The notes beneath the pieces were generated by a model. The model had not been told where the DNA came from. It searched no databases and saw nothing but the letters and a program-made list of their open reading frames with translations. A program made the translations under genes and the position numbers. A stretch of DNA of 64,000 nucleotides from Bacteroidetes Order II. bacterium (GTDB taxonomy: Bacteria > Bacteroidota > Rhodothermia > Rhodothermales > UBA2364): the NCBI GenBank assembly GCA_016788705.1, contig JAEUSQ010000023.1:1-64000 (forward strand), in the 5' to 3' direction. Below, piece after piece: positions 1 to 64,000 of this stretch (positions are counted from its first letter, which is position 1; each line of letters begins with the position of its first letter).

Positions 1-99
1 GCTCAACATATCGGAAAAGGTCTTTAATGCCGGAAAGCGAAGCGGGAACTTGATGCCAAAAACGAATTGACGTATTTTGTCGGAGAAGGATTGCTGCAT
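1..99 (-). CDS. 5' end of an unidentified gene (partial)
   Basis: An ATG at 99 opens a frame that runs off the window edge after 33 codons (MQQSFSDKIRQFVFG...). The encoded start is basic and hydrophobic with alternating aromatic residues. The AT-rich stretch at 130-180 just upstream would suit a promoter. Too little is visible to assign a family, and the gene could be a short spurious frame. Confidence 0.35.
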   Translation of the reverse strand, partial: MQQSFSDKIRQFVFGIKFPLRFPALKTFSDMLS

Positions 100-183
100 C
101 TTGGTAGTTGTTGATTCAACCTAAAACTCCTTTAGATACCATCGCAATCTTTTTTTATTTACTTATTTTTATTTAATTTAGGC

Positions 184-200
184 CATTCCCCAAAGCTGTA
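184..200 (+). repeat. Direct repeat copy 1 (possible IS end)
   Basis: These 17 bases (CATTCCCCAAAGCTGTA) recur at 408-424 with one change. Copy 2 lies 20 bases before the start codon of the transposase remnant, so the repeat may be the terminal sequence of that insertion sequence. In that case copy 1 would be the end of a second or duplicated element. The repeat is seen directly; the IS-end reading is inference. Confidence 0.5.
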
Positions 201-220
201 GGCGGGAGTGGACGGGTTGA

Positions 221-351
221 CACTTCGGCAAGCTCAGTGCATCGCGTGCAAACTTGGAGTTTTGTGTCCGCCTCAGGCGGATTCAGTACTGGTTGACCCG
301 CCTCCACTGCGTTACGGACGGGTGTGCTCCCCTGTCTGCCGGCAGGCAGGG
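221..351. repeat. Cluster of short palindromic repeats
   Basis: Three short repeat-like units lie together in non-coding DNA. CACTTCGGCAAGCTCAGTG is at 221-239. A perfect 7-base arm palindrome around one base is at 267-281 (TCCGCCT-C-AGGCGGA). A 22-base palindrome with a single T/G mismatch is at 330-351 (arms CCCTGTCTGCC and GGCAGGCAGGG). Similar units occur dispersed in many genomes of this group, where they create spurious open frames; frames reading through this block on both strands are such artefacts. Nothing here looks protein-coding. Confidence 0.6.
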
Positions 352-407
352 AAACCCGCCACTGTGCCAAGCGCCAAACCGTTGAGTGCAGTTGGTAATA
401 TATCTGA

Positions 408-424
408 CATTCCCCAAAGTTGTA
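408..424 (+). repeat. Direct repeat copy 2 (possible IS end)
   Basis: CATTCCCCAAAGTTGTA, 16 of 17 bases identical to 184-200 and in the same orientation. It sits immediately upstream of the IS1634-like transposase remnant, where the left end of an insertion sequence would be expected. Confidence 0.5.
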
Positions 425-444
425 TTTTAGCATTTTTTGGGCCT

Positions 445-679
445 ATGGAAACGACAATAACCAGCAAAAATCTTGGTCACTTGGGAATGATGGCCAGCAT
501 GATAGACGAACTCGGCATAGGTAATAGATTCGGCGATTATCCAAGATACCCGCGACCGTCACCTTACGGTGGGCGAGGCCGTTAAAGCTATGATTATCAA
601 TGGTTCAGGTTTAGGTATAAAATTGATTAGAACTCACAAAGGCGTGGTTTCAAAAAATTTCCTCCGACCATGTTTTTAA
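445..679 (+). pseudogene. IS1634-like transposase N-terminal remnant (DUF4277), frameshifted and truncated
   Basis: From the ATG at 445 the frame reads as the start of an IS1634-family transposase: a Lys-Asn-Leu-Gly-His-Leu-Gly stretch followed by Ile-Asp-Glu-Leu-Gly-Ile, as in the DUF4277 domain. Around 535-555 the match leaves this frame and continues in another as RDRHLTVGEAVKAMIINGSG, the second conserved block of the same domain, ending at a stop at 677-679. The remaining roughly 400 residues with the catalytic DDE domain are absent. The gene is therefore frameshifted and truncated and cannot give a working transposase. The family assignment rests on two short motifs in the right order and spacing. 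Confidence 0.7.
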
Positions 680-854
680 ACAAATTAGGTGCCTGATACT
701 TAAATCATTAGTAAATTATTATTTTTTGATTTTTTACCTAAAAAAGATTATCATGCATAAAAAAATAAGATTATTAACCTGATGAGTGAACAGGCAAAAA
801 ATACTATTTCCGAATCGGAGGGGGTGTGGAATGTTAGGTATATATTTCAAAACC

Positions 855-1481
855 TTACGTGTACCTAAAAACCTCTTTTAGTTCTATTTCCCAATTTGGA
901 AAGGCAGAAGAAACCAATACATCCTCTTCAGAATACACCGTCCGAGCCACAAAAACCCCCCGCCGGTTGCGGTCATACACCAGCACATTACGGTATTCCG
1001 GTTGTACCACCCAGTATTCCCGAACACCTACTTCTTCATAAATTGAGAACTTTTCCTTCATCTCGGTACGGGTATTGCCTGGCGACAAAATCTCAATCAC
1101 CAGATCCGGCGCCCCCAAACAACCCCGATCGTCCAGTTTCTCAGGATCGCAAATCACACATAAATCCGGCTGCAATACGGTCATCACTTCCTGATCGCTC
1201 ACGGCCTGCCGCCGAATCCGCTTAGACAGCCGAAAATCCGCCCGAAGCACCAACCGTACATCAAACGGCGCGGTATAAGCGCGGCATGTTGTATTTTTCA
1301 GGTATTGGTAAAAAATACCAGAGAGATTCATGGAAATGCTTTGGTGCATACGGTTGGGCGCGGGTGACATGCGGTACACATAGCCCCGCAACAATTCTAC
1401 CCGCTCCTGAAAAGCCCACTTCAGATAATCGGCATAGGTGTATTGCCGCGAAAGGTCTAAGTCATTAATGTCTGTGAGCAT
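855..1481 (-). CDS. Uma2 family endonuclease-like protein
   Basis: A 208-residue protein with the Uma2 (DUF820) pattern of a PD-(D/E)xK-like nuclease fold: Glu29 in VELLRGYVY, Pro-Asp at 105-106 in the LQPDLCVI strand, the core APDLVIEILSP at 124-134 (Asp126 and Glu130 as likely metal ligands), Lys142/Lys144 and Tyr148 in the following helix, and VREYWVV near 153-159. The length is usual for the family. Uma2 proteins are often multicopy and their biological role is unsettled; nuclease activity is inferred from fold. It is transcribed alone, convergent to nothing obvious, beside the decayed IS region. Confidence 0.85.
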   Translation of the reverse strand: MLTDINDLDLSRQYTYADYLKWAFQERVELLRGYVYRMSPAPNRMHQSISMNLSGIFYQYLKNTTCRAYTAPFDVRLVLRADFRLSKRIRRQAVSDQEVMTVLQPDLCVICDPEKLDDRGCLGAPDLVIEILSPGNTRTEMKEKFSIYEEVGVREYWVVQPEYRNVLVYDRNRRGVFVARTVYSEEDVLVSSAFPNWEIELKEVFRYT

Positions 1482-1500
1482 CTATTTGATATTTAAATCT

Positions 1501-2139
1501 TTAGGTACATTCTAACAACAATTGTTCTACCGATTTTTTCAGGGAATTTAAGGGAGTATATCCTCGGGCGAGTACATACCCATTGGGTCCATCAATCCAT
1601 ACGACGGTAGGAAACCCATAAATGCCCATCTTCTTTACGGTTTCAAATTCGGCCTGTGTTTGTTGTAATACCGTTTCTTCTTGCATTTGGTTCACAAACT
1701 CATCTCCCATCAAACCCATCGTCTCTGCGAGGGAAACATACATTTCCCACTTGTCCGGATGTCTGCCATCGAAATAAACAGCCCGTTGAAGCGCGTGTGT
1801 AAACGGGACAATTTTAGAAGCCTCAAGGGCTTTAAGGGTCGTTAAGGCCAATCCTGGTTTTAATGAGTTTAGTTGCATATCGCCACCTCCCATCATGTCC
1901 TTCAGAAATGCCTCGCCGAACAAAACCCCCGTCACCTCCTCCACTTGCCGATAAGCGGTTTTAATAAAAGGTGCTTTTTCATTGATGGTACCCACACGAT
2001 CGCCTAAAATCATACCGCCGGAAAGAACGTCAAAATCCACACGGCCCTGATAAGCCACAAACAAGGCTTGCATTACAGGCGAAAACCCATAACACCATCC
2101 ACACAAGGCATCATAGACGTACAATATTTTGGGACGCAT
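1501..2139 (-). CDS. DsbA family oxidoreductase (FrnE-like)
   Basis: Thioredoxin-fold thiol oxidoreductase of the DsbA/FrnE type. The CGWC active site lies at residues 13-16 counting from the ATG at 2139, in the first beta strand/helix junction (YVYDALCGWCYGF), and the cis-proline loop is visible near the C terminus as GFPTVVW. About 212 residues, normal for the family. There is no signal peptide, so it is probably cytoplasmic like FrnE. An in-frame ATG at 2178 would add 13 residues; the later start fits homologous N termini better. It is divergent from the MFS pump at 2290. Confidence 0.85.
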   Translation of the reverse strand: MRPKILYVYDALCGWCYGFSPVMQALFVAYQGRVDFDVLSGGMILGDRVGTINEKAPFIKTAYRQVEEVTGVLFGEAFLKDMMGGGDMQLNSLKPGLALTTLKALEASKIVPFTHALQRAVYFDGRHPDKWEMYVSLAETMGLMGDEFVNQMQEETVLQQTQAEFETVKKMGIYGFPTVVWIDGPNGYVLARGYTPLNSLKKSVEQLLLECT

Positions 2140-2289
2140 CTGGAAACGTACTTGGTTATAAATGGATTTTCCAAACATTCACCAGTCATTTTCTGGTTTG
2201 TTCCGAGCCGCAAAACGAACAGAACTGAACTTCAAACATAAACCCCTATTCCGTTTGTATCTTAACGGCTTCACCAAAACAATATACGA

Positions 2290-3909
2290 ATGCTTGCTTC
2301 AACCGATACCTCCACTCCCGATAAAGGACTGGCATACAAATGGAAGGTACTTTGGTCGGTGATTTTTGGCCTATTTCTGGTTATCTTAGATCAAACCGTC
2401 GTCAATGTTGCTTTCCCTACCTTGCGTAATGAATTTAATGCCCCACTGGAAGACACACAATGGGTGCTGAGCATTTATGTCATGGCGATGGGAATTAGTA
2501 CGCCCTTGGCTGGTTTTTTGGGGGATCGTTATGGTATGAAGCGGATCTACATTTGGGGCATCGCCTTGTTTGTCATCAGTTCGTTGCTCTGCGGGTTATC
2601 CGACTCACTGCCTCTATTAATTGCCGCACGCGCCTTACAAGGCATTGGGGGTGGCTTGGCCCTACCATTAGGATCTGCGCAACTCTTTCGCGCATTCCCA
2701 CCACACGAACAAGGCTTGGCCCTTGGCCTGTTTGGTATTGCCCTAACCATGGCCCCCGCTTTAGGCCCTATCGTGGGCGGTTGGTTGGTGACGCACGACC
2801 TGTGGCGCTGGATATTCTACCTAAATGTGCCGATTGGCATTCTGGGGGTTGTGATTGCCTCGCGATGGCTTAAAGAAACCATACAGGAAAATGCTCCCAA
2901 ATTAAGTATTCCCAGCCTTATTGCCTCGACGATTGGTTTTGGTGCGCTTTTATATGCCGCTTCCATTGCTGCCGATAAAGGCTGGGCCTCCACGACGGTA
3001 CTGACGTGGCTTTTACTGGGTTTTGCAGGGCTTGGAGCGCTTTCCTATATCGAACTTAAAGTTTCACGAGAACCTTTATTGGATTTGCGCCTCTTTAAAA
3101 ATCCAATCTTCTTACGAGCAACCATTATCGGCTACGTCGCAACAGTTGCACTCTTCGGTGCAGAATTCTTGATGCCAATCTATTTACAGGCCCTACGTGG
3201 GTACTCTGCATTGGATACTGGTATTTATCTGCTCCCGCTTGCCTTGACTGCTGGCCTGGTGACCGCCATTTCTGGACGCATTTATGACTACATAGGCCCC
3301 CGTCCACTGATTGTCGTCGGATATGGCATCATCATGCTTAATACTTGGCATCTGTCCCATATTCAGGTTGATACAACCATTCAGCACATCATGTGGCTCT
3401 TGGCCGAACGAGGGATTGGTATTGGTCTTACCGTACAAGCAACGTTTACTGCCGCACTCGGGGTTGCGCCCTTAGAAAAAGTCTCGCGAGCATCTTCACT
3501 TATCAATGCTTCCCGAAATGCCATACAAGCCATTGCCGTGGCAATTCTTGCCACCATTCTTGTTAGTGCTGTATCTCCTAAAGTGAAGAACATCCAAGAC
3601 CAACTCATGCATGGTTCACCGTCGGCACAACAGGATGAGACCTTTAAAGGCGGTGTTTGTACCGAAATGCCTGCTGCGGGGAGCTTTGATGACCCCTTTG
3701 CCAACCCATTCGCCTCTGGATTGGGTAAAAAAATGCGTGACCTCCGAAAACAAGCCTGTACCGAAAACCTGCAAGGGCTTAGTGATGCCTACCGTATGAC
3801 CTTCTATTTCTCCATTTTAGCCTTTATGCTCGGGTTTTTGCTGCCCGGATGGCCTGGAAAATGGACCGGACGGGATGGCATTCGCCCACCTACAGCCGCT
3901 TCACATTAG
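2290..3909 (+). CDS. DHA2-family MFS transporter (EmrB/QacA type)
   Basis: A 539-residue integral membrane drug:H+ antiporter-like protein with about 14 hydrophobic segments, the layout of the DHA2 family. The first helix carries LDQTVVNVAFPTL, the signature of EmrB/QacA relatives, and helix 2-3 carries the MFS motif A-like GDRYGMKRIY. A polar loop near residues 440-500 precedes the last helix. The substrate cannot be read from sequence. There is no partner EmrA-type membrane-fusion gene next to it. An 18-base gap separates it from the GlmU-like gene, so the two may be cotranscribed. A TATCTT motif at 2258 lies 30 bases upstream, but no TTG is at the right distance. Confidence 0.88.
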   Translation: MLASTDTSTPDKGLAYKWKVLWSVIFGLFLVILDQTVVNVAFPTLRNEFNAPLEDTQWVLSIYVMAMGISTPLAGFLGDRYGMKRIYIWGIALFVISSLLCGLSDSLPLLIAARALQGIGGGLALPLGSAQLFRAFPPHEQGLALGLFGIALTMAPALGPIVGGWLVTHDLWRWIFYLNVPIGILGVVIASRWLKETIQENAPKLSIPSLIASTIGFGALLYAASIAADKGWASTTVLTWLLLGFAGLGALSYIELKVSREPLLDLRLFKNPIFLRATIIGYVATVALFGAEFLMPIYLQALRGYSALDTGIYLLPLALTAGLVTAISGRIYDYIGPRPLIVVGYGIIMLNTWHLSHIQVDTTIQHIMWLLAERGIGIGLTVQATFTAALGVAPLEKVSRASSLINASRNAIQAIAVAILATILVSAVSPKVKNIQDQLMHGSPSAQQDETFKGGVCTEMPAAGSFDDPFANPFASGLGKKMRDLRKQACTENLQGLSDAYRMTFYFSILAFMLGFLLPGWPGKWTGRDGIRPPTAASH

Positions 3910-3927
3910 ACTTTACCCAATCCCATC

Positions 3928-5184
3928 ATGTACCTTTGTTTGTTTGAAGATGCTTTTTCGGATCATCTTCGCCCCGTATCCGAGACCCGTGCCGTGTATG
4001 ACATCCGCTTAGGAAGCAGTACGTTGGCACAATACCTTCGCCGCCAATTTCCAGACCTGCATCCTGCCCTTCAGGTGCGACCCTACCTTGCGGGTACCAT
4101 GACCGACTCCTATCCCGGTGTACCCGTAAACGAACCCCTTTTAGCGGGAACGTTATTTCTAAATGGACGCATTTCGTTCTTACCAGCCGAGGTGATCCAA
4201 CGTCTCCGGAAAGCAGCCCAGCATGGAGAACCCAAACGGATTTTTATGCAGGATGGATTTGTGGTGGCCGCTTGGTTGCCTAATCCCTCCGATGTGGCTT
4301 TAGACCAAAATGCCCTAACGCCTTCGGCATTTCGTGACGCTCCTTTAGAAGCCGTGGAAGGGGTACATTTCCTAAATCGGCTGTGGCATCTATTGGTAGA
4401 ATTGCCTGAATTTATTACAAGAGGGTTTGTGCAAGCGGGTAATTTTGGCAAGATTCACCCAGCAGCCATATTGGTAGAGCCCGACCATATCTTTGTTGCC
4501 GAAGGGGCCAAAGTACATGCAGGAGCCATTCTTGCAGCAGATACCGGACCGATATTTTTAGACCGTGGAGCCGAGGTGTGCGAAGGTGCAGTCGTTAAAG
4601 GCCCGTGCTATGTCGGACAACACTCCAGAATTAACATGACAGCGCGGATAGACACCACCGCAATAGGGCCGGGCTGTAAAATTGGCGGCGAAGTTCATGC
4701 CGCAACGTTCCAAGCAAATTCCAACAAGGCACACGACGGATATGTTGGTAACAGTTATATCGGACAATGGTGTAACATTGGTGCAGATTCTAATACATCT
4801 AACCTAAAAAACGACTACGGAAACATCCGGTTATACAATATCGCCCTACAGCGGTATGAACTTTCTGGACAACAATTTCTCGGAACCATCATGGGCGACC
4901 ATACCAAATGTGGCATCAACACGATGTTCAATACAGGCACCGTGATTGGTACATGCTGCAACCTGTATGGTGGTGGGTATCAGCGAAATTACGTCTCTTC
5001 GTTTTCTTGGGGTAGCCCTGCCGAGATGTATATGCCTTATAAACTTGAAAAAGCCTTGCGTGTGGCAGAGGCGGTTTTTGCCCGCCGAAACAAACGAATG
5101 TCTCCTGCCGACCTACACATGCTGCAAACCATCTATCGGATGTACCACGACCTGGCAGCCGATGAAGACCAAGGCCAAAATTGA
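3928..5184 (+). CDS. GlmU family protein (degenerate nucleotidyltransferase plus left-handed beta helix)
   Basis: A 418-residue protein like the putative sugar nucleotidyltransferases of Bacteroidota annotated as GlmU family. The N-terminal part begins with FEDAFSDHLRPVSETRAVYDIR and resembles a nucleotidyltransferase domain, but I do not find the GxGTRM nucleotide-binding loop, so this half looks degenerate. Residues of about 165-390 carry isoleucine/valine/glycine-rich hexapeptide repeats of a left-handed beta helix, as in acyltransferases (for example GNSYIGQWCNIGADSNTS). A role in cell-envelope sugar metabolism is likely by family, but the exact reaction is unknown. It follows the MFS gene by 18 bases. 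Confidence 0.75.
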   Translation: MYLCLFEDAFSDHLRPVSETRAVYDIRLGSSTLAQYLRRQFPDLHPALQVRPYLAGTMTDSYPGVPVNEPLLAGTLFLNGRISFLPAEVIQRLRKAAQHGEPKRIFMQDGFVVAAWLPNPSDVALDQNALTPSAFRDAPLEAVEGVHFLNRLWHLLVELPEFITRGFVQAGNFGKIHPAAILVEPDHIFVAEGAKVHAGAILAADTGPIFLDRGAEVCEGAVVKGPCYVGQHSRINMTARIDTTAIGPGCKIGGEVHAATFQANSNKAHDGYVGNSYIGQWCNIGADSNTSNLKNDYGNIRLYNIALQRYELSGQQFLGTIMGDHTKCGINTMFNTGTVIGTCCNLYGGGYQRNYVSSFSWGSPAEMYMPYKLEKALRVAEAVFARRNKRMSPADLHMLQTIYRMYHDLAADEDQGQN

Positions 5185-5361
5185 AGATGCATTTTTGCCA
5201 AATAGGACTATCATGAAAGTCTATCATGTCATCCTTTATTTTTTAGTCAGGGGTCAGGTTAAAAAATGTATCCTTGAGCCTAAAACGGCATCGTCCTCAA
5301 CTTTGCGTGGACCAAGCATTCCTAATTAAACTTTTCCTGCAAACAAAAAGGGCAGAAGCCA

Positions 5362-5383
5362 AAAAGGGCAACCTTGCCCTTTT
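5362..5383. terminator. Bidirectional terminator between convergent genes
   Basis: A perfect inverted repeat with ten-base arms (AAAAGGGCAA / TTGCCCTTTT) and a two-base centre lies between the GlmU-like gene (+) and the barrel gene (-). The arms give a U-run on either strand, so it can end both transcripts. Confidence 0.8.
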
Positions 5384-5424
5384 CGATAACGTTTGGTAAA
5401 AGAGAGTATCCGTTTTCCAAGGGG

Positions 5425-6636
5425 TTACCAAGTACCCAGCACAAGTTGAATCAAATGGCTATAACGCGGCACCAAGCCCGAAAGACGTCCTGTTTCGATA
5501 CCATAATAAGCATAGTCTAAGGTCATACCGCCCAGATCCAATCCGCCTCCAAACGACGCATATCCTTGCCCAAAGCCACCCCGAACTTGCAAAAAGCCCA
5601 GCAACCGGACTTCCGCCCCAAAATACAGCTTCGATCCAAACGACTGTTGTACCATTGGAGACTGATACCCTTCCACATCTATGGCCGTAGAAACGCCCAA
5701 CACCTTTGAAAAATTCCGGACATATCCTATTCCTAAACGGTAAGAGAGGCCAGAAGGACGGAGCGTGGCTTGCGCTATATTGCGGTTGAGTTCTGCGGCC
5801 TCTTCGTCTCCCTGTACCAATTTGGCATCCGCACTGCTAAAGTCAGACAAGTCGCCCGAAACAACATCATATACCGTAGCACCAACCCTAAGCCCCTGAA
5901 TACGCTTAGGACGATATAACAAGCCGACATCTGCCGATAGCCCGCCTGCCGATAACGCATAAATGGGTTCATTGCTGGTAAAACCATCCAGCGATTTATC
6001 TTTAACCACCACCTGACGATAGGTGTATTTGGCATTGGCGCCTACGGAAAATTCAGGCGAAACGTCTATACTCGCTCCACCAATCCCTATTAAGTCCCCC
6101 TGTACAAGCAAGTTAACCTGTGGTACTCCGGCCCCCCCATCTGTAACCTGAACCAACCCTTTACCATCCGAGAAAATACCCATATTTAAGGCCGCTTTTT
6201 CCCCTAAACGGATTGCAAAGGCAGGCAAATACAGGTTGGATTCTGAATAGATGCCCCCATTTCGACGGAAGAGATCCAAGGCATCGTCATAAAGTGCTTC
6301 TTGCTCTTGATCCGAAAGCGTTTCGATTCCTTGGTCAATGGCTGGCTCAATCCGGTCTTTGTAGAAGGCGGCTATGTCTATCGTATTAATACCCGTTCCG
6401 GCCTTTAATCCCAAAATGGTAAAGCGCATCGCCTTTTTACCTAAGGCTTCGCGACCACCAGCCGGATTATAGAAAAAGGCGCTCTCCCGTTTAGGAAGGG
6501 CCACCCCCGCCCCACCCATCCCCAGATAGGCGGGCGATGCAACAAAAGAACGGGTATTTTGGGTAAAATTTTGTGCAAATAGATCATTGGTTGGCACAAA
6601 CAAACAAAACAAGGCCAACAAATATGTTTTTTTCAT
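5425..6636 (-). CDS. Outer-membrane beta-barrel protein, PorV/TraF-like
   Basis: About 403 residues from the ATG at 6636. The signal peptide MKKTYLLALFCLFVPTNDLF ends at Ala21, giving Gln22 as first mature residue. The mature start PAYLGMGGAGVALPKRESAF with a following YNPAG is the N-terminal signature of outer-membrane proteins in the PorV/UPF0164/TraF-like group, and the rest shows alternating polar/hydrophobic barrel strands to a C-terminal aromatic-rich strand. A longer TTG-initiated frame upstream would destroy the signal peptide. It follows the lipoprotein gene by 124 bases on the same strand. The family is clear at the level of an outer-membrane barrel; transport or T9SS function is not established. 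Confidence 0.75.
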   Translation of the reverse strand: MKKTYLLALFCLFVPTNDLFAQNFTQNTRSFVASPAYLGMGGAGVALPKRESAFFYNPAGGREALGKKAMRFTILGLKAGTGINTIDIAAFYKDRIEPAIDQGIETLSDQEQEALYDDALDLFRRNGGIYSESNLYLPAFAIRLGEKAALNMGIFSDGKGLVQVTDGGAGVPQVNLLVQGDLIGIGGASIDVSPEFSVGANAKYTYRQVVVKDKSLDGFTSNEPIYALSAGGLSADVGLLYRPKRIQGLRVGATVYDVVSGDLSDFSSADAKLVQGDEEAAELNRNIAQATLRPSGLSYRLGIGYVRNFSKVLGVSTAIDVEGYQSPMVQQSFGSKLYFGAEVRLLGFLQVRGGFGQGYASFGGGLDLGGMTLDYAYYGIETGRLSGLVPRYSHLIQLVLGTW

Positions 6637-6760
6637 GAGTATAGAGGATTTACATCCATTTAGCATACTTATAGCAATGGATAGAGTAGAGGAAATCACG
6701 AGACTTTTATGGAACCGGAACAGTACATGATGGCTGTACATCGCAGTAAAGACCAGATGT

Positions 6761-7702
6761 CTATGGCTGACAAGCAATATTCGATTGCAAAGCCTTATTC
6801 AGCGCATTATAACCATCTCTTGCAAGGGCAGAAAGCTCAGTGGACGTCGTAGAATTTAATAGGACAGAGCGGGTTTCTAATAGAAAAACAGCCATATCTA
6901 AACTATTCATAGATTTTTGGGTCTCGGCAAAAATCTTCTGACACCGCTCCTGTGCATTGGGACCTGTGCCATCATTGGTACAATACCCCAAGTACGTAAC
7001 ATTGGCTTTAGTACTGAAATTATACCAGATAGCACCATTTTGTTCAGCGAATTTTTTCATCTTATTAAATTCCTGAACCGTCACAACCAAACTATACAGC
7101 AAAAGGGCTTGTTCAATATTTGCTACTTTTTTACTCTTAAGTGCCGCAAGCAATGAAGCCTGCGCCATACGTGGATTGATATTGACAAATATGGGCGAGA
7201 GAATCACCTCCAAAACGCCAAAAAGGTCCTCTTTGGAAAGCTTCTGACTACTCAGGTAGCCATTCAAATCAAAGGGCGTCTTGCCGCCCCCCGGCTTATC
7301 GCTACAAAACTCCGCGATACGTAACTTCGAAAGTGGCAATCCACCAGTAAAGCTACCTCCCGGATCACCCGTACTCAGATAATCGGCCAGATTGCGTAAG
7401 TCAAAAACGTCTATATCTGCCGCGAGCAAGACGGCATTGGCGTGTTGTACACGGATTTCCCCGTTATCTGGTGCCAAAGACTGTGCTTTTTCCAATACTT
7501 TCTGTGCCTCCGCAGGAGTACCTTCCGCAATCAACTGTACTCCATCCGCCAAGAGTTTTTGCGGATCTTCGCTTTTTAAAATTTGCTCAACCTTTTCTTC
7601 TACGGTGATTTTACCCGAAAACAGGTTGTATTGGTCGCACCCGGATATGGTAAAGATTAAGGCGAACAACCAAATGACGTGGAAAGCAACTTTGTAAAAC
7701 AT
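6761..7702 (-). CDS. Lipoprotein with TPR-like helical repeats
   Basis: A 313-residue lipoprotein. The ATG at 7702 starts a hydrophobic leader ending in the lipobox ISGC (Cys22). Residues of about 45-95 read as a tetratricopeptide-like helix pair (AEGTPAEAQKVLEKAQSLAP), and the rest is helical without a recognised domain. The protein would be membrane-anchored in the envelope. It is the first gene of a likely pair with the outer-membrane barrel downstream, which suggests a shared envelope function. A TTG at 7711 is a possible but less likely start. Confidence 0.7.
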   Translation of the reverse strand: MFYKVAFHVIWLFALIFTISGCDQYNLFSGKITVEEKVEQILKSEDPQKLLADGVQLIAEGTPAEAQKVLEKAQSLAPDNGEIRVQHANAVLLAADIDVFDLRNLADYLSTGDPGGSFTGGLPLSKLRIAEFCSDKPGGGKTPFDLNGYLSSQKLSKEDLFGVLEVILSPIFVNINPRMAQASLLAALKSKKVANIEQALLLYSLVVTVQEFNKMKKFAEQNGAIWYNFSTKANVTYLGYCTNDGTGPNAQERCQKIFAETQKSMNSLDMAVFLLETRSVLLNSTTSTELSALARDGYNALNKALQSNIACQP

Positions 7703-7792
7703 AGCAGACAAATGTTTTAATTAAAAATATTTAGTATATATACAAAATCACATAAACCTATTTAAGATAAGTTTGCTCATGTAATTTCAGTA

Positions 7793-7933
7793 CTAAAAGG
7801 TGGTGTATTGAGGTGCTAAAGCCTTAGAGGGAGGGTAATGGCTTTTCCAGCCGCCTTCAAGATGTGTTTGAGGCAACAAAATGAATATACCACTTTCTTG
7901 GTCAACCTGAACAGCATCAAAGCATTCTAACAT
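7793..7933 (-). CDS. Possible small protein (46 residues)
   Basis: An ATG at 7933 is preceded by AAGGA seven to eight bases upstream, a Shine-Dalgarno-like match that is unusual for this window. The frame encodes 46 residues beginning MLECFDAVQVDQESGIFILL, with a predicted hydrophobic patch then a Pro/Tyr-rich tail. It lies in a region otherwise without genes. No family is recognised and the frame may be chance. Confidence 0.3.
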   Translation of the reverse strand: MLECFDAVQVDQESGIFILLPQTHLEGGWKSHYPPSKALAPQYTTF

Positions 7934-8103
7934 AAAATTATCCTTGTTTCATTTTCGATAATTACACGATTCTTATACCACGCTGTTGGTACACGCTTGG
8001 ATCAACAGCCATCACTTCTAATCCTAATTTTATCTTTTTAAAAATTTAAACAAATATTCACTCCTTCGATTGCCATGACCCAAATAATGTATTAAATTAG
8101 AAT

Positions 8104-8117
8104 TGTAAGCGCTTACA
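8104..8117 (+). promoter_or_regulatory. LacI-type operator and promoter of the amylase gene
   Basis: TGTAAGCGCTTACA is a perfect 14-base palindrome with the AAGCGCTT core typical of LacI-family operators (MalR/CcpA-like sites). The TTG at 8103-8105 lies on its left edge, and 20 bases further on is GACATTTA (8126-8133), a weak match to the Bacteroidota -7 box. Bound repressor would cover the -33 element. The start codon is at 8147, giving a very short leader. No LacI-family gene is in the window. Confidence 0.75.
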
Positions 8118-8146
8118 CTTTCCTTGACATTTAGTTTTTCACATAG

Positions 8147-10603
8147 ATGAGACGTAATCTACTCCTTTTGGCCTTCCTCCTCAGTTCCCCATTCCAATCC
8201 TTTGCTCAAGATGTGCTCCTTCAGGGATTTTATTGGAACACCCATCCGGGCGACCTCTCCAAAAAAAATAGTGGCGGGGTTTGGTGGGATTCCCTCGCTA
8301 CGGTAGCGCCCCAACTTGCCTCTGCTGGATTTAAAACGGTCTGGATTCCCTCGCCCGCCAAGGGATCCGGGGGGACTGCCGATATGGGCTATGGCATTAA
8401 CGACTACTACGACTTGGGGAATTTTGGCAATAAAATTTCGGGAGCCTTTCGGACGCGGTTCGGAAACAAGGGCCAACTAATGACGATGATTTCTACCGTC
8501 AAAGGGAGTGGCCTGAAGGTGATGGTGGATGTGGTGTTGAACCACCGCTTTGGCGGAGACCCGACCCCTAAAACGCCTCACGTCTGTAATCCGCATCTAA
8601 ATAGCGACCAGTTCACTATTTTTACCCCTGCCAGTGGGCGTTTCCCCGGAAGACCCGACCACTTCAACCCCACCTTCCCGCATTGCGATGTCAATGGCCC
8701 ATACCACAACCCCATTTTTGGCCAAGACATCGGATACTTTGCCAACATAGACACTTCGCCCCCTCCTGGTGGCTGGTATTTTGGCCCACATAATGTTGGC
8801 ACAGTTGCCGATTCCCTCATCACCTGGGGCCGCTGGCTCATGAATGATATTGGCTTCGATGAAATGCGGATTGATGCCGTAAAACACATCGAACCCGGTT
8901 TTTTGGCTCCTTTCTTGGTAGAAACCAAAAATGGCGAACAACCTTTTACCGTAGGCGAGTTCTACGATGGCGACAAGGATGCACTAAAGAACTATCTGAA
9001 CGAGGTAAATACCTTTAATGGGGCTTATGGCTCCAAAGGCAAAAATGCCAAGCTCTCAATGTTTGACTTTAACATGTATTTTGGCCTAAAATCCCTCCTA
9101 AACGACGGGTCGGGAGGATATAATACGTGGAACCTCAATACCCTCGGACTCAACTTTAATGGCGTACATGGCGACAATGTGGTAACCTTTATCGAGAACC
9201 ACGATTTTGACCGAGGCGGCTATAAAGCTGCCCCTGGCCCACAAGACCCAGGGTATAACCCCGACTGTTCTGGACCAGGCTTCTCGTGGTCGGGCAATAC
9301 ATGTCTCCAATATTTTACCCAACCAGATCACGACCCTGTTTTCCGCGACAAGCACATGGGGTACGCCTTTCTGATGTCGCTTCCGCCCCGTCCGATGGTT
9401 TTCTGGAAAGACTATTGGTGGTATGGCTTTAAAGACGAGATTGATTGGTTAATGAACCTCCGCCGCACCATGGCCACGGGTTTTGCAACCCCCGTAGCAT
9501 CCCTTAATCCTTACTTCCCTAATACCGGAAACTACGACAGTAGTAACCACGGTGGTAATATGTTTGCTTTAAAGCGGGATGAAATGATGTTTACCTTGAA
9601 CGACCGCGCAGACAAGCAAGGCGCTATTTGGGCAGATACCCCCTGGACGAATTTGGAACTAAAAGATTATTCCGATGCCTATATGTTTGAACAAACCTCC
9701 AGTTTTGGAGATAAACGTGCGTTTCTAAAGGCTAATGCCCGTAATTACGCATGGTATGCCCCAACCGGACGCTATCCACTACCCAACAATGAAGCCGCAC
9801 CCAGTTTTACGGTTACAGCTACCGAGGGCGGAAAACTGCACTTTGTGGTACTTCGGGCCTCCGACTTGGCGCAGTTTGAAGTGGGTGGGAGCACCTTACA
9901 GGCAGGAGACGAAGTGGCCGTCCTTGGGACAAAAGATGCTTCAGGAAATTCAGGAATTGCCGGATTGGGACGTATCGGTCAAAGCGTGCGTTGGGACGGC
10001 GTACACGACTTGCTCATTGAGGTGCTGGGAAATGCCACCGACGACAACAACAATGGCCGTCTAAAAGCCGGAGATGACCTCCGCTTGGTCATCCGCAAAC
10101 AAAGCAATGGTCAGAAATTTTTGACCCAATCCATCACTTGGTTGCCAGAGTCAACCGACTTTACCTTTAAAGCGAAACGCCCCCATTCTCGTGGGCCAAA
10201 ATCTTTTGGATTAAAAGTGAACAATGGATCAGGGCAATACAGCATTGGGGGTATTTCCGTAATTTCGGGATTCTCCACCAGCATCGCCACCGCAAAAGAG
10301 GCACCACAGGCCATAGATACACAATTGGTGAAGGAAAAAGCCTTACTTTATCCGGCCTATCCTAACCCCTTTAATCCTACCACCACCCTATCGTTTGCAC
10401 TTGCCACCACACAAAACGTAAGTGTTGAACTGTTTAATGCACTCGGACAACGGGTTCAAACGCTTTATAAGGGTAGTGTTTCTGCCGGAGAACGCCAGAA
10501 TATACAGGTAAATGCCAGCAATTTGCCCTCCGGAACCTATATCGCACGTCTGGTAACAGCCGACGGTATGGTACGCGCACAATCCTTAATCCTTACGAAA
10601 TAA
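8147..10603 (+). CDS. Secreted alpha-amylase (GH13) with T9SS sorting domain
   Basis: An 818-residue extracellular starch-degrading enzyme. The signal peptide is cleaved after SFA (Ala20), leaving Gln21. The GH13 TIM barrel holds DVVLNH at 128-133, the nucleophile Asp243 in MRIDAVKH, the acid/base Glu271 in FTVGEF, and the third carboxylate Asp353 in FIENHD. A beta-rich segment (about 500-720) follows. The C-terminal 80 residues form a type A T9SS sorting domain beginning YPAYPNPFNPTTTLSF and ending in a basic ILTK tail. Expression is probably controlled by the palindrome at 8104. Two more T9SS-targeted proteins follow on the same strand. All three catalytic residues are present, so it should be active. 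Confidence 0.95.
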   Translation: MRRNLLLLAFLLSSPFQSFAQDVLLQGFYWNTHPGDLSKKNSGGVWWDSLATVAPQLASAGFKTVWIPSPAKGSGGTADMGYGINDYYDLGNFGNKISGAFRTRFGNKGQLMTMISTVKGSGLKVMVDVVLNHRFGGDPTPKTPHVCNPHLNSDQFTIFTPASGRFPGRPDHFNPTFPHCDVNGPYHNPIFGQDIGYFANIDTSPPPGGWYFGPHNVGTVADSLITWGRWLMNDIGFDEMRIDAVKHIEPGFLAPFLVETKNGEQPFTVGEFYDGDKDALKNYLNEVNTFNGAYGSKGKNAKLSMFDFNMYFGLKSLLNDGSGGYNTWNLNTLGLNFNGVHGDNVVTFIENHDFDRGGYKAAPGPQDPGYNPDCSGPGFSWSGNTCLQYFTQPDHDPVFRDKHMGYAFLMSLPPRPMVFWKDYWWYGFKDEIDWLMNLRRTMATGFATPVASLNPYFPNTGNYDSSNHGGNMFALKRDEMMFTLNDRADKQGAIWADTPWTNLELKDYSDAYMFEQTSSFGDKRAFLKANARNYAWYAPTGRYPLPNNEAAPSFTVTATEGGKLHFVVLRASDLAQFEVGGSTLQAGDEVAVLGTKDASGNSGIAGLGRIGQSVRWDGVHDLLIEVLGNATDDNNNGRLKAGDDLRLVIRKQSNGQKFLTQSITWLPESTDFTFKAKRPHSRGPKSFGLKVNNGSGQYSIGGISVISGFSTSIATAKEAPQAIDTQLVKEKALLYPAYPNPFNPTTTLSFALATTQNVSVELFNALGQRVQTLYKGSVSAGERQNIQVNASNLPSGTYIARLVTADGMVRAQSLILTK

Positions 10604-10611
10604 CCTTCGTA

Positions 10612-10664
10612 GAAGCCGGAAGTGCCCAAAAGGAAGGGAAAATGTGGGGCTTCCGGCTTTCTTA
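10612..10664 (+). terminator. Terminator or attenuator after the amylase gene
   Basis: Ten-base arms AAGCCGGAAG (10613-10622) and CTTCCGGCTT (10650-10659) pair around a 27-base loop, followed by TCTTATCTT. The loop is long and the U-run broken, so readthrough into the next secreted-protein gene is likely. Confidence 0.5.
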
Positions 10665-10695
10665 TCTTGTAACCATTTAAGAATTTGCTTAATAC

Positions 10696-11676
10696 ATGAA
10701 CAAGTTATTTACATTCATTTTTTTCTTGCCCGCTTTTGTCTTTTCCCAACCCGTTGTGGATGGTCAGGGAGGTGACCCTTGCTACAAGGTACAAGGTTCT
10801 TTTAGCGGGAGCAATGGCGCTTTCGGAGACTGGGGCGCAAAAGAAGTACAGGCTTGTACGCAAAACCAAACCTTGTATGTCTTTGTGAAAGGCGCTGTAA
10901 ACCCCGCCAACTACCACGATGTTTTGGTCTTTATTAATACCAGCGACAAAACGGGCATTCCGGCAGGTGCAGCAGGTGAAATTCCAGCCGGAAACGATGG
11001 TCTTTCCCCTTTTAGTCAATACGCGTTCCCGATCACCAATCCCATTGAGACGGATCATGGCGTGCGGCTGACGGCTGATGCAGCCAATTTAAAAGGATAT
11101 GTAAGTCATATCAATTATACGGGCACACCAAGTAATCTGGATGTCTATCTGGGTGAGGTAGCCTTTGGTGGTACGGCGGTTACCTATGCCGATATGTCAT
11201 TTGCATACGTACAAGCCCCCAGCATGAGTGCCGCAACAGGGGGATTCGAGTTCTCGATTCCATACAGCAAACTTGGCGCGGGCGCGGGTGCACAATTCCA
11301 ACTTTATGTGGTATATGGCAACGAGCAAGGGCAATACGCCATCGCGCCCGGTACCATCCAAACCCCACTCTTTAGCGGAACCGCCACCGCAACCGAGCGC
11401 GATGAACTACCCAATACTGCCGCGCTGGAGGTCTATCCCAACCCGTTTAACCCCGAAGCCACTGCCCGCTTTTCAGTGCCAATTACACAACCCGTCGAAG
11501 TAGCGCTCTACAATGCCTTGGGTCAGCGCCTCAAAACCCTCTATTCTGGAACCGCGCTTGCCGGGCAAATAATAGAGGCAAAATTACATGGCAACGACTT
11601 GCAAAGTGGCGTATATTACCTAAAGATGGCCGGAACCTCTGTTCTAAAAACCCGTGCGGTCTCGTTGCTTAAATAA
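10696..11676 (+). CDS. Secreted T9SS-sorted protein next to amylase, unknown function
   Basis: 326 residues. The signal peptide ends at FVFS (Ser17), leaving Gln18. The central domain (about 20-235) is beta-rich, with paired Cys in DPCYKVQG and VQACTQNQTLYVFV and a motif-poor jelly-roll look; it may be a carbohydrate-binding module, but I do not recognise a family. The C terminus is a T9SS type A sorting domain (VYPNPFNPEATARFSV through a basic tail). It lies 92 bases after the amylase and 41 before another T9SS protein. The position suggests a helper in extracellular polysaccharide use, which is inference only. Confidence 0.75.
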   Translation: MNKLFTFIFFLPAFVFSQPVVDGQGGDPCYKVQGSFSGSNGAFGDWGAKEVQACTQNQTLYVFVKGAVNPANYHDVLVFINTSDKTGIPAGAAGEIPAGNDGLSPFSQYAFPITNPIETDHGVRLTADAANLKGYVSHINYTGTPSNLDVYLGEVAFGGTAVTYADMSFAYVQAPSMSAATGGFEFSIPYSKLGAGAGAQFQLYVVYGNEQGQYAIAPGTIQTPLFSGTATATERDELPNTAALEVYPNPFNPEATARFSVPITQPVEVALYNALGQRLKTLYSGTALAGQIIEAKLHGNDLQSGVYYLKMAGTSVLKTRAVSLLK

Positions 11677-11717
11677 ACCAGTCCGCATTTACTTAATAAA
11701 TCTAAACACATACTACC

Positions 11718-12704
11718 ATGAAAAAACTCGTTACAACCTTGTGCATGATTTGCCTTTCATCAGTTGGTGTCTTTGCACAAGTCGGTTGGATTGGTAATCA
11801 TTCTACTTCTACAACAACAGCTCCAGGTGGATCAAGTTTTAATGTGACCTTGAAGTTAGAAGTATGGAAAGGCGGTGTTACCGACCCCGCCGGGCAAGGT
11901 GCCGGCATTACCTGTAACGTCCATTGGAGCGGTGGGGTTGTGGTTGGTGGCAGTTGGCCCACGCCTACAACCGTTCCTGCAACTTATTCAGGGGACAATC
12001 CTAATAATGATATATACGAAGCGACCGTTACGGTAACAACAAACGGATACTACGAATTTACTGCCAATTGCACCTCTGATTCAATTGTAAAATGGGCTGG
12101 TGATTTTAGTACAGCAAATTTCGGTTTTACCATTTCGGGACTTCCTATTTCGTTGGCATCTTTTACCGGAACGGCAACGGAGAATGCAGCCACTCTCAAC
12201 TGGGTTACGGTAAGCGAGCTAAACAGCGACCACTTTGATGTAGAACACTCGGCCAATGGCAGTGCGTGGAAAAAAGTGGGAACGGTACAAGCTGCTGGCA
12301 ACAGCATTGACCTGCGCAACTACAGCTATACCGTAGAAGGACTACAAGTGGGCAAGCACAGCTTCCGCCTAAAAAGTGTGGACAAAAACGGGGATGCCCG
12401 CTATACGGCCTCGGTACAACTCAATGTGGAAGTACCCGGCCAATATGTCTTGTATCCCGCCTACCCAAACCCCTTCAATCCGGCAACCACCATCACTTTT
12501 GCAGTGGCTTCTCGTCAGGCCGTAAAAGCAGAAGTATTTAATGCCTTGGGTCAAAAAGTACGCACCCTCTTTAACGGAACACTTGAAGCCAATGTGCCAC
12601 ACAGCGCACAATTCGATGCCTCTGGCCTCCAAAGCGGTATGTACATTGTGCGCGTTACAGGAGCAAACTTCAAAGCCACCCAAAATGTTACGCTGCTGAA
12701 ATAA
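11718..12704 (+). CDS. Secreted protein with FnIII-like and T9SS sorting domains
   Basis: 328 residues. The signal peptide is cleaved after VFA (Ala20), leaving Gln21. Residues of about 21-140 form a Trp- and Thr-rich beta domain starting VGWIGNHSTSTTT, which by its aromatic content and context may bind starch. Residues of about 145-235 match the FnIII-like repeat common in Bacteroidota (ATLNWVTVSELNSDHFDVEH). The last 80 residues are a T9SS type A sorting domain with YPAYPNPFNPATTITF. It forms a row with the amylase and the preceding secreted protein. Starch binding is inference from context. Confidence 0.78.
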   Translation: MKKLVTTLCMICLSSVGVFAQVGWIGNHSTSTTTAPGGSSFNVTLKLEVWKGGVTDPAGQGAGITCNVHWSGGVVVGGSWPTPTTVPATYSGDNPNNDIYEATVTVTTNGYYEFTANCTSDSIVKWAGDFSTANFGFTISGLPISLASFTGTATENAATLNWVTVSELNSDHFDVEHSANGSAWKKVGTVQAAGNSIDLRNYSYTVEGLQVGKHSFRLKSVDKNGDARYTASVQLNVEVPGQYVLYPAYPNPFNPATTITFAVASRQAVKAEVFNALGQKVRTLFNGTLEANVPHSAQFDASGLQSGMYIVRVTGANFKATQNVTLLK

Positions 12705-12732
12705 GCGCCCTAAGAAGTCTTCCGGCTATTCT

Positions 12733-12767
12733 AAACCGGGGGTTGCGACGCGGCCTCCGGTTTTTTT
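12733..12767 (+). terminator. Rho-independent terminator ending the amylase locus
   Basis: Arms AAACCGG (12733-12739) and CCGGTTT (12757-12763), extended inward by G/C pairs, followed by seven T in total. It closes the three-gene secreted-protein locus. Confidence 0.8.
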
Positions 12768-12848
12768 GTGTGTATAACAACCAATGTAACCACACAGGCC
12801 TAATATAAATCGAAAAAGTCAACCACATCTGTGATTGACTTTTGGTGT

Positions 12849-12925
12849 TGGCGGTCCGGACGAGACTCGAACTCGCGACCCCATGCGTGACAGGCATGTA
12901 TTCTAACCAACTGAACTACCGGACC
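12849..12925 (-). tRNA. tRNA-Asp (GTC)
   Basis: Read on the minus strand the sequence folds as a full cloverleaf: acceptor GGTCCGG/CCGGACC, D arm GTTC...GAAT, anticodon stem CATGC/GCATG with loop CTGTCAC giving anticodon GTC, T arm GCGAG TTCGAGT CTCGT, discriminator G, and an encoded CCA end at 12849-12851. Confidence 0.97.
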
Positions 12926-13019
12926 ATTCATTCTTATGAGGACTTTAATATACCAAATTCAGCCAACACTGCGCAAGCATCCCATGAACAAATTATACCG
13001 ATTAACAAAACGTTCATAC

Positions 13020-13673
13020 TTAAAACGACTCATATTGCACTGCAAGGGCCAATACCGCCATCTGATTATAGGCTGGGTGTGGGCCTGATGCAGCGCCCAT
13101 ATAGCGCCAGTGTGGCCCCAGCAATGTTTCTCGGTGACTACGGTTTGTTACCCCATCGTCCACCAACCATTGAAGCAAAAAGCCTTGTGCATCGTTCTGT
13201 CCATATGCAATATTTTCAGCAATTTCGCCAGACCACACCCCAAACCGCTCTGCGCGATTCCACACATGGCTACCATCCTTTCCCCGATGCCCCGTAGCCC
13301 CCGACGCCCCTTGGTCTTGTACATGGTGGATAGTGGCTTTCGTGAGACCCAATGCGCGGCGTAAAGGCGGCAAAGGCTTTTGGGCGAATAAAACACCCAC
13401 CGCTTCTCGGACTGCCGTGGCCCCTTCGACCGTCATAAGGCGGGGTTTTCCTACCAACATCAAAACATTTCCCTTAAAATAAGGCAGCCAAGCCTGAAGT
13501 TTCCTACCATATACCGAGGGATTGCTGCGAAGTTGGTTGATCTCGTATAAAAGGGCTTCGTCAAAAGGAATACTCCCCGAAAGGTAGGACCGAGGCGCCA
13601 CCCCCTTACATTGCGCCAATAACACCCCAACCAATAACCAATACACCCTACACCACAGTAGTGTGTGGGGCAT
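13020..13673 (-). CDS. CAP/SCP-domain lipoprotein
   Basis: 218 residues from the ATG at 13673. The leader MPHTLLWCRVYWLLVGVLLA runs into a lipobox-like LLAQC, so it is probably an envelope lipoprotein. The rest is a CAP (SCP/PR-1) domain with an internal N-terminal helix pair (FDEALLYEINQLRSNPSVYG), the GEIAENIAYG block and the RSHRETLLGPHWRYMGAA block whose His and Glu match the usual CAP cavity residues. A GTG at 13814 would add 47 residues and hide the leader, so it is rejected. Bacterial CAP proteins have poorly known roles. A second CAP gene lies at 20133. Confidence 0.82.
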   Translation of the reverse strand: MPHTLLWCRVYWLLVGVLLAQCKGVAPRSYLSGSIPFDEALLYEINQLRSNPSVYGRKLQAWLPYFKGNVLMLVGKPRLMTVEGATAVREAVGVLFAQKPLPPLRRALGLTKATIHHVQDQGASGATGHRGKDGSHVWNRAERFGVWSGEIAENIAYGQNDAQGFLLQWLVDDGVTNRSHRETLLGPHWRYMGAASGPHPAYNQMAVLALAVQYESF

Positions 13674-13748
13674 TACATCACCATTTCCATAACAAACCCA
13701 CCCATATGGATTCTTGAAAAAAAAAGACTTAAACAAATTGTTAAGGTG

Positions 13749-13779
13749 TTGAGAAAGTGAAAAATATCTTATATCTTCT
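13749..13779 (+). promoter_or_regulatory. Promoter of the LysM gene
   Basis: TTG at 13749-13751, 20 bases, then TATCTTCT at 13772-13779. Geometry and -7 sequence match the promoters predicted upstream of rpmH and the aldehyde dehydrogenase. It gives a leader of about 55 bases containing a strong ribosome binding site. Confidence 0.65.
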
Positions 13780-13841
13780 GGTTTGGAATCTTTCCAATTT
13801 TTAACTGCTAACACACACTTATTTTATAAGGGAGGACACAA

Positions 13842-14204
13842 ATGTCAGTACAAGCAAAATACCAAGAGGTTCTTGATTTAGGACAAGCGTTCCAAGCAAC
13901 CGATGGCAAAGTTGAAGAAGCAAATGGCGTGCTTAAGGTTTGGGGAACCGTAAAGACCCAAGGCCAAAAAGACGCCCTTTGGGATAAAATAAAAGCCATC
14001 GGCGGCCAAGCCCCCGGCGATATTCAGGCAGACATCAAAGTTTCTGGTGAAAGCCTCTCGCACGAAGTGGTTTCCGGCGACACACTCGGTAAAATTGCCA
14101 AGACCTATCTGGGCAGTGCTGCAAAGTACAAAGAAATTGCTGAGTTCAACAACATCTCGAATCCAGACCTTATTAAAGTAGGTCAGGTAATCCGGATTCC
14201 GTAA
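13842..14204 (+). CDS. BON/LysM domain protein, Kbp (YgaU)-like
   Basis: A 120-residue cytoplasmic protein with no signal peptide. The first 70 residues resemble a shortened BON domain (GKVEEANGVLKVWGTVKTQG); residues 73-119 are a LysM domain (VVSGDTLGKIAKTYLG ... IKVGQVIRIP). This order and size match E. coli Kbp, a potassium-binding stress protein, although the BON part is shorter here. The gene has one of the few clear Shine-Dalgarno sequences in the window (GGGAGG six bases before ATG), its own promoter and its own terminator, so it is probably highly expressed as a single gene. Potassium binding is inferred from family only. Confidence 0.82.
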   Translation: MSVQAKYQEVLDLGQAFQATDGKVEEANGVLKVWGTVKTQGQKDALWDKIKAIGGQAPGDIQADIKVSGESLSHEVVSGDTLGKIAKTYLGSAAKYKEIAEFNNISNPDLIKVGQVIRIP

Positions 14205-14226
14205 GCAACTCGCTTTTATTATGGAT

Positions 14227-14256
14227 ACCTCTCGATCTTTCGGGAGGTTTTTTTTT
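14227..14256 (+). terminator. Rho-independent terminator of the LysM gene
   Basis: Arms ACCTCTCGA and TCGGGAGGT (one T-G wobble) around TCTT, followed by nine T (14248-14256). Confidence 0.88.
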
Positions 14257-14331
14257 GCCGCATACCGTCCTTTGAAGGTAAGAAAAAGGGGCCACAAAGC
14301 CCCATTTTTATAAATACATCACGGTACCTCG

Positions 14332-15426
14332 TCATACCATTGCCTTCGCCGAAATATCCGGATGGGCTTGAACGTATTGCACCAATGTACCAACATACGC
14401 TTCCAGCGGTGGACAGGCTATATTGGTCTCCTTCAAATCCCGAACCGTGTTTTCACAGGAATACGTGGTGGGGTGGGTAAAATATTCCACCGCGTCCGTC
14501 GTAATACCTGTCAAGTCTTGGGCATAAGGCACATATTCCAAGGCAGACTTTGCAATGACTTTCGGCAAAGAAACCGGTAGCACCCAGCGCTTCGTAGCCC
14601 CAGCAAACAGGTCAATTAGTTCAGCAACCGATGGTGGATTTGGATTTGCCAGTTGATATACCTTGTTCAGAGAAGTACTTTGGGCACTCAAGTAAGCAAT
14701 GGCTTCAATGACAAAGTCTTGCGGTACGATGTTGACAGTATATTGGTTAGTATCTCCGATGACCGGCATTACCGCGACCGAAAGTTGGTTCATCAGGAAC
14801 CGCATAATGGCATAGGGGCCATCGTATTTCTGCGTTTGACCCGTCTTTGAGTCTCCAACAACAATTCCGGGGCGATAGATAGAGACCGGAAGACCGGCTT
14901 TCATCCGACGCTGCACCTCTACTTCGGCAAAATATTTGGTCTCTTCATAAAAATTATTAAAGATTTGCCCTTTTTCGAGGTCGTTTTCGGTGAATACGCC
15001 CTCATATCGGCCACTTACGTAGCAAGTACTCACATATTGGAAACGGGTGAGGGCGTCGCATCCCTCAGCAAAATCCAACACATTTCGGGAGCCTTCCACA
15101 TTCACCCGAAAAGCAAATTCGCGTTTAACACTCAAGTCATAGACCGCTGCAAGGTGATACACCTCTTGTGTTTCCTGTTGTAGTTGGGCATATGCTTCTC
15201 CCAACCCCAATCCTGGGCGCGTGATATCGCCTTCTACCAGATGAATACGCCCCAGCCGAGAGGCCTTTTGTCGCTCTAACCCAAAAGCTTTTTGCTCGGC
15301 CAAGCCCCGCCAGCGGGGTTGAATCAGGCAAGTGATGGACACTTCTTGTGGGGAACGGTCTAATAGGCGCTCTACCAACGCCGAACCGAGGAAACCGGGG
15401 AAACCGGTGAGAAAGATGGTAGGCAT
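14332..15426 (-). CDS. SDR/thioester-reductase-like NAD(P)-binding protein
   Basis: 364 residues of the extended short-chain dehydrogenase superfamily. TGFPGFLG (residues 7-14) is the dinucleotide loop, Ser133 lies in YVSTCYVSG and the catalytic pair is Tyr160-Lys164 in YEETK. The sequence around these motifs resembles the fatty acyl-CoA/thioester reductase group (male-sterility domain) more than sugar epimerases. It follows the aldehyde dehydrogenase by 30 bases on the same strand, so the two probably act together on an acyl or aldehyde intermediate, both behind the LacI-type operator at 17141. The substrate is not identifiable. Confidence 0.8.
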   Translation of the reverse strand: MPTIFLTGFPGFLGSALVERLLDRSPQEVSITCLIQPRWRGLAEQKAFGLERQKASRLGRIHLVEGDITRPGLGLGEAYAQLQQETQEVYHLAAVYDLSVKREFAFRVNVEGSRNVLDFAEGCDALTRFQYVSTCYVSGRYEGVFTENDLEKGQIFNNFYEETKYFAEVEVQRRMKAGLPVSIYRPGIVVGDSKTGQTQKYDGPYAIMRFLMNQLSVAVMPVIGDTNQYTVNIVPQDFVIEAIAYLSAQSTSLNKVYQLANPNPPSVAELIDLFAGATKRWVLPVSLPKVIAKSALEYVPYAQDLTGITTDAVEYFTHPTTYSCENTVRDLKETNIACPPLEAYVGTLVQYVQAHPDISAKAMV

Positions 15427-15456
15427 GGTTCTATGGATTTAAGGTGAGTGTATCAA

Positions 15457-17070
15457 TTATTTAATGCCAGGCAACCATTTAAAAACCTTGGCTGCCATCG
15501 TCATCACATCCGCAAATTGGCTACCGCTCAAAAAGTCTGGCTTTGCAATCGGGGTTAAGCGCTGGACGGCCACAGTTTGACTTTCGGTATATTTTAGCAG
15601 CCCCTCGGCCCCGTGTCGCCGACCAATGCCAGACCGTTTCATGCCGCCCATGGGGGCATCTAACGAAGCCCAAGCTGCACCATAAGTTTCATTTACGTTT
15701 ACGGTTCCGGCTTTTATTTTTCGGGCAATGGTGACGGCTCGGCTGGTATTGCGCGACCAAACCGCCGCATTCAGGCCATAAACAGTGTCATTTGCCAGAT
15801 CAACGGCTTCATGCTCGGTATCAAATGGGTATAATGCAACGACGGGACCAAAGGTCTCTTCACGAAACAGGTGCATTTCTGGCGTTACGCCTTCCAAAAT
15901 GGTGGGCGCATAAAAATAGGGTCCAAGATCTATGCGGGGCTTCCCACCTGTTAGCACGGTTGCCCCTTTGTGGACAGCATCTTTTACGTGGGCGTGTACT
16001 TTGTCTAATTGCATTTGCGAAATCAACGAGCCCATTTCCACTTCGTGGTTAAAATCAGTACCCAAGCGCAGGGCTTCCGTTTTCTGAATAAAGGCTTTTT
16101 TGAAGTCATTATAAATGGAACGGGCCACATAGATGCGCTCAAAAGAGATGCACAACTGGCCTGCATTCCCAAAACTCCCCCTAACGGCACCAGCGGCGGC
16201 GGCGGCCACATCGGCATCTTCCAAAACCACCATTGGATTTTTGCCCCCCAGTTCCATCGAACATTTGATCAAGTATTCCCCCGCTTGGGCAGCCACTTTT
16301 CGGCCCGTGGCTGTGCTGCCCGTAAACATCAAAAAGTCAGACCCGGCGATGAGGGCTGGACCAATATCCGGGCCAGTTCCAGTTACCACCTGAAACACAT
16401 CGGTGGGCAAACCTGCTTTTATGAGCAGTTCTAATCCCAGAAGGGCCGTAAAAGAAGTTTGCTCGGCGGGTTTCAGAATGACCGCATTTCCGGCTACAAT
16501 GGCGGGCAGGGCATCCGAAATTGCAAGCGTTAGCGGGTAATTCCACGGCGCAATAATACCCACCACCCCCACCGGATGATGGTATTCGGTCGTCTCGGTG
16601 ATAAATGGAATAGCTCCATTGCGGGCAGACGGCGCGAGCAAGTCTGGCGCTACATTTGCATAATATCGGGCATTTAGAGCCACATCAAATATTTCCTCGA
16701 AGGCATGAATCCGCGCCTTTCCGGTTTCCAATTGCATGACATCCAACAAGGCTTCTTTGTGGGCGAGGACAAGGTCGTGATACCGACTCAAGACGGCCAC
16801 CCGCTCCTTCACCGGAACAGTCTCCCAAGCACGTTGCGCCAATTTAGCCCGATGCAACGCTTCTTCCACATCTGCCATGCCACACAAAGGCAAGAGACCC
16901 AGTTCTTGTTGATTGATCGGAGAGTGAACCATGAATGTTTCGTGATTCCGCACCCGTCTTACCACCCGATGCGAGAGGTCTGATAGGGTTTGTGCCGTCA
17001 TGTGTGCGGTCCACAGACTGTTTCGAGGATTCACCTCCGACGTTGTTTCTGGCTTTAATGCAACTTCCAT
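15457..17070 (-). CDS. Aldehyde dehydrogenase, succinate-semialdehyde dehydrogenase-like
   Basis: 537 residues from the ATG at 17070. NAD(P)+-dependent oxidation of an aldehyde to an acid. Visible motifs: PWNYP with Asn177, FTGSTATGRKVA (nucleotide loop), MELGGKNPMVV with the general base Glu273, and GNAGQLCISFERI with the nucleophile Cys307. The overall sequence looks closest to the succinate-semialdehyde dehydrogenases with an N-terminal extension (GabD2 group), but substrate calls in this family are unreliable. A TTG at 17094 would add eight residues. First gene of an operon with the SDR protein; promoter and palindromic operator are at 17125-17155. Confidence 0.88.
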   Translation of the reverse strand: MEVALKPETTSEVNPRNSLWTAHMTAQTLSDLSHRVVRRVRNHETFMVHSPINQQELGLLPLCGMADVEEALHRAKLAQRAWETVPVKERVAVLSRYHDLVLAHKEALLDVMQLETGKARIHAFEEIFDVALNARYYANVAPDLLAPSARNGAIPFITETTEYHHPVGVVGIIAPWNYPLTLAISDALPAIVAGNAVILKPAEQTSFTALLGLELLIKAGLPTDVFQVVTGTGPDIGPALIAGSDFLMFTGSTATGRKVAAQAGEYLIKCSMELGGKNPMVVLEDADVAAAAAGAVRGSFGNAGQLCISFERIYVARSIYNDFKKAFIQKTEALRLGTDFNHEVEMGSLISQMQLDKVHAHVKDAVHKGATVLTGGKPRIDLGPYFYAPTILEGVTPEMHLFREETFGPVVALYPFDTEHEAVDLANDTVYGLNAAVWSRNTSRAVTIARKIKAGTVNVNETYGAAWASLDAPMGGMKRSGIGRRHGAEGLLKYTESQTVAVQRLTPIAKPDFLSGSQFADVMTMAAKVFKWLPGIK

Positions 17071-17140
17071 GATGTGTATGAAGATGAAGGACAAAGAACT
17101 CCGTAGTGTCTATTTCCGGATAAAAGAAGATACCCATCTA

Positions 17141-17154
17141 TGAAAGCGCTTGCA
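17141..17154 (-). promoter_or_regulatory. LacI-type operator and promoter of the aldehyde dehydrogenase operon
   Basis: On the plus strand TGAAAGCGCTTGCA, a near-perfect palindrome sharing the AAGCGCTT core with the amylase operator. Read on the minus strand, TTG at 17155-17153 is followed by 20 bases and then TATCTTCT (17132-17125). The palindrome overlaps the -33 element exactly as at the amylase gene. The start codon is about 55 bases beyond the -7 box. Confidence 0.7.
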
Positions 17155-17320
17155 AGCAAAAACTTAACACCGTTTACTTGAAGATTGTGCGAGATAGGAC
17201 GGGGAATAAAAAAATACCTACAAAGGAAAAGGCTGGAGCGCTGGACGGTTCGACGTTACCAATCCAACACCCCAACCCTTAACCTGAATATTATACAAAA
17301 AGGACGGATAGAATACAAGG

Positions 17321-18313
17321 TCAGAAGACCCGAACAACACCACGGAGGTATTTTCGCGGGTTCTTTTTCAAGTCAAACATAACTTCATTTAACTTTATGG
17401 TCAACGAGTCTATTCGGTTATACAGTTGGGACTGATCGTTCAACAACCGACCAACAGAGCCGTTTCCGGTGGCAATTTGGCCTGTTATGGTGTTTAGGTT
17501 GTGGGTGGTCACTTGTAATCCGGCAATCGTTTCTTTTGTGGTTTCAAGGACTCGGTTCATGTTTTGGAGGGCGCGTGCCAGTGAATCGGTTTGGGTATTG
17601 GTAAAACGTCGGGCATCAGCCGTCAAATTATTCACATTATTCACCGCCGAATTGGCGCTTCTAGTCGCCACTTCGGCATTGCGCATGATGTTTTCTATGG
17701 CCACTTGTTGTGCAGAAACGATTCCCTTAAGGGCTTGTATAGTCGCGGTTAGGCTCAGAATCATTTCATTGGCATTGCCCACCGTTGTATTCACCGCACC
17801 ATTCGGATCATTCATCATGCGCCCCACATCGTCCATCCGATAATTGGCAGCCAACATCACACTATCCAACTTACTTACGATCCCATTGGCTTTTCCTGCA
17901 AGGCTAGCGATCATTTCCGGTTTTTGGATGGGCGTCACATATCCCCCATCCTTCAATATCTCTGCCTGTGGACTTCCCGGCAAAACTTCTAAACGAATGC
18001 CCCCGACGCCATCTATCCCTTCCAAGACCACCTTCGAGTCTTTCGGAATGGTGACCTCTTTGTCTATTTGCATCCGCACCACGACTTCACTTTTATCATC
18101 CTTAAATTCCAAAGCCGAGACTTTCCCGATCACTATTCCGCGAATTTTAACGGGCGTAGAGACAATGATGCCATCGGCAGCCTTAAAAGAGGTGACCAAT
18201 TCATACGTTCCTCCCACTGCTGGAAGATTTTGCATAAACCGGAAGCCAATAAAGCCCAATACCGAAAAAACAATGACCATTAAGCCTACTTTCAGTTCGT
18301 TGGCGTGTTTCAT
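17321..18313 (-). CDS. mlaD: MlaD/MCE family lipid-transport protein
   Basis: 330 residues. One N-terminal transmembrane helix (about 9-28) anchors a single MCE domain (about 35-115; TPVKIRGIVIGKVSALEF is the typical core), followed by a long coiled-coil-like helical tail with several Asn/Thr-rich heptads. It is the substrate-binding ring subunit of an Mla-type ABC system that moves phospholipid between membranes. It is the last of three genes, mlaE-mlaF-mlaD, all on the minus strand. The cytoplasmic STAS protein MlaB and periplasmic MlaC are not next to it, which is usual outside Proteobacteria. Confidence 0.9.
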   Translation of the reverse strand: MKHANELKVGLMVIVFSVLGFIGFRFMQNLPAVGGTYELVTSFKAADGIIVSTPVKIRGIVIGKVSALEFKDDKSEVVVRMQIDKEVTIPKDSKVVLEGIDGVGGIRLEVLPGSPQAEILKDGGYVTPIQKPEMIASLAGKANGIVSKLDSVMLAANYRMDDVGRMMNDPNGAVNTTVGNANEMILSLTATIQALKGIVSAQQVAIENIMRNAEVATRSANSAVNNVNNLTADARRFTNTQTDSLARALQNMNRVLETTKETIAGLQVTTHNLNTITGQIATGNGSVGRLLNDQSQLYNRIDSLTIKLNEVMFDLKKNPRKYLRGVVRVF

Positions 18314-18375
18314 AGAAGGTGTTTTTTGGAGAACGCCCTTGAGTTGTCAAGCAAATAAGGGCGCATTAAGATTCA

Positions 18376-19116
18376 TTAATACCCAATTTTGTATTCACTT
18401 GCTTTCACAAATTCCAGCAAGACCGCATCGGTACTCCGGTGTAGGTCTTCTACCGTACCGAGCCAATGGAGGTTGCCTTTGTGAATAAAGGCTGCCCGAT
18501 CTGCAATTTTCAGCACGGAGTGCATATCGTGTGTCACCACGATCCCGGTCACGCGCTCTTTTTTAGACAACGTGGCAATGAGGTCATTGATGGTTCCAGA
18601 GGTCAGTGGATCAAGGCCAGAGTTCGGCTCGTCGTAGAACACATACTTTGGGTTTAGGGCAATGGCCCGGGCACACGCCACCCGCTTTTGCATTCCACCA
18701 GAAAGTTCGGAGATACGTTTATTGCCGGCTTCTGGCAAGGAAACAACCGAGAGACAGTTCATTACCCGATCATAGATTTCGTTTTCTTTCATGCGCGTAA
18801 ACATACGCAACGGAAAAGCCACATTGTCGAAGGCATTCATCGAGTCAAATAGCGCACCTCCCTGAAAAAGAACCCCAAATTTTTGACGGACCCCACGCAA
18901 CGTTTTATACGAAACTTGGTTGATGTTCACATCATCAATCCACACATGGCCTTCATCCGGTTTCATCAACCCAATAATATGCTTCATCAAGACACTCTTT
19001 CCAGAACCGGAACGCCCGATGATGGCAAATGTCTCCCCTTCATGTATCTCCAACGACACATTGTTCAACACCGTCTTGCCGTCGAATCGCTTGGTGAGGT
19101 TTTCAACTACTATCAT
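18376..19116 (-). CDS. mlaF: Mla-type ABC transporter ATP-binding protein
   Basis: 246 residues from the ATG at 19116. Walker A is GRSGSGKS, the Q-loop region is LFQGGALFDSM (typical MlaF), the signature is LSGGMQKR and Walker B is YVFYDEPNSGLDP, with the switch His in VVTHDMHS. It powers lipid transport with the MlaE permease (20 bases upstream) and MlaD (downstream). A longer frame beginning near 19236 overlaps mlaE and is not supported by homology. Confidence 0.93.
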   Translation of the reverse strand: MIVVENLTKRFDGKTVLNNVSLEIHEGETFAIIGRSGSGKSVLMKHIIGLMKPDEGHVWIDDVNINQVSYKTLRGVRQKFGVLFQGGALFDSMNAFDNVAFPLRMFTRMKENEIYDRVMNCLSVVSLPEAGNKRISELSGGMQKRVACARAIALNPKYVFYDEPNSGLDPLTSGTINDLIATLSKKERVTGIVVTHDMHSVLKIADRAAFIHKGNLHWLGTVEDLHRSTDAVLLEFVKASEYKIGY

Positions 19117-19135
19117 GTTATAGGGGTTATGCAGG

Positions 19136-19900
19136 TTAGAGCAACAACTCGGCGAGAAGATAATCAAAAAGCAGTACAAAAATACAACTGGTAACAGCAG
19201 CTTGTGTCGTACTGTTACCAACACCTTCTGCACCACCTGAGGTGTAATAGCCTTTCGAGCACGAGATAGAAGTTATCAGGAAGCCGAATACACACGCTTT
19301 GATAATCCCAAAAACCGGATCAAAGGCATTAAAGAATTGTCTCGCTCCCTTCAGGAACTCCTGTGCGGGCAGATCTGCCGACGTTTCTCCAGCAATCATT
19401 GCCCCCCCAATCCCAACGATAACCGCCGCAATATAAAGCAGGGGAAACATCGAAATCCCTGCCAAAACCCGTGGGACCACCAAAAATCCCACCGAATTTA
19501 GCCCCATTGCTTCAAGTGCATCCACCTGTTCGGTCACCCGCATCGTTCCCAACTCGGCAGCAATCCGCGCGCCAATACGTCCAGCCAGCACCAAAGCAGG
19601 TAAAACAGCTCCCAGTTCCAAGATAATGGAAGGAGAAACCACCCCCCCAATCACACTGCGTGGAATAAAGGGAGAAACCAACTGATAGGCAGATTGGACC
19701 GTCGTTACCGCACCTGTAAAGGCAGCGGTTAGTAATACGATGGGCAAGGAGTCTATCCCAATTTTCACCATCTGGGTGAATAAATTTTGATAGTACGTGC
19801 GGATTTCGGTAACAGCTTTTATGGCTTGCCACATTAATAAGCAATAACGGCCTATATCAATAATGGCGTACTGAACTGTATTATTTAAAAATGTGAACAT
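19136..19900 (-). CDS. mlaE: Mla-type ABC transporter permease
   Basis: 254 residues with about five to six membrane segments. The family core ELGAVLPALVLAGRIGARIA followed by AELGTMRVTEQVDALEAMG is complete. It is the inner-membrane channel of the lipid ABC transporter and the first gene of the mlaE-mlaF-mlaD operon. Confidence 0.94.
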   Translation of the reverse strand: MFTFLNNTVQYAIIDIGRYCLLMWQAIKAVTEIRTYYQNLFTQMVKIGIDSLPIVLLTAAFTGAVTTVQSAYQLVSPFIPRSVIGGVVSPSIILELGAVLPALVLAGRIGARIAAELGTMRVTEQVDALEAMGLNSVGFLVVPRVLAGISMFPLLYIAAVIVGIGGAMIAGETSADLPAQEFLKGARQFFNAFDPVFGIIKACVFGFLITSISCSKGYYTSGGAEGVGNSTTQAAVTSCIFVLLFDYLLAELLL

Positions 19901-20132
19901 GCGTTCGGTCGCAAGGATAAGGAAGGTCGGTGCAAATCGTTAAACTACAAACAAATTTAAAGCCATCCATAACCCGCAGCCATTCTCAAGTCAATGTTTG
20001 TTGAATATCCGCAAAGATTTCGGCTTTCCGTCGCAACAAGAGACACACAAAGGTAAAAAATACGACACCAAGGCCCAAAACGCTGTCCCATATCGTATCT
20101 TTAGGACATCATCTTCTCAACAAGTCCTCTTC

Positions 20133-21038
20133 ATGACAACACACATTTCTTTTCGGCTCTTTACTCTATGGTGTGTATGGATGCTTTGTGGTCCTAACAC
20201 TGCTATGGCACAGGCAGAAACAAACCTTACGTTAATTAATGGAACGGGCAAGGCAATTTCCCGGCTTTATGTCCGGCTATCGGACGAAATGGATTGGGGC
20301 AAGAGTATCTTATCCGGAGTACAACGTCTTGCGCCCAACGAAAAACTCATGGTAACCCTCTTCGATTGGGAAGATTGTCAGATAGATGTTCAAGCACGTG
20401 GAACAGACCGAAAGATCCTTTACGAAGCCAAAGGGTTAGACATGTGCGCAACAGATACATTTACGTTGGGGAAAACCCAACCTCCACGTATCGTAGTCAT
20501 ACCCTCTACCCCCCATTCGCCCATCACCCGCATCGAGGATCAAACCGGCTCCAAGCTCACCCCTGTACAAGCAACCGCCCTATTGGACGCCCATAATCGG
20601 GTACGCATTGCCGAAGGAGTCCCGATTGCAGGCTGGGAGACCACTCTTGCTGATTTTGCACAACAATGGGCCAACCAGTTGGCGCAGAATGGCTGTCGAA
20701 TGCAACACCGTCCACGCGAAGGAACCTGGAAACAACGCTATGGCGAGAATTTATTTATGCAACAAAGCACGGGTTCTTTAGCAGGGTTCAACTACCAACA
20801 AGTCGTACAAGCTTGGGCAGATGAAAAACAGCATTATACCCCCGGTCCGCTTCGAGATTTTAGCAGCTACCCAGACCAGGTAGGGCATTATACCCAAGTC
20901 ATTTGGGCGACCTCCACGCAACTGGGCTGCGGCGTTTCTACCTGCCAAGTGGGAGGCTGGAACACCTTATTGGTGGTTTGTAACTACAATCCGCCCGGAA
21001 ATTATATAGGCCAGGACCCACTTTCGCCCCGAAATTAA
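20133..21038 (+). CDS. Secreted CAP-domain protein
   Basis: 301 residues from the ATG at 20133. The signal peptide is cleaved after AMA (Ala26), leaving Gln27. A beta domain with no clear family (about 28-145, two Cys in WEDCQIDV and DMCATDTF) precedes a complete CAP domain (about 165-300) with the signature HYTQVIWATSTQLGCG and GENLFMQQSTG; several Cys could form disulfides (CRMQHR, STCQVGG, VVCNYNPPGNY). The C-terminal CNYNPPGNY is typical of PR-1-like CAP proteins. A longer TTG-initiated frame from 19998 would bury the signal peptide. Convergent with the next gene, 17 bases apart. Confidence 0.88.
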   Translation: MTTHISFRLFTLWCVWMLCGPNTAMAQAETNLTLINGTGKAISRLYVRLSDEMDWGKSILSGVQRLAPNEKLMVTLFDWEDCQIDVQARGTDRKILYEAKGLDMCATDTFTLGKTQPPRIVVIPSTPHSPITRIEDQTGSKLTPVQATALLDAHNRVRIAEGVPIAGWETTLADFAQQWANQLAQNGCRMQHRPREGTWKQRYGENLFMQQSTGSLAGFNYQQVVQAWADEKQHYTPGPLRDFSSYPDQVGHYTQVIWATSTQLGCGVSTCQVGGWNTLLVVCNYNPPGNYIGQDPLSPRN

Positions 21039-21055
21039 GGAAGCAAGACATTCTT

Positions 21056-21916
21056 TTATTCTACACTACGTGCGACCCGAAAACCGACCGCTCCACGATG
21101 TGACATCACAAAATGTACCCGATTTGCTGCCCGAATTTTGGCTGGTGGGAAATGCCAAGATCCACCACGTAAAACCCAAGGTGCTTGTGCGTCGGGAGGA
21201 TCATTAAGCGGGTCCTCTTTGGGTGATCGGCCATAAAACTCATCCTCTAAGCGGTCTTGCACCCATTCTTCCACATTTCCCAGCATGTCGTATAACCCCC
21301 ACGGATTGGGTGGAAAACTACCAACGGGAGCCGGAGAATGATTGTCCCACTTACTCCCACAACCATCACAATTTGCGCGGTTTTCCACCAGATCGTCTCC
21401 CCAATAATACCGGGTTGTGGTTCTGGCACGAGCCGCATATTCCCACTCTGCTTCGGTAGGCAAACGATACCATTTCACTTGTTCCCGCTTATTAAGCCAC
21501 GTAACAAATGCTTGTGCATCGTTCCACGAAACATAAACCACGGGGTTTCGGCTACCCGTAAAGGTATTGCGCCAAGTCTCCGAACGATTCCCGCGTTCAC
21601 GACTCGTTTTATAATTCGTTTCGCTGATAAAACGCTGAAAAAGTTCTTGTGTCACCTCATGCTGGCTCAGGTAATAATCTTTCGTGAGGGCAACTTCATG
21701 TGCTGGCGTTTCGTTCGCATCGGCATCTGGATCTGAATCTGGACTTCCCATAATAAAAGTCCCTTTGGGAATCAGCGAGAACTTCATTCCTAACTCGTTG
21801 GTCCAAGTTTTGATCGTTTTTGCATTATCTACCGACCACGTATCCGACACCGCTTGAGCAAATAATACTCCATTGCCCAATAACAGAAAAAGCAATAACA
21901 GAAGCCAATAACACAT
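21056..21916 (-). CDS. Secreted formylglycine-generating enzyme-like (SUMF1) protein
   Basis: 286 residues. The signal peptide is cleaved after LFA (Ala20), leaving Gln21. The mature protein is a full FGE-sulfatase/SUMF1 domain: PKGTFIMGSP, the YRLPTEAEWEYAARA block, LGNVEEWVQD and the final VLRGGSWHFP plus GAVGFRVAR. Most such secreted proteins in Bacteroidota are not true sulfatase activators; no sulfatase gene is in the window, and the catalytic Cys pair of genuine FGE is not evident. The ATG is preceded by a good AGAGGG ribosome site. Confidence 0.88.
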   Translation of the reverse strand: MCYWLLLLLFLLLGNGVLFAQAVSDTWSVDNAKTIKTWTNELGMKFSLIPKGTFIMGSPDSDPDADANETPAHEVALTKDYYLSQHEVTQELFQRFISETNYKTSRERGNRSETWRNTFTGSRNPVVYVSWNDAQAFVTWLNKREQVKWYRLPTEAEWEYAARARTTTRYYWGDDLVENRANCDGCGSKWDNHSPAPVGSFPPNPWGLYDMLGNVEEWVQDRLEDEFYGRSPKEDPLNDPPDAQAPWVLRGGSWHFPPAKIRAANRVHFVMSHRGAVGFRVARSVE

Positions 21917-21947
21917 AATCCCTCTGGTTTAAAGAATCATACACTCC

Positions 21948-21978
21948 AGAGAATATGGGTAGTTTACCACAACATCAA
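21948..21978 (-). promoter_or_regulatory. Candidate promoter of the SUMF1-like gene
   Basis: On the minus strand TTG at 21978-21976, 20 bases, then TATTCTCT at 21955-21948. Same spacing as the other promoters here but with a weaker -7 box. Confidence 0.4.
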
Positions 21979-22168
21979 TATTTGTAGAAAAAGATTCCTT
22001 TTGTAGAATTTGCTGGTTGCAAGGATTAGACCTTACCCACAATGGACTGGTTTGGTACAACCACAAAATTTTATGAACACCACATCATGACGATCGGTTT
22101 GTAGCTTGGGGAAATAGTTAACAGGGCGTCACACAAAAGAGGTTCCTCCTAAACGGCAGAAGAACCCA

Positions 22169-23545
22169 TTATTTTCCAATACAAAACCGAGAAAAAATCT
22201 CTCCCAAAATATCCTCGGTGGTAATTTCCCCAGTGATCGCGCCTAATTCGTGAAGTGCCAAGCGTAGGTCTAAAGACAGCCGATCTCCGGAGGCCATTTT
22301 TGTTAACAAGAGGTCTTGTGCCGTTTCGACATGTCTCAATGCTTTTGCCAAATGCTGGCGATGCCGTTGGTTTGTGACCACTGCCGAAGCTTCGGCATCA
22401 GCCAAACCAACGGTGACCGTTTGCACCAACCTCTTCCGCAATTCTTCCAACGCCGGATCATCCCAATGGGCCGCAGAGAGCCTAAAATCAGCCTCACCCA
22501 AACCCCTCTCAGGAGCCAAGTCCGCTTTATTTGCCACTCGTAATACTGGCAACTGCGGTTGGGCTTGTTTTAATGTTGTTAGCAGTGCCGCTTCTTCCTC
22601 GTCCAATCCTATAACCGCATCAAACACATACAGCAAAAGATCGGCCGTTCGGATGGAATACTCGGCCCGCCGTACCCCCTCGGCCTCGATCAAGTCTTGA
22701 GTTTCCCGCAATCCCGCCGTGTCCACGAACCGGAACAAAAAGCCCATCACCTCCACATCCACTTCAATTTCATCGCGGGTGGTACCGGCAATGGGGCTGA
22801 CAATGGCCCTATCACGTCCGATCAGCGCATTCAAGAGCGTACTCTTTCCAGCATTGGGCCGACCACCAATCACCACCCGAATGCCATCCCTTAGAAAGGC
22901 GCCTACCCGCCACGAATCCAACAATCCAGCCAATAAAATTTGTGCATTTTTTAAGAGCGCTGCCAACCGATCTCGATCAGCAAAGGCCACATCTTCTTCG
23001 GCAAAATCCAACTCCAATTCAATCATGGCTACCAATTCCATCAGTTCGGCCCGAAGCGCCATGATCTGTGCCGAGTATCGCCCCTGAAGGTGGTTCAACG
23101 ATACGCGATGTGCCATCGAAGACGATGCGTGGATTAGGTCTGCTACAGCCTCCGCTTGCGCAAGATCCATTTTCCCATTCAGAAAAGCCCGCTGAGTGAA
23201 TTCTCCCGGCTCGGCCAAACGGGCTCCTGCTTGCACTAAACGGTGCAAAATGAGTTGCGGTGCAAAATCACCGCCATGACACGTGATTTCCACAATGTCT
23301 TCGCCCGTTGCCGACTTTGGCGCACGGAACACCGTCACCACCACTTGGTCTATTTCGTTTCCTTGAATATCCGTTAGATAGCCAAAAAAGGCGGTATGGC
23401 CCTTCGCCTGCGCTAAAGACTTCCCACGAAAACACGCGGCGACTATAGACACAGCTTCTGGCCCCGATAAACGGACAATGGACAAGGCGGCTCGCCCACG
23501 GGCCGTTGCTATGGCTACGATGGTATCACTTCTTACCACTTGCAT
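22169..23545 (-). CDS. mnmE: tRNA uridine-5-carboxymethylaminomethyl modification GTPase
   Basis: 458 residues from the ATG at 23545. MnmE works with MnmG to modify U34 of tRNAs. The N-terminal folate-binding domain starts TIVAIATARGRAALSIVRLS; the inserted G domain shows GRPNAGKST, the GTTRDE switch, DTAGLR and NKAD; the C terminus ends in the diagnostic CIGK. It is last in the rpmH-rnpA-yidC-mnmE gene order, the usual bacterial context. Confidence 0.97.
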   Translation of the reverse strand: MQVVRSDTIVAIATARGRAALSIVRLSGPEAVSIVAACFRGKSLAQAKGHTAFFGYLTDIQGNEIDQVVVTVFRAPKSATGEDIVEITCHGGDFAPQLILHRLVQAGARLAEPGEFTQRAFLNGKMDLAQAEAVADLIHASSSMAHRVSLNHLQGRYSAQIMALRAELMELVAMIELELDFAEEDVAFADRDRLAALLKNAQILLAGLLDSWRVGAFLRDGIRVVIGGRPNAGKSTLLNALIGRDRAIVSPIAGTTRDEIEVDVEVMGFLFRFVDTAGLRETQDLIEAEGVRRAEYSIRTADLLLYVFDAVIGLDEEEAALLTTLKQAQPQLPVLRVANKADLAPERGLGEADFRLSAAHWDDPALEELRKRLVQTVTVGLADAEASAVVTNQRHRQHLAKALRHVETAQDLLLTKMASGDRLSLDLRLALHELGAITGEITTEDILGEIFSRFCIGK

Positions 23546-23565
23546 ATTCGTTTGATTGCTGAGAC

Positions 23566-23601
23566 AATAAAACACCCGTACCTCTACGAGACACGGGTGT
23601 T
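23566..23601 (-). terminator. Terminator after yidC
   Basis: Arms AACACCCGT and ACGGGTGTT around a 13-base loop; on the minus strand they are followed by TTTATTG. It lies between yidC and mnmE, so mnmE is probably read partly from its own promoter. Confidence 0.6.
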
Positions 23602-23632
23602 CCGGAAAAACATAATATTTAGTACCCCAAGC

Positions 23633-25372
23633 TTATTTCTTTTGGGCGGGCGTTTTCGCTTTTGTTGGCTTCGCTTCAATCAATCCAGCTTTCTCCAAGT
23701 GCGTATTGACCCACCGCTGTTGAATGACCGAATAGATATTAAAAGCCAAATAATAGAGGTTCAATCCAGAAGAAAGTCCATTAAAGATGACCAACATCAT
23801 AACGGGCATGATGTACATAAACACCTGCATCCCTGGCTGATCGGGAGTAGAAGTCCCTTGTACCTTCATCTGTACAATCATCGAAATGGTCATCAAGAGC
23901 GAAAAACCGGTAATGATATCGCCATACATCGGAATGGCGAAAGGCAAGTGCAGCAATACATCCGGCGCCGAAAGGTCTGTCGCCCACAAGAAGCCCTGCT
24001 GGCGAAGTTCAATCGCATTCGGAAAAAAGCGATACATCGCAAAGAGAATCGGCATTTGAAGCAGCATTGGCAAACATCCACCCAAAGGATTGGCCCCCGC
24101 CTCTTTGTAGAGTTTCATCATGGCTTCTTGTTGCTTTGCCGGATTGTCTTTGTGCTTTTCCTGTATTTCCTGCATTTTCGGCTGCATGGCTTTCATCTTG
24201 GCCATACTCTTCATAGAACTGGCCGTTAAAGGATGCAAGACAATCTTTACAAGCAGTGCAAACAGCAGAATAATGACACCATAATTGGGGATAAAGGTAT
24301 GTAGGAAACCAAAGACCGGCAAGAAAATGTATAACGAGATGAACCGCAACATCCCGCCCAAAAAGCTGCCAAAATCAATCATCCCATATAAATCAAGGTT
24401 ATATGGTTCTAAAGTTTCGCGCTCAATGGGACCTAAATACAACTTATAAGAATCCGCTTTTTCTGCCTTCAACGGAGGCATTTCGAAACGGGCGGTGTAG
24501 TCCTCGAAGTATTTAGGATTGGTTTTATCCCCAATCATACGACCCGTTAATTCTGCACCTTTTGGGGTTTTGGTCGGGATAATCACACTCGTGAAGAATC
24601 GGTTTTTCACAGATACCCAATCCACTTGTCCGGTCATCAGTTTGTTTTGCTCTTTGCCAGCCCCAATATCAAACATCACCAATTCTCCCCCCCAACGGGC
24701 ATGGGCACTTGCGCCTTCTGCTTCCTGAAATACGCCCTGTTCGGAAAAGGGAATCCCACCATACCACACCAAGTCGTATCCCTGACCGGTCGAGTAGGCA
24801 GAAGGATTGGTGGATTCAATGCGATAGCCCACTTCATACGAACCTTTTTTGAACGTATAAATTTGTCGCAGTTCCCCCCCTTTGATGGGTAAGCTGTACA
24901 CCAATTCGGACTTATCGCCCACCGTCAGTTTATTTCCGGTCAGGTTCTGAGGCTTGAAAAACAAGGATCGGGTCTCTACCGAGCGGTTCCACGGGGTAGA
25001 AAACTCTAAGCCCAAGGCGCCCTCTTTCCCCTTATGAACCAATTGAATGGGCGTTTTACGGTTCCACTTCGTAAACTTTTTTAGTTCAAAGGAGCGTAAG
25101 GTGCCGCCTTTCGACGAAAATGTAGCTTTGTACAGATCAGATTCTACGGTTACAAGTTCCTCCACACCACTTTGCACTTCGGTTAGAACAGAGTCAATAT
25201 CTGCAGCCTTGGCCATTGGTTCTGGTTCATCACGTTCAATGGTTTGGGCTTGTTCCTGCTTGGGTTTGGCGGCTTCTTTTGCAGGTGGTTGTGGAGACGG
25301 CATAAAAAACACCATCCACACAATCATGATCACGCTGCTCAGCACCACCGCAAGTATCGTATTGCGATCCAC
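23633..25372 (-). CDS. yidC: Membrane protein insertase YidC
   Basis: 579 residues, starting at a GTG codon (25372). One N-terminal transmembrane helix (3-22), a large periplasmic beta domain (about 60-350) and the conserved C-terminal insertase helices (from about 360, with MKSMAKMKAMQPKMQEIQEK and NPLGGCLPMLLQMPILFAMY). It inserts and folds inner-membrane proteins together with or without SecYEG. No yidD frame lies between it and rnpA. The Lys/Pro-rich tail is common in this group. Confidence 0.97.
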   Translation of the reverse strand: MDRNTILAVVLSSVIMIVWMVFFMPSPQPPAKEAAKPKQEQAQTIERDEPEPMAKAADIDSVLTEVQSGVEELVTVESDLYKATFSSKGGTLRSFELKKFTKWNRKTPIQLVHKGKEGALGLEFSTPWNRSVETRSLFFKPQNLTGNKLTVGDKSELVYSLPIKGGELRQIYTFKKGSYEVGYRIESTNPSAYSTGQGYDLVWYGGIPFSEQGVFQEAEGASAHARWGGELVMFDIGAGKEQNKLMTGQVDWVSVKNRFFTSVIIPTKTPKGAELTGRMIGDKTNPKYFEDYTARFEMPPLKAEKADSYKLYLGPIERETLEPYNLDLYGMIDFGSFLGGMLRFISLYIFLPVFGFLHTFIPNYGVIILLFALLVKIVLHPLTASSMKSMAKMKAMQPKMQEIQEKHKDNPAKQQEAMMKLYKEAGANPLGGCLPMLLQMPILFAMYRFFPNAIELRQQGFLWATDLSAPDVLLHLPFAIPMYGDIITGFSLLMTISMIVQMKVQGTSTPDQPGMQVFMYIMPVMMLVIFNGLSSGLNLYYLAFNIYSVIQQRWVNTHLEKAGLIEAKPTKAKTPAQKK

Positions 25373-25417
25373 GATGTAGGTATTTGGGTTAAAAAAATCG
25401 GATGAAATTAAAGATAC

Positions 25418-25870
25418 TCAATCGTCCTTCGGTGGGTTGCAGACGTCCACCTGCTTCACCGGGATTACATCCTTCAAGGCTCGCTGGAGCCGTTTAAGCA
25501 CCACAGGCATGTCGGTGGGGATGCGCTTTGCGGCCTCGGAAAGGCTCCCCCGGTACAACACCATCATCACCAACATGAAGCCTTCGGAGGGCATTTCGGA
25601 GGGCCAAAGCTTTCGGTTTAGCCGAAAAGCCTCGCGCAAATGCCGTTTAATGTGGTTCCGATCAATTGCCTTACGTATTCCACGGGCCATTGTGAAGCCC
25701 GCCTGAAACGGAAGTCGGCTGTCCGCCGTTTCAAGGGCGACCAGCCGATACAATATCCGTATGCTGCCAGCAGCTACGGTTAAGCCTCCCTGTTCGTTAC
25801 GGGAGTAAAGGGACTGAATCCACTTTTTACGCTTTAACCGAATATCGCGGGGCAGCCCAAGGGGCTTCAT
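25418..25870 (-). CDS. rnpA: Ribonuclease P protein component
   Basis: 150 residues, a basic protein with the RnpA core: KRKKWIQSLYSR at the start, FQAGFTMARGIRKAIDRNHI and the RNA-binding RNHIKRHLREAFR helix. It binds the RNase P RNA to process tRNA 5' ends; the RNA gene is not in the window. It lies 46 bases after rpmH on the same strand, the conserved order. Confidence 0.94.
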   Translation of the reverse strand: MKPLGLPRDIRLKRKKWIQSLYSRNEQGGLTVAAGSIRILYRLVALETADSRLPFQAGFTMARGIRKAIDRNHIKRHLREAFRLNRKLWPSEMPSEGFMLVMMVLYRGSLSEAAKRIPTDMPVVLKRLQRALKDVIPVKQVDVCNPPKDD

Positions 25871-25916
25871 ACTTATCTAAAGAATACAGGATTGGGAGCA
25901 AACTCGCCAAACGGGG

Positions 25917-26072
25917 TTACTTACCGCTCATAGAATCAGAAACCGTCAGGCGGTGACGGCCTTGTGCACGGCGGCGGGCCAGCAATTTACGGCCATTTTT
26001 GCTCGCCATCCGGGCGCGGAATCCATGTTTATTTACGCGCTTGCGGCGGCTCGGTTGGTACGTACGCTTCAT
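25917..26072 (-). CDS. rpmH: 50S ribosomal protein L34
   Basis: A 51-residue highly basic protein starting [18 protein letters not shown] and containing [19 protein letters not shown], the full L34 signature. The C-terminal [10 protein letters not shown] extension is slightly longer than the 44-47 residues of most L34 proteins. It is the first gene of the rnpA-yidC-mnmE block, with a promoter at 26122-26151. Confidence 0.98.
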
Positions 26073-26121
26073 CGTCGTCTAAATAATTGGTAGAATGATG
26101 TTAGATTTCTTTACAGAATTG

Positions 26122-26151
26122 TGAAGATACAAATTTTTTCCAACAAATCAA
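26122..26151 (-). promoter_or_regulatory. rpmH promoter
   Basis: On the minus strand TTG at 26151-26149, 19 bases, then TATCTTCA at 26129-26122. It agrees with the Bacteroidota -33/-7 layout and lies about 50 bases before the rpmH start codon. Confidence 0.7.
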
Positions 26152-26160
26152 CACAAGGTC

Positions 26161-26191
26161 TTGACATTCACAAAAAGTCAGCGTAGTTTTC
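26161..26191 (+). promoter_or_regulatory. Promoter of the two tRNA genes
   Basis: TTGACA at 26161-26166; TTG is followed by 20 bases and TAGTTTTC (26184-26191), matching TAnnTTTG at five of six defined positions. The tRNA-Gly gene starts 33 bases later. It is back to back with the rpmH promoter, only nine bases apart. Confidence 0.65.
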
Positions 26192-26223
26192 AGTTCGTAC
26201 TAAAAACAGTATCTCTCAAAGAA

Positions 26224-26298
26224 GCGGGAGTAGCTCAGTGGTAGAGCATCAGCTTCCCAAGCTGAGGGTCGCGGGTTCGAGTCCCGTTTCCCGCTCCA
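26224..26298 (+). tRNA. tRNA-Gly (CCC)
   Basis: Acceptor GCGGGAG/TTCCCGC (one G-T pair), D arm GCTC...GAGC, anticodon stem TCAGC/GCTGA with loop TTCCCAA giving anticodon CCC, T arm GCGGG TTCGAGT CCCGT, discriminator T and an encoded CCA. Confidence 0.96.
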
Positions 26299-26316
26299 TT
26301 GTTTCTTTTCTATTTT

Positions 26317-26391
26317 GGGCGATTAGCTCAGCCGGTTCAGAGCACCTGCCTTACAAGCAGGGGGTCGGCGGTTCGAATCCGTCATCGCCCA
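26317..26391 (+). tRNA. tRNA-Val (TAC)
   Basis: Acceptor GGGCGAT/ATCGCCC, D arm GCTC...GAGC, anticodon stem CCTGC/GCAGG with loop CTTACAA giving TAC, T arm GGCGG TTCGAAT CCGTC, discriminator A. CCA is not encoded. It lies 18 bases after tRNA-Gly and shares its promoter and terminator. Confidence 0.96.
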
Positions 26392-26392
26392 C

Positions 26393-26424
26393 AAACGACT
26401 TCAATTTTCGGAGTCGTTTTTTTT
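26393..26424 (+). terminator. Terminator of the tRNA transcript
   Basis: Arms AAACGACT and AGTCGTTT around an 11-base loop, followed by a run of T to 26424. It starts two bases after the last tRNA-Val nucleotide. Confidence 0.85.
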
Positions 26425-26507
26425 GGCTGCTTTTCCTGTATTTTCTGCCTACTACCTGTTATGGCTCCCTTATAAATCTTTTTCATACGGCCTAAACCCT
26501 TTTTTCC

Positions 26508-27677
26508 ATGCAGATACATGATCTTTCCACCCCAGCCCTACTGATTGATGTCCGGCGGCTTGAATCCAATATTTCCCAGATGCAGTCCAAAGCGGATATA
26601 CAAGGCGTTTCGCTCCGTCCGCACACCAAAACCCATAAATCGGTGGCTATCGCCCATAAGCAAGTGGCTGCCGGAGCCAAGGGACTAACCATTGCCAAAG
26701 TAGGTGAGGCCGAAGTTTTTGCAAAGGCCGGGTTTAACGATTTGCGGATTGCCTATCCGGTTATAGGAACCGAAAAACATGCACGTATTCTTCGGTTGAT
26801 GCAAGAGGGGGTACGCATCTCTTTTTGTGTGGATACAACCGAAGGGGCGCAATCTGCATCGGACTTTTACGCTGCACATGGGGCGCAAGCCGAAGTTTTG
26901 ATTGAGGTAGATGTGAACTACGGCCGGACAGGTATTCCTTGGAACCGCCTCGATAGCCTCGATTTTGTGCGTTTGGTCAATAAATTACCCGGATTGCGGC
27001 TCAGCGGTATTTTATGTCATGCCGGACAGTCGTATCACGGGCCGGAACACGAGGCAGAACCTTTAGACGCGGCGTTAGCGAGGGTTGCCCGAGAAGAACG
27101 GGGGATGATGCTTTCTTTTGCTACGCGAATGGGCGAAGCAGGGTTGGTCACCCCAGACGCCTTAGAGATCAGCATTGGCTCTACACCTTCCGTCAAGCAC
27201 TTCCAGCAACAGCAACGTCAGGGCTTCCGCATCACCGAAATTCGTCCCGGAAACTATGTTTTCAACGATGGAACCCAGGTATCACTCGGCACGGTACGTA
27301 CCACCGATTGTGCCCTTACCGTGCTTACAACCGTTGTTTCACGGCAACGCTCGCGACGTGGCAAGGATAAGTTATTCTTAGACGCCGGAAAAAAAATTCT
27401 TACCTCGGATATGCGGTTTGGTGCCGGTGACTACGGGCAACTCCTCTACAACCCCGAAAAAATGTTGCCCCAGCCGCATACCCGCATAACGTCTCTATCC
27501 GAGGAACATGCGTGGGTGCAGGTGGCTGGAGGCGCAACCCTAAACGTGGGAGACCGTGTGCGCCTTTTGCCCAATCATGCTTGTGTGGTGGTACACACAC
27601 AGCCACAACTTTTTGCGGTGGAGGGCGACGAAGTGGTGGCGGTTTGGAAAACCGATGCCCGCGACGGAGGACACTGA
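26508..27677 (+). CDS. D-threonine aldolase-like PLP enzyme (alanine-racemase fold)
   Basis: 389 residues. Fold-type III PLP enzyme of the D-threonine aldolase/D-serine dehydratase group. RPHTKTHK (37-44) holds the PLP lysine Lys41; the barrel contains EVDVNYGRTG and LCHAGQSYHG; the C-terminal beta domain has His357 and Cys359 in PNHACVVVH, the divalent-metal ligands of the group. The reaction is retro-aldol cleavage of a D-3-hydroxy amino acid or its dehydration. It lies upstream of the graspetide precursor in the same direction, but a hairpin and 159 bases separate them, so cluster membership is doubtful. Confidence 0.87.
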   Translation: MQIHDLSTPALLIDVRRLESNISQMQSKADIQGVSLRPHTKTHKSVAIAHKQVAAGAKGLTIAKVGEAEVFAKAGFNDLRIAYPVIGTEKHARILRLMQEGVRISFCVDTTEGAQSASDFYAAHGAQAEVLIEVDVNYGRTGIPWNRLDSLDFVRLVNKLPGLRLSGILCHAGQSYHGPEHEAEPLDAALARVAREERGMMLSFATRMGEAGLVTPDALEISIGSTPSVKHFQQQQRQGFRITEIRPGNYVFNDGTQVSLGTVRTTDCALTVLTTVVSRQRSRRGKDKLFLDAGKKILTSDMRFGAGDYGQLLYNPEKMLPQPHTRITSLSEEHAWVQVAGGATLNVGDRVRLLPNHACVVVHTQPQLFAVEGDEVVAVWKTDARDGGH

Positions 27678-27697
27678 GATTCAATGGAAAAGCGTGG

Positions 27698-27726
27698 AAC
27701 AGTGAAATTTTCCTTCTTTCACTGTT
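27698..27726 (+). terminator. Hairpin after the aldolase gene
   Basis: Perfect ten-base arms AACAGTGAAA and TTTCACTGTT around a nine-base loop, 20 bases after the stop codon. There is no following T run, so it may protect the mRNA end rather than terminate. It separates the aldolase from the graspetide precursor. Confidence 0.45.
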
Positions 27727-27836
27727 AAGCCATTGGGAATAAGAATCGTCTCCATTGAAAAGAACATGGGTGTACCTGATAGATCTCGTGTAATGCTTTA
27801 AATCCAATATCCTTCACCTTTCTAATTTTCAAAACC

Positions 27837-28079
27837 ATGCGAAAAACAATTCTTGCAGACTTGGTGCCTCTGGCCTTACAAGCAACCGAACAGACCCTTT
27901 GCACTGGAGGCGCTGAACGCAAAGCCTTAACAAGACGTCCTTTGCCTAAAATGTATGGCCGTCGTCTCCCGATTACCACGATGATGGTGGGAGAAGAAGA
28001 GATGGCCACTACGTTGGCGATTGGTGAAGAGGGCGATCCTCCCAAAGCGACCACGATGATGGTGGGAGAAGAGTCTTAA
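27837..28079 (+). CDS. Graspetide (omega-ester peptide) precursor with three TTxxxxEE core repeats
   Basis: An 80-residue peptide. Residues 1-46 would be the leader (basic stretch RKALTRRPLPKMYGRRLP at 28-45). The C-terminal part holds three core units: TTMMVGEE at 47-54, TTLAIGEE at 58-65 and TTMMVGEE at 72-79, with linkers EMA and GDPPKA. TTxxxxEE is the core pattern of plesiocin-type (group 2) graspetides, in which an ATP-grasp ligase joins Thr hydroxyls to Glu side chains as esters, giving a hairpin-like bicycle per unit. The gene is followed within 50 bases by an ATP-grasp gene. Units 1 and 3 share 23 identical bases, which points to recent duplication. The microviridin leader motif PFFARFL is absent. 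Bioactivity is unknown. Confidence 0.85.
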   Translation: MRKTILADLVPLALQATEQTLCTGGAERKALTRRPLPKMYGRRLPITTMMVGEEEMATTLAIGEEGDPPKATTMMVGEES

Positions 28080-28085
28080 ATTCCG

Positions 28086-28118
28086 GGCCTACCGACCTAT
28101 TCGGTGGGCCTTTTTATT
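28086..28118 (+). terminator. Terminator between graspetide precursor and ligase
   Basis: GGCC-T-ACCGA pairs with TCGGT-G-GGCC around a five-base loop CCTAT, followed by TTTTTATT. The stem starts six bases after the precursor stop codon and the T run ends about ten bases before the ligase ATG. It would end most transcripts after the precursor and let a minority continue into the enzyme gene. Confidence 0.8.
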
Positions 28119-28128
28119 GGCTTTTGCA

Positions 28129-29010
28129 ATGATAGGTTTGTTTGGTGGGACGAAGGATCCCAATATTGCCTCCCTTTATCAGGTACTACAGGAGGCAGAT
28201 GTGCCTTTTTTACCCATTTTGGTAGGTCAAGAAGCTATTCCAGAAGTAATCTGGGACCTCTCTGCCGATCGGCTCATTCTGGATGGCCAAGAAGTCCGAC
28301 CGACGGCACTTTTCCATCGGTTCGATGTTTTTGCCTCATTTGGAGCATCGCAGGCACCTCTTGTACGCCGTGCGCAAGCGTGGCACGAACTATTTTATGG
28401 CTGGGCATTGGCACATGAGGACGTGGTACTGTTTAACCGGAATCACCAACGGACCAACAAATTGGCCGTACTGATAAAAGCGGCTGCATTAGGGCTACAA
28501 CCGCCCTATTCTGTGGCCACCAACCAAACGGCCTTGCTCGACAAGTTAGAAGGTGTGGGCTATATTTCAAAACCCATCCCCGGCGGCGACCAAACCCGCC
28601 TCTTATCCGAAGCCCTACAAGACCGCTTGATACACGAAATTCCTATGACCATACAACCCCGCTTGGTACAACCTGAATTACGTATTTATGGCATACGGGG
28701 GGTTTGGGCCGCATTCTGGATGAAAACTGAGTCTTTGGACTACCGCGTACAACAAGATGTAGAGGTCATCCAAACCGGTCCACCAGCGGATTTGGTGGAA
28801 AAATTGACCCAGTTGATGGCATGTATGCACTTAGACTTTGCTGCCGCCGACTTCAAGACCGATCCAGAATCGGGTGAACTACGCTTTTTGGAAATCAACT
28901 CCTCTCCTATGTTTGCCCGCTTCGACCTCGCTTCGGGTTCTGCCATCAGTAAAGCAATTGTGCAGGGGATGCTGGGAGATTCGGTCAAGAGTTACCGATT
29001 TTATTCTTAA
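28129..29010 (+). CDS. ATP-grasp peptide ester ligase (graspetide maturase)
   Basis: 293 residues from the ATG at 28129. ATP-grasp fold: Lys148 in GYISKPIPGG is the likely ATP-binding lysine, and the Mg-binding acid residues are Asp241 in AAADF and Glu255/Asn257 in RFLEINSSP. The region FNRNHQRTNKLAVLIKAAAL followed by GLQPP is the typical central part of graspetide ATP-grasp enzymes and RimK relatives. It should use ATP to activate Glu side chains of the adjacent precursor and ester-bond them to Thr. A TTG at 28117 would add four residues but lies inside the terminator T run. No transporter or peptidase gene is adjacent. The best alternative call is a RimK-like ligase of other substrate. Confidence 0.85.
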   Translation: MIGLFGGTKDPNIASLYQVLQEADVPFLPILVGQEAIPEVIWDLSADRLILDGQEVRPTALFHRFDVFASFGASQAPLVRRAQAWHELFYGWALAHEDVVLFNRNHQRTNKLAVLIKAAALGLQPPYSVATNQTALLDKLEGVGYISKPIPGGDQTRLLSEALQDRLIHEIPMTIQPRLVQPELRIYGIRGVWAAFWMKTESLDYRVQQDVEVIQTGPPADLVEKLTQLMACMHLDFAAADFKTDPESGELRFLEINSSPMFARFDLASGSAISKAIVQGMLGDSVKSYRFYS

Positions 29011-29127
29011 CAGCGTTCCAAAGGCATCAATTCTCACCGCATTCTTTTGTACCTTTTGACGACGATATTTCCGTATTTTGAAGACCTACTTGTACACAGA
29101 CAGGTTTGCAAACAGACAGGTTTTTCG

Positions 29128-29853
29128 ATGAGTGACTTAAACATCCGCACCACCCAAAACATTTCCATACATTACAAAGCCGCGAGTGTTGGTGAACGCA
29201 TTGGGGCGTTTATCATAGATTATCTTATTCAAATCATTTATCTTTTGGGTATTTTTACAGCCATGTTTAGAGGTATTGGGGATCCACCCAGATGGATGAT
29301 CATCCTATTTTTGCTGCCCCCCGTATTGTATCCCCTTCTTACAGAGTATTTTTTGGGTGGGCAAACATTTGGCAAAAAAATTGTACGAATCAAAGTGGTA
29401 CGCTTAGATGGCCGCGAACCAACATTGGGGAATTTTTTGCTACGGTGGTTATTGGGTTTTGTGGAAAATTATGCTTCTCAAGGGTCATTAACGCTTTTGA
29501 CTATGCTATTTAACCGCAAGGGTCAACGAATGGGCGACATGGCCGCCGGCACTACGGTTGTCCGCGTCCCAAAAGACATTACGTTTGCTGAAACCATTTT
29601 TGAAGAAGTAGAAACAATCTATTCACCAGTATTCCCGGATGCGGCACTTCTGACAGATCAGGAAGCAGGCATCATTCGAGAGGTTTTAAAACTTTCTGAA
29701 AATAAGTTTGCGGATAATGCACCTCTTTTGGTTTTAAAAACCCGTAGAAAAGTAGAGAAAAAACTGGGCTACCAATCATCTATGGAACACATAGCGTTTT
29801 TGGAGACCATACTTAAAGACTATAATCACCTACAGGGACGGGTGGAAGAATGA
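29128..29853 (+). CDS. RDD family membrane protein
   Basis: 241 residues from the ATG at 29128. The RDD domain (about 18-150) starts GERIGAFIIDYLIQ, carries GQTFGKKIVRIKVVRLDG between hydrophobic segments and ends RMGDMAAGTTVV; about four membrane helices. The soluble C-terminal 80 residues are helical and charged. RDD proteins are usually assigned a transport role, mostly without proof. It is 117 bases downstream of the graspetide ligase; a role in peptide export is possible but weakly supported, since RDD genes occur in many unrelated contexts. Confidence 0.85.
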   Translation: MSDLNIRTTQNISIHYKAASVGERIGAFIIDYLIQIIYLLGIFTAMFRGIGDPPRWMIILFLLPPVLYPLLTEYFLGGQTFGKKIVRIKVVRLDGREPTLGNFLLRWLLGFVENYASQGSLTLLTMLFNRKGQRMGDMAAGTTVVRVPKDITFAETIFEEVETIYSPVFPDAALLTDQEAGIIREVLKLSENKFADNAPLLVLKTRRKVEKKLGYQSSMEHIAFLETILKDYNHLQGRVEE

Positions 29854-29922
29854 ACTCGTTACGAACCGTCGGGCGGGTTGTAGCCCGGAGCATTTGTAGT
29901 CGTCGGTAGGGATGAGAACTGA

Positions 29923-31722
29923 ATGATTGAATTTATGCTTTCTTTTGAAAATAGAATTGCACGTCAGAAGCGGATTCAAAATCGTTGGTTGGCGGGGCAT
30001 CGTCGTCTTTCTGGATGGCGGATTGGTGTTTTTTTGGGAACCGTTGCGCTGGCATATGGCTTGTGGGCCTATAATTACAGCGCTGCGGGGGTTTTGGTGG
30101 GTTTGTCTGGAGCGGCAGTATTTGGCCTTTTGGCGCGTCGGCACAAGCAGGTAGAGGCCGCTATTCGGCGCTCACGAATGCACACAACCCTCTTAGAAGA
30201 TCGCCTTGCACGCATTCGTCTGGATTGGAAAAACATTCCGACCACCGACCCTCTTCCGGTAACGACAGATCACCCCTTTGCACACGATCTGAATTTGGTA
30301 GGCCCACGTTCGCTGCTCACGTTGCTCAATACCACTACCGCGCCCAAATCCTTAGAATGGCTACAAAACCATTTGCTTACCGAGGTGCCAGACCTTGAAC
30401 AAACACAGCGTAACCAGCGTTGGATTAAAGACTTAGCGACACGCTCCCACTTTCGTGAGCGCTTACGCTTGGTGGGTACTTTAGCCCTCCATAGCCAAAA
30501 AGAACCGCTTCCGGACTCCGAGAAAATCTTACAACCTGTGACGGATCTGTCCAAATTATGGCAAGGACTGTTGCCGATGTTGGGACTTTCGGCCCTGAAT
30601 CTTGTCTTATTCGTTCTGTTGCCAGCATTTTGGATAGGAGGGGTTTTTATCTATTGGTTTATTTATATCCTTCATTTTCAAAAACTTAAGAACACCTTTG
30701 ATGCGGCTTTGGACGTAGAACGATACGTACAGCGTATCAGCGATCCTTTTTTGTTTTTAGAAACTGTTCGGGTTCCTGCCCAAGCACCACTATTGGAAAT
30801 ATTGGATGTTTTTAGAAACACAACATCTCGGCCCTCTTTCCACCTAAAAACCCTACGCCACATAGCAACCGCCATTTCTTATACCCGAAATGAGTTTTTA
30901 TTTGTCTTGCTGAATACATTGGTGCCGTGGCAATATATATGTACTTGGTTGCTGGAGCGCGAAAAAGCAAAGTTGGGTATGATGCTTCATCGTTGGATAG
31001 AAGCCCACGCACAGGTAGAAGGATTATCGGCGTTGGCCAACTTTGCACAAGACCATGTGGGAGTCGTTTTTCCAGAAATCCATTCTGAAAAGCCTATTTT
31101 GGAGGCACAAGAATTGGGGCATCCAATGATCCCACCTCAAAACCGCATTACAAATAATTTCACCCATGCACATCCACAAGAAATTGGGCTTATAACAGGC
31201 TCCAATATGTCGGGAAAAAGTACTTTCCTGCGAACCATAGGGATTAACTTGGTATTGGCCTATGCCGGAACAGCGGTGAATGCCCGCCAAATGCGCCTCG
31301 GTGGATTCCGCTTATTTACCTGTTTGAATGTTTCGGACTCGGTGAATGACGGGATTTCCTACTTCTATGCGGAAGTGAAGCGCCTAAAGATCTTGCTGGA
31401 TGCGGCCCAACAGACGGAAAACAAACCTCTTTTTTATCTGATTGACGAAATCTTCCGTGGAACCAACAACCGTGAACGTTTAGCTGGAAGCCGAAGTTAT
31501 GTAAAAGGCCTAGCCCAAACGCCAGGTGGTGGGCTGATTTCTACGCATGACTTAGACCTGATTAAGTTGGAAGATGAACTGACGCATTTGCGGAATTTGC
31601 ACTTCCGCGAAGAAATTACAGACGGCAAAATGACTTTTGATTACCGTCTCCGGCCTGGCCCCTGCCCAACGACGAATGCCTTGCGCGTGATGGCCTATGC
31701 GGGGCTTCCAGTTGAACAATAA
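29923..31722 (+). CDS. Membrane-anchored MutS-family ATPase
   Basis: 599 residues. The C-terminal half is a MutS domain V ATPase: P-loop TGSNMSGKSTFLRT near residue 427, Walker B LIDEIFRGTNNRERLAGS near 505 and STHDLDL after it. The N-terminal half has two hydrophobic segment pairs (about 35-75 and 205-250), so the protein is membrane-bound, and it lacks the mismatch-recognition domain with the Phe-x-Glu motif. It belongs to the roughly 600-residue MutS-like proteins frequent in Bacteroidota, whose role is unknown and is probably not classical mismatch repair. Confidence 0.85.
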   Translation: MIEFMLSFENRIARQKRIQNRWLAGHRRLSGWRIGVFLGTVALAYGLWAYNYSAAGVLVGLSGAAVFGLLARRHKQVEAAIRRSRMHTTLLEDRLARIRLDWKNIPTTDPLPVTTDHPFAHDLNLVGPRSLLTLLNTTTAPKSLEWLQNHLLTEVPDLEQTQRNQRWIKDLATRSHFRERLRLVGTLALHSQKEPLPDSEKILQPVTDLSKLWQGLLPMLGLSALNLVLFVLLPAFWIGGVFIYWFIYILHFQKLKNTFDAALDVERYVQRISDPFLFLETVRVPAQAPLLEILDVFRNTTSRPSFHLKTLRHIATAISYTRNEFLFVLLNTLVPWQYICTWLLEREKAKLGMMLHRWIEAHAQVEGLSALANFAQDHVGVVFPEIHSEKPILEAQELGHPMIPPQNRITNNFTHAHPQEIGLITGSNMSGKSTFLRTIGINLVLAYAGTAVNARQMRLGGFRLFTCLNVSDSVNDGISYFYAEVKRLKILLDAAQQTENKPLFYLIDEIFRGTNNRERLAGSRSYVKGLAQTPGGGLISTHDLDLIKLEDELTHLRNLHFREEITDGKMTFDYRLRPGPCPTTNALRVMAYAGLPVEQ

Positions 31723-31756
31723 AAAAAGGCCACGACGGAGAATCGCGGCCTTTATA
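31721..31756. terminator. Bidirectional terminator
   Basis: Arms AAAGGCC (31725-31731) and GGCCTTT (31747-31753) between the convergent MutS-like and glutamate dehydrogenase genes, with A/T-rich flanks on both sides. Confidence 0.7.
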
Positions 31757-31771
31757 TAAGGCAACATTGCG

Positions 31772-33079
31772 TTAGGCGTAAATTCCTCTCAGGCGAAGTG
31801 CCCGTGCTACCTTGTCTATCGCCATCACATACGCACCAATGCGGAGCGAGATATCGTATTTAGCAGCCGTCTGATACACATCATGGAATGCTTCTTCCAT
31901 TTTTCGGTCTAAACGACGGTTTACCCGTTCCTTAGACCAGAAGTATCCTTGACGATCCTGCACCCACTCGAAGTACGAAACCGTAACCCCGCCAGCATTG
32001 GCCAGAATGTCTGGGATCACCATAATGCCTTTATCATGCAAGATTTTATCTGCATGGGCAACGGTGGGGCCGTTTGCACCTTCCACAATGATTTTCGCTT
32101 TGACCTTCTCGGCGATCGGAACGGTAATCTGGTTTTCTTTGGCTGCGGGTACCAAAACGTCCACATCCAAGGTGAGTAAGGTTTCGTTGTCTATGGGTGT
32201 AGCTTCCGGATAACCTGCCAAAGAATTGCGGTTATTTTTGGAATACGCAATCATCGCCTCGATGTCTAAGCCATTTTCATTGTAGTACCCTCCGGAAACA
32301 TCACTTACGGCTACAATTTTGCATCCCTGCATTTGGAGCAATTTTGCTGTTACCGATCCCACATTGCCAAATCCCTGTACGGCAACCGTGGCTTGATTCG
32401 GTCGAAGGCCCAATTTTTCCATACCTGCCAAGGTGCAGGTCATTACTCCCCGCCCTGTGGCCTCCACACGCCCTTGCGACCCCCCCAACACAATGGGTTT
32501 TCCCGTTACTACGGCAGTTTCGGTACGGCGCATATGCATGGAATAGGTATCCACGATCCAAGCCATAATTTGTTCATTGGTGTTCATATCGGGTGCTGGA
32601 ATATCCCGGTCTGGCCCGAATACATCAATCAGATTGGCGGTATAACGCCTTGTGAGTCGTTCCAGCTCGCCCGGACTCATCTTGGACGGATCGCACCGCA
32701 CTCCCCCCTTAGCGCCACCAAATGGAACAGAGACCACGGCACATTTCCAAGTCATCCAAGCCGCCAACGCTTTTACCTCGTCCACATGAACGTCGGGGGC
32801 AAATCGGATACCGCCCTTTCCAGGTCCCATCGTATCGCTATGAATGACACGTATGCCCTCAAACACTTTCAATTCGCCAGAATCCATCACAACCGGGACT
32901 GCGGTGATGTGTACCCGTGCGGGTGTACTGAGGAATTCAAACATTCCGGAATCCAGTTCTAGAATATCGGAAGCTACTTTAAAGCGAGCCATCATGGCCT
33001 CGAAAGGGTTTTCGGATTCCACTTTCATCGCAATCTCGTGTTGCAAAGAGACCGCATAGACGTTTTTCTCGAAAGACAT
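31772..33079 (-). CDS. gdhA: Glu/Leu/Phe/Val dehydrogenase (glutamate dehydrogenase)
   Basis: 435 residues, hexameric-type amino acid dehydrogenase converting glutamate to 2-oxoglutarate and ammonia. Substrate lysines are Lys88 (GPGKGGIRF) and Lys112 (TWKCAVVS); the catalytic lysine is Lys124 (FGGAKGG). The Rossmann loop is VQGFGNVGSVTA. The length and motifs fit the short bacterial/archaeal type. It lies opposite the SpoU methyltransferase gene; an imperfect AAGCGCTT sequence at 33209 upstream is not a convincing operator. Confidence 0.92.
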   Translation of the reverse strand: MSFEKNVYAVSLQHEIAMKVESENPFEAMMARFKVASDILELDSGMFEFLSTPARVHITAVPVVMDSGELKVFEGIRVIHSDTMGPGKGGIRFAPDVHVDEVKALAAWMTWKCAVVSVPFGGAKGGVRCDPSKMSPGELERLTRRYTANLIDVFGPDRDIPAPDMNTNEQIMAWIVDTYSMHMRRTETAVVTGKPIVLGGSQGRVEATGRGVMTCTLAGMEKLGLRPNQATVAVQGFGNVGSVTAKLLQMQGCKIVAVSDVSGGYYNENGLDIEAMIAYSKNNRNSLAGYPEATPIDNETLLTLDVDVLVPAAKENQITVPIAEKVKAKIIVEGANGPTVAHADKILHDKGIMVIPDILANAGGVTVSYFEWVQDRQGYFWSKERVNRRLDRKMEEAFHDVYQTAAKYDISLRIGAYVMAIDKVARALRLRGIYA

Positions 33080-33322
33080 TTTTTTTGCGTATTAGGTCAG
33101 ATTAAAGGGTCAATGTTGGTGGGTTTGAGTTGGTGTATATTGTTTAGACCATTAAAAAACCACCAAACATTACAATATCGGAAAGGAGGAATCGCATTCC
33201 AAGAACGGAAGCGCTTTTCATATATTAGCCATGACACTTAAACTTCCGATCAGAAAATAGCACGCTTTTCGTTTGCTTTTTACTGATTTCTGAACGATCC
33301 TATTTGCTCCATTATATATGCT

Positions 33323-34129
33323 ATGATGACCATCTTCCCACCTGCCTCCAAAAGCCTGATTAAGCAAATTATTGCGCTTCAGCAGAAGAAATTTCGTAAA
33401 CGCGATGGCCTGTTTGTGGTAGAAGGAATGCGTTCTGTGCAGTCCGCGCTCGCAATCGAAAAGGACGAGTTGGCCTTCTTGCTCATCTCCGAAGGAACAA
33501 CCCCAACACCCAAACTGCTGACCGCTTGCCGCAGAAAGTCGGTTGAGGTGTATATTGCTCATGCTTCCGACTTTGCCAAATGCTCGGATGTGGTACAGGC
33601 ACAAGGGGTTTTGGCCGTCGCAAAGATCCCTAAAACCTTACCGGAAACCCTCCCCAAATACCGCCGCATCCTAGCCTTAAACGGAATTCAAGATCCGGGC
33701 AACGTGGGCACACTCATCCGAACGGCGGCTTGGTTTGGTATTGAAGCCATCGTAGCCGATGGGGCCACCGCCGACTTTTTCCAGCCGAAAGTGGTGCGTG
33801 CCACAATGGGCGGTCTCTGGGATGTTCAGCTGTTCCAAGTTCCTTCGTTAATTGAAGCCCTTACGCCTTTGAAGCGACAAGGATTTCGGCTTTATGCGGC
33901 AGATCTTGCCGGAACACCCATAGAAGCATGGCAACCCCAAACGCCATCGGTATTAATTGCTGGTTCAGAAGCACATGGGCTCGCCACAGAGGTCCGTACT
34001 ATTTGCAATGAAATGGTGTATATTTCAGGTGCCGGAAATAGTGGGGTAGAATCCCTTAATGTGGCCGTTGCAACAAGCATTCTCGCGGCACGCTGGGCTA
34101 TCACACCTATGGCTTCCCCCTTCCCTTAA
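33323..34129 (+). CDS. TrmH/SpoU family RNA 2'-O-methyltransferase
   Basis: 268 residues. The N-terminal substrate-binding domain starts KSLIKQIIALQQKKFRKRDG and contains FVVEGMRSVQSAL; the C-terminal SPOUT (knotted) domain shows ALNGIQDPGNVGTLIRTAAW, VLIAGSEAHGL and SGVESLNVAVATSILAARW, the three SpoU motifs. It methylates a ribose in rRNA or tRNA using S-adenosylmethionine; the site cannot be read off. The stop codon is only 12 bases before the alanine dehydrogenase start, so the two are probably cotranscribed. Confidence 0.92.
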   Translation: MMTIFPPASKSLIKQIIALQQKKFRKRDGLFVVEGMRSVQSALAIEKDELAFLLISEGTTPTPKLLTACRRKSVEVYIAHASDFAKCSDVVQAQGVLAVAKIPKTLPETLPKYRRILALNGIQDPGNVGTLIRTAAWFGIEAIVADGATADFFQPKVVRATMGGLWDVQLFQVPSLIEALTPLKRQGFRLYAADLAGTPIEAWQPQTPSVLIAGSEAHGLATEVRTICNEMVYISGAGNSGVESLNVAVATSILAARWAITPMASPFP

Positions 34130-34141
34130 TAGTCAAGTCCT

Positions 34142-35362
34142 ATGGAAATTTCGAGCATTCATGGTTTTACAATAGAACAGGGGGTTTTGACCCTTGAAAA
34201 AACAGCCCAAAAGCAGTGGGGTGAAAACCAGCTCAAAATTGGCATTCCAAAAGAAACCGTTGCCGAAGAACGAAGGGTAGCGGTAACCCCCGAAGGCGTT
34301 GAAACCCTCATCAATGCAGGCCATGCTGTATTTGTGGAAAAAGGCGCAGGGGAAGCCGCACGTTTTGGAGACGACCTCTACCTCCTCGCGGGGGCGCAAT
34401 TGGCCAATTCTGCCGCCGACCTTTACGCACAGGCCGAATTAATTGCCAAAATGTTCCCACCCACCGGAGAGGAATTGGCACTGTTACAAGATCGCCAGAT
34501 TTTGATCTCGGCCCTACACTTGGGAAGTGCAACCGCTGGACTTATTCAGAAGTTGATGACACAACGCATAACGGCTATTGGATTCGAGTTTATCCGAGAT
34601 CCGGACGGCACCTTTCCCATTGTACGGATGATGCACGAAATAACGGGGGCACTCTCCATTCAATTGGCTACCCGTTTCCTTGAAAGTACTTCTGCCGGAC
34701 GCGGCCTAATCTTGGGCGGAATTTCCGGCATCCCCCCTGCGACAGTTGTTATTCTGGGTTCGGGCATCATCGGAGAGTGGGCGGCTCGCACGGCATTAGG
34801 ATATGGAGCCAATGTCATGGTCTTAGACACCGAACTCGGCCCCCTAAGACAAATAGAGCACTTCCTGAGCCGCAACGTGACGACAGCAATGGCAACCCCT
34901 CAATATCTTCGCCGAGCCATACGCAGTGCCGATGTGGTGATTGGTGCAAAAATGAAACACGGCCAACGCTCTCCAGTACTCATCACCGAAGAAATGGTGG
35001 CCGAGATGCGTCCGGGATCGGTGGTGATAGACCTTATGATGGACCAAGGAGGGTGTATTGAAACGAGTCGTCCTACCACCTTTTCTCATCCCACCTTTGT
35101 CCAACACGGCGTCATCCATTGTTGCATTCCTAATCTCCCTTCTGCTGTCGCACGTACGTCTTCCATCGCGTTGTCTAACGTATTGGTACCCTACTTGCTC
35201 GATATCGGCGAACAAGGCAGCATCAACAATGCGCTATGGTATAACACCAGTTTGCGTAATGGTACCTATGTATATAGAAGCCACCTCACCAAAAAAAGCC
35301 TCGCAGCCATGTTTAATATGCCTCATCGGGACATTGAACTTTTGATTGCGTCTGGTATTTAA
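34142..35362 (+). CDS. ald: Alanine dehydrogenase
   Basis: 406 residues. NAD-dependent alanine dehydrogenase/transhydrogenase family: IGIPKETVAEERRVAVTPEG opens the substrate domain, with the conserved Lys and Arg; EFIRDPDGTFPIVRMMHEI and the Rossmann loop VILGSGIIGEWAA follow. The 30-residue N-terminal extension and the MMDQGGCIETSRPTTFSHP block are typical of the Bacteroidota form. It interconverts alanine and pyruvate plus ammonia. Together with gdhA nearby it may link nitrogen and carbon metabolism. Confidence 0.9.
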   Translation: MEISSIHGFTIEQGVLTLEKTAQKQWGENQLKIGIPKETVAEERRVAVTPEGVETLINAGHAVFVEKGAGEAARFGDDLYLLAGAQLANSAADLYAQAELIAKMFPPTGEELALLQDRQILISALHLGSATAGLIQKLMTQRITAIGFEFIRDPDGTFPIVRMMHEITGALSIQLATRFLESTSAGRGLILGGISGIPPATVVILGSGIIGEWAARTALGYGANVMVLDTELGPLRQIEHFLSRNVTTAMATPQYLRRAIRSADVVIGAKMKHGQRSPVLITEEMVAEMRPGSVVIDLMMDQGGCIETSRPTTFSHPTFVQHGVIHCCIPNLPSAVARTSSIALSNVLVPYLLDIGEQGSINNALWYNTSLRNGTYVYRSHLTKKSLAAMFNMPHRDIELLIASGI

Positions 35363-35504
35363 CCACAGACGGCCTGGGCTTGGACGTGTTCGAAAATCGT
35401 CTAAAGAATGGCTTCCCCTGATCACTTTTGCGGTCTTCTTCGGCGTAAGAGGGTGACATCGGGCGAAATACCCCGGTATAACCACATCATAACCGCAAAC
35501 ATCT

Positions 35505-36695
35505 ATGAAACACTTCTATCTTCTTATCTTATTATTTATACTTACCTTATCCACCCAAGCACAGCCCAGCGATGCCGAGATTCGCGCAAAGCTTACAGAT
35601 GCCAACACTCTTTCTGTTAAACTGTTGGGCACAGGTGTCCGCTCTTGGAACGATGCCTTCGGAAATTGGGAATGGCGACGTGGTGCAGAAGTCCTCAAGA
35701 AATCAACCCAATACGGAGGCTTGAAAGTCATGCTTTATGGCACTGCCATTTACCAATATACAGGCGCCGGAAAATACGCTTGGAAGCAGTTCTACGTAGG
35801 CCAAACCAAATACGACGGTTTACCAGACCCCAAAGAGGACGAAATCATGGCCATGATCAATGCCGATCGTGCCAAGTTTTTCGGGTATTATTATGGAAAA
35901 ATTGTGGCCTTGAAAGAAGGTCCAACATTGATTCCAACGTTTAATTGGGAAACACCCATGCGTGTCGTATTCAACATGAAAGTGGTCTCCGAGCAAATTG
36001 CTTCCAACACCAAATTAGAAACCGTAGAGCAACTGTACGAAGTACGATTTTACCGCGACGAAATGACCCAACCGTGGCAGAGAATGATCTCGTCTTTTGG
36101 TGAGCGTAAAATCCTGAGTTCTCGCGAGCTAAATGCCGACGAAGTTCGCAGAATGCCTACCTTGGCCGTGATAGAGGCCAACCGACAAATCAATGAACGC
36201 ATGTCGATCCTGCCTCAAGTCACGATTCCAGCCTTCAAAGATGCCAACGAAGCCGCAACCTTTGTCTATCGCCAGATTCGGGAAGGAACCCCTGAATCGG
36301 TTGAAGCGCTCTTACGGAAAATGATGGGATCGTATTATTATCAGGAGGGGAGCACCACTTTGTTAAATGGACATGGCGAGGAAACCTTACAACGTGTGAT
36401 CGAAAAGGCCTTTAAAGGGATACACAAATTTAGCAATCAATATTGCGCCAATCCGGTCGTGGATGTAAATCGCACCCGATCCAGCCGCAACCGTGTTTAT
36501 TTTATGGGGGTTGTAAACAATCTGGCCTCGCAAATTGCTTTCGAGATTCAAGGAGGGAAATATGTAGATGGTGTCAAAACTGGTCAGGAATGGAAAATAA
36601 CAGATATACAGATCTATTTGCGGGACGATCAAGAGGTAAGAGATTTCATTGGCTCTTTTTCGGATTGGAAAAAACTATGTCCAAATGACAAATAA
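35505..36695 (+). CDS. Secreted protein of unknown function
   Basis: 396 residues. The signal peptide ends at STQA (Ala19), leaving Gln20. The mature protein has no T9SS sorting domain, so it is probably periplasmic. The first half is beta-rich with many Trp/Tyr residues (SWNDAFGNWEWRRGAEVL); the second half is helical around ATFVYRQIREGTPESVEALL. I do not recognise a domain. It is a single gene closed by the strong hairpin at 36719. Confidence 0.75.
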   Translation: MKHFYLLILLFILTLSTQAQPSDAEIRAKLTDANTLSVKLLGTGVRSWNDAFGNWEWRRGAEVLKKSTQYGGLKVMLYGTAIYQYTGAGKYAWKQFYVGQTKYDGLPDPKEDEIMAMINADRAKFFGYYYGKIVALKEGPTLIPTFNWETPMRVVFNMKVVSEQIASNTKLETVEQLYEVRFYRDEMTQPWQRMISSFGERKILSSRELNADEVRRMPTLAVIEANRQINERMSILPQVTIPAFKDANEAATFVYRQIREGTPESVEALLRKMMGSYYYQEGSTTLLNGHGEETLQRVIEKAFKGIHKFSNQYCANPVVDVNRTRSSRNRVYFMGVVNNLASQIAFEIQGGKYVDGVKTGQEWKITDIQIYLRDDQEVRDFIGSFSDWKKLCPNDK

Positions 36696-36718
36696 GAACA
36701 ACATTACTTGGCTACATC

Positions 36719-36751
36719 AAAGGCTTTCTGGCATAACTGAAAGCCTTTTTT
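36719..36751. terminator. Bidirectional terminator
   Basis: Perfect ten-base arms AAAGGCTTTC and GAAAGCCTTT around a ten-base loop, followed by T on the plus strand. It lies between convergent genes; the FkbM stop codon begins two bases outside the stem. Confidence 0.85.
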
Positions 36752-37514
36752 ATGCCTTTACGAACAATAAATTTGCAAAATCCGGCACTTCATTTACACT
36801 CTTTATTAATTCCTCGCCTTCATCAATCCAATAACAAACATAGCCTTTTTCAACAAAATAAGCAAAAACTTCTTTTTTTGTTTCAGACCTCACTTCAATC
36901 ATAAATATACATCTATCTAAAACAAAACTTAACCCTTTCAACACCTCTAATTCAAAACCTTCAACATCAATTTTAACAAAGTTAGGCATTCCATAATCCT
37001 GAATAACTGAATCAAGACTTTTCACAGCAACGTCCATTTTATGGCCTTTATAATGCGCTCCCACCATTTCTTTCAAAAAAGAACCTGCCCTACCACCCGT
37101 TTCCGTATCCCGATAGAAGATCATGGATGTATCTTCTCTTCCGATCCCAATATTGAGGCATGTAACATTTTCACAATGATTTAGGGCGGCGTTTAACTGA
37201 AGAAATGCAAAATTTTTATAATCCGGTTCCAATGCAACGACAGCGCCTTTTGGAACCCATTCAGAGAAAGACATGGCATATTGCCCAATGTTGGCACCAA
37301 TATCAAAAACAAGATCAGATGGGGAGAGGTAAGACTTTATGATTGCCTTTATTTTAGGTTCATAATTTACTTCCATATTAAACCAGAAGGTAAGGTGCTG
37401 ATTCTTTTCATAGAACAAATATTTTCGACTGTCCTTTATAGGCTTACCTACAATTTTAAGTGCATGAAATTTTTTTGCATATACCGAGAGAAGCTTATAA
37501 AAAAATTGTCGCAT
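36750..37514 (-). CDS. FkbM family methyltransferase
   Basis: 254 residues. S-adenosylmethionine-binding fold with VFDIGANIGQYAMSFSEW (motif I), VALEPDYKNFAFL (motif II) and FVKIDVEGFELEVLKGL, the FkbM hallmark. Such enzymes usually methylate sugar hydroxyls in glycans or antibiotics. Base composition is much more AT-rich than the neighbours: 36841-36900 has 18 G/C of 60, and no sugar-biosynthesis gene is adjacent. This points to a recently acquired single gene. The acceptor is unknown. Confidence 0.88.
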   Translation of the reverse strand: MRQFFYKLLSVYAKKFHALKIVGKPIKDSRKYLFYEKNQHLTFWFNMEVNYEPKIKAIIKSYLSPSDLVFDIGANIGQYAMSFSEWVPKGAVVALEPDYKNFAFLQLNAALNHCENVTCLNIGIGREDTSMIFYRDTETGGRAGSFLKEMVGAHYKGHKMDVAVKSLDSVIQDYGMPNFVKIDVEGFELEVLKGLSFVLDRCIFMIEVRSETKKEVFAYFVEKGYVCYWIDEGEELIKSVNEVPDFANLLFVKA

Positions 37515-37619
37515 ATATTTTTACTATAACTTAATTCATGACAAAATAGATATTTTATTAAAAAATACCACTTACCAAACCCATACTAAAAATTATTAAT
37601 AAATTACAACAGATCAATA

Positions 37620-38609
37620 CTAACGATGATACAGTAATTCCACCATTGTTTGACCGACCTGTTTTAGGCTTTCAGGGCTACATTTATCGGGTGTATCCTG
37701 TATCGTATGCCAATATTTATACTCAAAGTCTATCAAATCCACCACAGGAATTCCACGTCTTAAAAAGGGGATATGATCGTCTGTTACCGCTTGTCCATCT
37801 TCCCGCACAAAAGCCCTTGCTCCAGCCCTTTCAGCGGCGGCATACACTTTTTCCATCACATCCGGCGCGTTGGTAATAGAAAATTTTTCATAAGGAATCC
37901 GAAGATTTTTATCACCAATCATGTCTAATAAAACGCCATATTCTGGTGTATAGTCGGAATTCATCTCTACAAATTTTTGTGCGCCAATAGAAAAAGGATT
38001 GCGGCCATCAGGGTTTTCATCATGGTCATAATCACCCAGATCCTCCATGTCCGTCAACAAAATATCCACGCCCAATTCCAAAGGATTTTCGTGCAGGATA
38101 CGTGCCAATTCTAGCAACACCGCCACCCCCGAAGCCCCATCATTTGCCCCAGGTACGGGCTTGTTTCTCTTGGTGGGATCAGGGTCTTGGTCTGCGAAGG
38201 GCCGCGTATCCCAATGGGCGAGTAATAAAATACGGCGGGTGGCTTTTAGATTAAACGAGGCGACAAGGTTTGTCCCCCGCCAAACGTTGGTTGTGTCTTT
38301 CCGGTCGCGCCATTCGAACGATTGGGGTGTTACTTGCTCGGCAAGCGGCGTAAGTATTTGTTTATAATAGGCTAATGCTTTTTCGTGACCAGACGTTCCA
38401 GCAATTCGGGGTCCGAATGCCACCTGCTTCACCACGTGCGTAAAAGCGCGGCCACCATCAAAGTTGGGGCGTGAATAGGTATTCATCCATTGTTGTATGA
38501 AATAAAACGCAATTATCAACACAACCACCCCTAAAAGCGTCCATCTTAGTCCTCCTTTAGGGAGAGTCGAATGTTTGGACTTTTGGGGCATAGATCGCTT
38601 GGCGGCCAT
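37620..38609 (-). CDS. Membrane-anchored glutaminyl-peptide cyclotransferase (M28 family)
   Basis: 329 residues. One N-terminal membrane helix (about 21-41) places the enzyme domain in the periplasm. M28-fold motifs: LLAHWDTRPFADQD (130-142), PGANDGASGVAVLLELA with zinc ligand Asp157, the ED pair at 189-190 and YWHTIQDTPDKCSPE with His301. This pattern and the DDHIPFLRRGIPVVDLI block match bacterial glutaminyl cyclases, which convert N-terminal Gln to pyroglutamate, better than aminopeptidases. All nine signal peptides found in the window leave Gln at the mature N terminus, which supports this function. A second ATG lies at codon 7. Confidence 0.87.
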   Translation of the reverse strand: MAAKRSMPQKSKHSTLPKGGLRWTLLGVVVLIIAFYFIQQWMNTYSRPNFDGGRAFTHVVKQVAFGPRIAGTSGHEKALAYYKQILTPLAEQVTPQSFEWRDRKDTTNVWRGTNLVASFNLKATRRILLLAHWDTRPFADQDPDPTKRNKPVPGANDGASGVAVLLELARILHENPLELGVDILLTDMEDLGDYDHDENPDGRNPFSIGAQKFVEMNSDYTPEYGVLLDMIGDKNLRIPYEKFSITNAPDVMEKVYAAAERAGARAFVREDGQAVTDDHIPFLRRGIPVVDLIDFEYKYWHTIQDTPDKCSPESLKQVGQTMVELLYHR

Positions 38610-38708
38610 TTCGTCTGTGTGATTAAACTAAAAAAGATGGATAGAATTTCCCTCCAACCATCTTTAATGTACATCTTTTCAAAACTTTTTATTGAGGTCG
38701 GCCATAAA

Positions 38709-39200
38709 TTAATTCTTTTGTCGTGGCCGAGCCATGAATACCAATACGGTATTGGGTTTTTGACCCCGGATGGTGAGTTTTCGCCCGGAAATTTTATATG
38801 TTTTTTCACCGTCCAATATTTCCAAGAAGCGATTTTCCAATCTACTGGCTTCGTCGCAGTACATTTTTGTGGACATCAAAGGGCCAATTTTTAGGACACG
38901 AGCTGTGGCTTTGAGGTCGCCACCAAAGACGTTACAACCGCCATTCCCACCTATACTTTTTAGTGAAGGATCAACTTGGAGAAAGATTTTTTGTCCCGAT
39001 ACCCTTGCGTTTCCTTGCGCATCGGATAGCTGAACCAGTACCCATTGATAGCGCTTTAATGCGGCTCTAGACGTTATTTCTTTGGGCTTGGAGGGCTTTA
39101 GTAGGGTTTTCCGGCTTGAATTTTGGGCTTGTGTCCAGAGGCCCGTTCCCAGCATAGAGAAGGCAACCAGCAAGACAAAATGGATTTTTGTGGTCTTCAT
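38709..39200 (-). CDS. Secreted META-domain protein
   Basis: 163 residues. The signal peptide ends at TQA (Ala25), leaving Gln26. The mature part is a META/HslJ-like domain: YQWVLVQLSDAQG, SIGGNGGCNVFGG and LMSTKMYCDEASRLENRFLE, the family core, and a final strand TVLVFMARP. Such proteins are periplasmic or outer-membrane associated and often tied to stress or antibiotic tolerance without a known activity. It is divergent from the ABC ATPase gene at 39288. Confidence 0.87.
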   Translation of the reverse strand: MKTTKIHFVLLVAFSMLGTGLWTQAQNSSRKTLLKPSKPKEITSRAALKRYQWVLVQLSDAQGNARVSGQKIFLQVDPSLKSIGGNGGCNVFGGDLKATARVLKIGPLMSTKMYCDEASRLENRFLEILDGEKTYKISGRKLTIRGQKPNTVLVFMARPRQKN

Positions 39201-39287
39201 AACACGCTTCGGTTTCTTTGGTTAAAAAGAGGCTATCTTTCCAGGAAAGCCAATATCTATCCAAGAATTAATCAAAAAGGATGCCTA

Positions 39288-40088
39288 ATGTCTTTGCCGT
39301 TGTCAAACCCACCCATTATCCAAGTGGAGCACATGTTCCTTACGCGCAGCCGGAAACGTATCCTGGAAAACATTCACTGGCGGGTAGAATCTGGAGACCA
39401 TTGGGTGATTTTAGGGCCTAATGGCGCTGGGAAAACCTCCCTTCTGCACGCATTGGCAGGATATATGCCACCAACTTCAGGAAAGATTGAGGTGCTGGGG
39501 AAAACTTTTGGTCGTACCGATTGGCGGGCACTACGCACACACATTGGATTGGTGAGTGCCGGGCTGATCCCGAGGATCAGAGAAAACGAAATGGCACTAG
39601 ACGTTGTGGTGAGCGGGAAGTATGCGCAACTTAACCTATGGACAGATCCTACGCCCATAGATATCGAAAAGGCCCGTTTTTTGATGGCGCAAACGGAAAT
39701 TCTGCATCTTGAAAACCAAGCGTGGGGGTTCCTTTCTCAGGGTGAGCGCCAACGGGTACTCATTGCCCGCGCCCGTATGGCCCAACCTGCACTCTTGATT
39801 TTAGACGAACCTTGCGCAGGTCTCGATCCCGTGGCCCGGGTTCGGTTTCTGGCTTTTGTAGAAAAACTCCTCCACCAACCCGATGCACCAGCCGTGGTTT
39901 TGGTGACCCATCACATAGAGGAAATTACCCCTTCTTTTACCCATGCCCTCATTTTGGGGACCGGACACGTGATCGCCGCAGGTACTCTAACCGACGTCCT
40001 TACCAGTACACATCTGACGGCTGCATTTGGCACGTCGGTACAGTTATGGACCGATTCCGACGGGTATCGTCTCAGGATTTCGCCCTGA
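39288..40088 (+). CDS. ABC transporter ATP-binding protein (stand-alone)
   Basis: 266 residues from the ATG at 39288. Walker A GPNGAGKTSL, signature LSQGERQRVLIARARM, Walker B ALLILDEPCAGLDP and switch His in VLVTHHIEEI. It resembles the ModF/YlmA-like ATPases found without a permease; no permease gene is adjacent, so its partner is unknown. An upstream in-frame extension from 39123 overlaps the META gene region and is not supported. Next gene is the U32 protein, 115 bases downstream. Confidence 0.87.
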   Translation: MSLPLSNPPIIQVEHMFLTRSRKRILENIHWRVESGDHWVILGPNGAGKTSLLHALAGYMPPTSGKIEVLGKTFGRTDWRALRTHIGLVSAGLIPRIRENEMALDVVVSGKYAQLNLWTDPTPIDIEKARFLMAQTEILHLENQAWGFLSQGERQRVLIARARMAQPALLILDEPCAGLDPVARVRFLAFVEKLLHQPDAPAVVLVTHHIEEITPSFTHALILGTGHVIAAGTLTDVLTSTHLTAAFGTSVQLWTDSDGYRLRISP

Positions 40089-40203
40089 TCTTGGCGTTTC
40101 GGAAACAAAAGCGCCGTTACACGGTTTGAAGAGGCCAATTTCAACAGACAACGCCCGGCAACTTGTCGCAAGCGCTGCGTCCACCCGATACATCCCCAGC
40201 ATC

Positions 40204-41445
40204 ATGAACCGAAGCATTGAACTCATGGCCCCGGCGGGGTCTTACGAAGCCTTGTGGGCTGCCATCAAAGGCGGTTGCGATTCCGTTTACTTTGGTGTGG
40301 AACAATTAAATATGCGGGCACGGTCGTCCAATAACTTTACGTTAGAGGACCTAAAGCAGATTGCACAGATTGGCCAAGAGCATGAGATCCGCACCTATCT
40401 TACCCTAAATACGATTCTTTATGACCATGATATTTCGCTCATGCGGAATATCGTACAAACCGCCAAAGACAGTGGAATTACGGCCATTATCGCCGCAGAC
40501 CATGCCGTGATGAATTACGCGAAGAAGATCGGGATGGAAATTCATATTTCTACGCAGGCCAATGTTTCAAACATAGACACCGTGGAGTTTTATGCAAACT
40601 TTGCGGATGTGGTGGTGCTGGCGCGCGAATTGAGCCTCAAACAAGTGGCCGACATCAGCCGCGAGATCAAACGGCGCGATATTACCGGACCTTCGGGAGA
40701 ATTGGTGCAGTTGGAAATTTTTGCGCATGGTGCACTGTGTATGGCCATTTCTGGAAAATGTTACCTCAGCCTGCACTCCCATTTTGCCTCGGCCAATCGA
40801 GGTGCCTGTATTCAAAATTGTCGCCGGAGCTACATTGTCACCGATAAAGAAGAGGGCATGCAATTCGAGGTGGACAATGAATACATTATGTCTGCCCAAG
40901 ATTTGTGTACCATAGATTTTATAGACAAAATTTTGGACGCGGGCGTTCGGGTGCTCAAATTGGAAGGCCGTGGCCGCGCACCCGACTACGTTTATACCGT
41001 CACCAAAGCCTATAATGAGGCCATTAATGCTTATTTAGACGGTACTTATACCCGCGAGAAAATTGATGGCTGGATGGAAGCATTGGCTACGGTGTACAAC
41101 CGTGGTTTTTGGGATGGATATTATTTGGGTCGTAAAATGGGCGAGTGGTCGGATGTACCCGGCTCCAAAGCAGCCAAGCAAAAGGTTTTTGTGGCCAAAG
41201 GACTTAACTACTTCCCCAAGATACAAATTGCGGAATTTATCTGCGAATCCAGTAGCCTTTCCGTGGGCGACGAAATGATTATTACAGGCCCCACCAGTGG
41301 CTACTTCCAGTTCATCGTCTCGGAGCTAAGAGTCAACAACGAACCCGTAGAAAAGGTCAAAAAAGGCGATGTATTTACGCTTCCGGTAGAAGGCAAAATC
41401 CGACCTTCGGATCGGTTGTACAAATTGGCTCCCGTCAAAGCATGA
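40204..41445 (+). CDS. U32 family protein (tRNA/rRNA hydroxylation type)
   Basis: 413 residues from the ATG at 40204. N terminus MNRSIELMAPAGSYEALWAA and the TIM-barrel core ETHIS-like IHISTQANVSNIDTVEFY are family-typical. Four cysteines at 179, 186, 202 and 206 (GALCMAISGKC ... RGACIQNC) are the predicted iron-sulfur cluster ligands. U32 proteins are annotated as peptidases but TrhP and RlhA hydroxylate uridine/cytidine in RNA from prephenate-derived chemistry; this one looks closest to TrhP. The stop codon overlaps the ferredoxin start (ATGA), indicating translational coupling. Confidence 0.88.
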   Translation: MNRSIELMAPAGSYEALWAAIKGGCDSVYFGVEQLNMRARSSNNFTLEDLKQIAQIGQEHEIRTYLTLNTILYDHDISLMRNIVQTAKDSGITAIIAADHAVMNYAKKIGMEIHISTQANVSNIDTVEFYANFADVVVLARELSLKQVADISREIKRRDITGPSGELVQLEIFAHGALCMAISGKCYLSLHSHFASANRGACIQNCRRSYIVTDKEEGMQFEVDNEYIMSAQDLCTIDFIDKILDAGVRVLKLEGRGRAPDYVYTVTKAYNEAINAYLDGTYTREKIDGWMEALATVYNRGFWDGYYLGRKMGEWSDVPGSKAAKQKVFVAKGLNYFPKIQIAEFICESSSLSVGDEMIITGPTSGYFQFIVSELRVNNEPVEKVKKGDVFTLPVEGKIRPSDRLYKLAPVKA

Positions 41446-41672
41446 TTCGCATTATTCATCAACGCGCCAAGTGCATCGGCTGTAATGCCTGTGTAGAGGC
41501 GGCGGACTATCGCTGGCGCGTATCCCACAAAGACGGCAAATGTACCCTTGTAGGGGGCGAGGAACGCAATGGCGGCTTCTACACAGTAGTGGTGGATGAC
41601 CACGAGTGGGAAGAAAACGAACTCGCCGCCAAGAATTGTCCGGTGAAGATTATCAAACTCCACCGGATTTAA
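41442..41672 (+). CDS. Small [4Fe-4S] ferredoxin
   Basis: A 76-residue ferredoxin with a single cluster: Cys11, Cys14 and Cys17 in AKCIGCNACVEAAD and Cys66 in KNCPVKII. An additional Cys34 is not part of the motif. Overlap of four bases with the U32 gene makes it a likely electron carrier for that iron-sulfur enzyme. It ends three bases before the convergent DUF423 gene. Confidence 0.9.
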   Translation: MIRIIHQRAKCIGCNACVEAADYRWRVSHKDGKCTLVGGEERNGGFYTVVVDDHEWEENELAAKNCPVKIIKLHRI

Positions 41673-41675
41673 CGC

Positions 41676-42047
41676 TTATCCACGCCAGAGTTTATACGCC
41701 AACAATACCCAACCGGCAATCATGGCCACGCCACCTAATGGAGTCACCATACCCAAACGCGGAAAGTTACCCAAAACCAATACATACAAACTTCCCGAGA
41801 ACAAGGCAATACCAGCAATAAAAAGCCATCCCACCAATGTAAGGTCCACTTGTACAGACCGCATCATCCAACCCAACAACAAAAGCGCAAGTGCATGATA
41901 CATCTGGTACCGTACCCCAATCTCGAAAACCTGTAGGCGTTCTGGGGTCACCATGTTCTTCAGGCCATGCGCACCAAAAGCACCTGCGGCAACGGCGATG
42001 CCGGCCAATAATGCGCCAACAACCAAGAATATTTTGCTGATATTCAT
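41676..42047 (-). CDS. DUF423 membrane protein (YgdD-like)
   Basis: 123 residues with four membrane helices. GAFGAHGLKNMVTPERLQVFE followed by GVRYQMYHALALLLLG is the DUF423 core; the C-terminal FSGSLYVLVLG and TPLGGVAMIAGW are also typical. No function is established for the family. It follows rlmH by 13 bases on the same strand. Confidence 0.92.
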   Translation of the reverse strand: MNISKIFLVVGALLAGIAVAAGAFGAHGLKNMVTPERLQVFEIGVRYQMYHALALLLLGWMMRSVQVDLTLVGWLFIAGIALFSGSLYVLVLGNFPRLGMVTPLGGVAMIAGWVLLAYKLWRG

Positions 42048-42060
42048 GTTTTTATTTGGT

Positions 42061-42534
42061 TTATACGTGGTGATACGGCTCGCCTTTGAGGATGGTCATG
42101 GCACGATATAACTGCTCCAAAAAAACCAACCGAACCAATTGATGAGAAAACGTCATTTCTGAGAGCGAAATTTGAAATTGTGCCCGACGATAAATGTCTT
42201 CCGAGAACCCATATGCCCCACCAATCAACATGACCATACGGTGTACCGACTGGTTCATTTGCCCTTCCATCCATTTTGCAAAAGCCACCGAACCAAACGT
42301 TTTACCTTTTTCGTCCAACAATACCAAGACATCGCGCTTATCTAGCCGATCCAATACCAATACTGATTCGGCTTCTTTCAGTTGGGCCACACCTAGGTTC
42401 TTTGCCTGTTTTACATCCGGCAGAACCGTAACCTCGAACGGTACATAGTGCCCTAATCGTTTTTCATAGACGGCCATCCCTTCTTCCAAGTACCGTTCGG
42501 CGGTTTTCCCGATCATCCATAAGGCAATTTTCAT
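42061..42534 (-). CDS. rlmH: 23S rRNA (pseudouridine1915-N3)-methyltransferase
   Basis: 157 residues, full-length RlmH, a SPOUT methyltransferase acting on 23S rRNA helix 69. MLIGGAYGFSEDI is the cofactor loop and LSEMTFSHQLVRLVFLEQLY followed by RAMTILKGEPYHH is the nearly invariant C terminus. Confidence 0.96.
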   Translation of the reverse strand: MKIALWMIGKTAERYLEEGMAVYEKRLGHYVPFEVTVLPDVKQAKNLGVAQLKEAESVLVLDRLDKRDVLVLLDEKGKTFGSVAFAKWMEGQMNQSVHRMVMLIGGAYGFSEDIYRRAQFQISLSEMTFSHQLVRLVFLEQLYRAMTILKGEPYHHV

Positions 42535-42654
42535 GGGAAGATGAAGTTTTATGGGTAAATTGTGTTGCTGTCTGAATTTCCGCTTTTATTATAGTGGGTA
42601 TGGTTAATTTCTAAAAACCAACCTGCCTTTCGTATAACGTTCGTCTTTTTTTCG

Positions 42655-44298
42655 ATGATTGCACATTATTTCACCCTAAAAGCGTTGGCCATAGAATGGC
42701 AAGACCAATTTAATAATGCGGTCTTGGGCGATGTCTATTCGCAGAGCAAGGGTGAACTGGTATTGGCAATAGGTACGCCACAAGGGGACTACGCACTTCG
42801 GGCCCAGGCCAACACAGGCAGAACAGGGGTTTTTATGACTGAAGGATATAACCGCGCCAAACGAAATGTCCTCACCCGTTTTGAGCCAGCCATTGGCCGG
42901 AGCATCACCAAAATCACGGTAGCAGACCGTGACCGCTTCCTTTTGATCCACTTAGACAACCACTTACAAATCCAGATGCGGCTATTTGGACCACAGGCCA
43001 ATGTTTTTTTGTTAGATGCGGATGGACACGTTATAGATGCCTTCAAAGCGGCGCATAAGTGGATCGGGCAACCACCTCCGGCCATGCGTCCGGCTGAAGA
43101 AGTCGTGTCCTTTGAAACCTTTACCAAGCGCTGGGAAGCAGCTTCTGGAAGCAAAACGTGGGTACAACAGTTGCGCCGTACCGTACCTTTCCTCAACGAA
43201 CTCCTTTCAACCGAAGTATTATATCGGCTCGAAGGTACATGGCCCCATGCATCCTCAGTGAAGGCACTTTTTGAGACCTCACACTCCCTTTTGACAGAGC
43301 TGTCTCGACCAAAACCCCGTCTTTACTGGGAGGGCGAGCGTTTGGTGGCGTTTTCACTGATCCCCCTTGCTCATTTGTCAGCCTTTCGGGAGGAGTCTTT
43401 CCCCACAACCGATGCCGCTGTACGGGTATATTGGCGAAGATTCCTCGGCCAACACACATTCCAGCGCCTGCATGATCCGCTGCAAAAAGCCTTAGAGAAT
43501 GCGGCAGAACAAACACGCTTCCGGTCGCAACAAATGGCACACGAACTGACGCAGCCCAGTCGGGCAGACCGGTATGAAAAATGGGCCCACCTGCTTATGG
43601 CACAAGGCTCCCCCATTCCGAATGGCCAAACGGAGGTGCATCTTTCCGACTTATTTGATCCCGGTTCTTTGGAGGTAGTCCCACTCGACCCCAAAAAAAA
43701 TGGGGTAGAAAATGCCCAGCACTATTATGATAAAGCACGCAAAACCCGACAATCTCGCCTCTATGCCGAAGAACGTTGGCTGGAGACAGAAGCCCTCTTG
43801 GAAACCATTTTGGGATTGATACAAACATTGGCGCAACTAAGAACTGCCCAATCCGTCGAGCACTTTCAGGTCCAATATGCAGAAGTATTGACCAAATTGA
43901 TTGGACATCAACACCTTGGACAGGAAATACAGCCATTTAGGCGTTTTCAAATTGCCGGATACGAGGTTTGGGTTGGTCGGAATGCACGCGAAAACGATTT
44001 ACTGACGTTCAAAAATGCCCAAAAACATGATTTATGGCTCCATGCACGGGGCGTTTCCGGATCACATGTATTGCTCAGACGGTCTTCCAAAACCCAAGTT
44101 CCACCCAAAAGTGTAATAGAGCAGACAGCAGCCATTGCGGCTTATTTTAGCCAAGCCAAAAACAGCTCTTTGGCTCCCGTCATTTATACGGAGCGAAAGT
44201 TTGTCCGAAAAGCCAGGAAAGGTGCTCCTGGCGCGGTTATCGTGGAGCGTGAACAGGTTTTATTAGTGGTACCTGCTTTGCCGAAACACGCAATTTAG
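42655..44298 (+). CDS. NFACT/RqcH-like ribosome quality-control protein
   Basis: 547 residues. The N-terminal NFACT-N domain starts YFTLKALAIEWQDQF, a middle helical part with coiled coil (about 350-400) follows, and the C-terminal NFACT-R domain contains GRNARENDLLTF and DLWLHARGVSGSHVLLR, its hallmark, plus the final VIYTERKFVRKARKGAPG. Bacterial RqcH marks stalled nascent chains with alanine tails on the free 50S subunit. Long annotated as fibronectin-binding protein in Firmicutes, but no surface signal is present here. Confidence 0.9.
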   Translation: MIAHYFTLKALAIEWQDQFNNAVLGDVYSQSKGELVLAIGTPQGDYALRAQANTGRTGVFMTEGYNRAKRNVLTRFEPAIGRSITKITVADRDRFLLIHLDNHLQIQMRLFGPQANVFLLDADGHVIDAFKAAHKWIGQPPPAMRPAEEVVSFETFTKRWEAASGSKTWVQQLRRTVPFLNELLSTEVLYRLEGTWPHASSVKALFETSHSLLTELSRPKPRLYWEGERLVAFSLIPLAHLSAFREESFPTTDAAVRVYWRRFLGQHTFQRLHDPLQKALENAAEQTRFRSQQMAHELTQPSRADRYEKWAHLLMAQGSPIPNGQTEVHLSDLFDPGSLEVVPLDPKKNGVENAQHYYDKARKTRQSRLYAEERWLETEALLETILGLIQTLAQLRTAQSVEHFQVQYAEVLTKLIGHQHLGQEIQPFRRFQIAGYEVWVGRNARENDLLTFKNAQKHDLWLHARGVSGSHVLLRRSSKTQVPPKSVIEQTAAIAAYFSQAKNSSLAPVIYTERKFVRKARKGAPGAVIVEREQVLLVVPALPKHAI

Positions 44299-44384
44299 AC
44301 AATAAAAGCAAGAGCCTTGGTGCTAAATTTCGTATCTTGCTTTCTTGGGCCGTTTTTAGGCACACCGTACGTTTTCTTGATAAC

Positions 44385-44972
44385 ATGAGTGAAATTTTTC
44401 ATTTTGTTAAAGCAGGCTTTCGAAACCCTTTGCATGTAGGTGCATTGATGCCGAGTTCTCCCGCTTTAGCCCGTGCTATGGTCGAAGGCTTGGAGATTAA
44501 ACCGGGCCAAACGGTATTGGAATTAGGCCCCGGCACGGGGTCTCTGACACAAGCCCTGAATGACCGACTTCCCCAGGCCACCTGTTATTTGGGCATTGAG
44601 CGCGATCCGCACTTTGTGACATTGTTACAAAAACGATTTCCACATCTTCGTTTTGTAGCGGGAGATGCTGTCAATGCCGTTCATATCTCGAATGAACATG
44701 CAGAAGGACCCATTAAGTATATTATTTCAGGCCTGCCCTTTGCCACCTTGCCTGCACCGGTGCGGGCGGCCATCTTGGAAAACCTGACCCACCTGCTGAC
44801 GCCGGGCAGTGTGTTCAGAACATTTCAATACCTTCATGCTTCCCGGATACCACAAGCAATGGCGTTTCGACAATACATGAATGACCGATATGGACATGCA
44901 AAGCGCAGTCCGGTAGTCCTCCGGAATATTCCGCCAGCCTATACCTATACGTGGCATATACCACATTCCTAA
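44385..44972 (+). CDS. Class I SAM methyltransferase (PmtA/KsgA-like)
   Basis: 195 residues from the ATG at 44385. The start FVKAGFRNPLHVGALMPSSP, the motif I VLELGPGTGSLTQAL and the ISGLPFATLP loop resemble phospholipid N-methyltransferases of the PmtA type. A related rRNA dimethylase is possible but the length is too short for KsgA. It is alone between the RqcH gene and a membrane protein. A TATCTT motif lies at 44333, without TTG at the right distance. Confidence 0.78.
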   Translation: MSEIFHFVKAGFRNPLHVGALMPSSPALARAMVEGLEIKPGQTVLELGPGTGSLTQALNDRLPQATCYLGIERDPHFVTLLQKRFPHLRFVAGDAVNAVHISNEHAEGPIKYIISGLPFATLPAPVRAAILENLTHLLTPGSVFRTFQYLHASRIPQAMAFRQYMNDRYGHAKRSPVVLRNIPPAYTYTWHIPHS

Positions 44973-45035
44973 TTCCAGATGGACACTTCGTTTGCAACCG
45001 CCACCGTTTTTTTTTATTATGCCTATCGTGCAATC

Positions 45036-45049
45036 GTTTTACGTAAAAC
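45036..45049. promoter_or_regulatory. Perfect 14-base palindrome upstream of a membrane-protein gene
   Basis: GTTTTACGTAAAAC reads the same on both strands and lies 57 bases before the start codon at 45107, preceded by a run of T (45006-45015). It could be an operator; no regulator is identified. Confidence 0.4.
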
Positions 45050-45106
45050 CTTCATTCCAATGTGCCTTTAACGGGTAGGCATTGCTTACCATCAGAACAC
45101 TTTCCC

Positions 45107-45796
45107 ATGCCACCCCTGCCACTTCATATCCCTTCTATCTTCATCTTTACCACGTTGCTTACGTTCTGGTTTGTATTTCGGGCCATCCGAAATGCGGGCT
45201 ACACCAGTACGCGGGATATGGCTCCTCGGTTTGTAATACTGGCACTCGTCTGGCTTGTAGGTCAAGCCATTTTGGGGCTTACAGGATTTTACACCGATAC
45301 CTCTGGAATTCCCCCACGCGCCATTTGGCTTATTTTACCACCGATTTTGGTCATTATTGCCTTATTTATGGCCTCGAAACAGTTTGTGGAACGTGTGTCG
45401 GCAGAGACCCTTACCTACCTACACCTTGTCCGAGTACCTATTGAAATTGGTTTATTCTGGTTGTCACAACAAAAACTAATACCAGAAGAGATGACTTTCT
45501 CCGGTCATAATTTCGACATTATAATGGGCTTAACCTCACCAATTATTGCCTATTTTGGCTATACCCAGACCCGTTTATTTAAGCCATTTTTATTGGGTTG
45601 GAATGTGATTGGGCTGGTTTTCCTGCTCATCATTGTGGTACATGGTATTTTGGCCCTGCCCTCTGTTCTGCAAATGTACGCCTTTGAACAACCAAACCGA
45701 GCGATGTTGTATTTTCCTTTTTTGTGGCTGCCGTCTTTTATTGTACCCAGCGTTTTATTTGCCCATTTGGCGTGTATTCGCCAGTTGATTAAATGA
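45107..45796 (+). CDS. Polytopic membrane protein of unknown function
   Basis: 229 residues from the ATG at 45107, with about seven hydrophobic segments (first at 9-27, last at 200-220). No domain is recognised. Aromatic and Pro residues are common at segment ends; the only longer charged stretch is near residues 105-120. A palindrome upstream suggests own regulation. Convergent with the DciA-like gene. Confidence 0.65.
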   Translation: MPPLPLHIPSIFIFTTLLTFWFVFRAIRNAGYTSTRDMAPRFVILALVWLVGQAILGLTGFYTDTSGIPPRAIWLILPPILVIIALFMASKQFVERVSAETLTYLHLVRVPIEIGLFWLSQQKLIPEEMTFSGHNFDIIMGLTSPIIAYFGYTQTRLFKPFLLGWNVIGLVFLLIIVVHGILALPSVLQMYAFEQPNRAMLYFPFLWLPSFIVPSVLFAHLACIRQLIK

Positions 45797-45848
45797 TTTG
45801 CAACCTCTTATGCTTGTTGATAGACAACCTCTACGTATTGCAGGTCTC

Positions 45849-46139
45849 TCATCGGAAAACAATTTCTTCCACCCCTCCGCCTTCGAGTTCTTCATTCAGG
45901 CGTTGTAGCCATTCTTTTCTGCGCATGTAAAGTTCTTGCCGCCATGCTGGCGAAATGATTCGAACAAAAAGGCGCTTATCTTTGAGCCAAACGGCGTCGG
46001 TTACCCCATTAATCTGCGGCCCGACAAGTGTGGCCCACGTTTCGATCACCTTTGCGGTTTCCATACGTTCGCGCATTCCCCACTTATCAATAAGAGAAGA
46101 GAGCACCAAGCCTAATTTTTGCGGTTTATTACCAGACAT
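45849..46139 (-). CDS. DciA-like protein (DUF721)
   Basis: 96 residues from the ATG at 46139. The DUF721 domain (ETWATLVGPQINGVTDAVWL and LFVRIISPAWRQELYMRRKE) is complete. DciA proteins load or help the replicative helicase DnaB in bacteria lacking DnaC; the short length is normal in Bacteroidota. Upstream in-frame codons overlap the preceding gene and are not used. It follows the TIM-barrel/Yip1 gene by seven bases. Confidence 0.88.
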   Translation of the reverse strand: MSGNKPQKLGLVLSSLIDKWGMRERMETAKVIETWATLVGPQINGVTDAVWLKDKRLFVRIISPAWRQELYMRRKEWLQRLNEELEGGGVEEIVFR

Positions 46140-46146
46140 TTTTCCC

Positions 46147-47841
46147 CTAAAAAGATTGAGGAGAAGCAACGCTCCGTTCAAGCCCTTCTCTGACCAAGTT
46201 GGACAGGAAGTTCCATTCTGAAGACATCTCCGGAAACCGAAACAGCAGAAAAACAATCAGTACCAACGTAAAAATACCCACCCCACCCAAAACCAACATC
46301 CAAGTTGGCTTCTTAATGATATAGGCAAAATCATACGCAATCTGAAAAAAAGCGAGTATGTTTAAGACAGCCCAAAACACCAACAAATAGAGCGGTGGAT
46401 ACATGCTGGAAGTTCCCCAAATATTAAAAGTAACCATCGAAGCAAGCATCAAAAGGACCATAGGCCATTGCGCCCATACCGTAACCATGAGTGTTTTTTG
46501 CGGCGTGATGTTATGCTGCCCAACGTATCGGGCGAATCCATACAAACCCAATGCAATAACTACCATTACAAACGCAAAAACCAACATCGCCAATAAGGAA
46601 AAACTCCAAGGCAAACGTAGTGCCGCAAGCACAATAAACTGTGGTAAGGAAGGGAGTTCTTGTACAAAATATCCAAATGCGGCGTAGGGGCGTAAGGCGT
46701 AGAAAATAATCACGCTCGAAAGTCCGGCACAAAGCCCAAATGCCACAATCAGGAGCGCATTGGTTCCGGTATGTGCATCCCTTGAGCGGAGCAGATATTC
46801 CTGGTAAGAATCATGCGCCATAAAAAAACGTGGCAAAATATCTTGCAAGCGGTACGAAAGGATATAAGCGATTACAATAAGCGCAATGATGATCCATCCC
46901 AAGATGATCATCCATACCTGATCTTGTTCTAACGGCGTACCCGCTTTAAACGCAAAAACGGTTTGTTTGCCCGTAAAAATTCCTTTCATCACCTCGTAAC
47001 CAGGTCTTGGCTTTCCATCAGCCCCCAGAACTCCATACCCCAAGTTATGGTCTGTAGTGGCACTTTGGGCAAACATCGAACCGGGGACATCTTTCCACCG
47101 GTAAACAAAGATCACTTTCAAGGGTACTTGTGGTACAAATAAGAGTTTATTTAGTTTATTCTCCAGGTACCTCGCCTGTGCCTCGGGGCTATTTTGTACT
47201 TTATAACCTTCTCGCTTCTCACGAGAAACCCCCATCCCCAAGACCACCCCCATGGGCTTGCCACCTGTTTGCTGGTTCATCTGGCGGGCAAGTAATACAG
47301 GGTCGTCTCGATCTACTGCTTTGACCAAAACAAAGTCCACCGAAGGGAAGGCCTGATCCCGTTTTGTAAACGAAGTGGTGTAATACCCTTGTGTAAAAGG
47401 CGCTCCTTTTGTCCGAATCACATTCATCAGGCCAGAAAAATAGGTCATCGCAGCCGGATCACTGGTATCACAATTTTGCGCCAAGCCAAAATATCGGGCA
47501 GAGCGGTATTTTTTTGACTTTTCGATATTCTTGGACAAGGTCTTGATGGCATAAGGCAGCGCTTGCCGGAGCTCATTCACCGAGAGGTCGGAAAACGGCA
47601 ACTCCTGAAAAAACACCATCCCCATCGAGTCTGCCAACGCAAAAAGGGTATCACGCCACACCAAGCGTGTACGCAATGCCCGCACACCAATTTTATGCAG
47701 CGCCTTCAGCTCGGTGAGGGCCTCTTTTTCGGTTTTGGGAATATCCCAAACCAAACCCTTCAAAGGTTTTTCTTGGGCCATTACAGGGCGGAATATGCCA
47801 CAAAAAACGGCCAAAACGAATATAGGAATTAGGTATCGCAT
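46147..47841 (-). CDS. Secreted TIM-barrel-like domain fused to Yip1-like membrane domain
   Basis: 564 residues. The signal peptide is cleaved after VMA (Ala22), leaving Gln23. Residues of about 25-310 resemble the glycoside hydrolase 2 TIM barrel (KGLVWDIPKTEKEALTELKA, GYYTTSFTKRDQAFPSVDFV), but no clear catalytic Glu pair is visible, so it may be inactive. Residues of about 330-545 form six membrane helices of Yip1-like character. A periplasmic barrel on a membrane carrier is unusual. It precedes the DciA gene by seven bases. Function unknown; the GH2 reading is by resemblance only. Confidence 0.65.
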   Translation of the reverse strand: MRYLIPIFVLAVFCGIFRPVMAQEKPLKGLVWDIPKTEKEALTELKALHKIGVRALRTRLVWRDTLFALADSMGMVFFQELPFSDLSVNELRQALPYAIKTLSKNIEKSKKYRSARYFGLAQNCDTSDPAAMTYFSGLMNVIRTKGAPFTQGYYTTSFTKRDQAFPSVDFVLVKAVDRDDPVLLARQMNQQTGGKPMGVVLGMGVSREKREGYKVQNSPEAQARYLENKLNKLLFVPQVPLKVIFVYRWKDVPGSMFAQSATTDHNLGYGVLGADGKPRPGYEVMKGIFTGKQTVFAFKAGTPLEQDQVWMIILGWIIIALIVIAYILSYRLQDILPRFFMAHDSYQEYLLRSRDAHTGTNALLIVAFGLCAGLSSVIIFYALRPYAAFGYFVQELPSLPQFIVLAALRLPWSFSLLAMLVFAFVMVVIALGLYGFARYVGQHNITPQKTLMVTVWAQWPMVLLMLASMVTFNIWGTSSMYPPLYLLVFWAVLNILAFFQIAYDFAYIIKKPTWMLVLGGVGIFTLVLIVFLLFRFPEMSSEWNFLSNLVREGLERSVASPQSF

Positions 47842-48019
47842 ACCGGAAAATAAAGCAGTACCAAGAGGTTCGATCTGTTTGGCTGATTTTTTTTATTTGA
47901 CGATTCCCCAAATCTGAAAAAAGTAAAATCTTCGCAGTATTTGGCGTTTACCAACCGAAAAAACCTATTTTGGGCTTTGATAAACCATGATCATTCTTTC
48001 AAAGATTTCCAACATACAG

Positions 48020-48436
48020 ATGAAGCGCCTGAATGCTGCTATTTTAAATGCCCGAACAGGGCAGATTTTATTTTCGCTCCCCTTCTTTCTTTTTGGCGTG
48101 AAGCACCTATTGGCTGCGCCGCAGATTGGCGGGATCATGCCTGAATGGGTTCCTTTTGATTTGGCATTGGTGTACTTGACCGGCGTAAGTCAAATTGCAG
48201 CCGCCATTAGTATATACATACAAAAATACACCCGCCCAGCCATGACCATGCTGGTTATCTTGCTCTCCCTCTATATTTTCATCATACATTTACCCGGTGT
48301 ATGGGCGGGTGGAGAAGAAGCTTTTGGATACCTGACCGCGCTTCTTAAAGATTTAGGGCTCGCAGGGGGGGCCATGTTGCTCGGTTCTGGCATTCAGGAA
48401 CCAGAAGCCGATTCCTCGAAAGCATCCATTCTTTAA
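48020..48436 (+). CDS. DoxX-like membrane protein
   Basis: 138 residues from the ATG at 48020 (an ATG at 47987 would add 11). Four membrane helices with RTGQILFSLPFFLFGVKHLL and a following LTGVSQIAAAIS, the DoxX pattern. DoxX-like proteins are tied to thiosulfate oxidation or oxidative-stress complexes but are often of unknown role. Its stop codon overlaps that of the convergent MarR gene by four bases, as seen where a MarR regulator controls a DoxX gene. Confidence 0.75.
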   Translation: MKRLNAAILNARTGQILFSLPFFLFGVKHLLAAPQIGGIMPEWVPFDLALVYLTGVSQIAAAISIYIQKYTRPAMTMLVILLSLYIFIIHLPGVWAGGEEAFGYLTALLKDLGLAGGAMLLGSGIQEPEADSSKASIL

Positions 48437-48891
48437 AGTGGGGCCCGACGAAGCCGCTCAAGATAATCTATCAATAGTAAGTGCTCGGCATTAGATAAGA
48501 TACCAGATAAGCGATCAATGATTCGGTCGTGCGGTTCCTGAACAGCTTCTACCAAAGCCCGCCCAGAATCGGTCAAATGAACCTCTACAATGCGCTTATC
48601 GTGCTCGGCCCGCTTTCGAAGAATCCACAACTGCTTTTCTAACCGGTCTAATAATCTTGTAACATCCGGTGTCCGGTCAATCAGGTTTTCACCAATCTGA
48701 GAAACCGTAACATGCGCTGGATACTGCTTATACAGATACAACAAGACTTTATACTGCGCCAATGTAATCTGATAAGGCGCCAATCCTTTGGTGAGTTCGT
48801 TCATCATCCAATTGGCGGTTGCAATTAGATTGTCAATGGCCAATTGTCCAGGGGCGTACAAATCTTGTGCCGAGTATAACATGTCTGGCAA
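48433..48891 (-). CDS. MarR family transcriptional regulator
   Basis: 152 residues with a winged helix: QITLAQYKVLLYLYK, the recognition helix region ENLIDRTPDVTRLLDRLEKQ and the wing RKRAEHDKRIVEVHLTDSG. MarR proteins repress genes until a ligand or oxidant binds. The neighbouring DoxX gene is a natural target. No palindromic site is obvious in its own upstream region. Confidence 0.9.
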   Translation of the reverse strand: MPDMLYSAQDLYAPGQLAIDNLIATANWMMNELTKGLAPYQITLAQYKVLLYLYKQYPAHVTVSQIGENLIDRTPDVTRLLDRLEKQLWILRKRAEHDKRIVEVHLTDSGRALVEAVQEPHDRIIDRLSGILSNAEHLLLIDYLERLRRAPL

Positions 48892-48943
48892 ATGCGGAAG
48901 TTGTATAAAATATGGGCTTTATCACCCAACGGAACAGTAGCCT

Positions 48944-50047
48944 TTAGTTTATGCCAGCAGGAGGCATAGAAACCGCCTCTATGCTCAAGGTAATGGGTTG
49001 GATGGGTAATAAAAATGAAAAGGTTGAACCTTTACCCAAAGTACTTTCAACATCCAAATGGCTTTTATGGGCCTCGAGGATATGTTTTACAATGGCCAGC
49101 CCCAATCCTGTCCCGCCTTGGTCTCGTGAACGGCTTTTGTCCACACGATAAAATCGCTCGGTGATGCGGCCTAAATGCGCTGGTGCAATCCCCAACCCAT
49201 CATCCGTAACCGAAATATACACATCTTTTGTCCCTACCCTCCGGGCGGTCACTTCAATTCGTCCACCTGAACGGTTATATTTGATGGCATTGGTCAATAA
49301 GTTTGCCAATACTTGGCGTATGCGGTCGCGATCGGCTTTTACGAGGCTCAAGTTTTCCGGAATAAAAATGAATAGTTGAACCTCGTTGCGTTCCAGTAAC
49401 GGCTCCAACTCGTCTGCCACTTCTTGAACCAGTAATTTAAGTTCAAATGAATGGATATTCATCTTCAACTCGCCTGTCTCAATCATCGAGATGGCCGCAA
49501 GGTCTTCAACAAGGTTGTTCAGCCGTTCGGCATTACGCAAGATTTTTTCTACAAAGGCATGATTTACAGACTCGTCTTCGAGAGCACCGTCCAGTAAAGT
49601 TTCTGCGAACCCCTGAACCGCAAAAATAGGCGTTTTCAGTTCATGCGAAACATCGCCCAAAAACTCACGCCGATAATTTTCCAGTTGCTTTAGTCGGTTA
49701 ATCTCTGTTTGCATGGTATGACCAATCCGGTAAACTTGCCGAACGAGTTCATCTAAGGCATCTCCATGTGGGGGTTTGGTGCTGTCTATACCTTCAAAAT
49801 TACGCTTACGAATCCTTCGGAGGGTTGAATGGGCTAATTCAATTCGGCTGGTGAGAAAAAAACGTGCCGCAAAATACGAGGCCAATCCCATCGCCGGTAT
49901 AGACAAGAGGATTAGTAGTTGGAAACTAATGACCTCGCGAACAAGATAACCCACAGCCACCAATGTGGCCATTAGTGCCGCCGCTATAAAGGCCATTTTC
50001 AAGGCCAACTCGTCTATGGGAAATTTCGTCCGGCCTGTTTCGGGCAT
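48944..50047 (-). CDS. Sensor histidine kinase, PhoR-like
   Basis: 367 residues from the ATG at 50047. Two N-terminal membrane helices with almost no periplasmic loop, a linker, then HisKA with the phosphorylated His135 in GDVSHELKTPIFAVQG and an HATPase_c domain (NLLTNAIKYNRSGG, DDGLGIAPAH, GGTGLGLAIVKHI). No PAS domain. It starts four bases after the stop codon of the response regulator, forming one transcription unit; a TTG-initiated longer frame would overlap the regulator. Confidence 0.92.
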   Translation of the reverse strand: MPETGRTKFPIDELALKMAFIAAALMATLVAVGYLVREVISFQLLILLSIPAMGLASYFAARFFLTSRIELAHSTLRRIRKRNFEGIDSTKPPHGDALDELVRQVYRIGHTMQTEINRLKQLENYRREFLGDVSHELKTPIFAVQGFAETLLDGALEDESVNHAFVEKILRNAERLNNLVEDLAAISMIETGELKMNIHSFELKLLVQEVADELEPLLERNEVQLFIFIPENLSLVKADRDRIRQVLANLLTNAIKYNRSGGRIEVTARRVGTKDVYISVTDDGLGIAPAHLGRITERFYRVDKSRSRDQGGTGLGLAIVKHILEAHKSHLDVESTLGKGSTFSFLLPIQPITLSIEAVSMPPAGIN

Positions 50048-50051
50048 AAAG

Positions 50052-50741
50052 CTATTGTTTAAACCGATATCCAACCCCTTTTACCGTCTCTATATATTCT
50101 TCGCCCAGTTTTTCACGAATTTTGCGCACATGCACATCCACCGTCCGATCCACCACAAACACTTCGCTCCCCCAAACTTGGTTCAGAATTTCCTGTCGGG
50201 AATAAACTTTTCCGGGATGTGTTATCAGAAAATACAACAACTCAAATTCTTTTCTGGGCAGGCGGATTTCTTCTTCGCGCCTCCCTTCTACGGTACGGAG
50301 TACCAGATACCGCTCCCGATCCACCCGAATATCAAACATGGAGGCCACTTCAATTTCGGGTGCGGCTTCGGGTTGGGTTCTTCTCAAGAGCGTGCGCAGT
50401 CTGCTTATAAAGAGGTGTGTTGAAACGGGTTTAGGCAAATAATCGTCCGCGCCCGCTTCCAACCCCAAGATTTCGTCATTTTCTGTGGTTCTGGCCGTAA
50501 GCATAAGAATAGGAATCTGTGCAAAAGCCATATCATTTCGAATTCTTTTGCATGTTTCTACGCCATCCATACGAGGCATCATTACATCCAACACAACCAG
50601 ATCTGGGCGGGTTTCACGTAATTTTTGCAAGGCTTCTTGGCCATCCTCGGCCCAGAATACTTCAAAGCCTTCGCGCTCTAAGCGGTAACGCAACAACTGG
50701 AGAAGGTCAGGCTCGTCGTCAACCAATAAAATGCGGGGCAT
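50052..50741 (-). CDS. Response regulator, PhoB/OmpR family
   Basis: 229 residues from the ATG at 50741. Receiver domain with Asp8/Asp9, phosphorylation site Asp52 (VVLDVMMPRMDG) and Lys104; C-terminal winged helix with LYFLITHPGKVYSRQEILNQ and the final VRKIREKLGEEYIETVKGVG stretch. It is cotranscribed with the PhoR-like kinase downstream. Regulated genes unknown; phosphate control is possible but no pst/pho genes are in the window. Confidence 0.93.
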   Translation of the reverse strand: MPRILLVDDEPDLLQLLRYRLEREGFEVFWAEDGQEALQKLRETRPDLVVLDVMMPRMDGVETCKRIRNDMAFAQIPILMLTARTTENDEILGLEAGADDYLPKPVSTHLFISRLRTLLRRTQPEAAPEIEVASMFDIRVDRERYLVLRTVEGRREEEIRLPRKEFELLYFLITHPGKVYSRQEILNQVWGSEVFVVDRTVDVHVRKIREKLGEEYIETVKGVGYRFKQ

Positions 50742-50901
50742 AGTAGCAAGTATATTCGGCTCCAAAGAGCAAGTACAAGGTTTGGATTTTCGCCGTAGGT
50801 ACATTGGGTACGCTTTTGGACGGATTGTGCCCTTGGTCGTACCTCCGACATCGGCTTCATCCCAAAGTACAATGAAGCGCCGCCATATCCAACTGATTCA
50901 G

Positions 50902-51510
50902 TTAACCATTTTCTCGCAAAGCCAGCCGGATGAGTTCTTGTGCCGAAGTCAATTCCGGATGCGCTCGAAGTACCACCCGCAATTTCTTTTCGGCAAGGGC
51001 ACGGGAAAGCCCCAATGCCTCTAATGCAGCCAGTGCGTCTGCTCGTGCGGCTGTCTTTTCGGGCGAAGCACTTGGCAAAGAAGTAGTTGCGGGCAGGTCT
51101 AAAGCAGCAAATTTATCTTTTAGCTCAACAATCATTCGCTCGGCTGTTTTTTTTCCCACACCCGGAATTTTGGTCAGTAGTCCTGCATCACCCGATAGCA
51201 TGGCTTCTTGCAGTTCGCCCGGATTCATGGCCGAAAGTACCGCCAACCCCATTTTAGGCCCAATGCCAGAAACGCTGATCAATCGCTCAAAAACAGAACG
51301 TTCGCTTTCGGTAGCAAAGCCATAGAGCGCAACGGTATCGGTATTATTATTGATGTAATAATGAATAAAAAGCCGAGTCACCTGCCCCGTTTCCGGAAGC
51401 TTCTGAAAAGAAGAGGCCGGAATCAGCACACGATAACCCACACCCTGAATATCAACAATTGCTTCTGTAGGTTTTTTGACCACCAGCAATCCATTTAAAT
51501 ATGTAATCAT
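50902..51510 (-). CDS. ruvA: Holliday junction branch-migration protein RuvA
   Basis: 202 residues, full length. N-terminal OB-fold (MITYLNGLLVVKKPTEAIVD, GVGYRVLIPA), helix-hairpin-helix motifs LISVSGIGPKMGLAVLSAM and LTKIPGVGKKTAERMIVELK and the C-terminal RuvB-binding domain (ADALAALEALGLSRALAEKK). ruvB and ruvC are not adjacent. Confidence 0.96.
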   Translation of the reverse strand: MITYLNGLLVVKKPTEAIVDIQGVGYRVLIPASSFQKLPETGQVTRLFIHYYINNNTDTVALYGFATESERSVFERLISVSGIGPKMGLAVLSAMNPGELQEAMLSGDAGLLTKIPGVGKKTAERMIVELKDKFAALDLPATTSLPSASPEKTAARADALAALEALGLSRALAEKKLRVVLRAHPELTSAQELIRLALRENG

Positions 51511-51537
51511 TTTTATTTAAAAAGCAAGTTGGGCAAG

Positions 51538-52389
51538 TTATTCATAATACTGTGTCAATTTTTCCCGTACCACCATCAAATCTTCCATTCCGGTTAAGTC
51601 TGGAACAGGCTCAGCCACCAAAATCGTCTGGACAGATTTGGGGTGTGTTTGTGCAAGCAGCCGGATTGCGGCAGGTAGTTCTTTTTCGTTGCGCGTGGGG
51701 CTATATGGGACCTTTGTGAGGAAGGGTAAAACGTCGGGTGCAAATAAAGCATAGGCGTTCATGCTCACCCCAAACCCAGCTTCTCGGTATGCTTGCGCCG
51801 CCTCTTCATCCGGTTTTTCTATCAAATCGGTCAGATACCCTTCCGAGTCCGTTTTAATGATGGCCAAATTCCGATAGCGGTCTTCTGGCAACCCCAAAGC
51901 CTCGAAGGTATAAGCAGGCAGAACCTGCGGGTAGGGCGAATTAGCCAAAAGATACAAAACTTTACGGGAGTACAGATTATCGGCATTGCAGACCAAAAAC
52001 CGTTCCGTTTGCCAGTCGGGTGTTTGCACTAATGCCTGCAAGACTGCATCGGCGGTTCCCGAAGGCTTTATTCTTTCGGGGGCGATGTATTGAATTGCAA
52101 ACCGGAAAATCAACCCTGCAAATCGGCCCTCTGTTTGCATCGAACGGATATGGGGCTGTGTAACCATGTCCATTGGATTGAGGACCAGTAAAACCTCTTG
52201 AATGCCCGCCGCTGCAACTTCTGCTAACAGAAATTCCAGGAAAGGACGTCCATCCACACCCACACCAATCATACTCTTCGGACGTAAGCGGGCTTGCTCA
52301 ATCAGTTCAGGCGGAATATTGCCCCCAGCAGGTATTTTTTTCATCCTGCTCGACATTCCCGCCGCCATGATCATTAGTCGTGTGGTCAT
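51538..52389 (-). CDS. Sugar-nucleotide nucleotidyltransferase-like protein
   Basis: 283 residues of the GT-A nucleotidyltransferase superfamily. The N terminus MIMAAGMSSRMKKI is the nucleotide-binding loop (here MAAGMSSRM instead of LAAGxGTRL), with RPKSMIGV, LVCNADNLYS (metal Asp) and GFGVSMNAYALF. It would transfer a nucleotidyl group to a sugar phosphate or related alcohol. Starts two bases after the fabG stop and is probably cotranscribed. Substrate unknown. Confidence 0.78.
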   Translation of the reverse strand: MTTRLMIMAAGMSSRMKKIPAGGNIPPELIEQARLRPKSMIGVGVDGRPFLEFLLAEVAAAGIQEVLLVLNPMDMVTQPHIRSMQTEGRFAGLIFRFAIQYIAPERIKPSGTADAVLQALVQTPDWQTERFLVCNADNLYSRKVLYLLANSPYPQVLPAYTFEALGLPEDRYRNLAIIKTDSEGYLTDLIEKPDEEAAQAYREAGFGVSMNAYALFAPDVLPFLTKVPYSPTRNEKELPAAIRLLAQTHPKSVQTILVAEPVPDLTGMEDLMVVREKLTQYYE

Positions 52390-52391
52390 GG

Positions 52392-53141
52392 TTACATTGC
52401 CATGCCACCATCAACATGTAGCACATGACCCGTAATATAACGGGAAGCATCCGAGGCAAGAAACAATACTGCGGCGGCAATATCATCCGGCTTACCCAAC
52501 GCACCCAGCGGAATGCTTTTTAACAGGGCTTCTTTCACCTGGTCTCCCAGCACATGCGTCATATCGGTTTCAATGAAGCCTGGTGCAATCACATTTACCC
52601 GTACATGCCGCCCGCCTAATTCTTTCGCCATGCTCTTGGAAAACCCAATGATTCCGGCTTTTGAGGCAGCATAATTGGCCTGTCCAGCATTTCCCATCAC
52701 CCCAACCACCGACGACAGATTGATGATGCTGCCGGATCGTTGCTTCATCATGGGCCGATAAGCGGCTTTTGTAAAATTGAAAATACTTTTCAGATTGGTG
52801 GTCAGTACCACATCCCAATCGGCTTCGCTCATGCGTAACAACAAATTATCTTTGGTAATCCCTGCATTATTCACCAAGACGTCCAACCGCCCCCAAGTCT
52901 TCACCATTTCATTCACTACCTGTTCCGAAGCTGCCAAATCTGCCGCATCACTTTGGTATGCAAGAACTTGCCCCCCCTGCTCGCGGAGTGTCTCACAAAG
53001 GGCATCTGCCTCGCTTGTAGCAGAACGATACGTAAAGGCGGTTTTGGCGCCAGCAGCCACACATGCCTCAACGATTGAGCGGCCAATGCCGCGCGATCCA
53101 CCTGTTATCAAAACAACTTTTCCTGAAAGATCTAATTGCAT
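52392..53141 (-). CDS. fabG: 3-oxoacyl-[acyl-carrier-protein] reductase
   Basis: 249 residues, classical SDR. TGGSRGIG (13-20), NNAG (91-94), catalytic Ser144, Tyr157 and Lys161 (YAASK), and the FabG C terminus ITGHVLHVDGGM. It reduces 3-oxoacyl-ACP with NADPH in fatty-acid synthesis. It is followed by the nucleotidyltransferase gene with a two-base gap, an unusual partner for fabG. Confidence 0.9.
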   Translation of the reverse strand: MQLDLSGKVVLITGGSRGIGRSIVEACVAAGAKTAFTYRSATSEADALCETLREQGGQVLAYQSDAADLAASEQVVNEMVKTWGRLDVLVNNAGITKDNLLLRMSEADWDVVLTTNLKSIFNFTKAAYRPMMKQRSGSIINLSSVVGVMGNAGQANYAASKAGIIGFSKSMAKELGGRHVRVNVIAPGFIETDMTHVLGDQVKEALLKSIPLGALGKPDDIAAAVLFLASDASRYITGHVLHVDGGMAM

Positions 53142-53159
53142 GAATTTATTTTTTGGTTA

Positions 53160-54389
53160 TTAGGATCCTTTTCGCAAGATTTTTTTCCAAAAACCACCCG
53201 ACTGTTCTCGCAAAGGCTCACCCCGAAGGTGTTTCCAGATGTCTTCTGCAAAGGCTTCGGCTGTTTTGTACCGATCTTCCGGCTTTTTCTCCAGAGCTTT
53301 GTTCAGAATAAATTCCAGATCACCTGTCAGCCGATGTTTTAGGCGTTCCACGGTCGTTCTACGGCTTTTGGTAATTTCTTCGGGTGAAAGTACGATTGTT
53401 TGCTTACGCCCTTGGTCTAACTTCACCACTTTCTCAATCACCGAACTTGGCCTTGTGGGTGGTTCCTCCAAAATAATCCGGGCCATCTCAAATTTAGAGA
53501 CCACCTTTCCCAAACTATAAGGGCGGTGACCTGTGATGAGTTCGTAGAGCAATACCCCAAGTTGATATACATCCGCCGCCGGACTAATTTCTCGTCCAGC
53601 GATTTGCTCCGGACTGGCATATTCTGGGGTCAACAGCCGTAGTTCGGTCTGGGTTACAGAAAAAGAAAGGTTATATCGTTTAGGGTCCAAGACCTTTGCA
53701 ATGCCAAAATCCAATAATTTGACTTCACCCAAATCATTAATCAAAATATTCCCAGGCTTCAGGTCTCGGTGGATCACTTGGTTCTGATGCGCAAACCCGA
53801 CTGCCTCCAACACGGGTAGAAATACCTGCAACCGCTCGTCCACCCGAAGCCGTAGGTCGTCACAATGTGTATTGATCGGTTTACCCTTAATATATTCCAT
53901 CACAAAAAAAGGCTGACCTTCTGCTGTCACCCCTGCATCAATAAGACGTGCAATATTTGGATGGTTTAGCGCACCCAAGACAGTGCGTTCTGTTCTAAAA
54001 CGACGGATCATATGATCCGTGTCCATCCCACGACGTACAATTTTCAGGGCAACCCGCCTGGTTACTGCCCCGTGTTCTTCGGCCAAAAAAACGGCCCCCA
54101 TCCCCCCATGCCCAAGCAATTTCTGAACAAAATATCGTCCAATCTGACGCCCCACCCAGTCTTTCCCTTCCAACTCCGTTTCCAACTGCCCCAATAGTGG
54201 TTCAAAAAACTCGGAACCAGATTCACCAAATGCGTCGTGCGCCTGAGAAGCCACCTGTAATAAATTAAACACTTCGGTATAAAGTACCTCGTTACCCACA
54301 CAAGCCTTTCTCAACCATTCTGCCCGTATATGGTTGGGTTGTTCGAGTGCTTCCATAAATAAGTCTTGTATCCGTTCCAGATCTTGCAT
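53160..54389 (-). CDS. Serine/threonine protein kinase
   Basis: 409 residues from the ATG at 54389. A helical N-terminal part (about 1-80) precedes a complete Hanks-type kinase: GHGGMGAVFLAE loop, VALKIV lysine, catalytic HRDLKPGNILI, LDFGIAKV and PEYASPEQIAG. The C terminus ends shortly after the kinase with no membrane helix or sensor domain, unlike most bacterial kinases of this type. It follows the ECF sigma gene by 14 bases; such pairs are frequent in Planctomycetes and Rhodothermota, where the kinase is thought to control the sigma factor. Confidence 0.92.
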   Translation of the reverse strand: MQDLERIQDLFMEALEQPNHIRAEWLRKACVGNEVLYTEVFNLLQVASQAHDAFGESGSEFFEPLLGQLETELEGKDWVGRQIGRYFVQKLLGHGGMGAVFLAEEHGAVTRRVALKIVRRGMDTDHMIRRFRTERTVLGALNHPNIARLIDAGVTAEGQPFFVMEYIKGKPINTHCDDLRLRVDERLQVFLPVLEAVGFAHQNQVIHRDLKPGNILINDLGEVKLLDFGIAKVLDPKRYNLSFSVTQTELRLLTPEYASPEQIAGREISPAADVYQLGVLLYELITGHRPYSLGKVVSKFEMARIILEEPPTRPSSVIEKVVKLDQGRKQTIVLSPEEITKSRRTTVERLKHRLTGDLEFILNKALEKKPEDRYKTAEAFAEDIWKHLRGEPLREQSGGFWKKILRKGS

Positions 54390-54403
54390 TGGCCCAATTT
54401 GGC

Positions 54404-54970
54404 TTATTGGTCTTCGGTCATGTGCTGATAGAGCCATGTCCGGGCAAATTGCCAGTCACGCTTTACGGTTGGAACCGATACACCCAGTACCGTTCCCACT
54501 TCTTCATTGGTTAGACCGCCAAAAAATTTATATTCCACCACCTTAGACATTCGTTCGTTTACGGAAGCCAATTTCTCTAATGCCTGATCAAGATTGAGCA
54601 ATTCTTGTGCACGGTCTTCAACAGCAATGTTCACATCATCCAAACTGAGGGCCACATTGGCGCCACCACGTTTTGCAGCACTGCGCGAGCGGGCATAATC
54701 TACCAGAATATGCCGCATGGCCACACTGGAAAGGGCAAAAAAATGACTCCGGTCATTAATATGAGACTGCGACTGGTCTATGAGCTTCATATAAGCCTCG
54801 TGAACGAGCGCCGTCGTATTAAGCGTTTCGCCCATCCGGTTACGGGCAAGACGGTGATGAGCAATGGCACGAAGTTCATCATAAACCAATGGAAAAACTT
54901 CATTTAGCGCTTTCTGATCGCCTTCGCTGATTTGTTTGAGCAATTGCGTCAGGTTTTTGTTCTGAGCCAT
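54404..54970 (-). CDS. ECF-type sigma factor
   Basis: 188 residues from the ATG at 54970. Region 2 (EVFPLVYDELRAIAHHRLAR ... LVHEAYMKLIDQ) and region 4 (VVEYKFFGGLTNEEVGTVLG and SVPTVKRDWQFARTWL) are clear; LSSVAMRHILVDYARSRSAA is typical of the ECF group linked to Ser/Thr kinases. It has no anti-sigma gene beside it, only the kinase. It would direct transcription of an unknown stress or envelope regulon. Confidence 0.93.
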   Translation of the reverse strand: MAQNKNLTQLLKQISEGDQKALNEVFPLVYDELRAIAHHRLARNRMGETLNTTALVHEAYMKLIDQSQSHINDRSHFFALSSVAMRHILVDYARSRSAAKRGGANVALSLDDVNIAVEDRAQELLNLDQALEKLASVNERMSKVVEYKFFGGLTNEEVGTVLGVSVPTVKRDWQFARTWLYQHMTEDQ

Positions 54971-55453
54971 GAGATTCGGAGTGGCTATTGCCAGATTATG
55001 ATATTGTGATAGGTAAACCGTTTTTGAAAGGTAAGACAAAAAACGGCCTGTACAAGTTCATTAAAAAAGTTTTTGTTCCTATGATCCTTTTTTACCGCCT
55101 GCTTCGTTTATGTGTCTGAAAGCGAAAAAGTTCTTGCGTGCGCGAGGTTGTTTCTCCATCTTTGGCACATGGCGAAATACATTTCCTCGCAAATTGGCTG
55201 GTAAACCGTAGGGCAATCATTTCTAACACGAACTTCTCTATACCAAACCGCAGCCTACGCGCACGCAAGTTCAATGATAGATCAATATTCTTTGTATAAG
55301 GTCAGCCTCGCCAAAAAAGCGGGGCTACCTTTTTTGATTTAATCCCTATTCAGACGCCGAGGGATCAACATAACGAAGAGGTTTTCGGGTAAAACGGACA
55401 AATAAAGCCGAAACCCTGTACAGCTATAGAGCCTTTCAGCCGTTGGGCACCCT
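54971..55453. other. Intergenic region upstream of the sigma factor gene
   Basis: 483 bases. A hairpin with eight-base arms AGCCTCGC/GCGGGGCT (one T-G pair) at 55304-55326 followed by ACCTTTTTT would terminate plus-strand transcription, but no plus-strand gene ends there. A short minus-strand open frame at 55092-55274 starts at TTG and has no recognisable content. Otherwise nothing is seen. Confidence 0.5.
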
Positions 55454-56401
55454 TTAATCTGAAGTGGATGTTTCTTCTCGAATTTGATATTGCTCATTCC
55501 CTTCGAGCGTGGGTTTAAGCAGCATTTCCCCCAAGAGTCCGGTCATGAAAGACTGCGCCCCCAACAGCATCAATAACATGGCCAGCATCAGCAAAGGACG
55601 GTCTCCGATAGGTTGAAGCCAAAATATTTTTTCAACACTGAGCCAAGCCCCAATCAGAAAACCAATAAAAAAGGCAAGCAAGCCAAGCCCTCCAAAAAAA
55701 TGCATCGGGCGTATTGCAAATCGTGTAAGAAAAGACAGGGTGATCAAATCCAAAAATCCTCTGAGGCCACGTTCCCAGCCAAATTTGGTGTGCCCAAATT
55801 TCCTTGCCCGATGATTAACCACTTTTTCACCAATTCTGGTAAACCCTTCCCATTTTGCCAGTAAGGGTATATACCGATGTAGCTCGCCATATACTTTAAC
55901 CATTTTCACCACTTCAACCCGATATGCCTTTAATCCACAATTAAAATCATGCAACGGAATACCCGAAACCAAACGGGTTCCGTAGTTATACAGCTTACTT
56001 GGTATTGTTTTTCCCAAGGGATCGTTACGCTTTTTTTTCCAACCACTAACCAAATCCAAACCATTTTCTAACATTTGAATCATTTCCGGAACTTCGGCAG
56101 GATCGTCCTGTAAATCCGCATCCATTGTTACAACATAGTTCCCTGTTGCTCGTGCAAAACCAACTGACAAAGCCGCACTCTTGCCATAATTGCGTGCAAA
56201 CCGAACCCCTTTAAATCGGGCGTCCTTTGATTGTAACTGAGAGATAACTGCCCAAGAATCGTCTTTCGAGCCGTCATCTATGATCCAAGCTTCAAAATGA
56301 AGTTTATTCGTTTCACAGACGGATCGGATTTGATCCACCAATTCTGGCAGGGATTCCGCTTCGTCTTTTGCAGGAATCACGATAGATACATGAGGCTTCA
56401 T
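55454..56401 (-). CDS. Family 2 glycosyltransferase, DPM1/ArnC-like with C-terminal membrane helices
   Basis: 315 residues from the ATG at 56401. GT-A domain with SIVIPAKDEAESLPELVDQI, the metal site TMDADLQDDPAEV and GLKAYRVEVV; two membrane helices at about 230-290. It transfers a sugar, probably to a polyprenyl phosphate, at the cytoplasmic membrane. Its start overlaps the decarboxylase stop (ATGA), so the two are translationally coupled. Confidence 0.88.
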   Translation of the reverse strand: MKPHVSIVIPAKDEAESLPELVDQIRSVCETNKLHFEAWIIDDGSKDDSWAVISQLQSKDARFKGVRFARNYGKSAALSVGFARATGNYVVTMDADLQDDPAEVPEMIQMLENGLDLVSGWKKKRNDPLGKTIPSKLYNYGTRLVSGIPLHDFNCGLKAYRVEVVKMVKVYGELHRYIPLLAKWEGFTRIGEKVVNHRARKFGHTKFGWERGLRGFLDLITLSFLTRFAIRPMHFFGGLGLLAFFIGFLIGAWLSVEKIFWLQPIGDRPLLMLAMLLMLLGAQSFMTGLLGEMLLKPTLEGNEQYQIREETSTSD

Positions 56402-57846
56402 ACCGTTGAGGGATGATGGACGGGGCCGATTTCGGAGGCCACTCGCTGTATTTCCAAAAGGAGCGCTTTCAGGTCTTCCTCGGTGGTTTCGGGGTGCATC
56501 AGTGTAAGCCGGAGCCAAAACTGTTTTTTGACCGTAGTTTGAACCAAGTAAAAAGCACCAGATTCAATGATCCTCTTTCGAATTTCCCGATTGAGGGCTT
56601 CAATATCTTGGGGCAAAACACGATCAGGCGCATACCTAAAACATACAATATTGGTTTCTGGTTGTGTGCAAAGCCTAAAATCTGGATTTTCCTGTACCAA
56701 CCCGGCAAATTGTTGTGCCAAGTAATGGAGTTTTTCCACCTGTTGGGAAAAAAAGGTGGTTCCATAACGCTGATACAAAACATATGCCCTCAGCACCATC
56801 ATATTTTTAGTGCATTCCAAAGTCCGTCTTCCTAAGTTAAACCACTCTGGGGACTGGGTTTGCTCCAACAAATAATCGGCCCGTTGTGCAAAAGTACGAA
56901 AAGCATCTGCTCCCTTTCGATAGACCAAGGCCGTCGTGAGACCGGGAGTACCCAAGAGTTTATGAAAATCCATCACCACCGAGTCTGCACGTTCAATCCC
57001 CCTCAAAAGTGGTTTGTATTGATCCGAAAAAGCCACCGCAGCGCCGTGTGCGCCATCTACATGAAACCATAACTCGTGTTTTTCTGCAAAATCGGCCAAT
57101 TCATTTAACGGATCGAAGGAGCCAGTAGAAGTACTGCCTGCGCTTCCCACCAGTGCGATCACTTTCTTACCAGAAGCGAGCGCTTCTTCGTAAGCCGAAC
57201 GCAAAGAAGCCGTCTTCATTTGCATCCGGCCATTGGTTGGAATACGGATAATACCAGCACTCCCCCAGCCCATAATCCGGACCGCACGATCCACACAATA
57301 ATGGGCTTCCTCCGAGACCAACAAGGCAAGAGGTTCTTTTGCGCCCTCCTCCCACACATCCCAAGGTATTTTTACCGCACGGGCTGTTAGGAGCGCCGTT
57401 AGGTTTGCAAGAGTCCCGCCAGATGTCAAAAATCCACCCGCCTGAGGACTAAAACCTAACGCTTGTGCCAAAACTTCTATGAGAATTTGCTCTTGTGCAG
57501 TAGAAACAGCACCCATCTCGTAAACAGACATACCGTTGTTCAAAACAGCCCCTACCAAGGCAGATAAAGCCGCTTCATTTGCCACTACAGCTGTTTGATG
57601 GCCCATATATCGGGGATGATGGAGATGTATCGAGCGTGCAACAACGGCTTTCCAATAGGCCAGATTATCCTCAAAACAGGCTGTTTTCCAAAATGCCACC
57701 TCTTCATCAGGAGCTGTAAAAGGCAAGACCACCTCTTTTTGTTGCCCTACGTCTGTCAAATAGTCTGCCAGGAGGTCTATGAGGGCATGACCTTGCTTTC
57801 TAAACTGCTCCGGATGAAACCCGTCTTGTTGTTGGCGTGATTGCAT
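56398..57846 (-). CDS. PLP-dependent group II decarboxylase (aromatic amino acid type)
   Basis: 482 residues. PLP decarboxylase of the group II family: His182 in EEAHYCVDRA, Asp264 in HVDGAHGA and the Schiff-base Lys296 in MDFHKLLGTPG. The N-terminal HHPRYMGHQTA block is typical of aromatic-L-amino-acid and 2,4-diaminobutyrate/tyrosine decarboxylases. It would produce an amine and CO2; the substrate cannot be told. Coupled to the glycosyltransferase by a four-base overlap. Confidence 0.87.
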   Translation of the reverse strand: MQSRQQQDGFHPEQFRKQGHALIDLLADYLTDVGQQKEVVLPFTAPDEEVAFWKTACFEDNLAYWKAVVARSIHLHHPRYMGHQTAVVANEAALSALVGAVLNNGMSVYEMGAVSTAQEQILIEVLAQALGFSPQAGGFLTSGGTLANLTALLTARAVKIPWDVWEEGAKEPLALLVSEEAHYCVDRAVRIMGWGSAGIIRIPTNGRMQMKTASLRSAYEEALASGKKVIALVGSAGSTSTGSFDPLNELADFAEKHELWFHVDGAHGAAVAFSDQYKPLLRGIERADSVVMDFHKLLGTPGLTTALVYRKGADAFRTFAQRADYLLEQTQSPEWFNLGRRTLECTKNMMVLRAYVLYQRYGTTFFSQQVEKLHYLAQQFAGLVQENPDFRLCTQPETNIVCFRYAPDRVLPQDIEALNREIRKRIIESGAFYLVQTTVKKQFWLRLTLMHPETTEEDLKALLLEIQRVASEIGPVHHPSTV

Positions 57847-57859
57847 GGTGCTGTATCAA

Positions 57860-57896
57860 AAAATCCGCATGACGATCATTCAACCATGCGGATTTT
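57860..57896 (-). terminator. Terminator of gyrB
   Basis: Perfect 12-base arms AAAATCCGCATG and CATGCGGATTTT around a 13-base loop, between gyrB and the decarboxylase gene. On the minus strand it is followed by TTTGATAC. Confidence 0.88.
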
Positions 57897-57934
57897 GTGT
57901 ATCGTTCCTTTAGAAAACAGCAACAACGAGAGGC

Positions 57935-59908
<1,974 letters not shown>

Positions 59909-60143
59909 TTATAGCTTGGTAAAATACAACACAACGACTATGTCTCCCAATGATTTTATCGTGTGTTGAAAATGAGGTACAGGCATGCCTTCTTCCAATC
60001 TTTACCATAATGAACCAACGTCATTTACCAGAAGAAGCGCCGGAATACATTTTTACACTTCGTAAAAGTTGGGACTTTTTTTTTAGTATCCTTTCGTATC
60101 TTAAGCCATTACGAAAACGCCAACCCTCATCGCCATAAACATT

Positions 60144-60602
60144 ATGCCGGATTATCGCACGTTTTTGGAACTATTGCCCCTCATCTCGCCGTTGTTACCA
60201 ACAATTATAGTCTTGGGTGGCTTGTACCTGGCGCTTAGGGCCTTTAAAAGGCATAGCCAAACGACACATTCTATCATCCTTGCCCAACGGTATGACGACA
60301 TCTGGCAGGCAGCGATTGATAGCCAAGGCGAATTTGCCCGACTTCGGTTAAATGACCCGGTGCAGCCAATCAACGCTTCTGTACGTGTTGCGGCGTTGCG
60401 TTACCTCAATTTGGTTTGTGAACAGCAACAACTGATCCGACAAAAAAACCTTCCCGCCTCGTATTGGCGTTCTATTCAACGAGAAACACACCGAACGCTT
60501 AGAAGTACCCTTTTTAAGCAATTGTGGCCAGAATTAGCCATTCATTTTACCGCCTACCCTTGGTTTATTCAATTCGTGGATGCCATCCAATCCGGAAAAT
60601 AA
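60144..60602 (+). CDS. Small membrane-anchored protein of unknown function
   Basis: 152 residues. One N-terminal helix (about 13-32) followed by a charged helical domain with repeated Trp and Arg (IILAQRYDDIWQAAIDSQGE, LRYLNLVCEQQQLIRQKN). I recognise no family, though the layout resembles DUF4760-type proteins. Single gene. Confidence 0.6.
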   Translation: MPDYRTFLELLPLISPLLPTIIVLGGLYLALRAFKRHSQTTHSIILAQRYDDIWQAAIDSQGEFARLRLNDPVQPINASVRVAALRYLNLVCEQQQLIRQKNLPASYWRSIQRETHRTLRSTLFKQLWPELAIHFTAYPWFIQFVDAIQSGK

Positions 60603-60775
60603 TTTTTCAAGCCAGAGGACATAAAACGGCGCTCTCATGGCCCTAATCGGGTAAATCAAGTTCAATAGTTTGCCCTGATAAATGCCTTTCATCAAATCAT
60701 TGCGCAACTTGGGTTATTGAATCTGGTGCGGATATGATACGCTATAGGTGGCGGTGTGGCTTGGCAACGAAAACG

Positions 60776-61507
60776 CTACACGCCCCCTTTCGGACGAAGC
60801 GGTCGTAACACGATCTCCGAAATAAGGTAATTATCCGTTGTTTGTAAAAGATGCAAGATCGTCTGTGCGATTTCCTCGGGGTGCATTTTTTGGCTGGAGC
60901 CGGAAGGGAAGCCCGTATTTTTGAAAAATGCAGTTTCGATAGACCCCGGATAGACACACGTCACCTTGATTCCATCGTTTCTTAATTCCAGCATAAGCGA
61001 ATCCGAAAAGCCACGAAGACCAAACTTGGTGGCATTATAGATTCCGATATTAGGGTTTCCGACAAGCCCTGCAACGGATGCAATATTGATAATATGCCCG
61101 CCAAAACCAGTCTGGGCATTCTGCCGCTTCATGTGCGGAACCACGGCCCGTGTACACAAAAATACCCCTTTCAGATTGGTATCTACTTGCACCTCCCAAT
61201 CTTCATCAGTCATCTGCTCTATCGCCCCGAACTTTCCCAACCCTGCATTATTGATTAAAATGTCTATCTGGTCTCCAGATTGCAAAAAAACCTGCTCCAT
61301 AGCACCTTTAACCGATTCCGACGAACGAACATCACACACAATTGGGCGAAATGAGTCGCCTATTTTTTCTTTAAGGCGCATTAAATCTTCCTCATTCCGT
61401 CCGAGTCCAAAAACAGTTGTACCAGCCGCAGCCAGTACGTCAGAAATGGCCGCTCCAAGCCCACGACTTGCGCCTGTTACGATGGCATAGCGATTTTGTA
61501 TATTCAT
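60776..61507 (-). CDS. SDR family oxidoreductase
   Basis: 243 residues, classical SDR: TGASRGLG (11-18), NNAG, Ser144, Tyr157-Lys161 (YNATK). Function not predictable; such genes often reduce ketones or sugars. Divergent from the OsmC gene. Confidence 0.88.
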   Translation of the reverse strand: MNIQNRYAIVTGASRGLGAAISDVLAAAGTTVFGLGRNEEDLMRLKEKIGDSFRPIVCDVRSSESVKGAMEQVFLQSGDQIDILINNAGLGKFGAIEQMTDEDWEVQVDTNLKGVFLCTRAVVPHMKRQNAQTGFGGHIINIASVAGLVGNPNIGIYNATKFGLRGFSDSLMLELRNDGIKVTCVYPGSIETAFFKNTGFPSGSSQKMHPEEIAQTILHLLQTTDNYLISEIVLRPLRPKGGV

Positions 61508-61772
61508 ATCAGATCAAATTGTCTTGGTGTCAGAATGATTTTGCACCTTAATTTTAAGGTATTACAGAAACGTGTCTTATTTTTTTAGGACATCGAATGA
61601 TTTATCAGAGGATCCGTATGCGTTGTTTTACGAAACTGTGACGGATTCTTTTGCACCCTCGTTTCCTGCTCCTTCTCTTCTGTATCTTAAGGGAATGATG
61701 GCTTAGACGTTTGCCACGGGATGATTCCGAACGGAGTCTGCAATTTAGTAAATTAGAATACTTTTCTACAAC

Positions 61773-62192
61773 ATGAAAATCGAAATCAATCGTCTTGACG
61801 ATGCGTTTTTGCTTCAGTCCGTAAACGAAACAGGCAAGACCATCTTGACCGACGCAAACCCCGAAATTGGTGGAGGTGATCAAGCCTTTCGCCCGATGCA
61901 ACTTTTGTTGGCCGCCGCTGGTTCTTGTAGCGCTATAGACATCATCCTCATTCTAAAAAAACAGCGCCAGCGTTTGGACGACATCAAGGTGACCATAGAG
62001 GGGCACCGAGAACCACTTGGCGAGGCCAATATCTTCCGAAAAATCCACTTACACTACCGCTTTTGGGGAAGTGTGGATGCCCCTAAAGCCGAAAAAGCCA
62101 TCCAGCTTTCTATGGAAAAATATTGTTCCGTAGTCAAAACCTTAGAACCCACAGCCCATATTACAACGTCTTTCGAGATTACACCTACCTAA
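61773..62192 (+). CDS. OsmC/Ohr family protein
   Basis: 139 residues. Cys52 in AAGSCSAIDI and Cys118 in MEKYCSVVKTLE are the two redox cysteines of the OsmC fold. OsmC-type proteins reduce organic peroxides or act on thiols. The stop is only four bases from metZ, so the two are one operon, which links a thiol-handling protein to sulfur-amino-acid synthesis. Confidence 0.88.
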   Translation: MKIEINRLDDAFLLQSVNETGKTILTDANPEIGGGDQAFRPMQLLLAAAGSCSAIDIILILKKQRQRLDDIKVTIEGHREPLGEANIFRKIHLHYRFWGSVDAPKAEKAIQLSMEKYCSVVKTLEPTAHITTSFEITPT

Positions 62193-62196
62193 AACC

Positions 62197-63375
62197 ATGT
62201 CTCATTTTGAAACTAAAGCGATTCGTACCCAAACAAATCGCAGCCAACACCGTGAGCACAGTGTGCCCATTTTTGCAACCAGCAGTTTTCTTTTTGATGA
62301 CGCAGAAATGGCCCGTGCGCTATTTGCTGAAGAAGTAGAAGGCAATATTTATTCGCGATATTCCAACCCAAATACCAATGAATTCATTGAAAAAATGTGC
62401 TTGCTTGAGGGCACCGAAGCGGGCATCGCCACGGCATCGGGGATGGCAGCCATGTTCATGAGCATGGCCGCTTTTTTGGGTTCTGGAGATCATATCGTGG
62501 CCTCACGTTCATTGTTTGGATCCACTTATCAGCTATTAACAAAGTTGTTTCCACGCTGGGGCATCACACATACATTCGTGGACATCACGGCGCCACCAAC
62601 CGTTTGGGAGGCCGCAATACAGCCTGAGACCAAAATGATTTTTGTGGAGACCCCTTCAAATCCGGGCTTGGATTTATTGGACTTGGCATTTTTGGGGCAG
62701 TTGGCACACACCAAAGGGATTATCCTAAATGTAGATAATTGTTTTGCAACACCTTATGTACAAAATCCTGCCGCATATGGTGCGCACTTGGTCACCCATT
62801 CTGCCACTAAATTAATTGACGGGCAAGGACGTGTACTGGGTGGTTGCATTCTTGGCAAAAAAGAATTGATTCAAGAGGTCTTGTTTTTATCCCGCCATAC
62901 GGGTCCGGCCATGTCTCCATTTAATGGCTGGATTTTATCCAAGAGCTTAGAAACCTTGGCAATCCGTGTAGAACGACACGGCAAAAATGCACACCAACTG
63001 GCTCATTGGTTAGAGCAACAAGATGGGATTAAAAAAGTTAAGTACCCATTTTTGGCCTCACATCCACAATATGAACTTGCACAAAAACAAATGCGATTGG
63101 GTGGGGCGATGCTCACTTTAGAGCTAAAAGGAGGTCTTGAACAGGCACAAAAGTTCATGGATGCGCTCAGCATGATTTCCTTATCCTCCAATCTGGGCGA
63201 TACCCGCACCATCGCCACCCACCCAATGACCACAACCCACTCAAAACTTTCAGAAGCAGAACGGCTTGCGGTTGGAATTTCTCCGGGGCTTATCCGAATT
63301 TCTGTGGGCTTAGAGCATGTAGAAGACATTCAAGCAGATTTGGCACAAGCACTTAACGCATCCTGCTTAGCATAA
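62197..63375 (+). CDS. metZ: O-succinylhomoserine sulfhydrylase-like trans-sulfuration enzyme
   Basis: 392 residues. Cys/Met metabolism PLP family: SRYSNPNTNEFIEKMCLLEG, Asp180 in NVDNCFATPYVQNP and Schiff-base Lys205 in HSATKLIDGQGRVLGG. The GRVLGG variant and overall sequence resemble MetZ, which makes homocysteine directly from O-succinylhomoserine and sulfide; cystathionine gamma-synthase is the main alternative. Coupled to OsmC four bases upstream. Confidence 0.87.
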   Translation: MSHFETKAIRTQTNRSQHREHSVPIFATSSFLFDDAEMARALFAEEVEGNIYSRYSNPNTNEFIEKMCLLEGTEAGIATASGMAAMFMSMAAFLGSGDHIVASRSLFGSTYQLLTKLFPRWGITHTFVDITAPPTVWEAAIQPETKMIFVETPSNPGLDLLDLAFLGQLAHTKGIILNVDNCFATPYVQNPAAYGAHLVTHSATKLIDGQGRVLGGCILGKKELIQEVLFLSRHTGPAMSPFNGWILSKSLETLAIRVERHGKNAHQLAHWLEQQDGIKKVKYPFLASHPQYELAQKQMRLGGAMLTLELKGGLEQAQKFMDALSMISLSSNLGDTRTIATHPMTTTHSKLSEAERLAVGISPGLIRISVGLEHVEDIQADLAQALNASCLA

Positions 63376-63412
63376 TTGTTTGTCTCCGTCGGAAGACGCG
63401 CAACCACTTTGT

Positions 63413-63460
63413 TTCGGGTGAAGGACTTTCTTCTAAACAGGAGGCCCTCCACCCGAAGTA
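63413..63460. terminator. Possible terminator after metZ
   Basis: Arms TTCGGGTG (63413-63420) and CACCCGAA (63450-63457) with a 29-base loop, followed by GTACCTTATTT; the loop is long. Confidence 0.4.
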
Positions 63461-63462
63461 CC

Positions 63463-64000
63463 TTATTTCAATAATTTCTCTTCCATAGCGTTCAACCCAA
63501 CCAAAATGGTTTCCCGCTGTGGCTTTTCGATGGCTTCAACCGCTTCCCTTAAAAAACCGATTTCCGTACGTAGGTCTTTTTTATCTTCCTCTGCAATACG
63601 ATATTCAGATAAATTGCTCATCATCTGTGTGACGGCGCTTTCAATCTTACTCATCATATCATTCACATAAACACCTTGGGGATACCGCTCCAGATAGCGG
63701 CCCTCCCTCATGTTCAAACGCCCTAAATTACACGTCAAATACCCTTCACACTCGCCCGCCAATTCGGTAATAGCGGCTTCGTATGCAATCCGTTCGGCAA
63801 AAGGAATGTCCCTATACCGCGTTTCCAAATCCCACAAAAGATCGAACCTTAGATAGTAGGCTTGTGTTGGTTCACTATATACAAGCAATTTTTCGTTTGT
63901 TGTAAGCCAAGATTTATAGGGCTGTTTATCCCGCGCCTCCATTGGAATGAGCCGAAGAATCCGTTTGACCACAACCAGATGCGCCAATTCCAACTCGGCC
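63463..64000 (-). CDS. Protein of unknown function (5' end outside window)
   Basis: The minus-strand frame stays open to the window edge, so the start is not seen; the first ATG-like codons inside are not convincing. Visible residues are helical and charged (MSNLSEYRIAEEDKKDLRTE, LREAVEAIEKPQRETILVGL) with ETRYRDIPFAERIAYEAAI before. No family recognised. Confidence 0.6.
   Translation of the reverse strand, partial: AELELAHLVVVKRILRLIPMEARDKQPYKSWLTTNEKLLVYSEPTQAYYLRFDLLWDLETRYRDIPFAERIAYEAAITELAGECEGYLTCNLGRLNMREGRYLERYPQGVYVNDMMSKIESAVTQMMSNLSEYRIAEEDKKDLRTEIGFLREAVEAIEKPQRETILVGLNAMEEKLLK

Follow-up and report, generated by a model that had tools for sequence, protein, structure and literature searches.

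Tandem TTxxxxEE units are the core consensus of graspetide group 2, the plesiocin group. The plesiocin system (PsnA2/PsnB) combines such units in one precursor with one ATP-grasp ligase. Plesiocin itself is tetravalent (PMC12291112). It is a potent serine-protease inhibitor, and precursors with more units give more potent products (PMC13097080). Every graspetide characterised by 2022 was a protease inhibitor (PMC8939145). In a published network, the PsnB group clusters at a ligase alignment score of 70 (PMC13097080). The microviridin and chryseoviridin ligases, MdnB, MdnC, AMdnB, and CdnC, are ester- or amide-forming peptide macrocyclases of the same superfamily. Chryseoviridin (PDB 7mgv) already represents the Bacteroidota, contrary to the original prediction that no graspetide was known from this bacterial group. 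The statement appears to hold for the narrower lineage, as none was found described from Bacteroidota Order II or the Rhodothermales in the literature searched.

The window, the whole stretch of 64,000 nucleotides analysed, contains a two-gene locus of similar design on the + strand. The first gene (27837–28079) encodes an 80-residue graspetide precursor, composed of a leader (residues 1–46; 27837–27974) and a C-terminal core with three TTxxxGEE units, compared with four units in plesiocin. A motif scan places the units at 27975–27998 (TTMMVGEE), 28008–28031 (TTLAIGEE), and 28050–28073 (TTMMVGEE). In the Rhodothermales precursors, the stop codon follows one residue past the last Glu. The second gene (28129–29010) encodes an ATP-grasp ligase of 293 residues that finds PsnB as its best match by both sequence and fold. 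The original prediction had described this pair, a peptide of 80 residues with three TTxxxxEE units followed by an ATP-grasp enzyme, and both reading frames are present. The ligase start is corrected from TTG 28117 to ATG 28129, because related ligases align from there; the protein is thus 293 rather than 297 residues long. The locus is very probably a two-gene graspetide cluster with a plesiocin-type core. It would extend the plesiocin-like graspetides to a branch of the Bacteroidota from which the literature searched describes none.

The three units are unlikely to be a coincidence of composition. TTxxxxEE-coding DNA is found at three sites in the window, all inside the precursor reading frame, with 0.27 expected by chance, and none of 100 shuffled windows contained three. 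When the letters of the precursor peptide were shuffled, at least three units arose in 1 of 200,000 trials. The 4.28 Mb genome contains five TTxxxGEE-coding sites, of which three are the precursor units. The other two, one within an NfeD-like protein and one in a stretch of 27 codons, were judged to be chance occurrences. The precursor has the tandem consensus of group 2. As in graspetides generally (Thr/Ser/Lys donors, Asp/Glu acceptors), the donor residues precede the acceptors in its conserved core, and a ligase gene is adjacent. A phmmer search with two precursors gave no match among PDB chains, which were all that was covered as to kinship with the PsnA2 leader.

The same precursor–ligase pair, which the original prediction proposed to look for in related genomes, occupies the corresponding position in G001 and G002, the two other available species of the genus. 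Gene order upstream is held in all three species, and that downstream in G001 only. The precursor is 55–85% identical to those of the two other species, and their alignment retains the leader pattern M-K--L-DL--LAL ... C-GG-E, which is predicted to serve in recognition. Relative to G001, the precursor has a dN of 0.094 and a dS of 0.426 (dN/dS 0.22), the core region a dN of 0.07 and a dS of 0.59, and the ligase a dN of 0.08 and a dS of 0.76 (dN/dS about 0.11). By these substitution rates, precursor and ligase are under purifying selection. Among 245 genomes of the class, a close ligase was found in no other genome, confining the cluster to one genus.

The class and phylum also contain more distant ATP-grasp genes. 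Other Bacteroidota matches (L013–L024, E values of 1e-11 to 1e-19) lie outside the window clade where they were put in the tree, and six of these stretches contained no small TTxxxxEE gene when scanned. In one of them, L017, from G311 of the same class, an ATP-grasp gene distantly resembling PsnB lies next to an open reading frame with KEKAEKEGK repeats (5–514, 520–1233, and 1246–2166). This locus may represent a further kind of graspetide, whose precursor is repetitive.

Several lines of evidence assign the ligase to the graspetide macrocyclases. No Pfam family matched it. The NCBIfam comparison, a check suggested in the original prediction, ranked graspetide ATP-grasp maturase families first (TIGR04187 at 6e-9, TIGR04185, and TIGR04184), albeit all below cut-off. 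A single-sequence search of solved structures returned PsnB first (6.3e-7). With a profile, PsnB is again the top match (E value 1e-22, positions 2–284 of 288), followed by AMdnB, CdnC, MdnB, PruB, and MdnC; all six matches at an E value of 0.001 are graspetide ligases. In an unrooted tree, the window clade and PsnB are separated from the microviridin-type ligases with a support of 95/93.

An AlphaFold model of the ligase was built from an eight-sequence alignment and has a mean pLDDT of 84.5. Its best fold match is the structure of precursor-bound PsnB (E value 2.4e-17). MdnC, AMdnB, CdnC, and PruB follow, and ArgX, DdlB, RimK, and amino-acid ligases rank below them. The TM-scores are moderate (about 0.7), consistent with domain movement and low sequence identity. 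Catalytic-type Lys, Arg, Asp, Glu, and Asn positions are invariant in an alignment of eight relatives. Two lysines, an arginine before IYG, and a DFK...EIN stretch are conserved in these relatives and match PsnB; they are the residues expected to bind ATP and Mg.

An ordinary amino-acid, dipeptide, or RimK-type ligase next to an unrelated small open reading frame could account for some of these matches. The ATP-grasp fold is shared, RimK and ArgX/LysX are among the lower-ranking fold matches, and the rimK_fam family is found further down the NCBIfam results (E value 0.028). However, the best 31 fold matches, like the six profile matches, are all graspetide ligases, and a TTxxxxEE gene lies beside every close homolog, the pair being conserved together. 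Such a ligase is therefore very improbable here. Ligase homologs without a nearby TTxxxxEE precursor had been named in the original prediction as evidence against it; each of the 13 close-clade loci has such a precursor. The acidic TTxxxGEE peptide might instead be a structural or metal-binding repeat whose neighboring ligase is silent or decayed, in keeping with the absence of a known product and of an exporter and a protease in the cluster. The low ligase dN/dS (about 0.1 against G001) and the invariant catalytic-type residues argue for an active enzyme, leaving scarcely any probability for this explanation.

Classification within the graspetides is less simple. The window ligase is about 28% identical to PsnB over 170 residues. 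Its pairwise alignment score is about 9 with PsnB, compared with 53–63 for the Gemmatimonadota relatives described below. The original prediction of a plesiocin-type group 2 cluster was right as to the graspetide reading and the core motif, but the ligase similarity falls well short of the group score of 70, as a pairwise value that leaves room for a link through unseen intermediates. The microviridin and chryseoviridin systems, in turn, differ from the locus in core motif and cage topology. The locus is best described as combining a plesiocin-type graspetide core with a distinct ligase lineage, a description supported by the core sequence; strict membership of group 2 is not claimed. "Distinct" here refers to comparison with PsnB and the Gemmatimonadota relatives rather than across the 43 published graspetide groups. 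No characterised member of this ligase lineage was found in the literature searched.

By analogy with plesiocin, the following course of biosynthesis is proposed. The ligase would be recruited by the N-terminal leader of the precursor and would use ATP to phosphorylate Glu side chains in each TTxxxGEE unit. These would then be joined to both Thr residues, so that each unit carries a nested pair of esters. With a maximum of six Thr–Glu esters (−108.06 Da, the mass loss expected in the original prediction), the peptide would contain a row of three hairpin bicycles. The calculated monoisotopic mass would fall from 8700.44 to 8592.38 for the whole precursor, from 2859.36 to 2787.32 for tryptic residues 44–70 (four esters), and from 1054.43 to 1018.41 for residues 71–80 (two esters). 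Like plesiocin, the product would most likely inhibit serine proteases in a multivalent manner.

The linkages may differ from those of plesiocin, with fewer esters per unit or another pairing of Thr and Glu residues. The distance of the ligase from PsnB points in this direction, as do Gra-5, a group 2 product that showed a single dehydration on expression (PMC9576775), and unit 3 of the sister species UBA2364, in which the first Thr is replaced by Ala. The spacing of the units is nevertheless the same as in the plesiocin motif, and both Thr and both Glu residues are intact in eight of the nine units of the three species, unit 3 of UBA2364 being the exception. Different linkages are therefore unlikely, though to be taken seriously. 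Under the plesiocin-type connectivity, the loss in UBA2364 predicts five esters there and six in the window.

The cluster is as minimal as the original prediction had it, and consists of precursor and ligase only. A D-serine dehydratase/alanine-racemase-fold gene lies upstream of it, and downstream are genes of the RDD and MutS families. Precursor and ligase genes are separated by 49 bases, which contain an intrinsic-terminator-like hairpin with an 11-pair stem and a T-run (28085–28118, + strand). The hairpin has a folding energy of −20.1 kcal/mol (z −3.6), better than all shuffles. Both sister species have an equivalent hairpin in the corresponding position (z −5.3 and −5.5). Covariation of the stem across the three species is weak, its level being reached by 46 of 500 shuffles, and the assignment of a terminator is thus based on the stability of each individual hairpin. 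The hairpin is probably a leaky terminator or attenuator that would keep precursor transcripts in excess of those of the ligase.

The leader contains a Gly–Gly pair at residues 24–25 (27906–27911) that is kept in three species and might be cleaved by a C39 peptidase. GG motifs are found in about half of all graspetide precursors, and the C39 peptidase is usually encoded outside the cluster (PMC8939145). The leader would be removed here by an enzyme encoded elsewhere, possibly a C39-peptidase ABC exporter. The genome has a single such exporter, which adjoins an HlyD-like gene on a separate 6.6 kb contig, C10. Processing of the precursor by this exporter is only a possibility, and it may serve other cargo. 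No precursor was recognised beside the exporter and HlyD-like genes (L038, 2462–5014 and 5024–6343) on that short contig.

The comparative picture around the cluster is more surprising than the cluster itself. Seven of the Gemmatimonadota genomes searched contain loci with a related ligase, ten in all. Eight of these ligases were compared directly and are 38–45% identical to the window ligase. The Rhodothermales and Gemmatimonadota ligases form one clade with a support of 100/99. At all ten Gemmatimonadota loci, a TTxxxxEE-bearing gene lies directly upstream of the ligase, and the pairing is thus not due to chance.

Eight of the loci contain 13 small precursors of about 35–90 residues, up to three in tandem (L003 4812–5927, L033 7178–7456, L034 6310–7431, L035 7038–7238, L036 2373–3294, L037 6155–6628, L060 2853–4301, and L062 5263–5403). 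In all 13, only a few residues precede the core and an N-terminal leader is absent, given start codons assigned in this analysis; a leader further upstream could not be a conserved one. The C terminus reads [PA][FL]GxF-COOH in every one of the 13, mostly NPFGxF, a count that would be smaller without bias, as nine of the 13 were aligned and the tag helped to pick out the last ones. This terminus is a candidate natural follower peptide. The recognition element is therefore likely to lie at opposite ends of the precursor in the two groups, N-terminal in Rhodothermales and C-terminal in Gemmatimonadota, as judged from these alignments.

The second variation concerns a larger protein. G740 and G758 each encode a second ligase of this clade, divergent in sequence, after a vanadium bromoperoxidase homolog (L061 5404–7347, − strand; L063 about 1596–3518, + strand). 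Residues 97–549 of the homolog match PDB 1qhb (E value 6.6e-98). At its C terminus, where the solved enzymes end, the homolog continues for about 98 residues in a tail that contains five or six GEE repeats and lacks the C-terminal tag. Graspetide-like repeats on bromoperoxidase tails, seen in these two genomes only, are a lead rather than a result.

The clade may have moved its recognition element in the course of evolution, with an N-terminal leader in the Rhodothermales branch and a short PFGxF-COOH follower in the Gemmatimonadota sister branch, while a third branch would act on the TTxxxGEE repeats of the bromoperoxidase tails. This proposal has about an even chance of being correct. It assigns no direction to the tag change, as the tree does not settle the order of the deepest branches within the clade. 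If the proposal is true, graspetides would offer a natural example of a leader-to-follower switch and also of their chemistry acting on a protein. A graspetide ligase is known to tolerate a C-terminal leader in the fuscimiditide system (ThfA/ThfB), in which the leader was engineered (PMC13003496), whereas the tag in Gemmatimonadota is apparently a natural one. The literature searched, which includes few subscription papers, gave no report of a C-terminal graspetide leader occurring in nature. Because closely related precursor–ligase sets carry the tag at the N terminus, at the C terminus, or on the tail of an enzyme, substrate recognition by graspetide ligases can be tested directly by comparing them. 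The sets could also provide short C-terminal tags with which to staple proteins.

Two minor features were observed at the Gemmatimonadota loci. First, a His/acid-rich gene of ~130 residues with no Pfam match is located downstream of the ligase in L003 (7235–7633), L033 (9853–10218), and L037 (9060–9389). Second, L035 (7038–7238), L036 (3037–3294), and L062 (5263–5403) encode short, Cys-containing precursors that combine KTLACGE(E/D) or KTQACGED with TTxxxxEE. The replacement of the first Thr by Lys in these precursors suggests a possible lactam.
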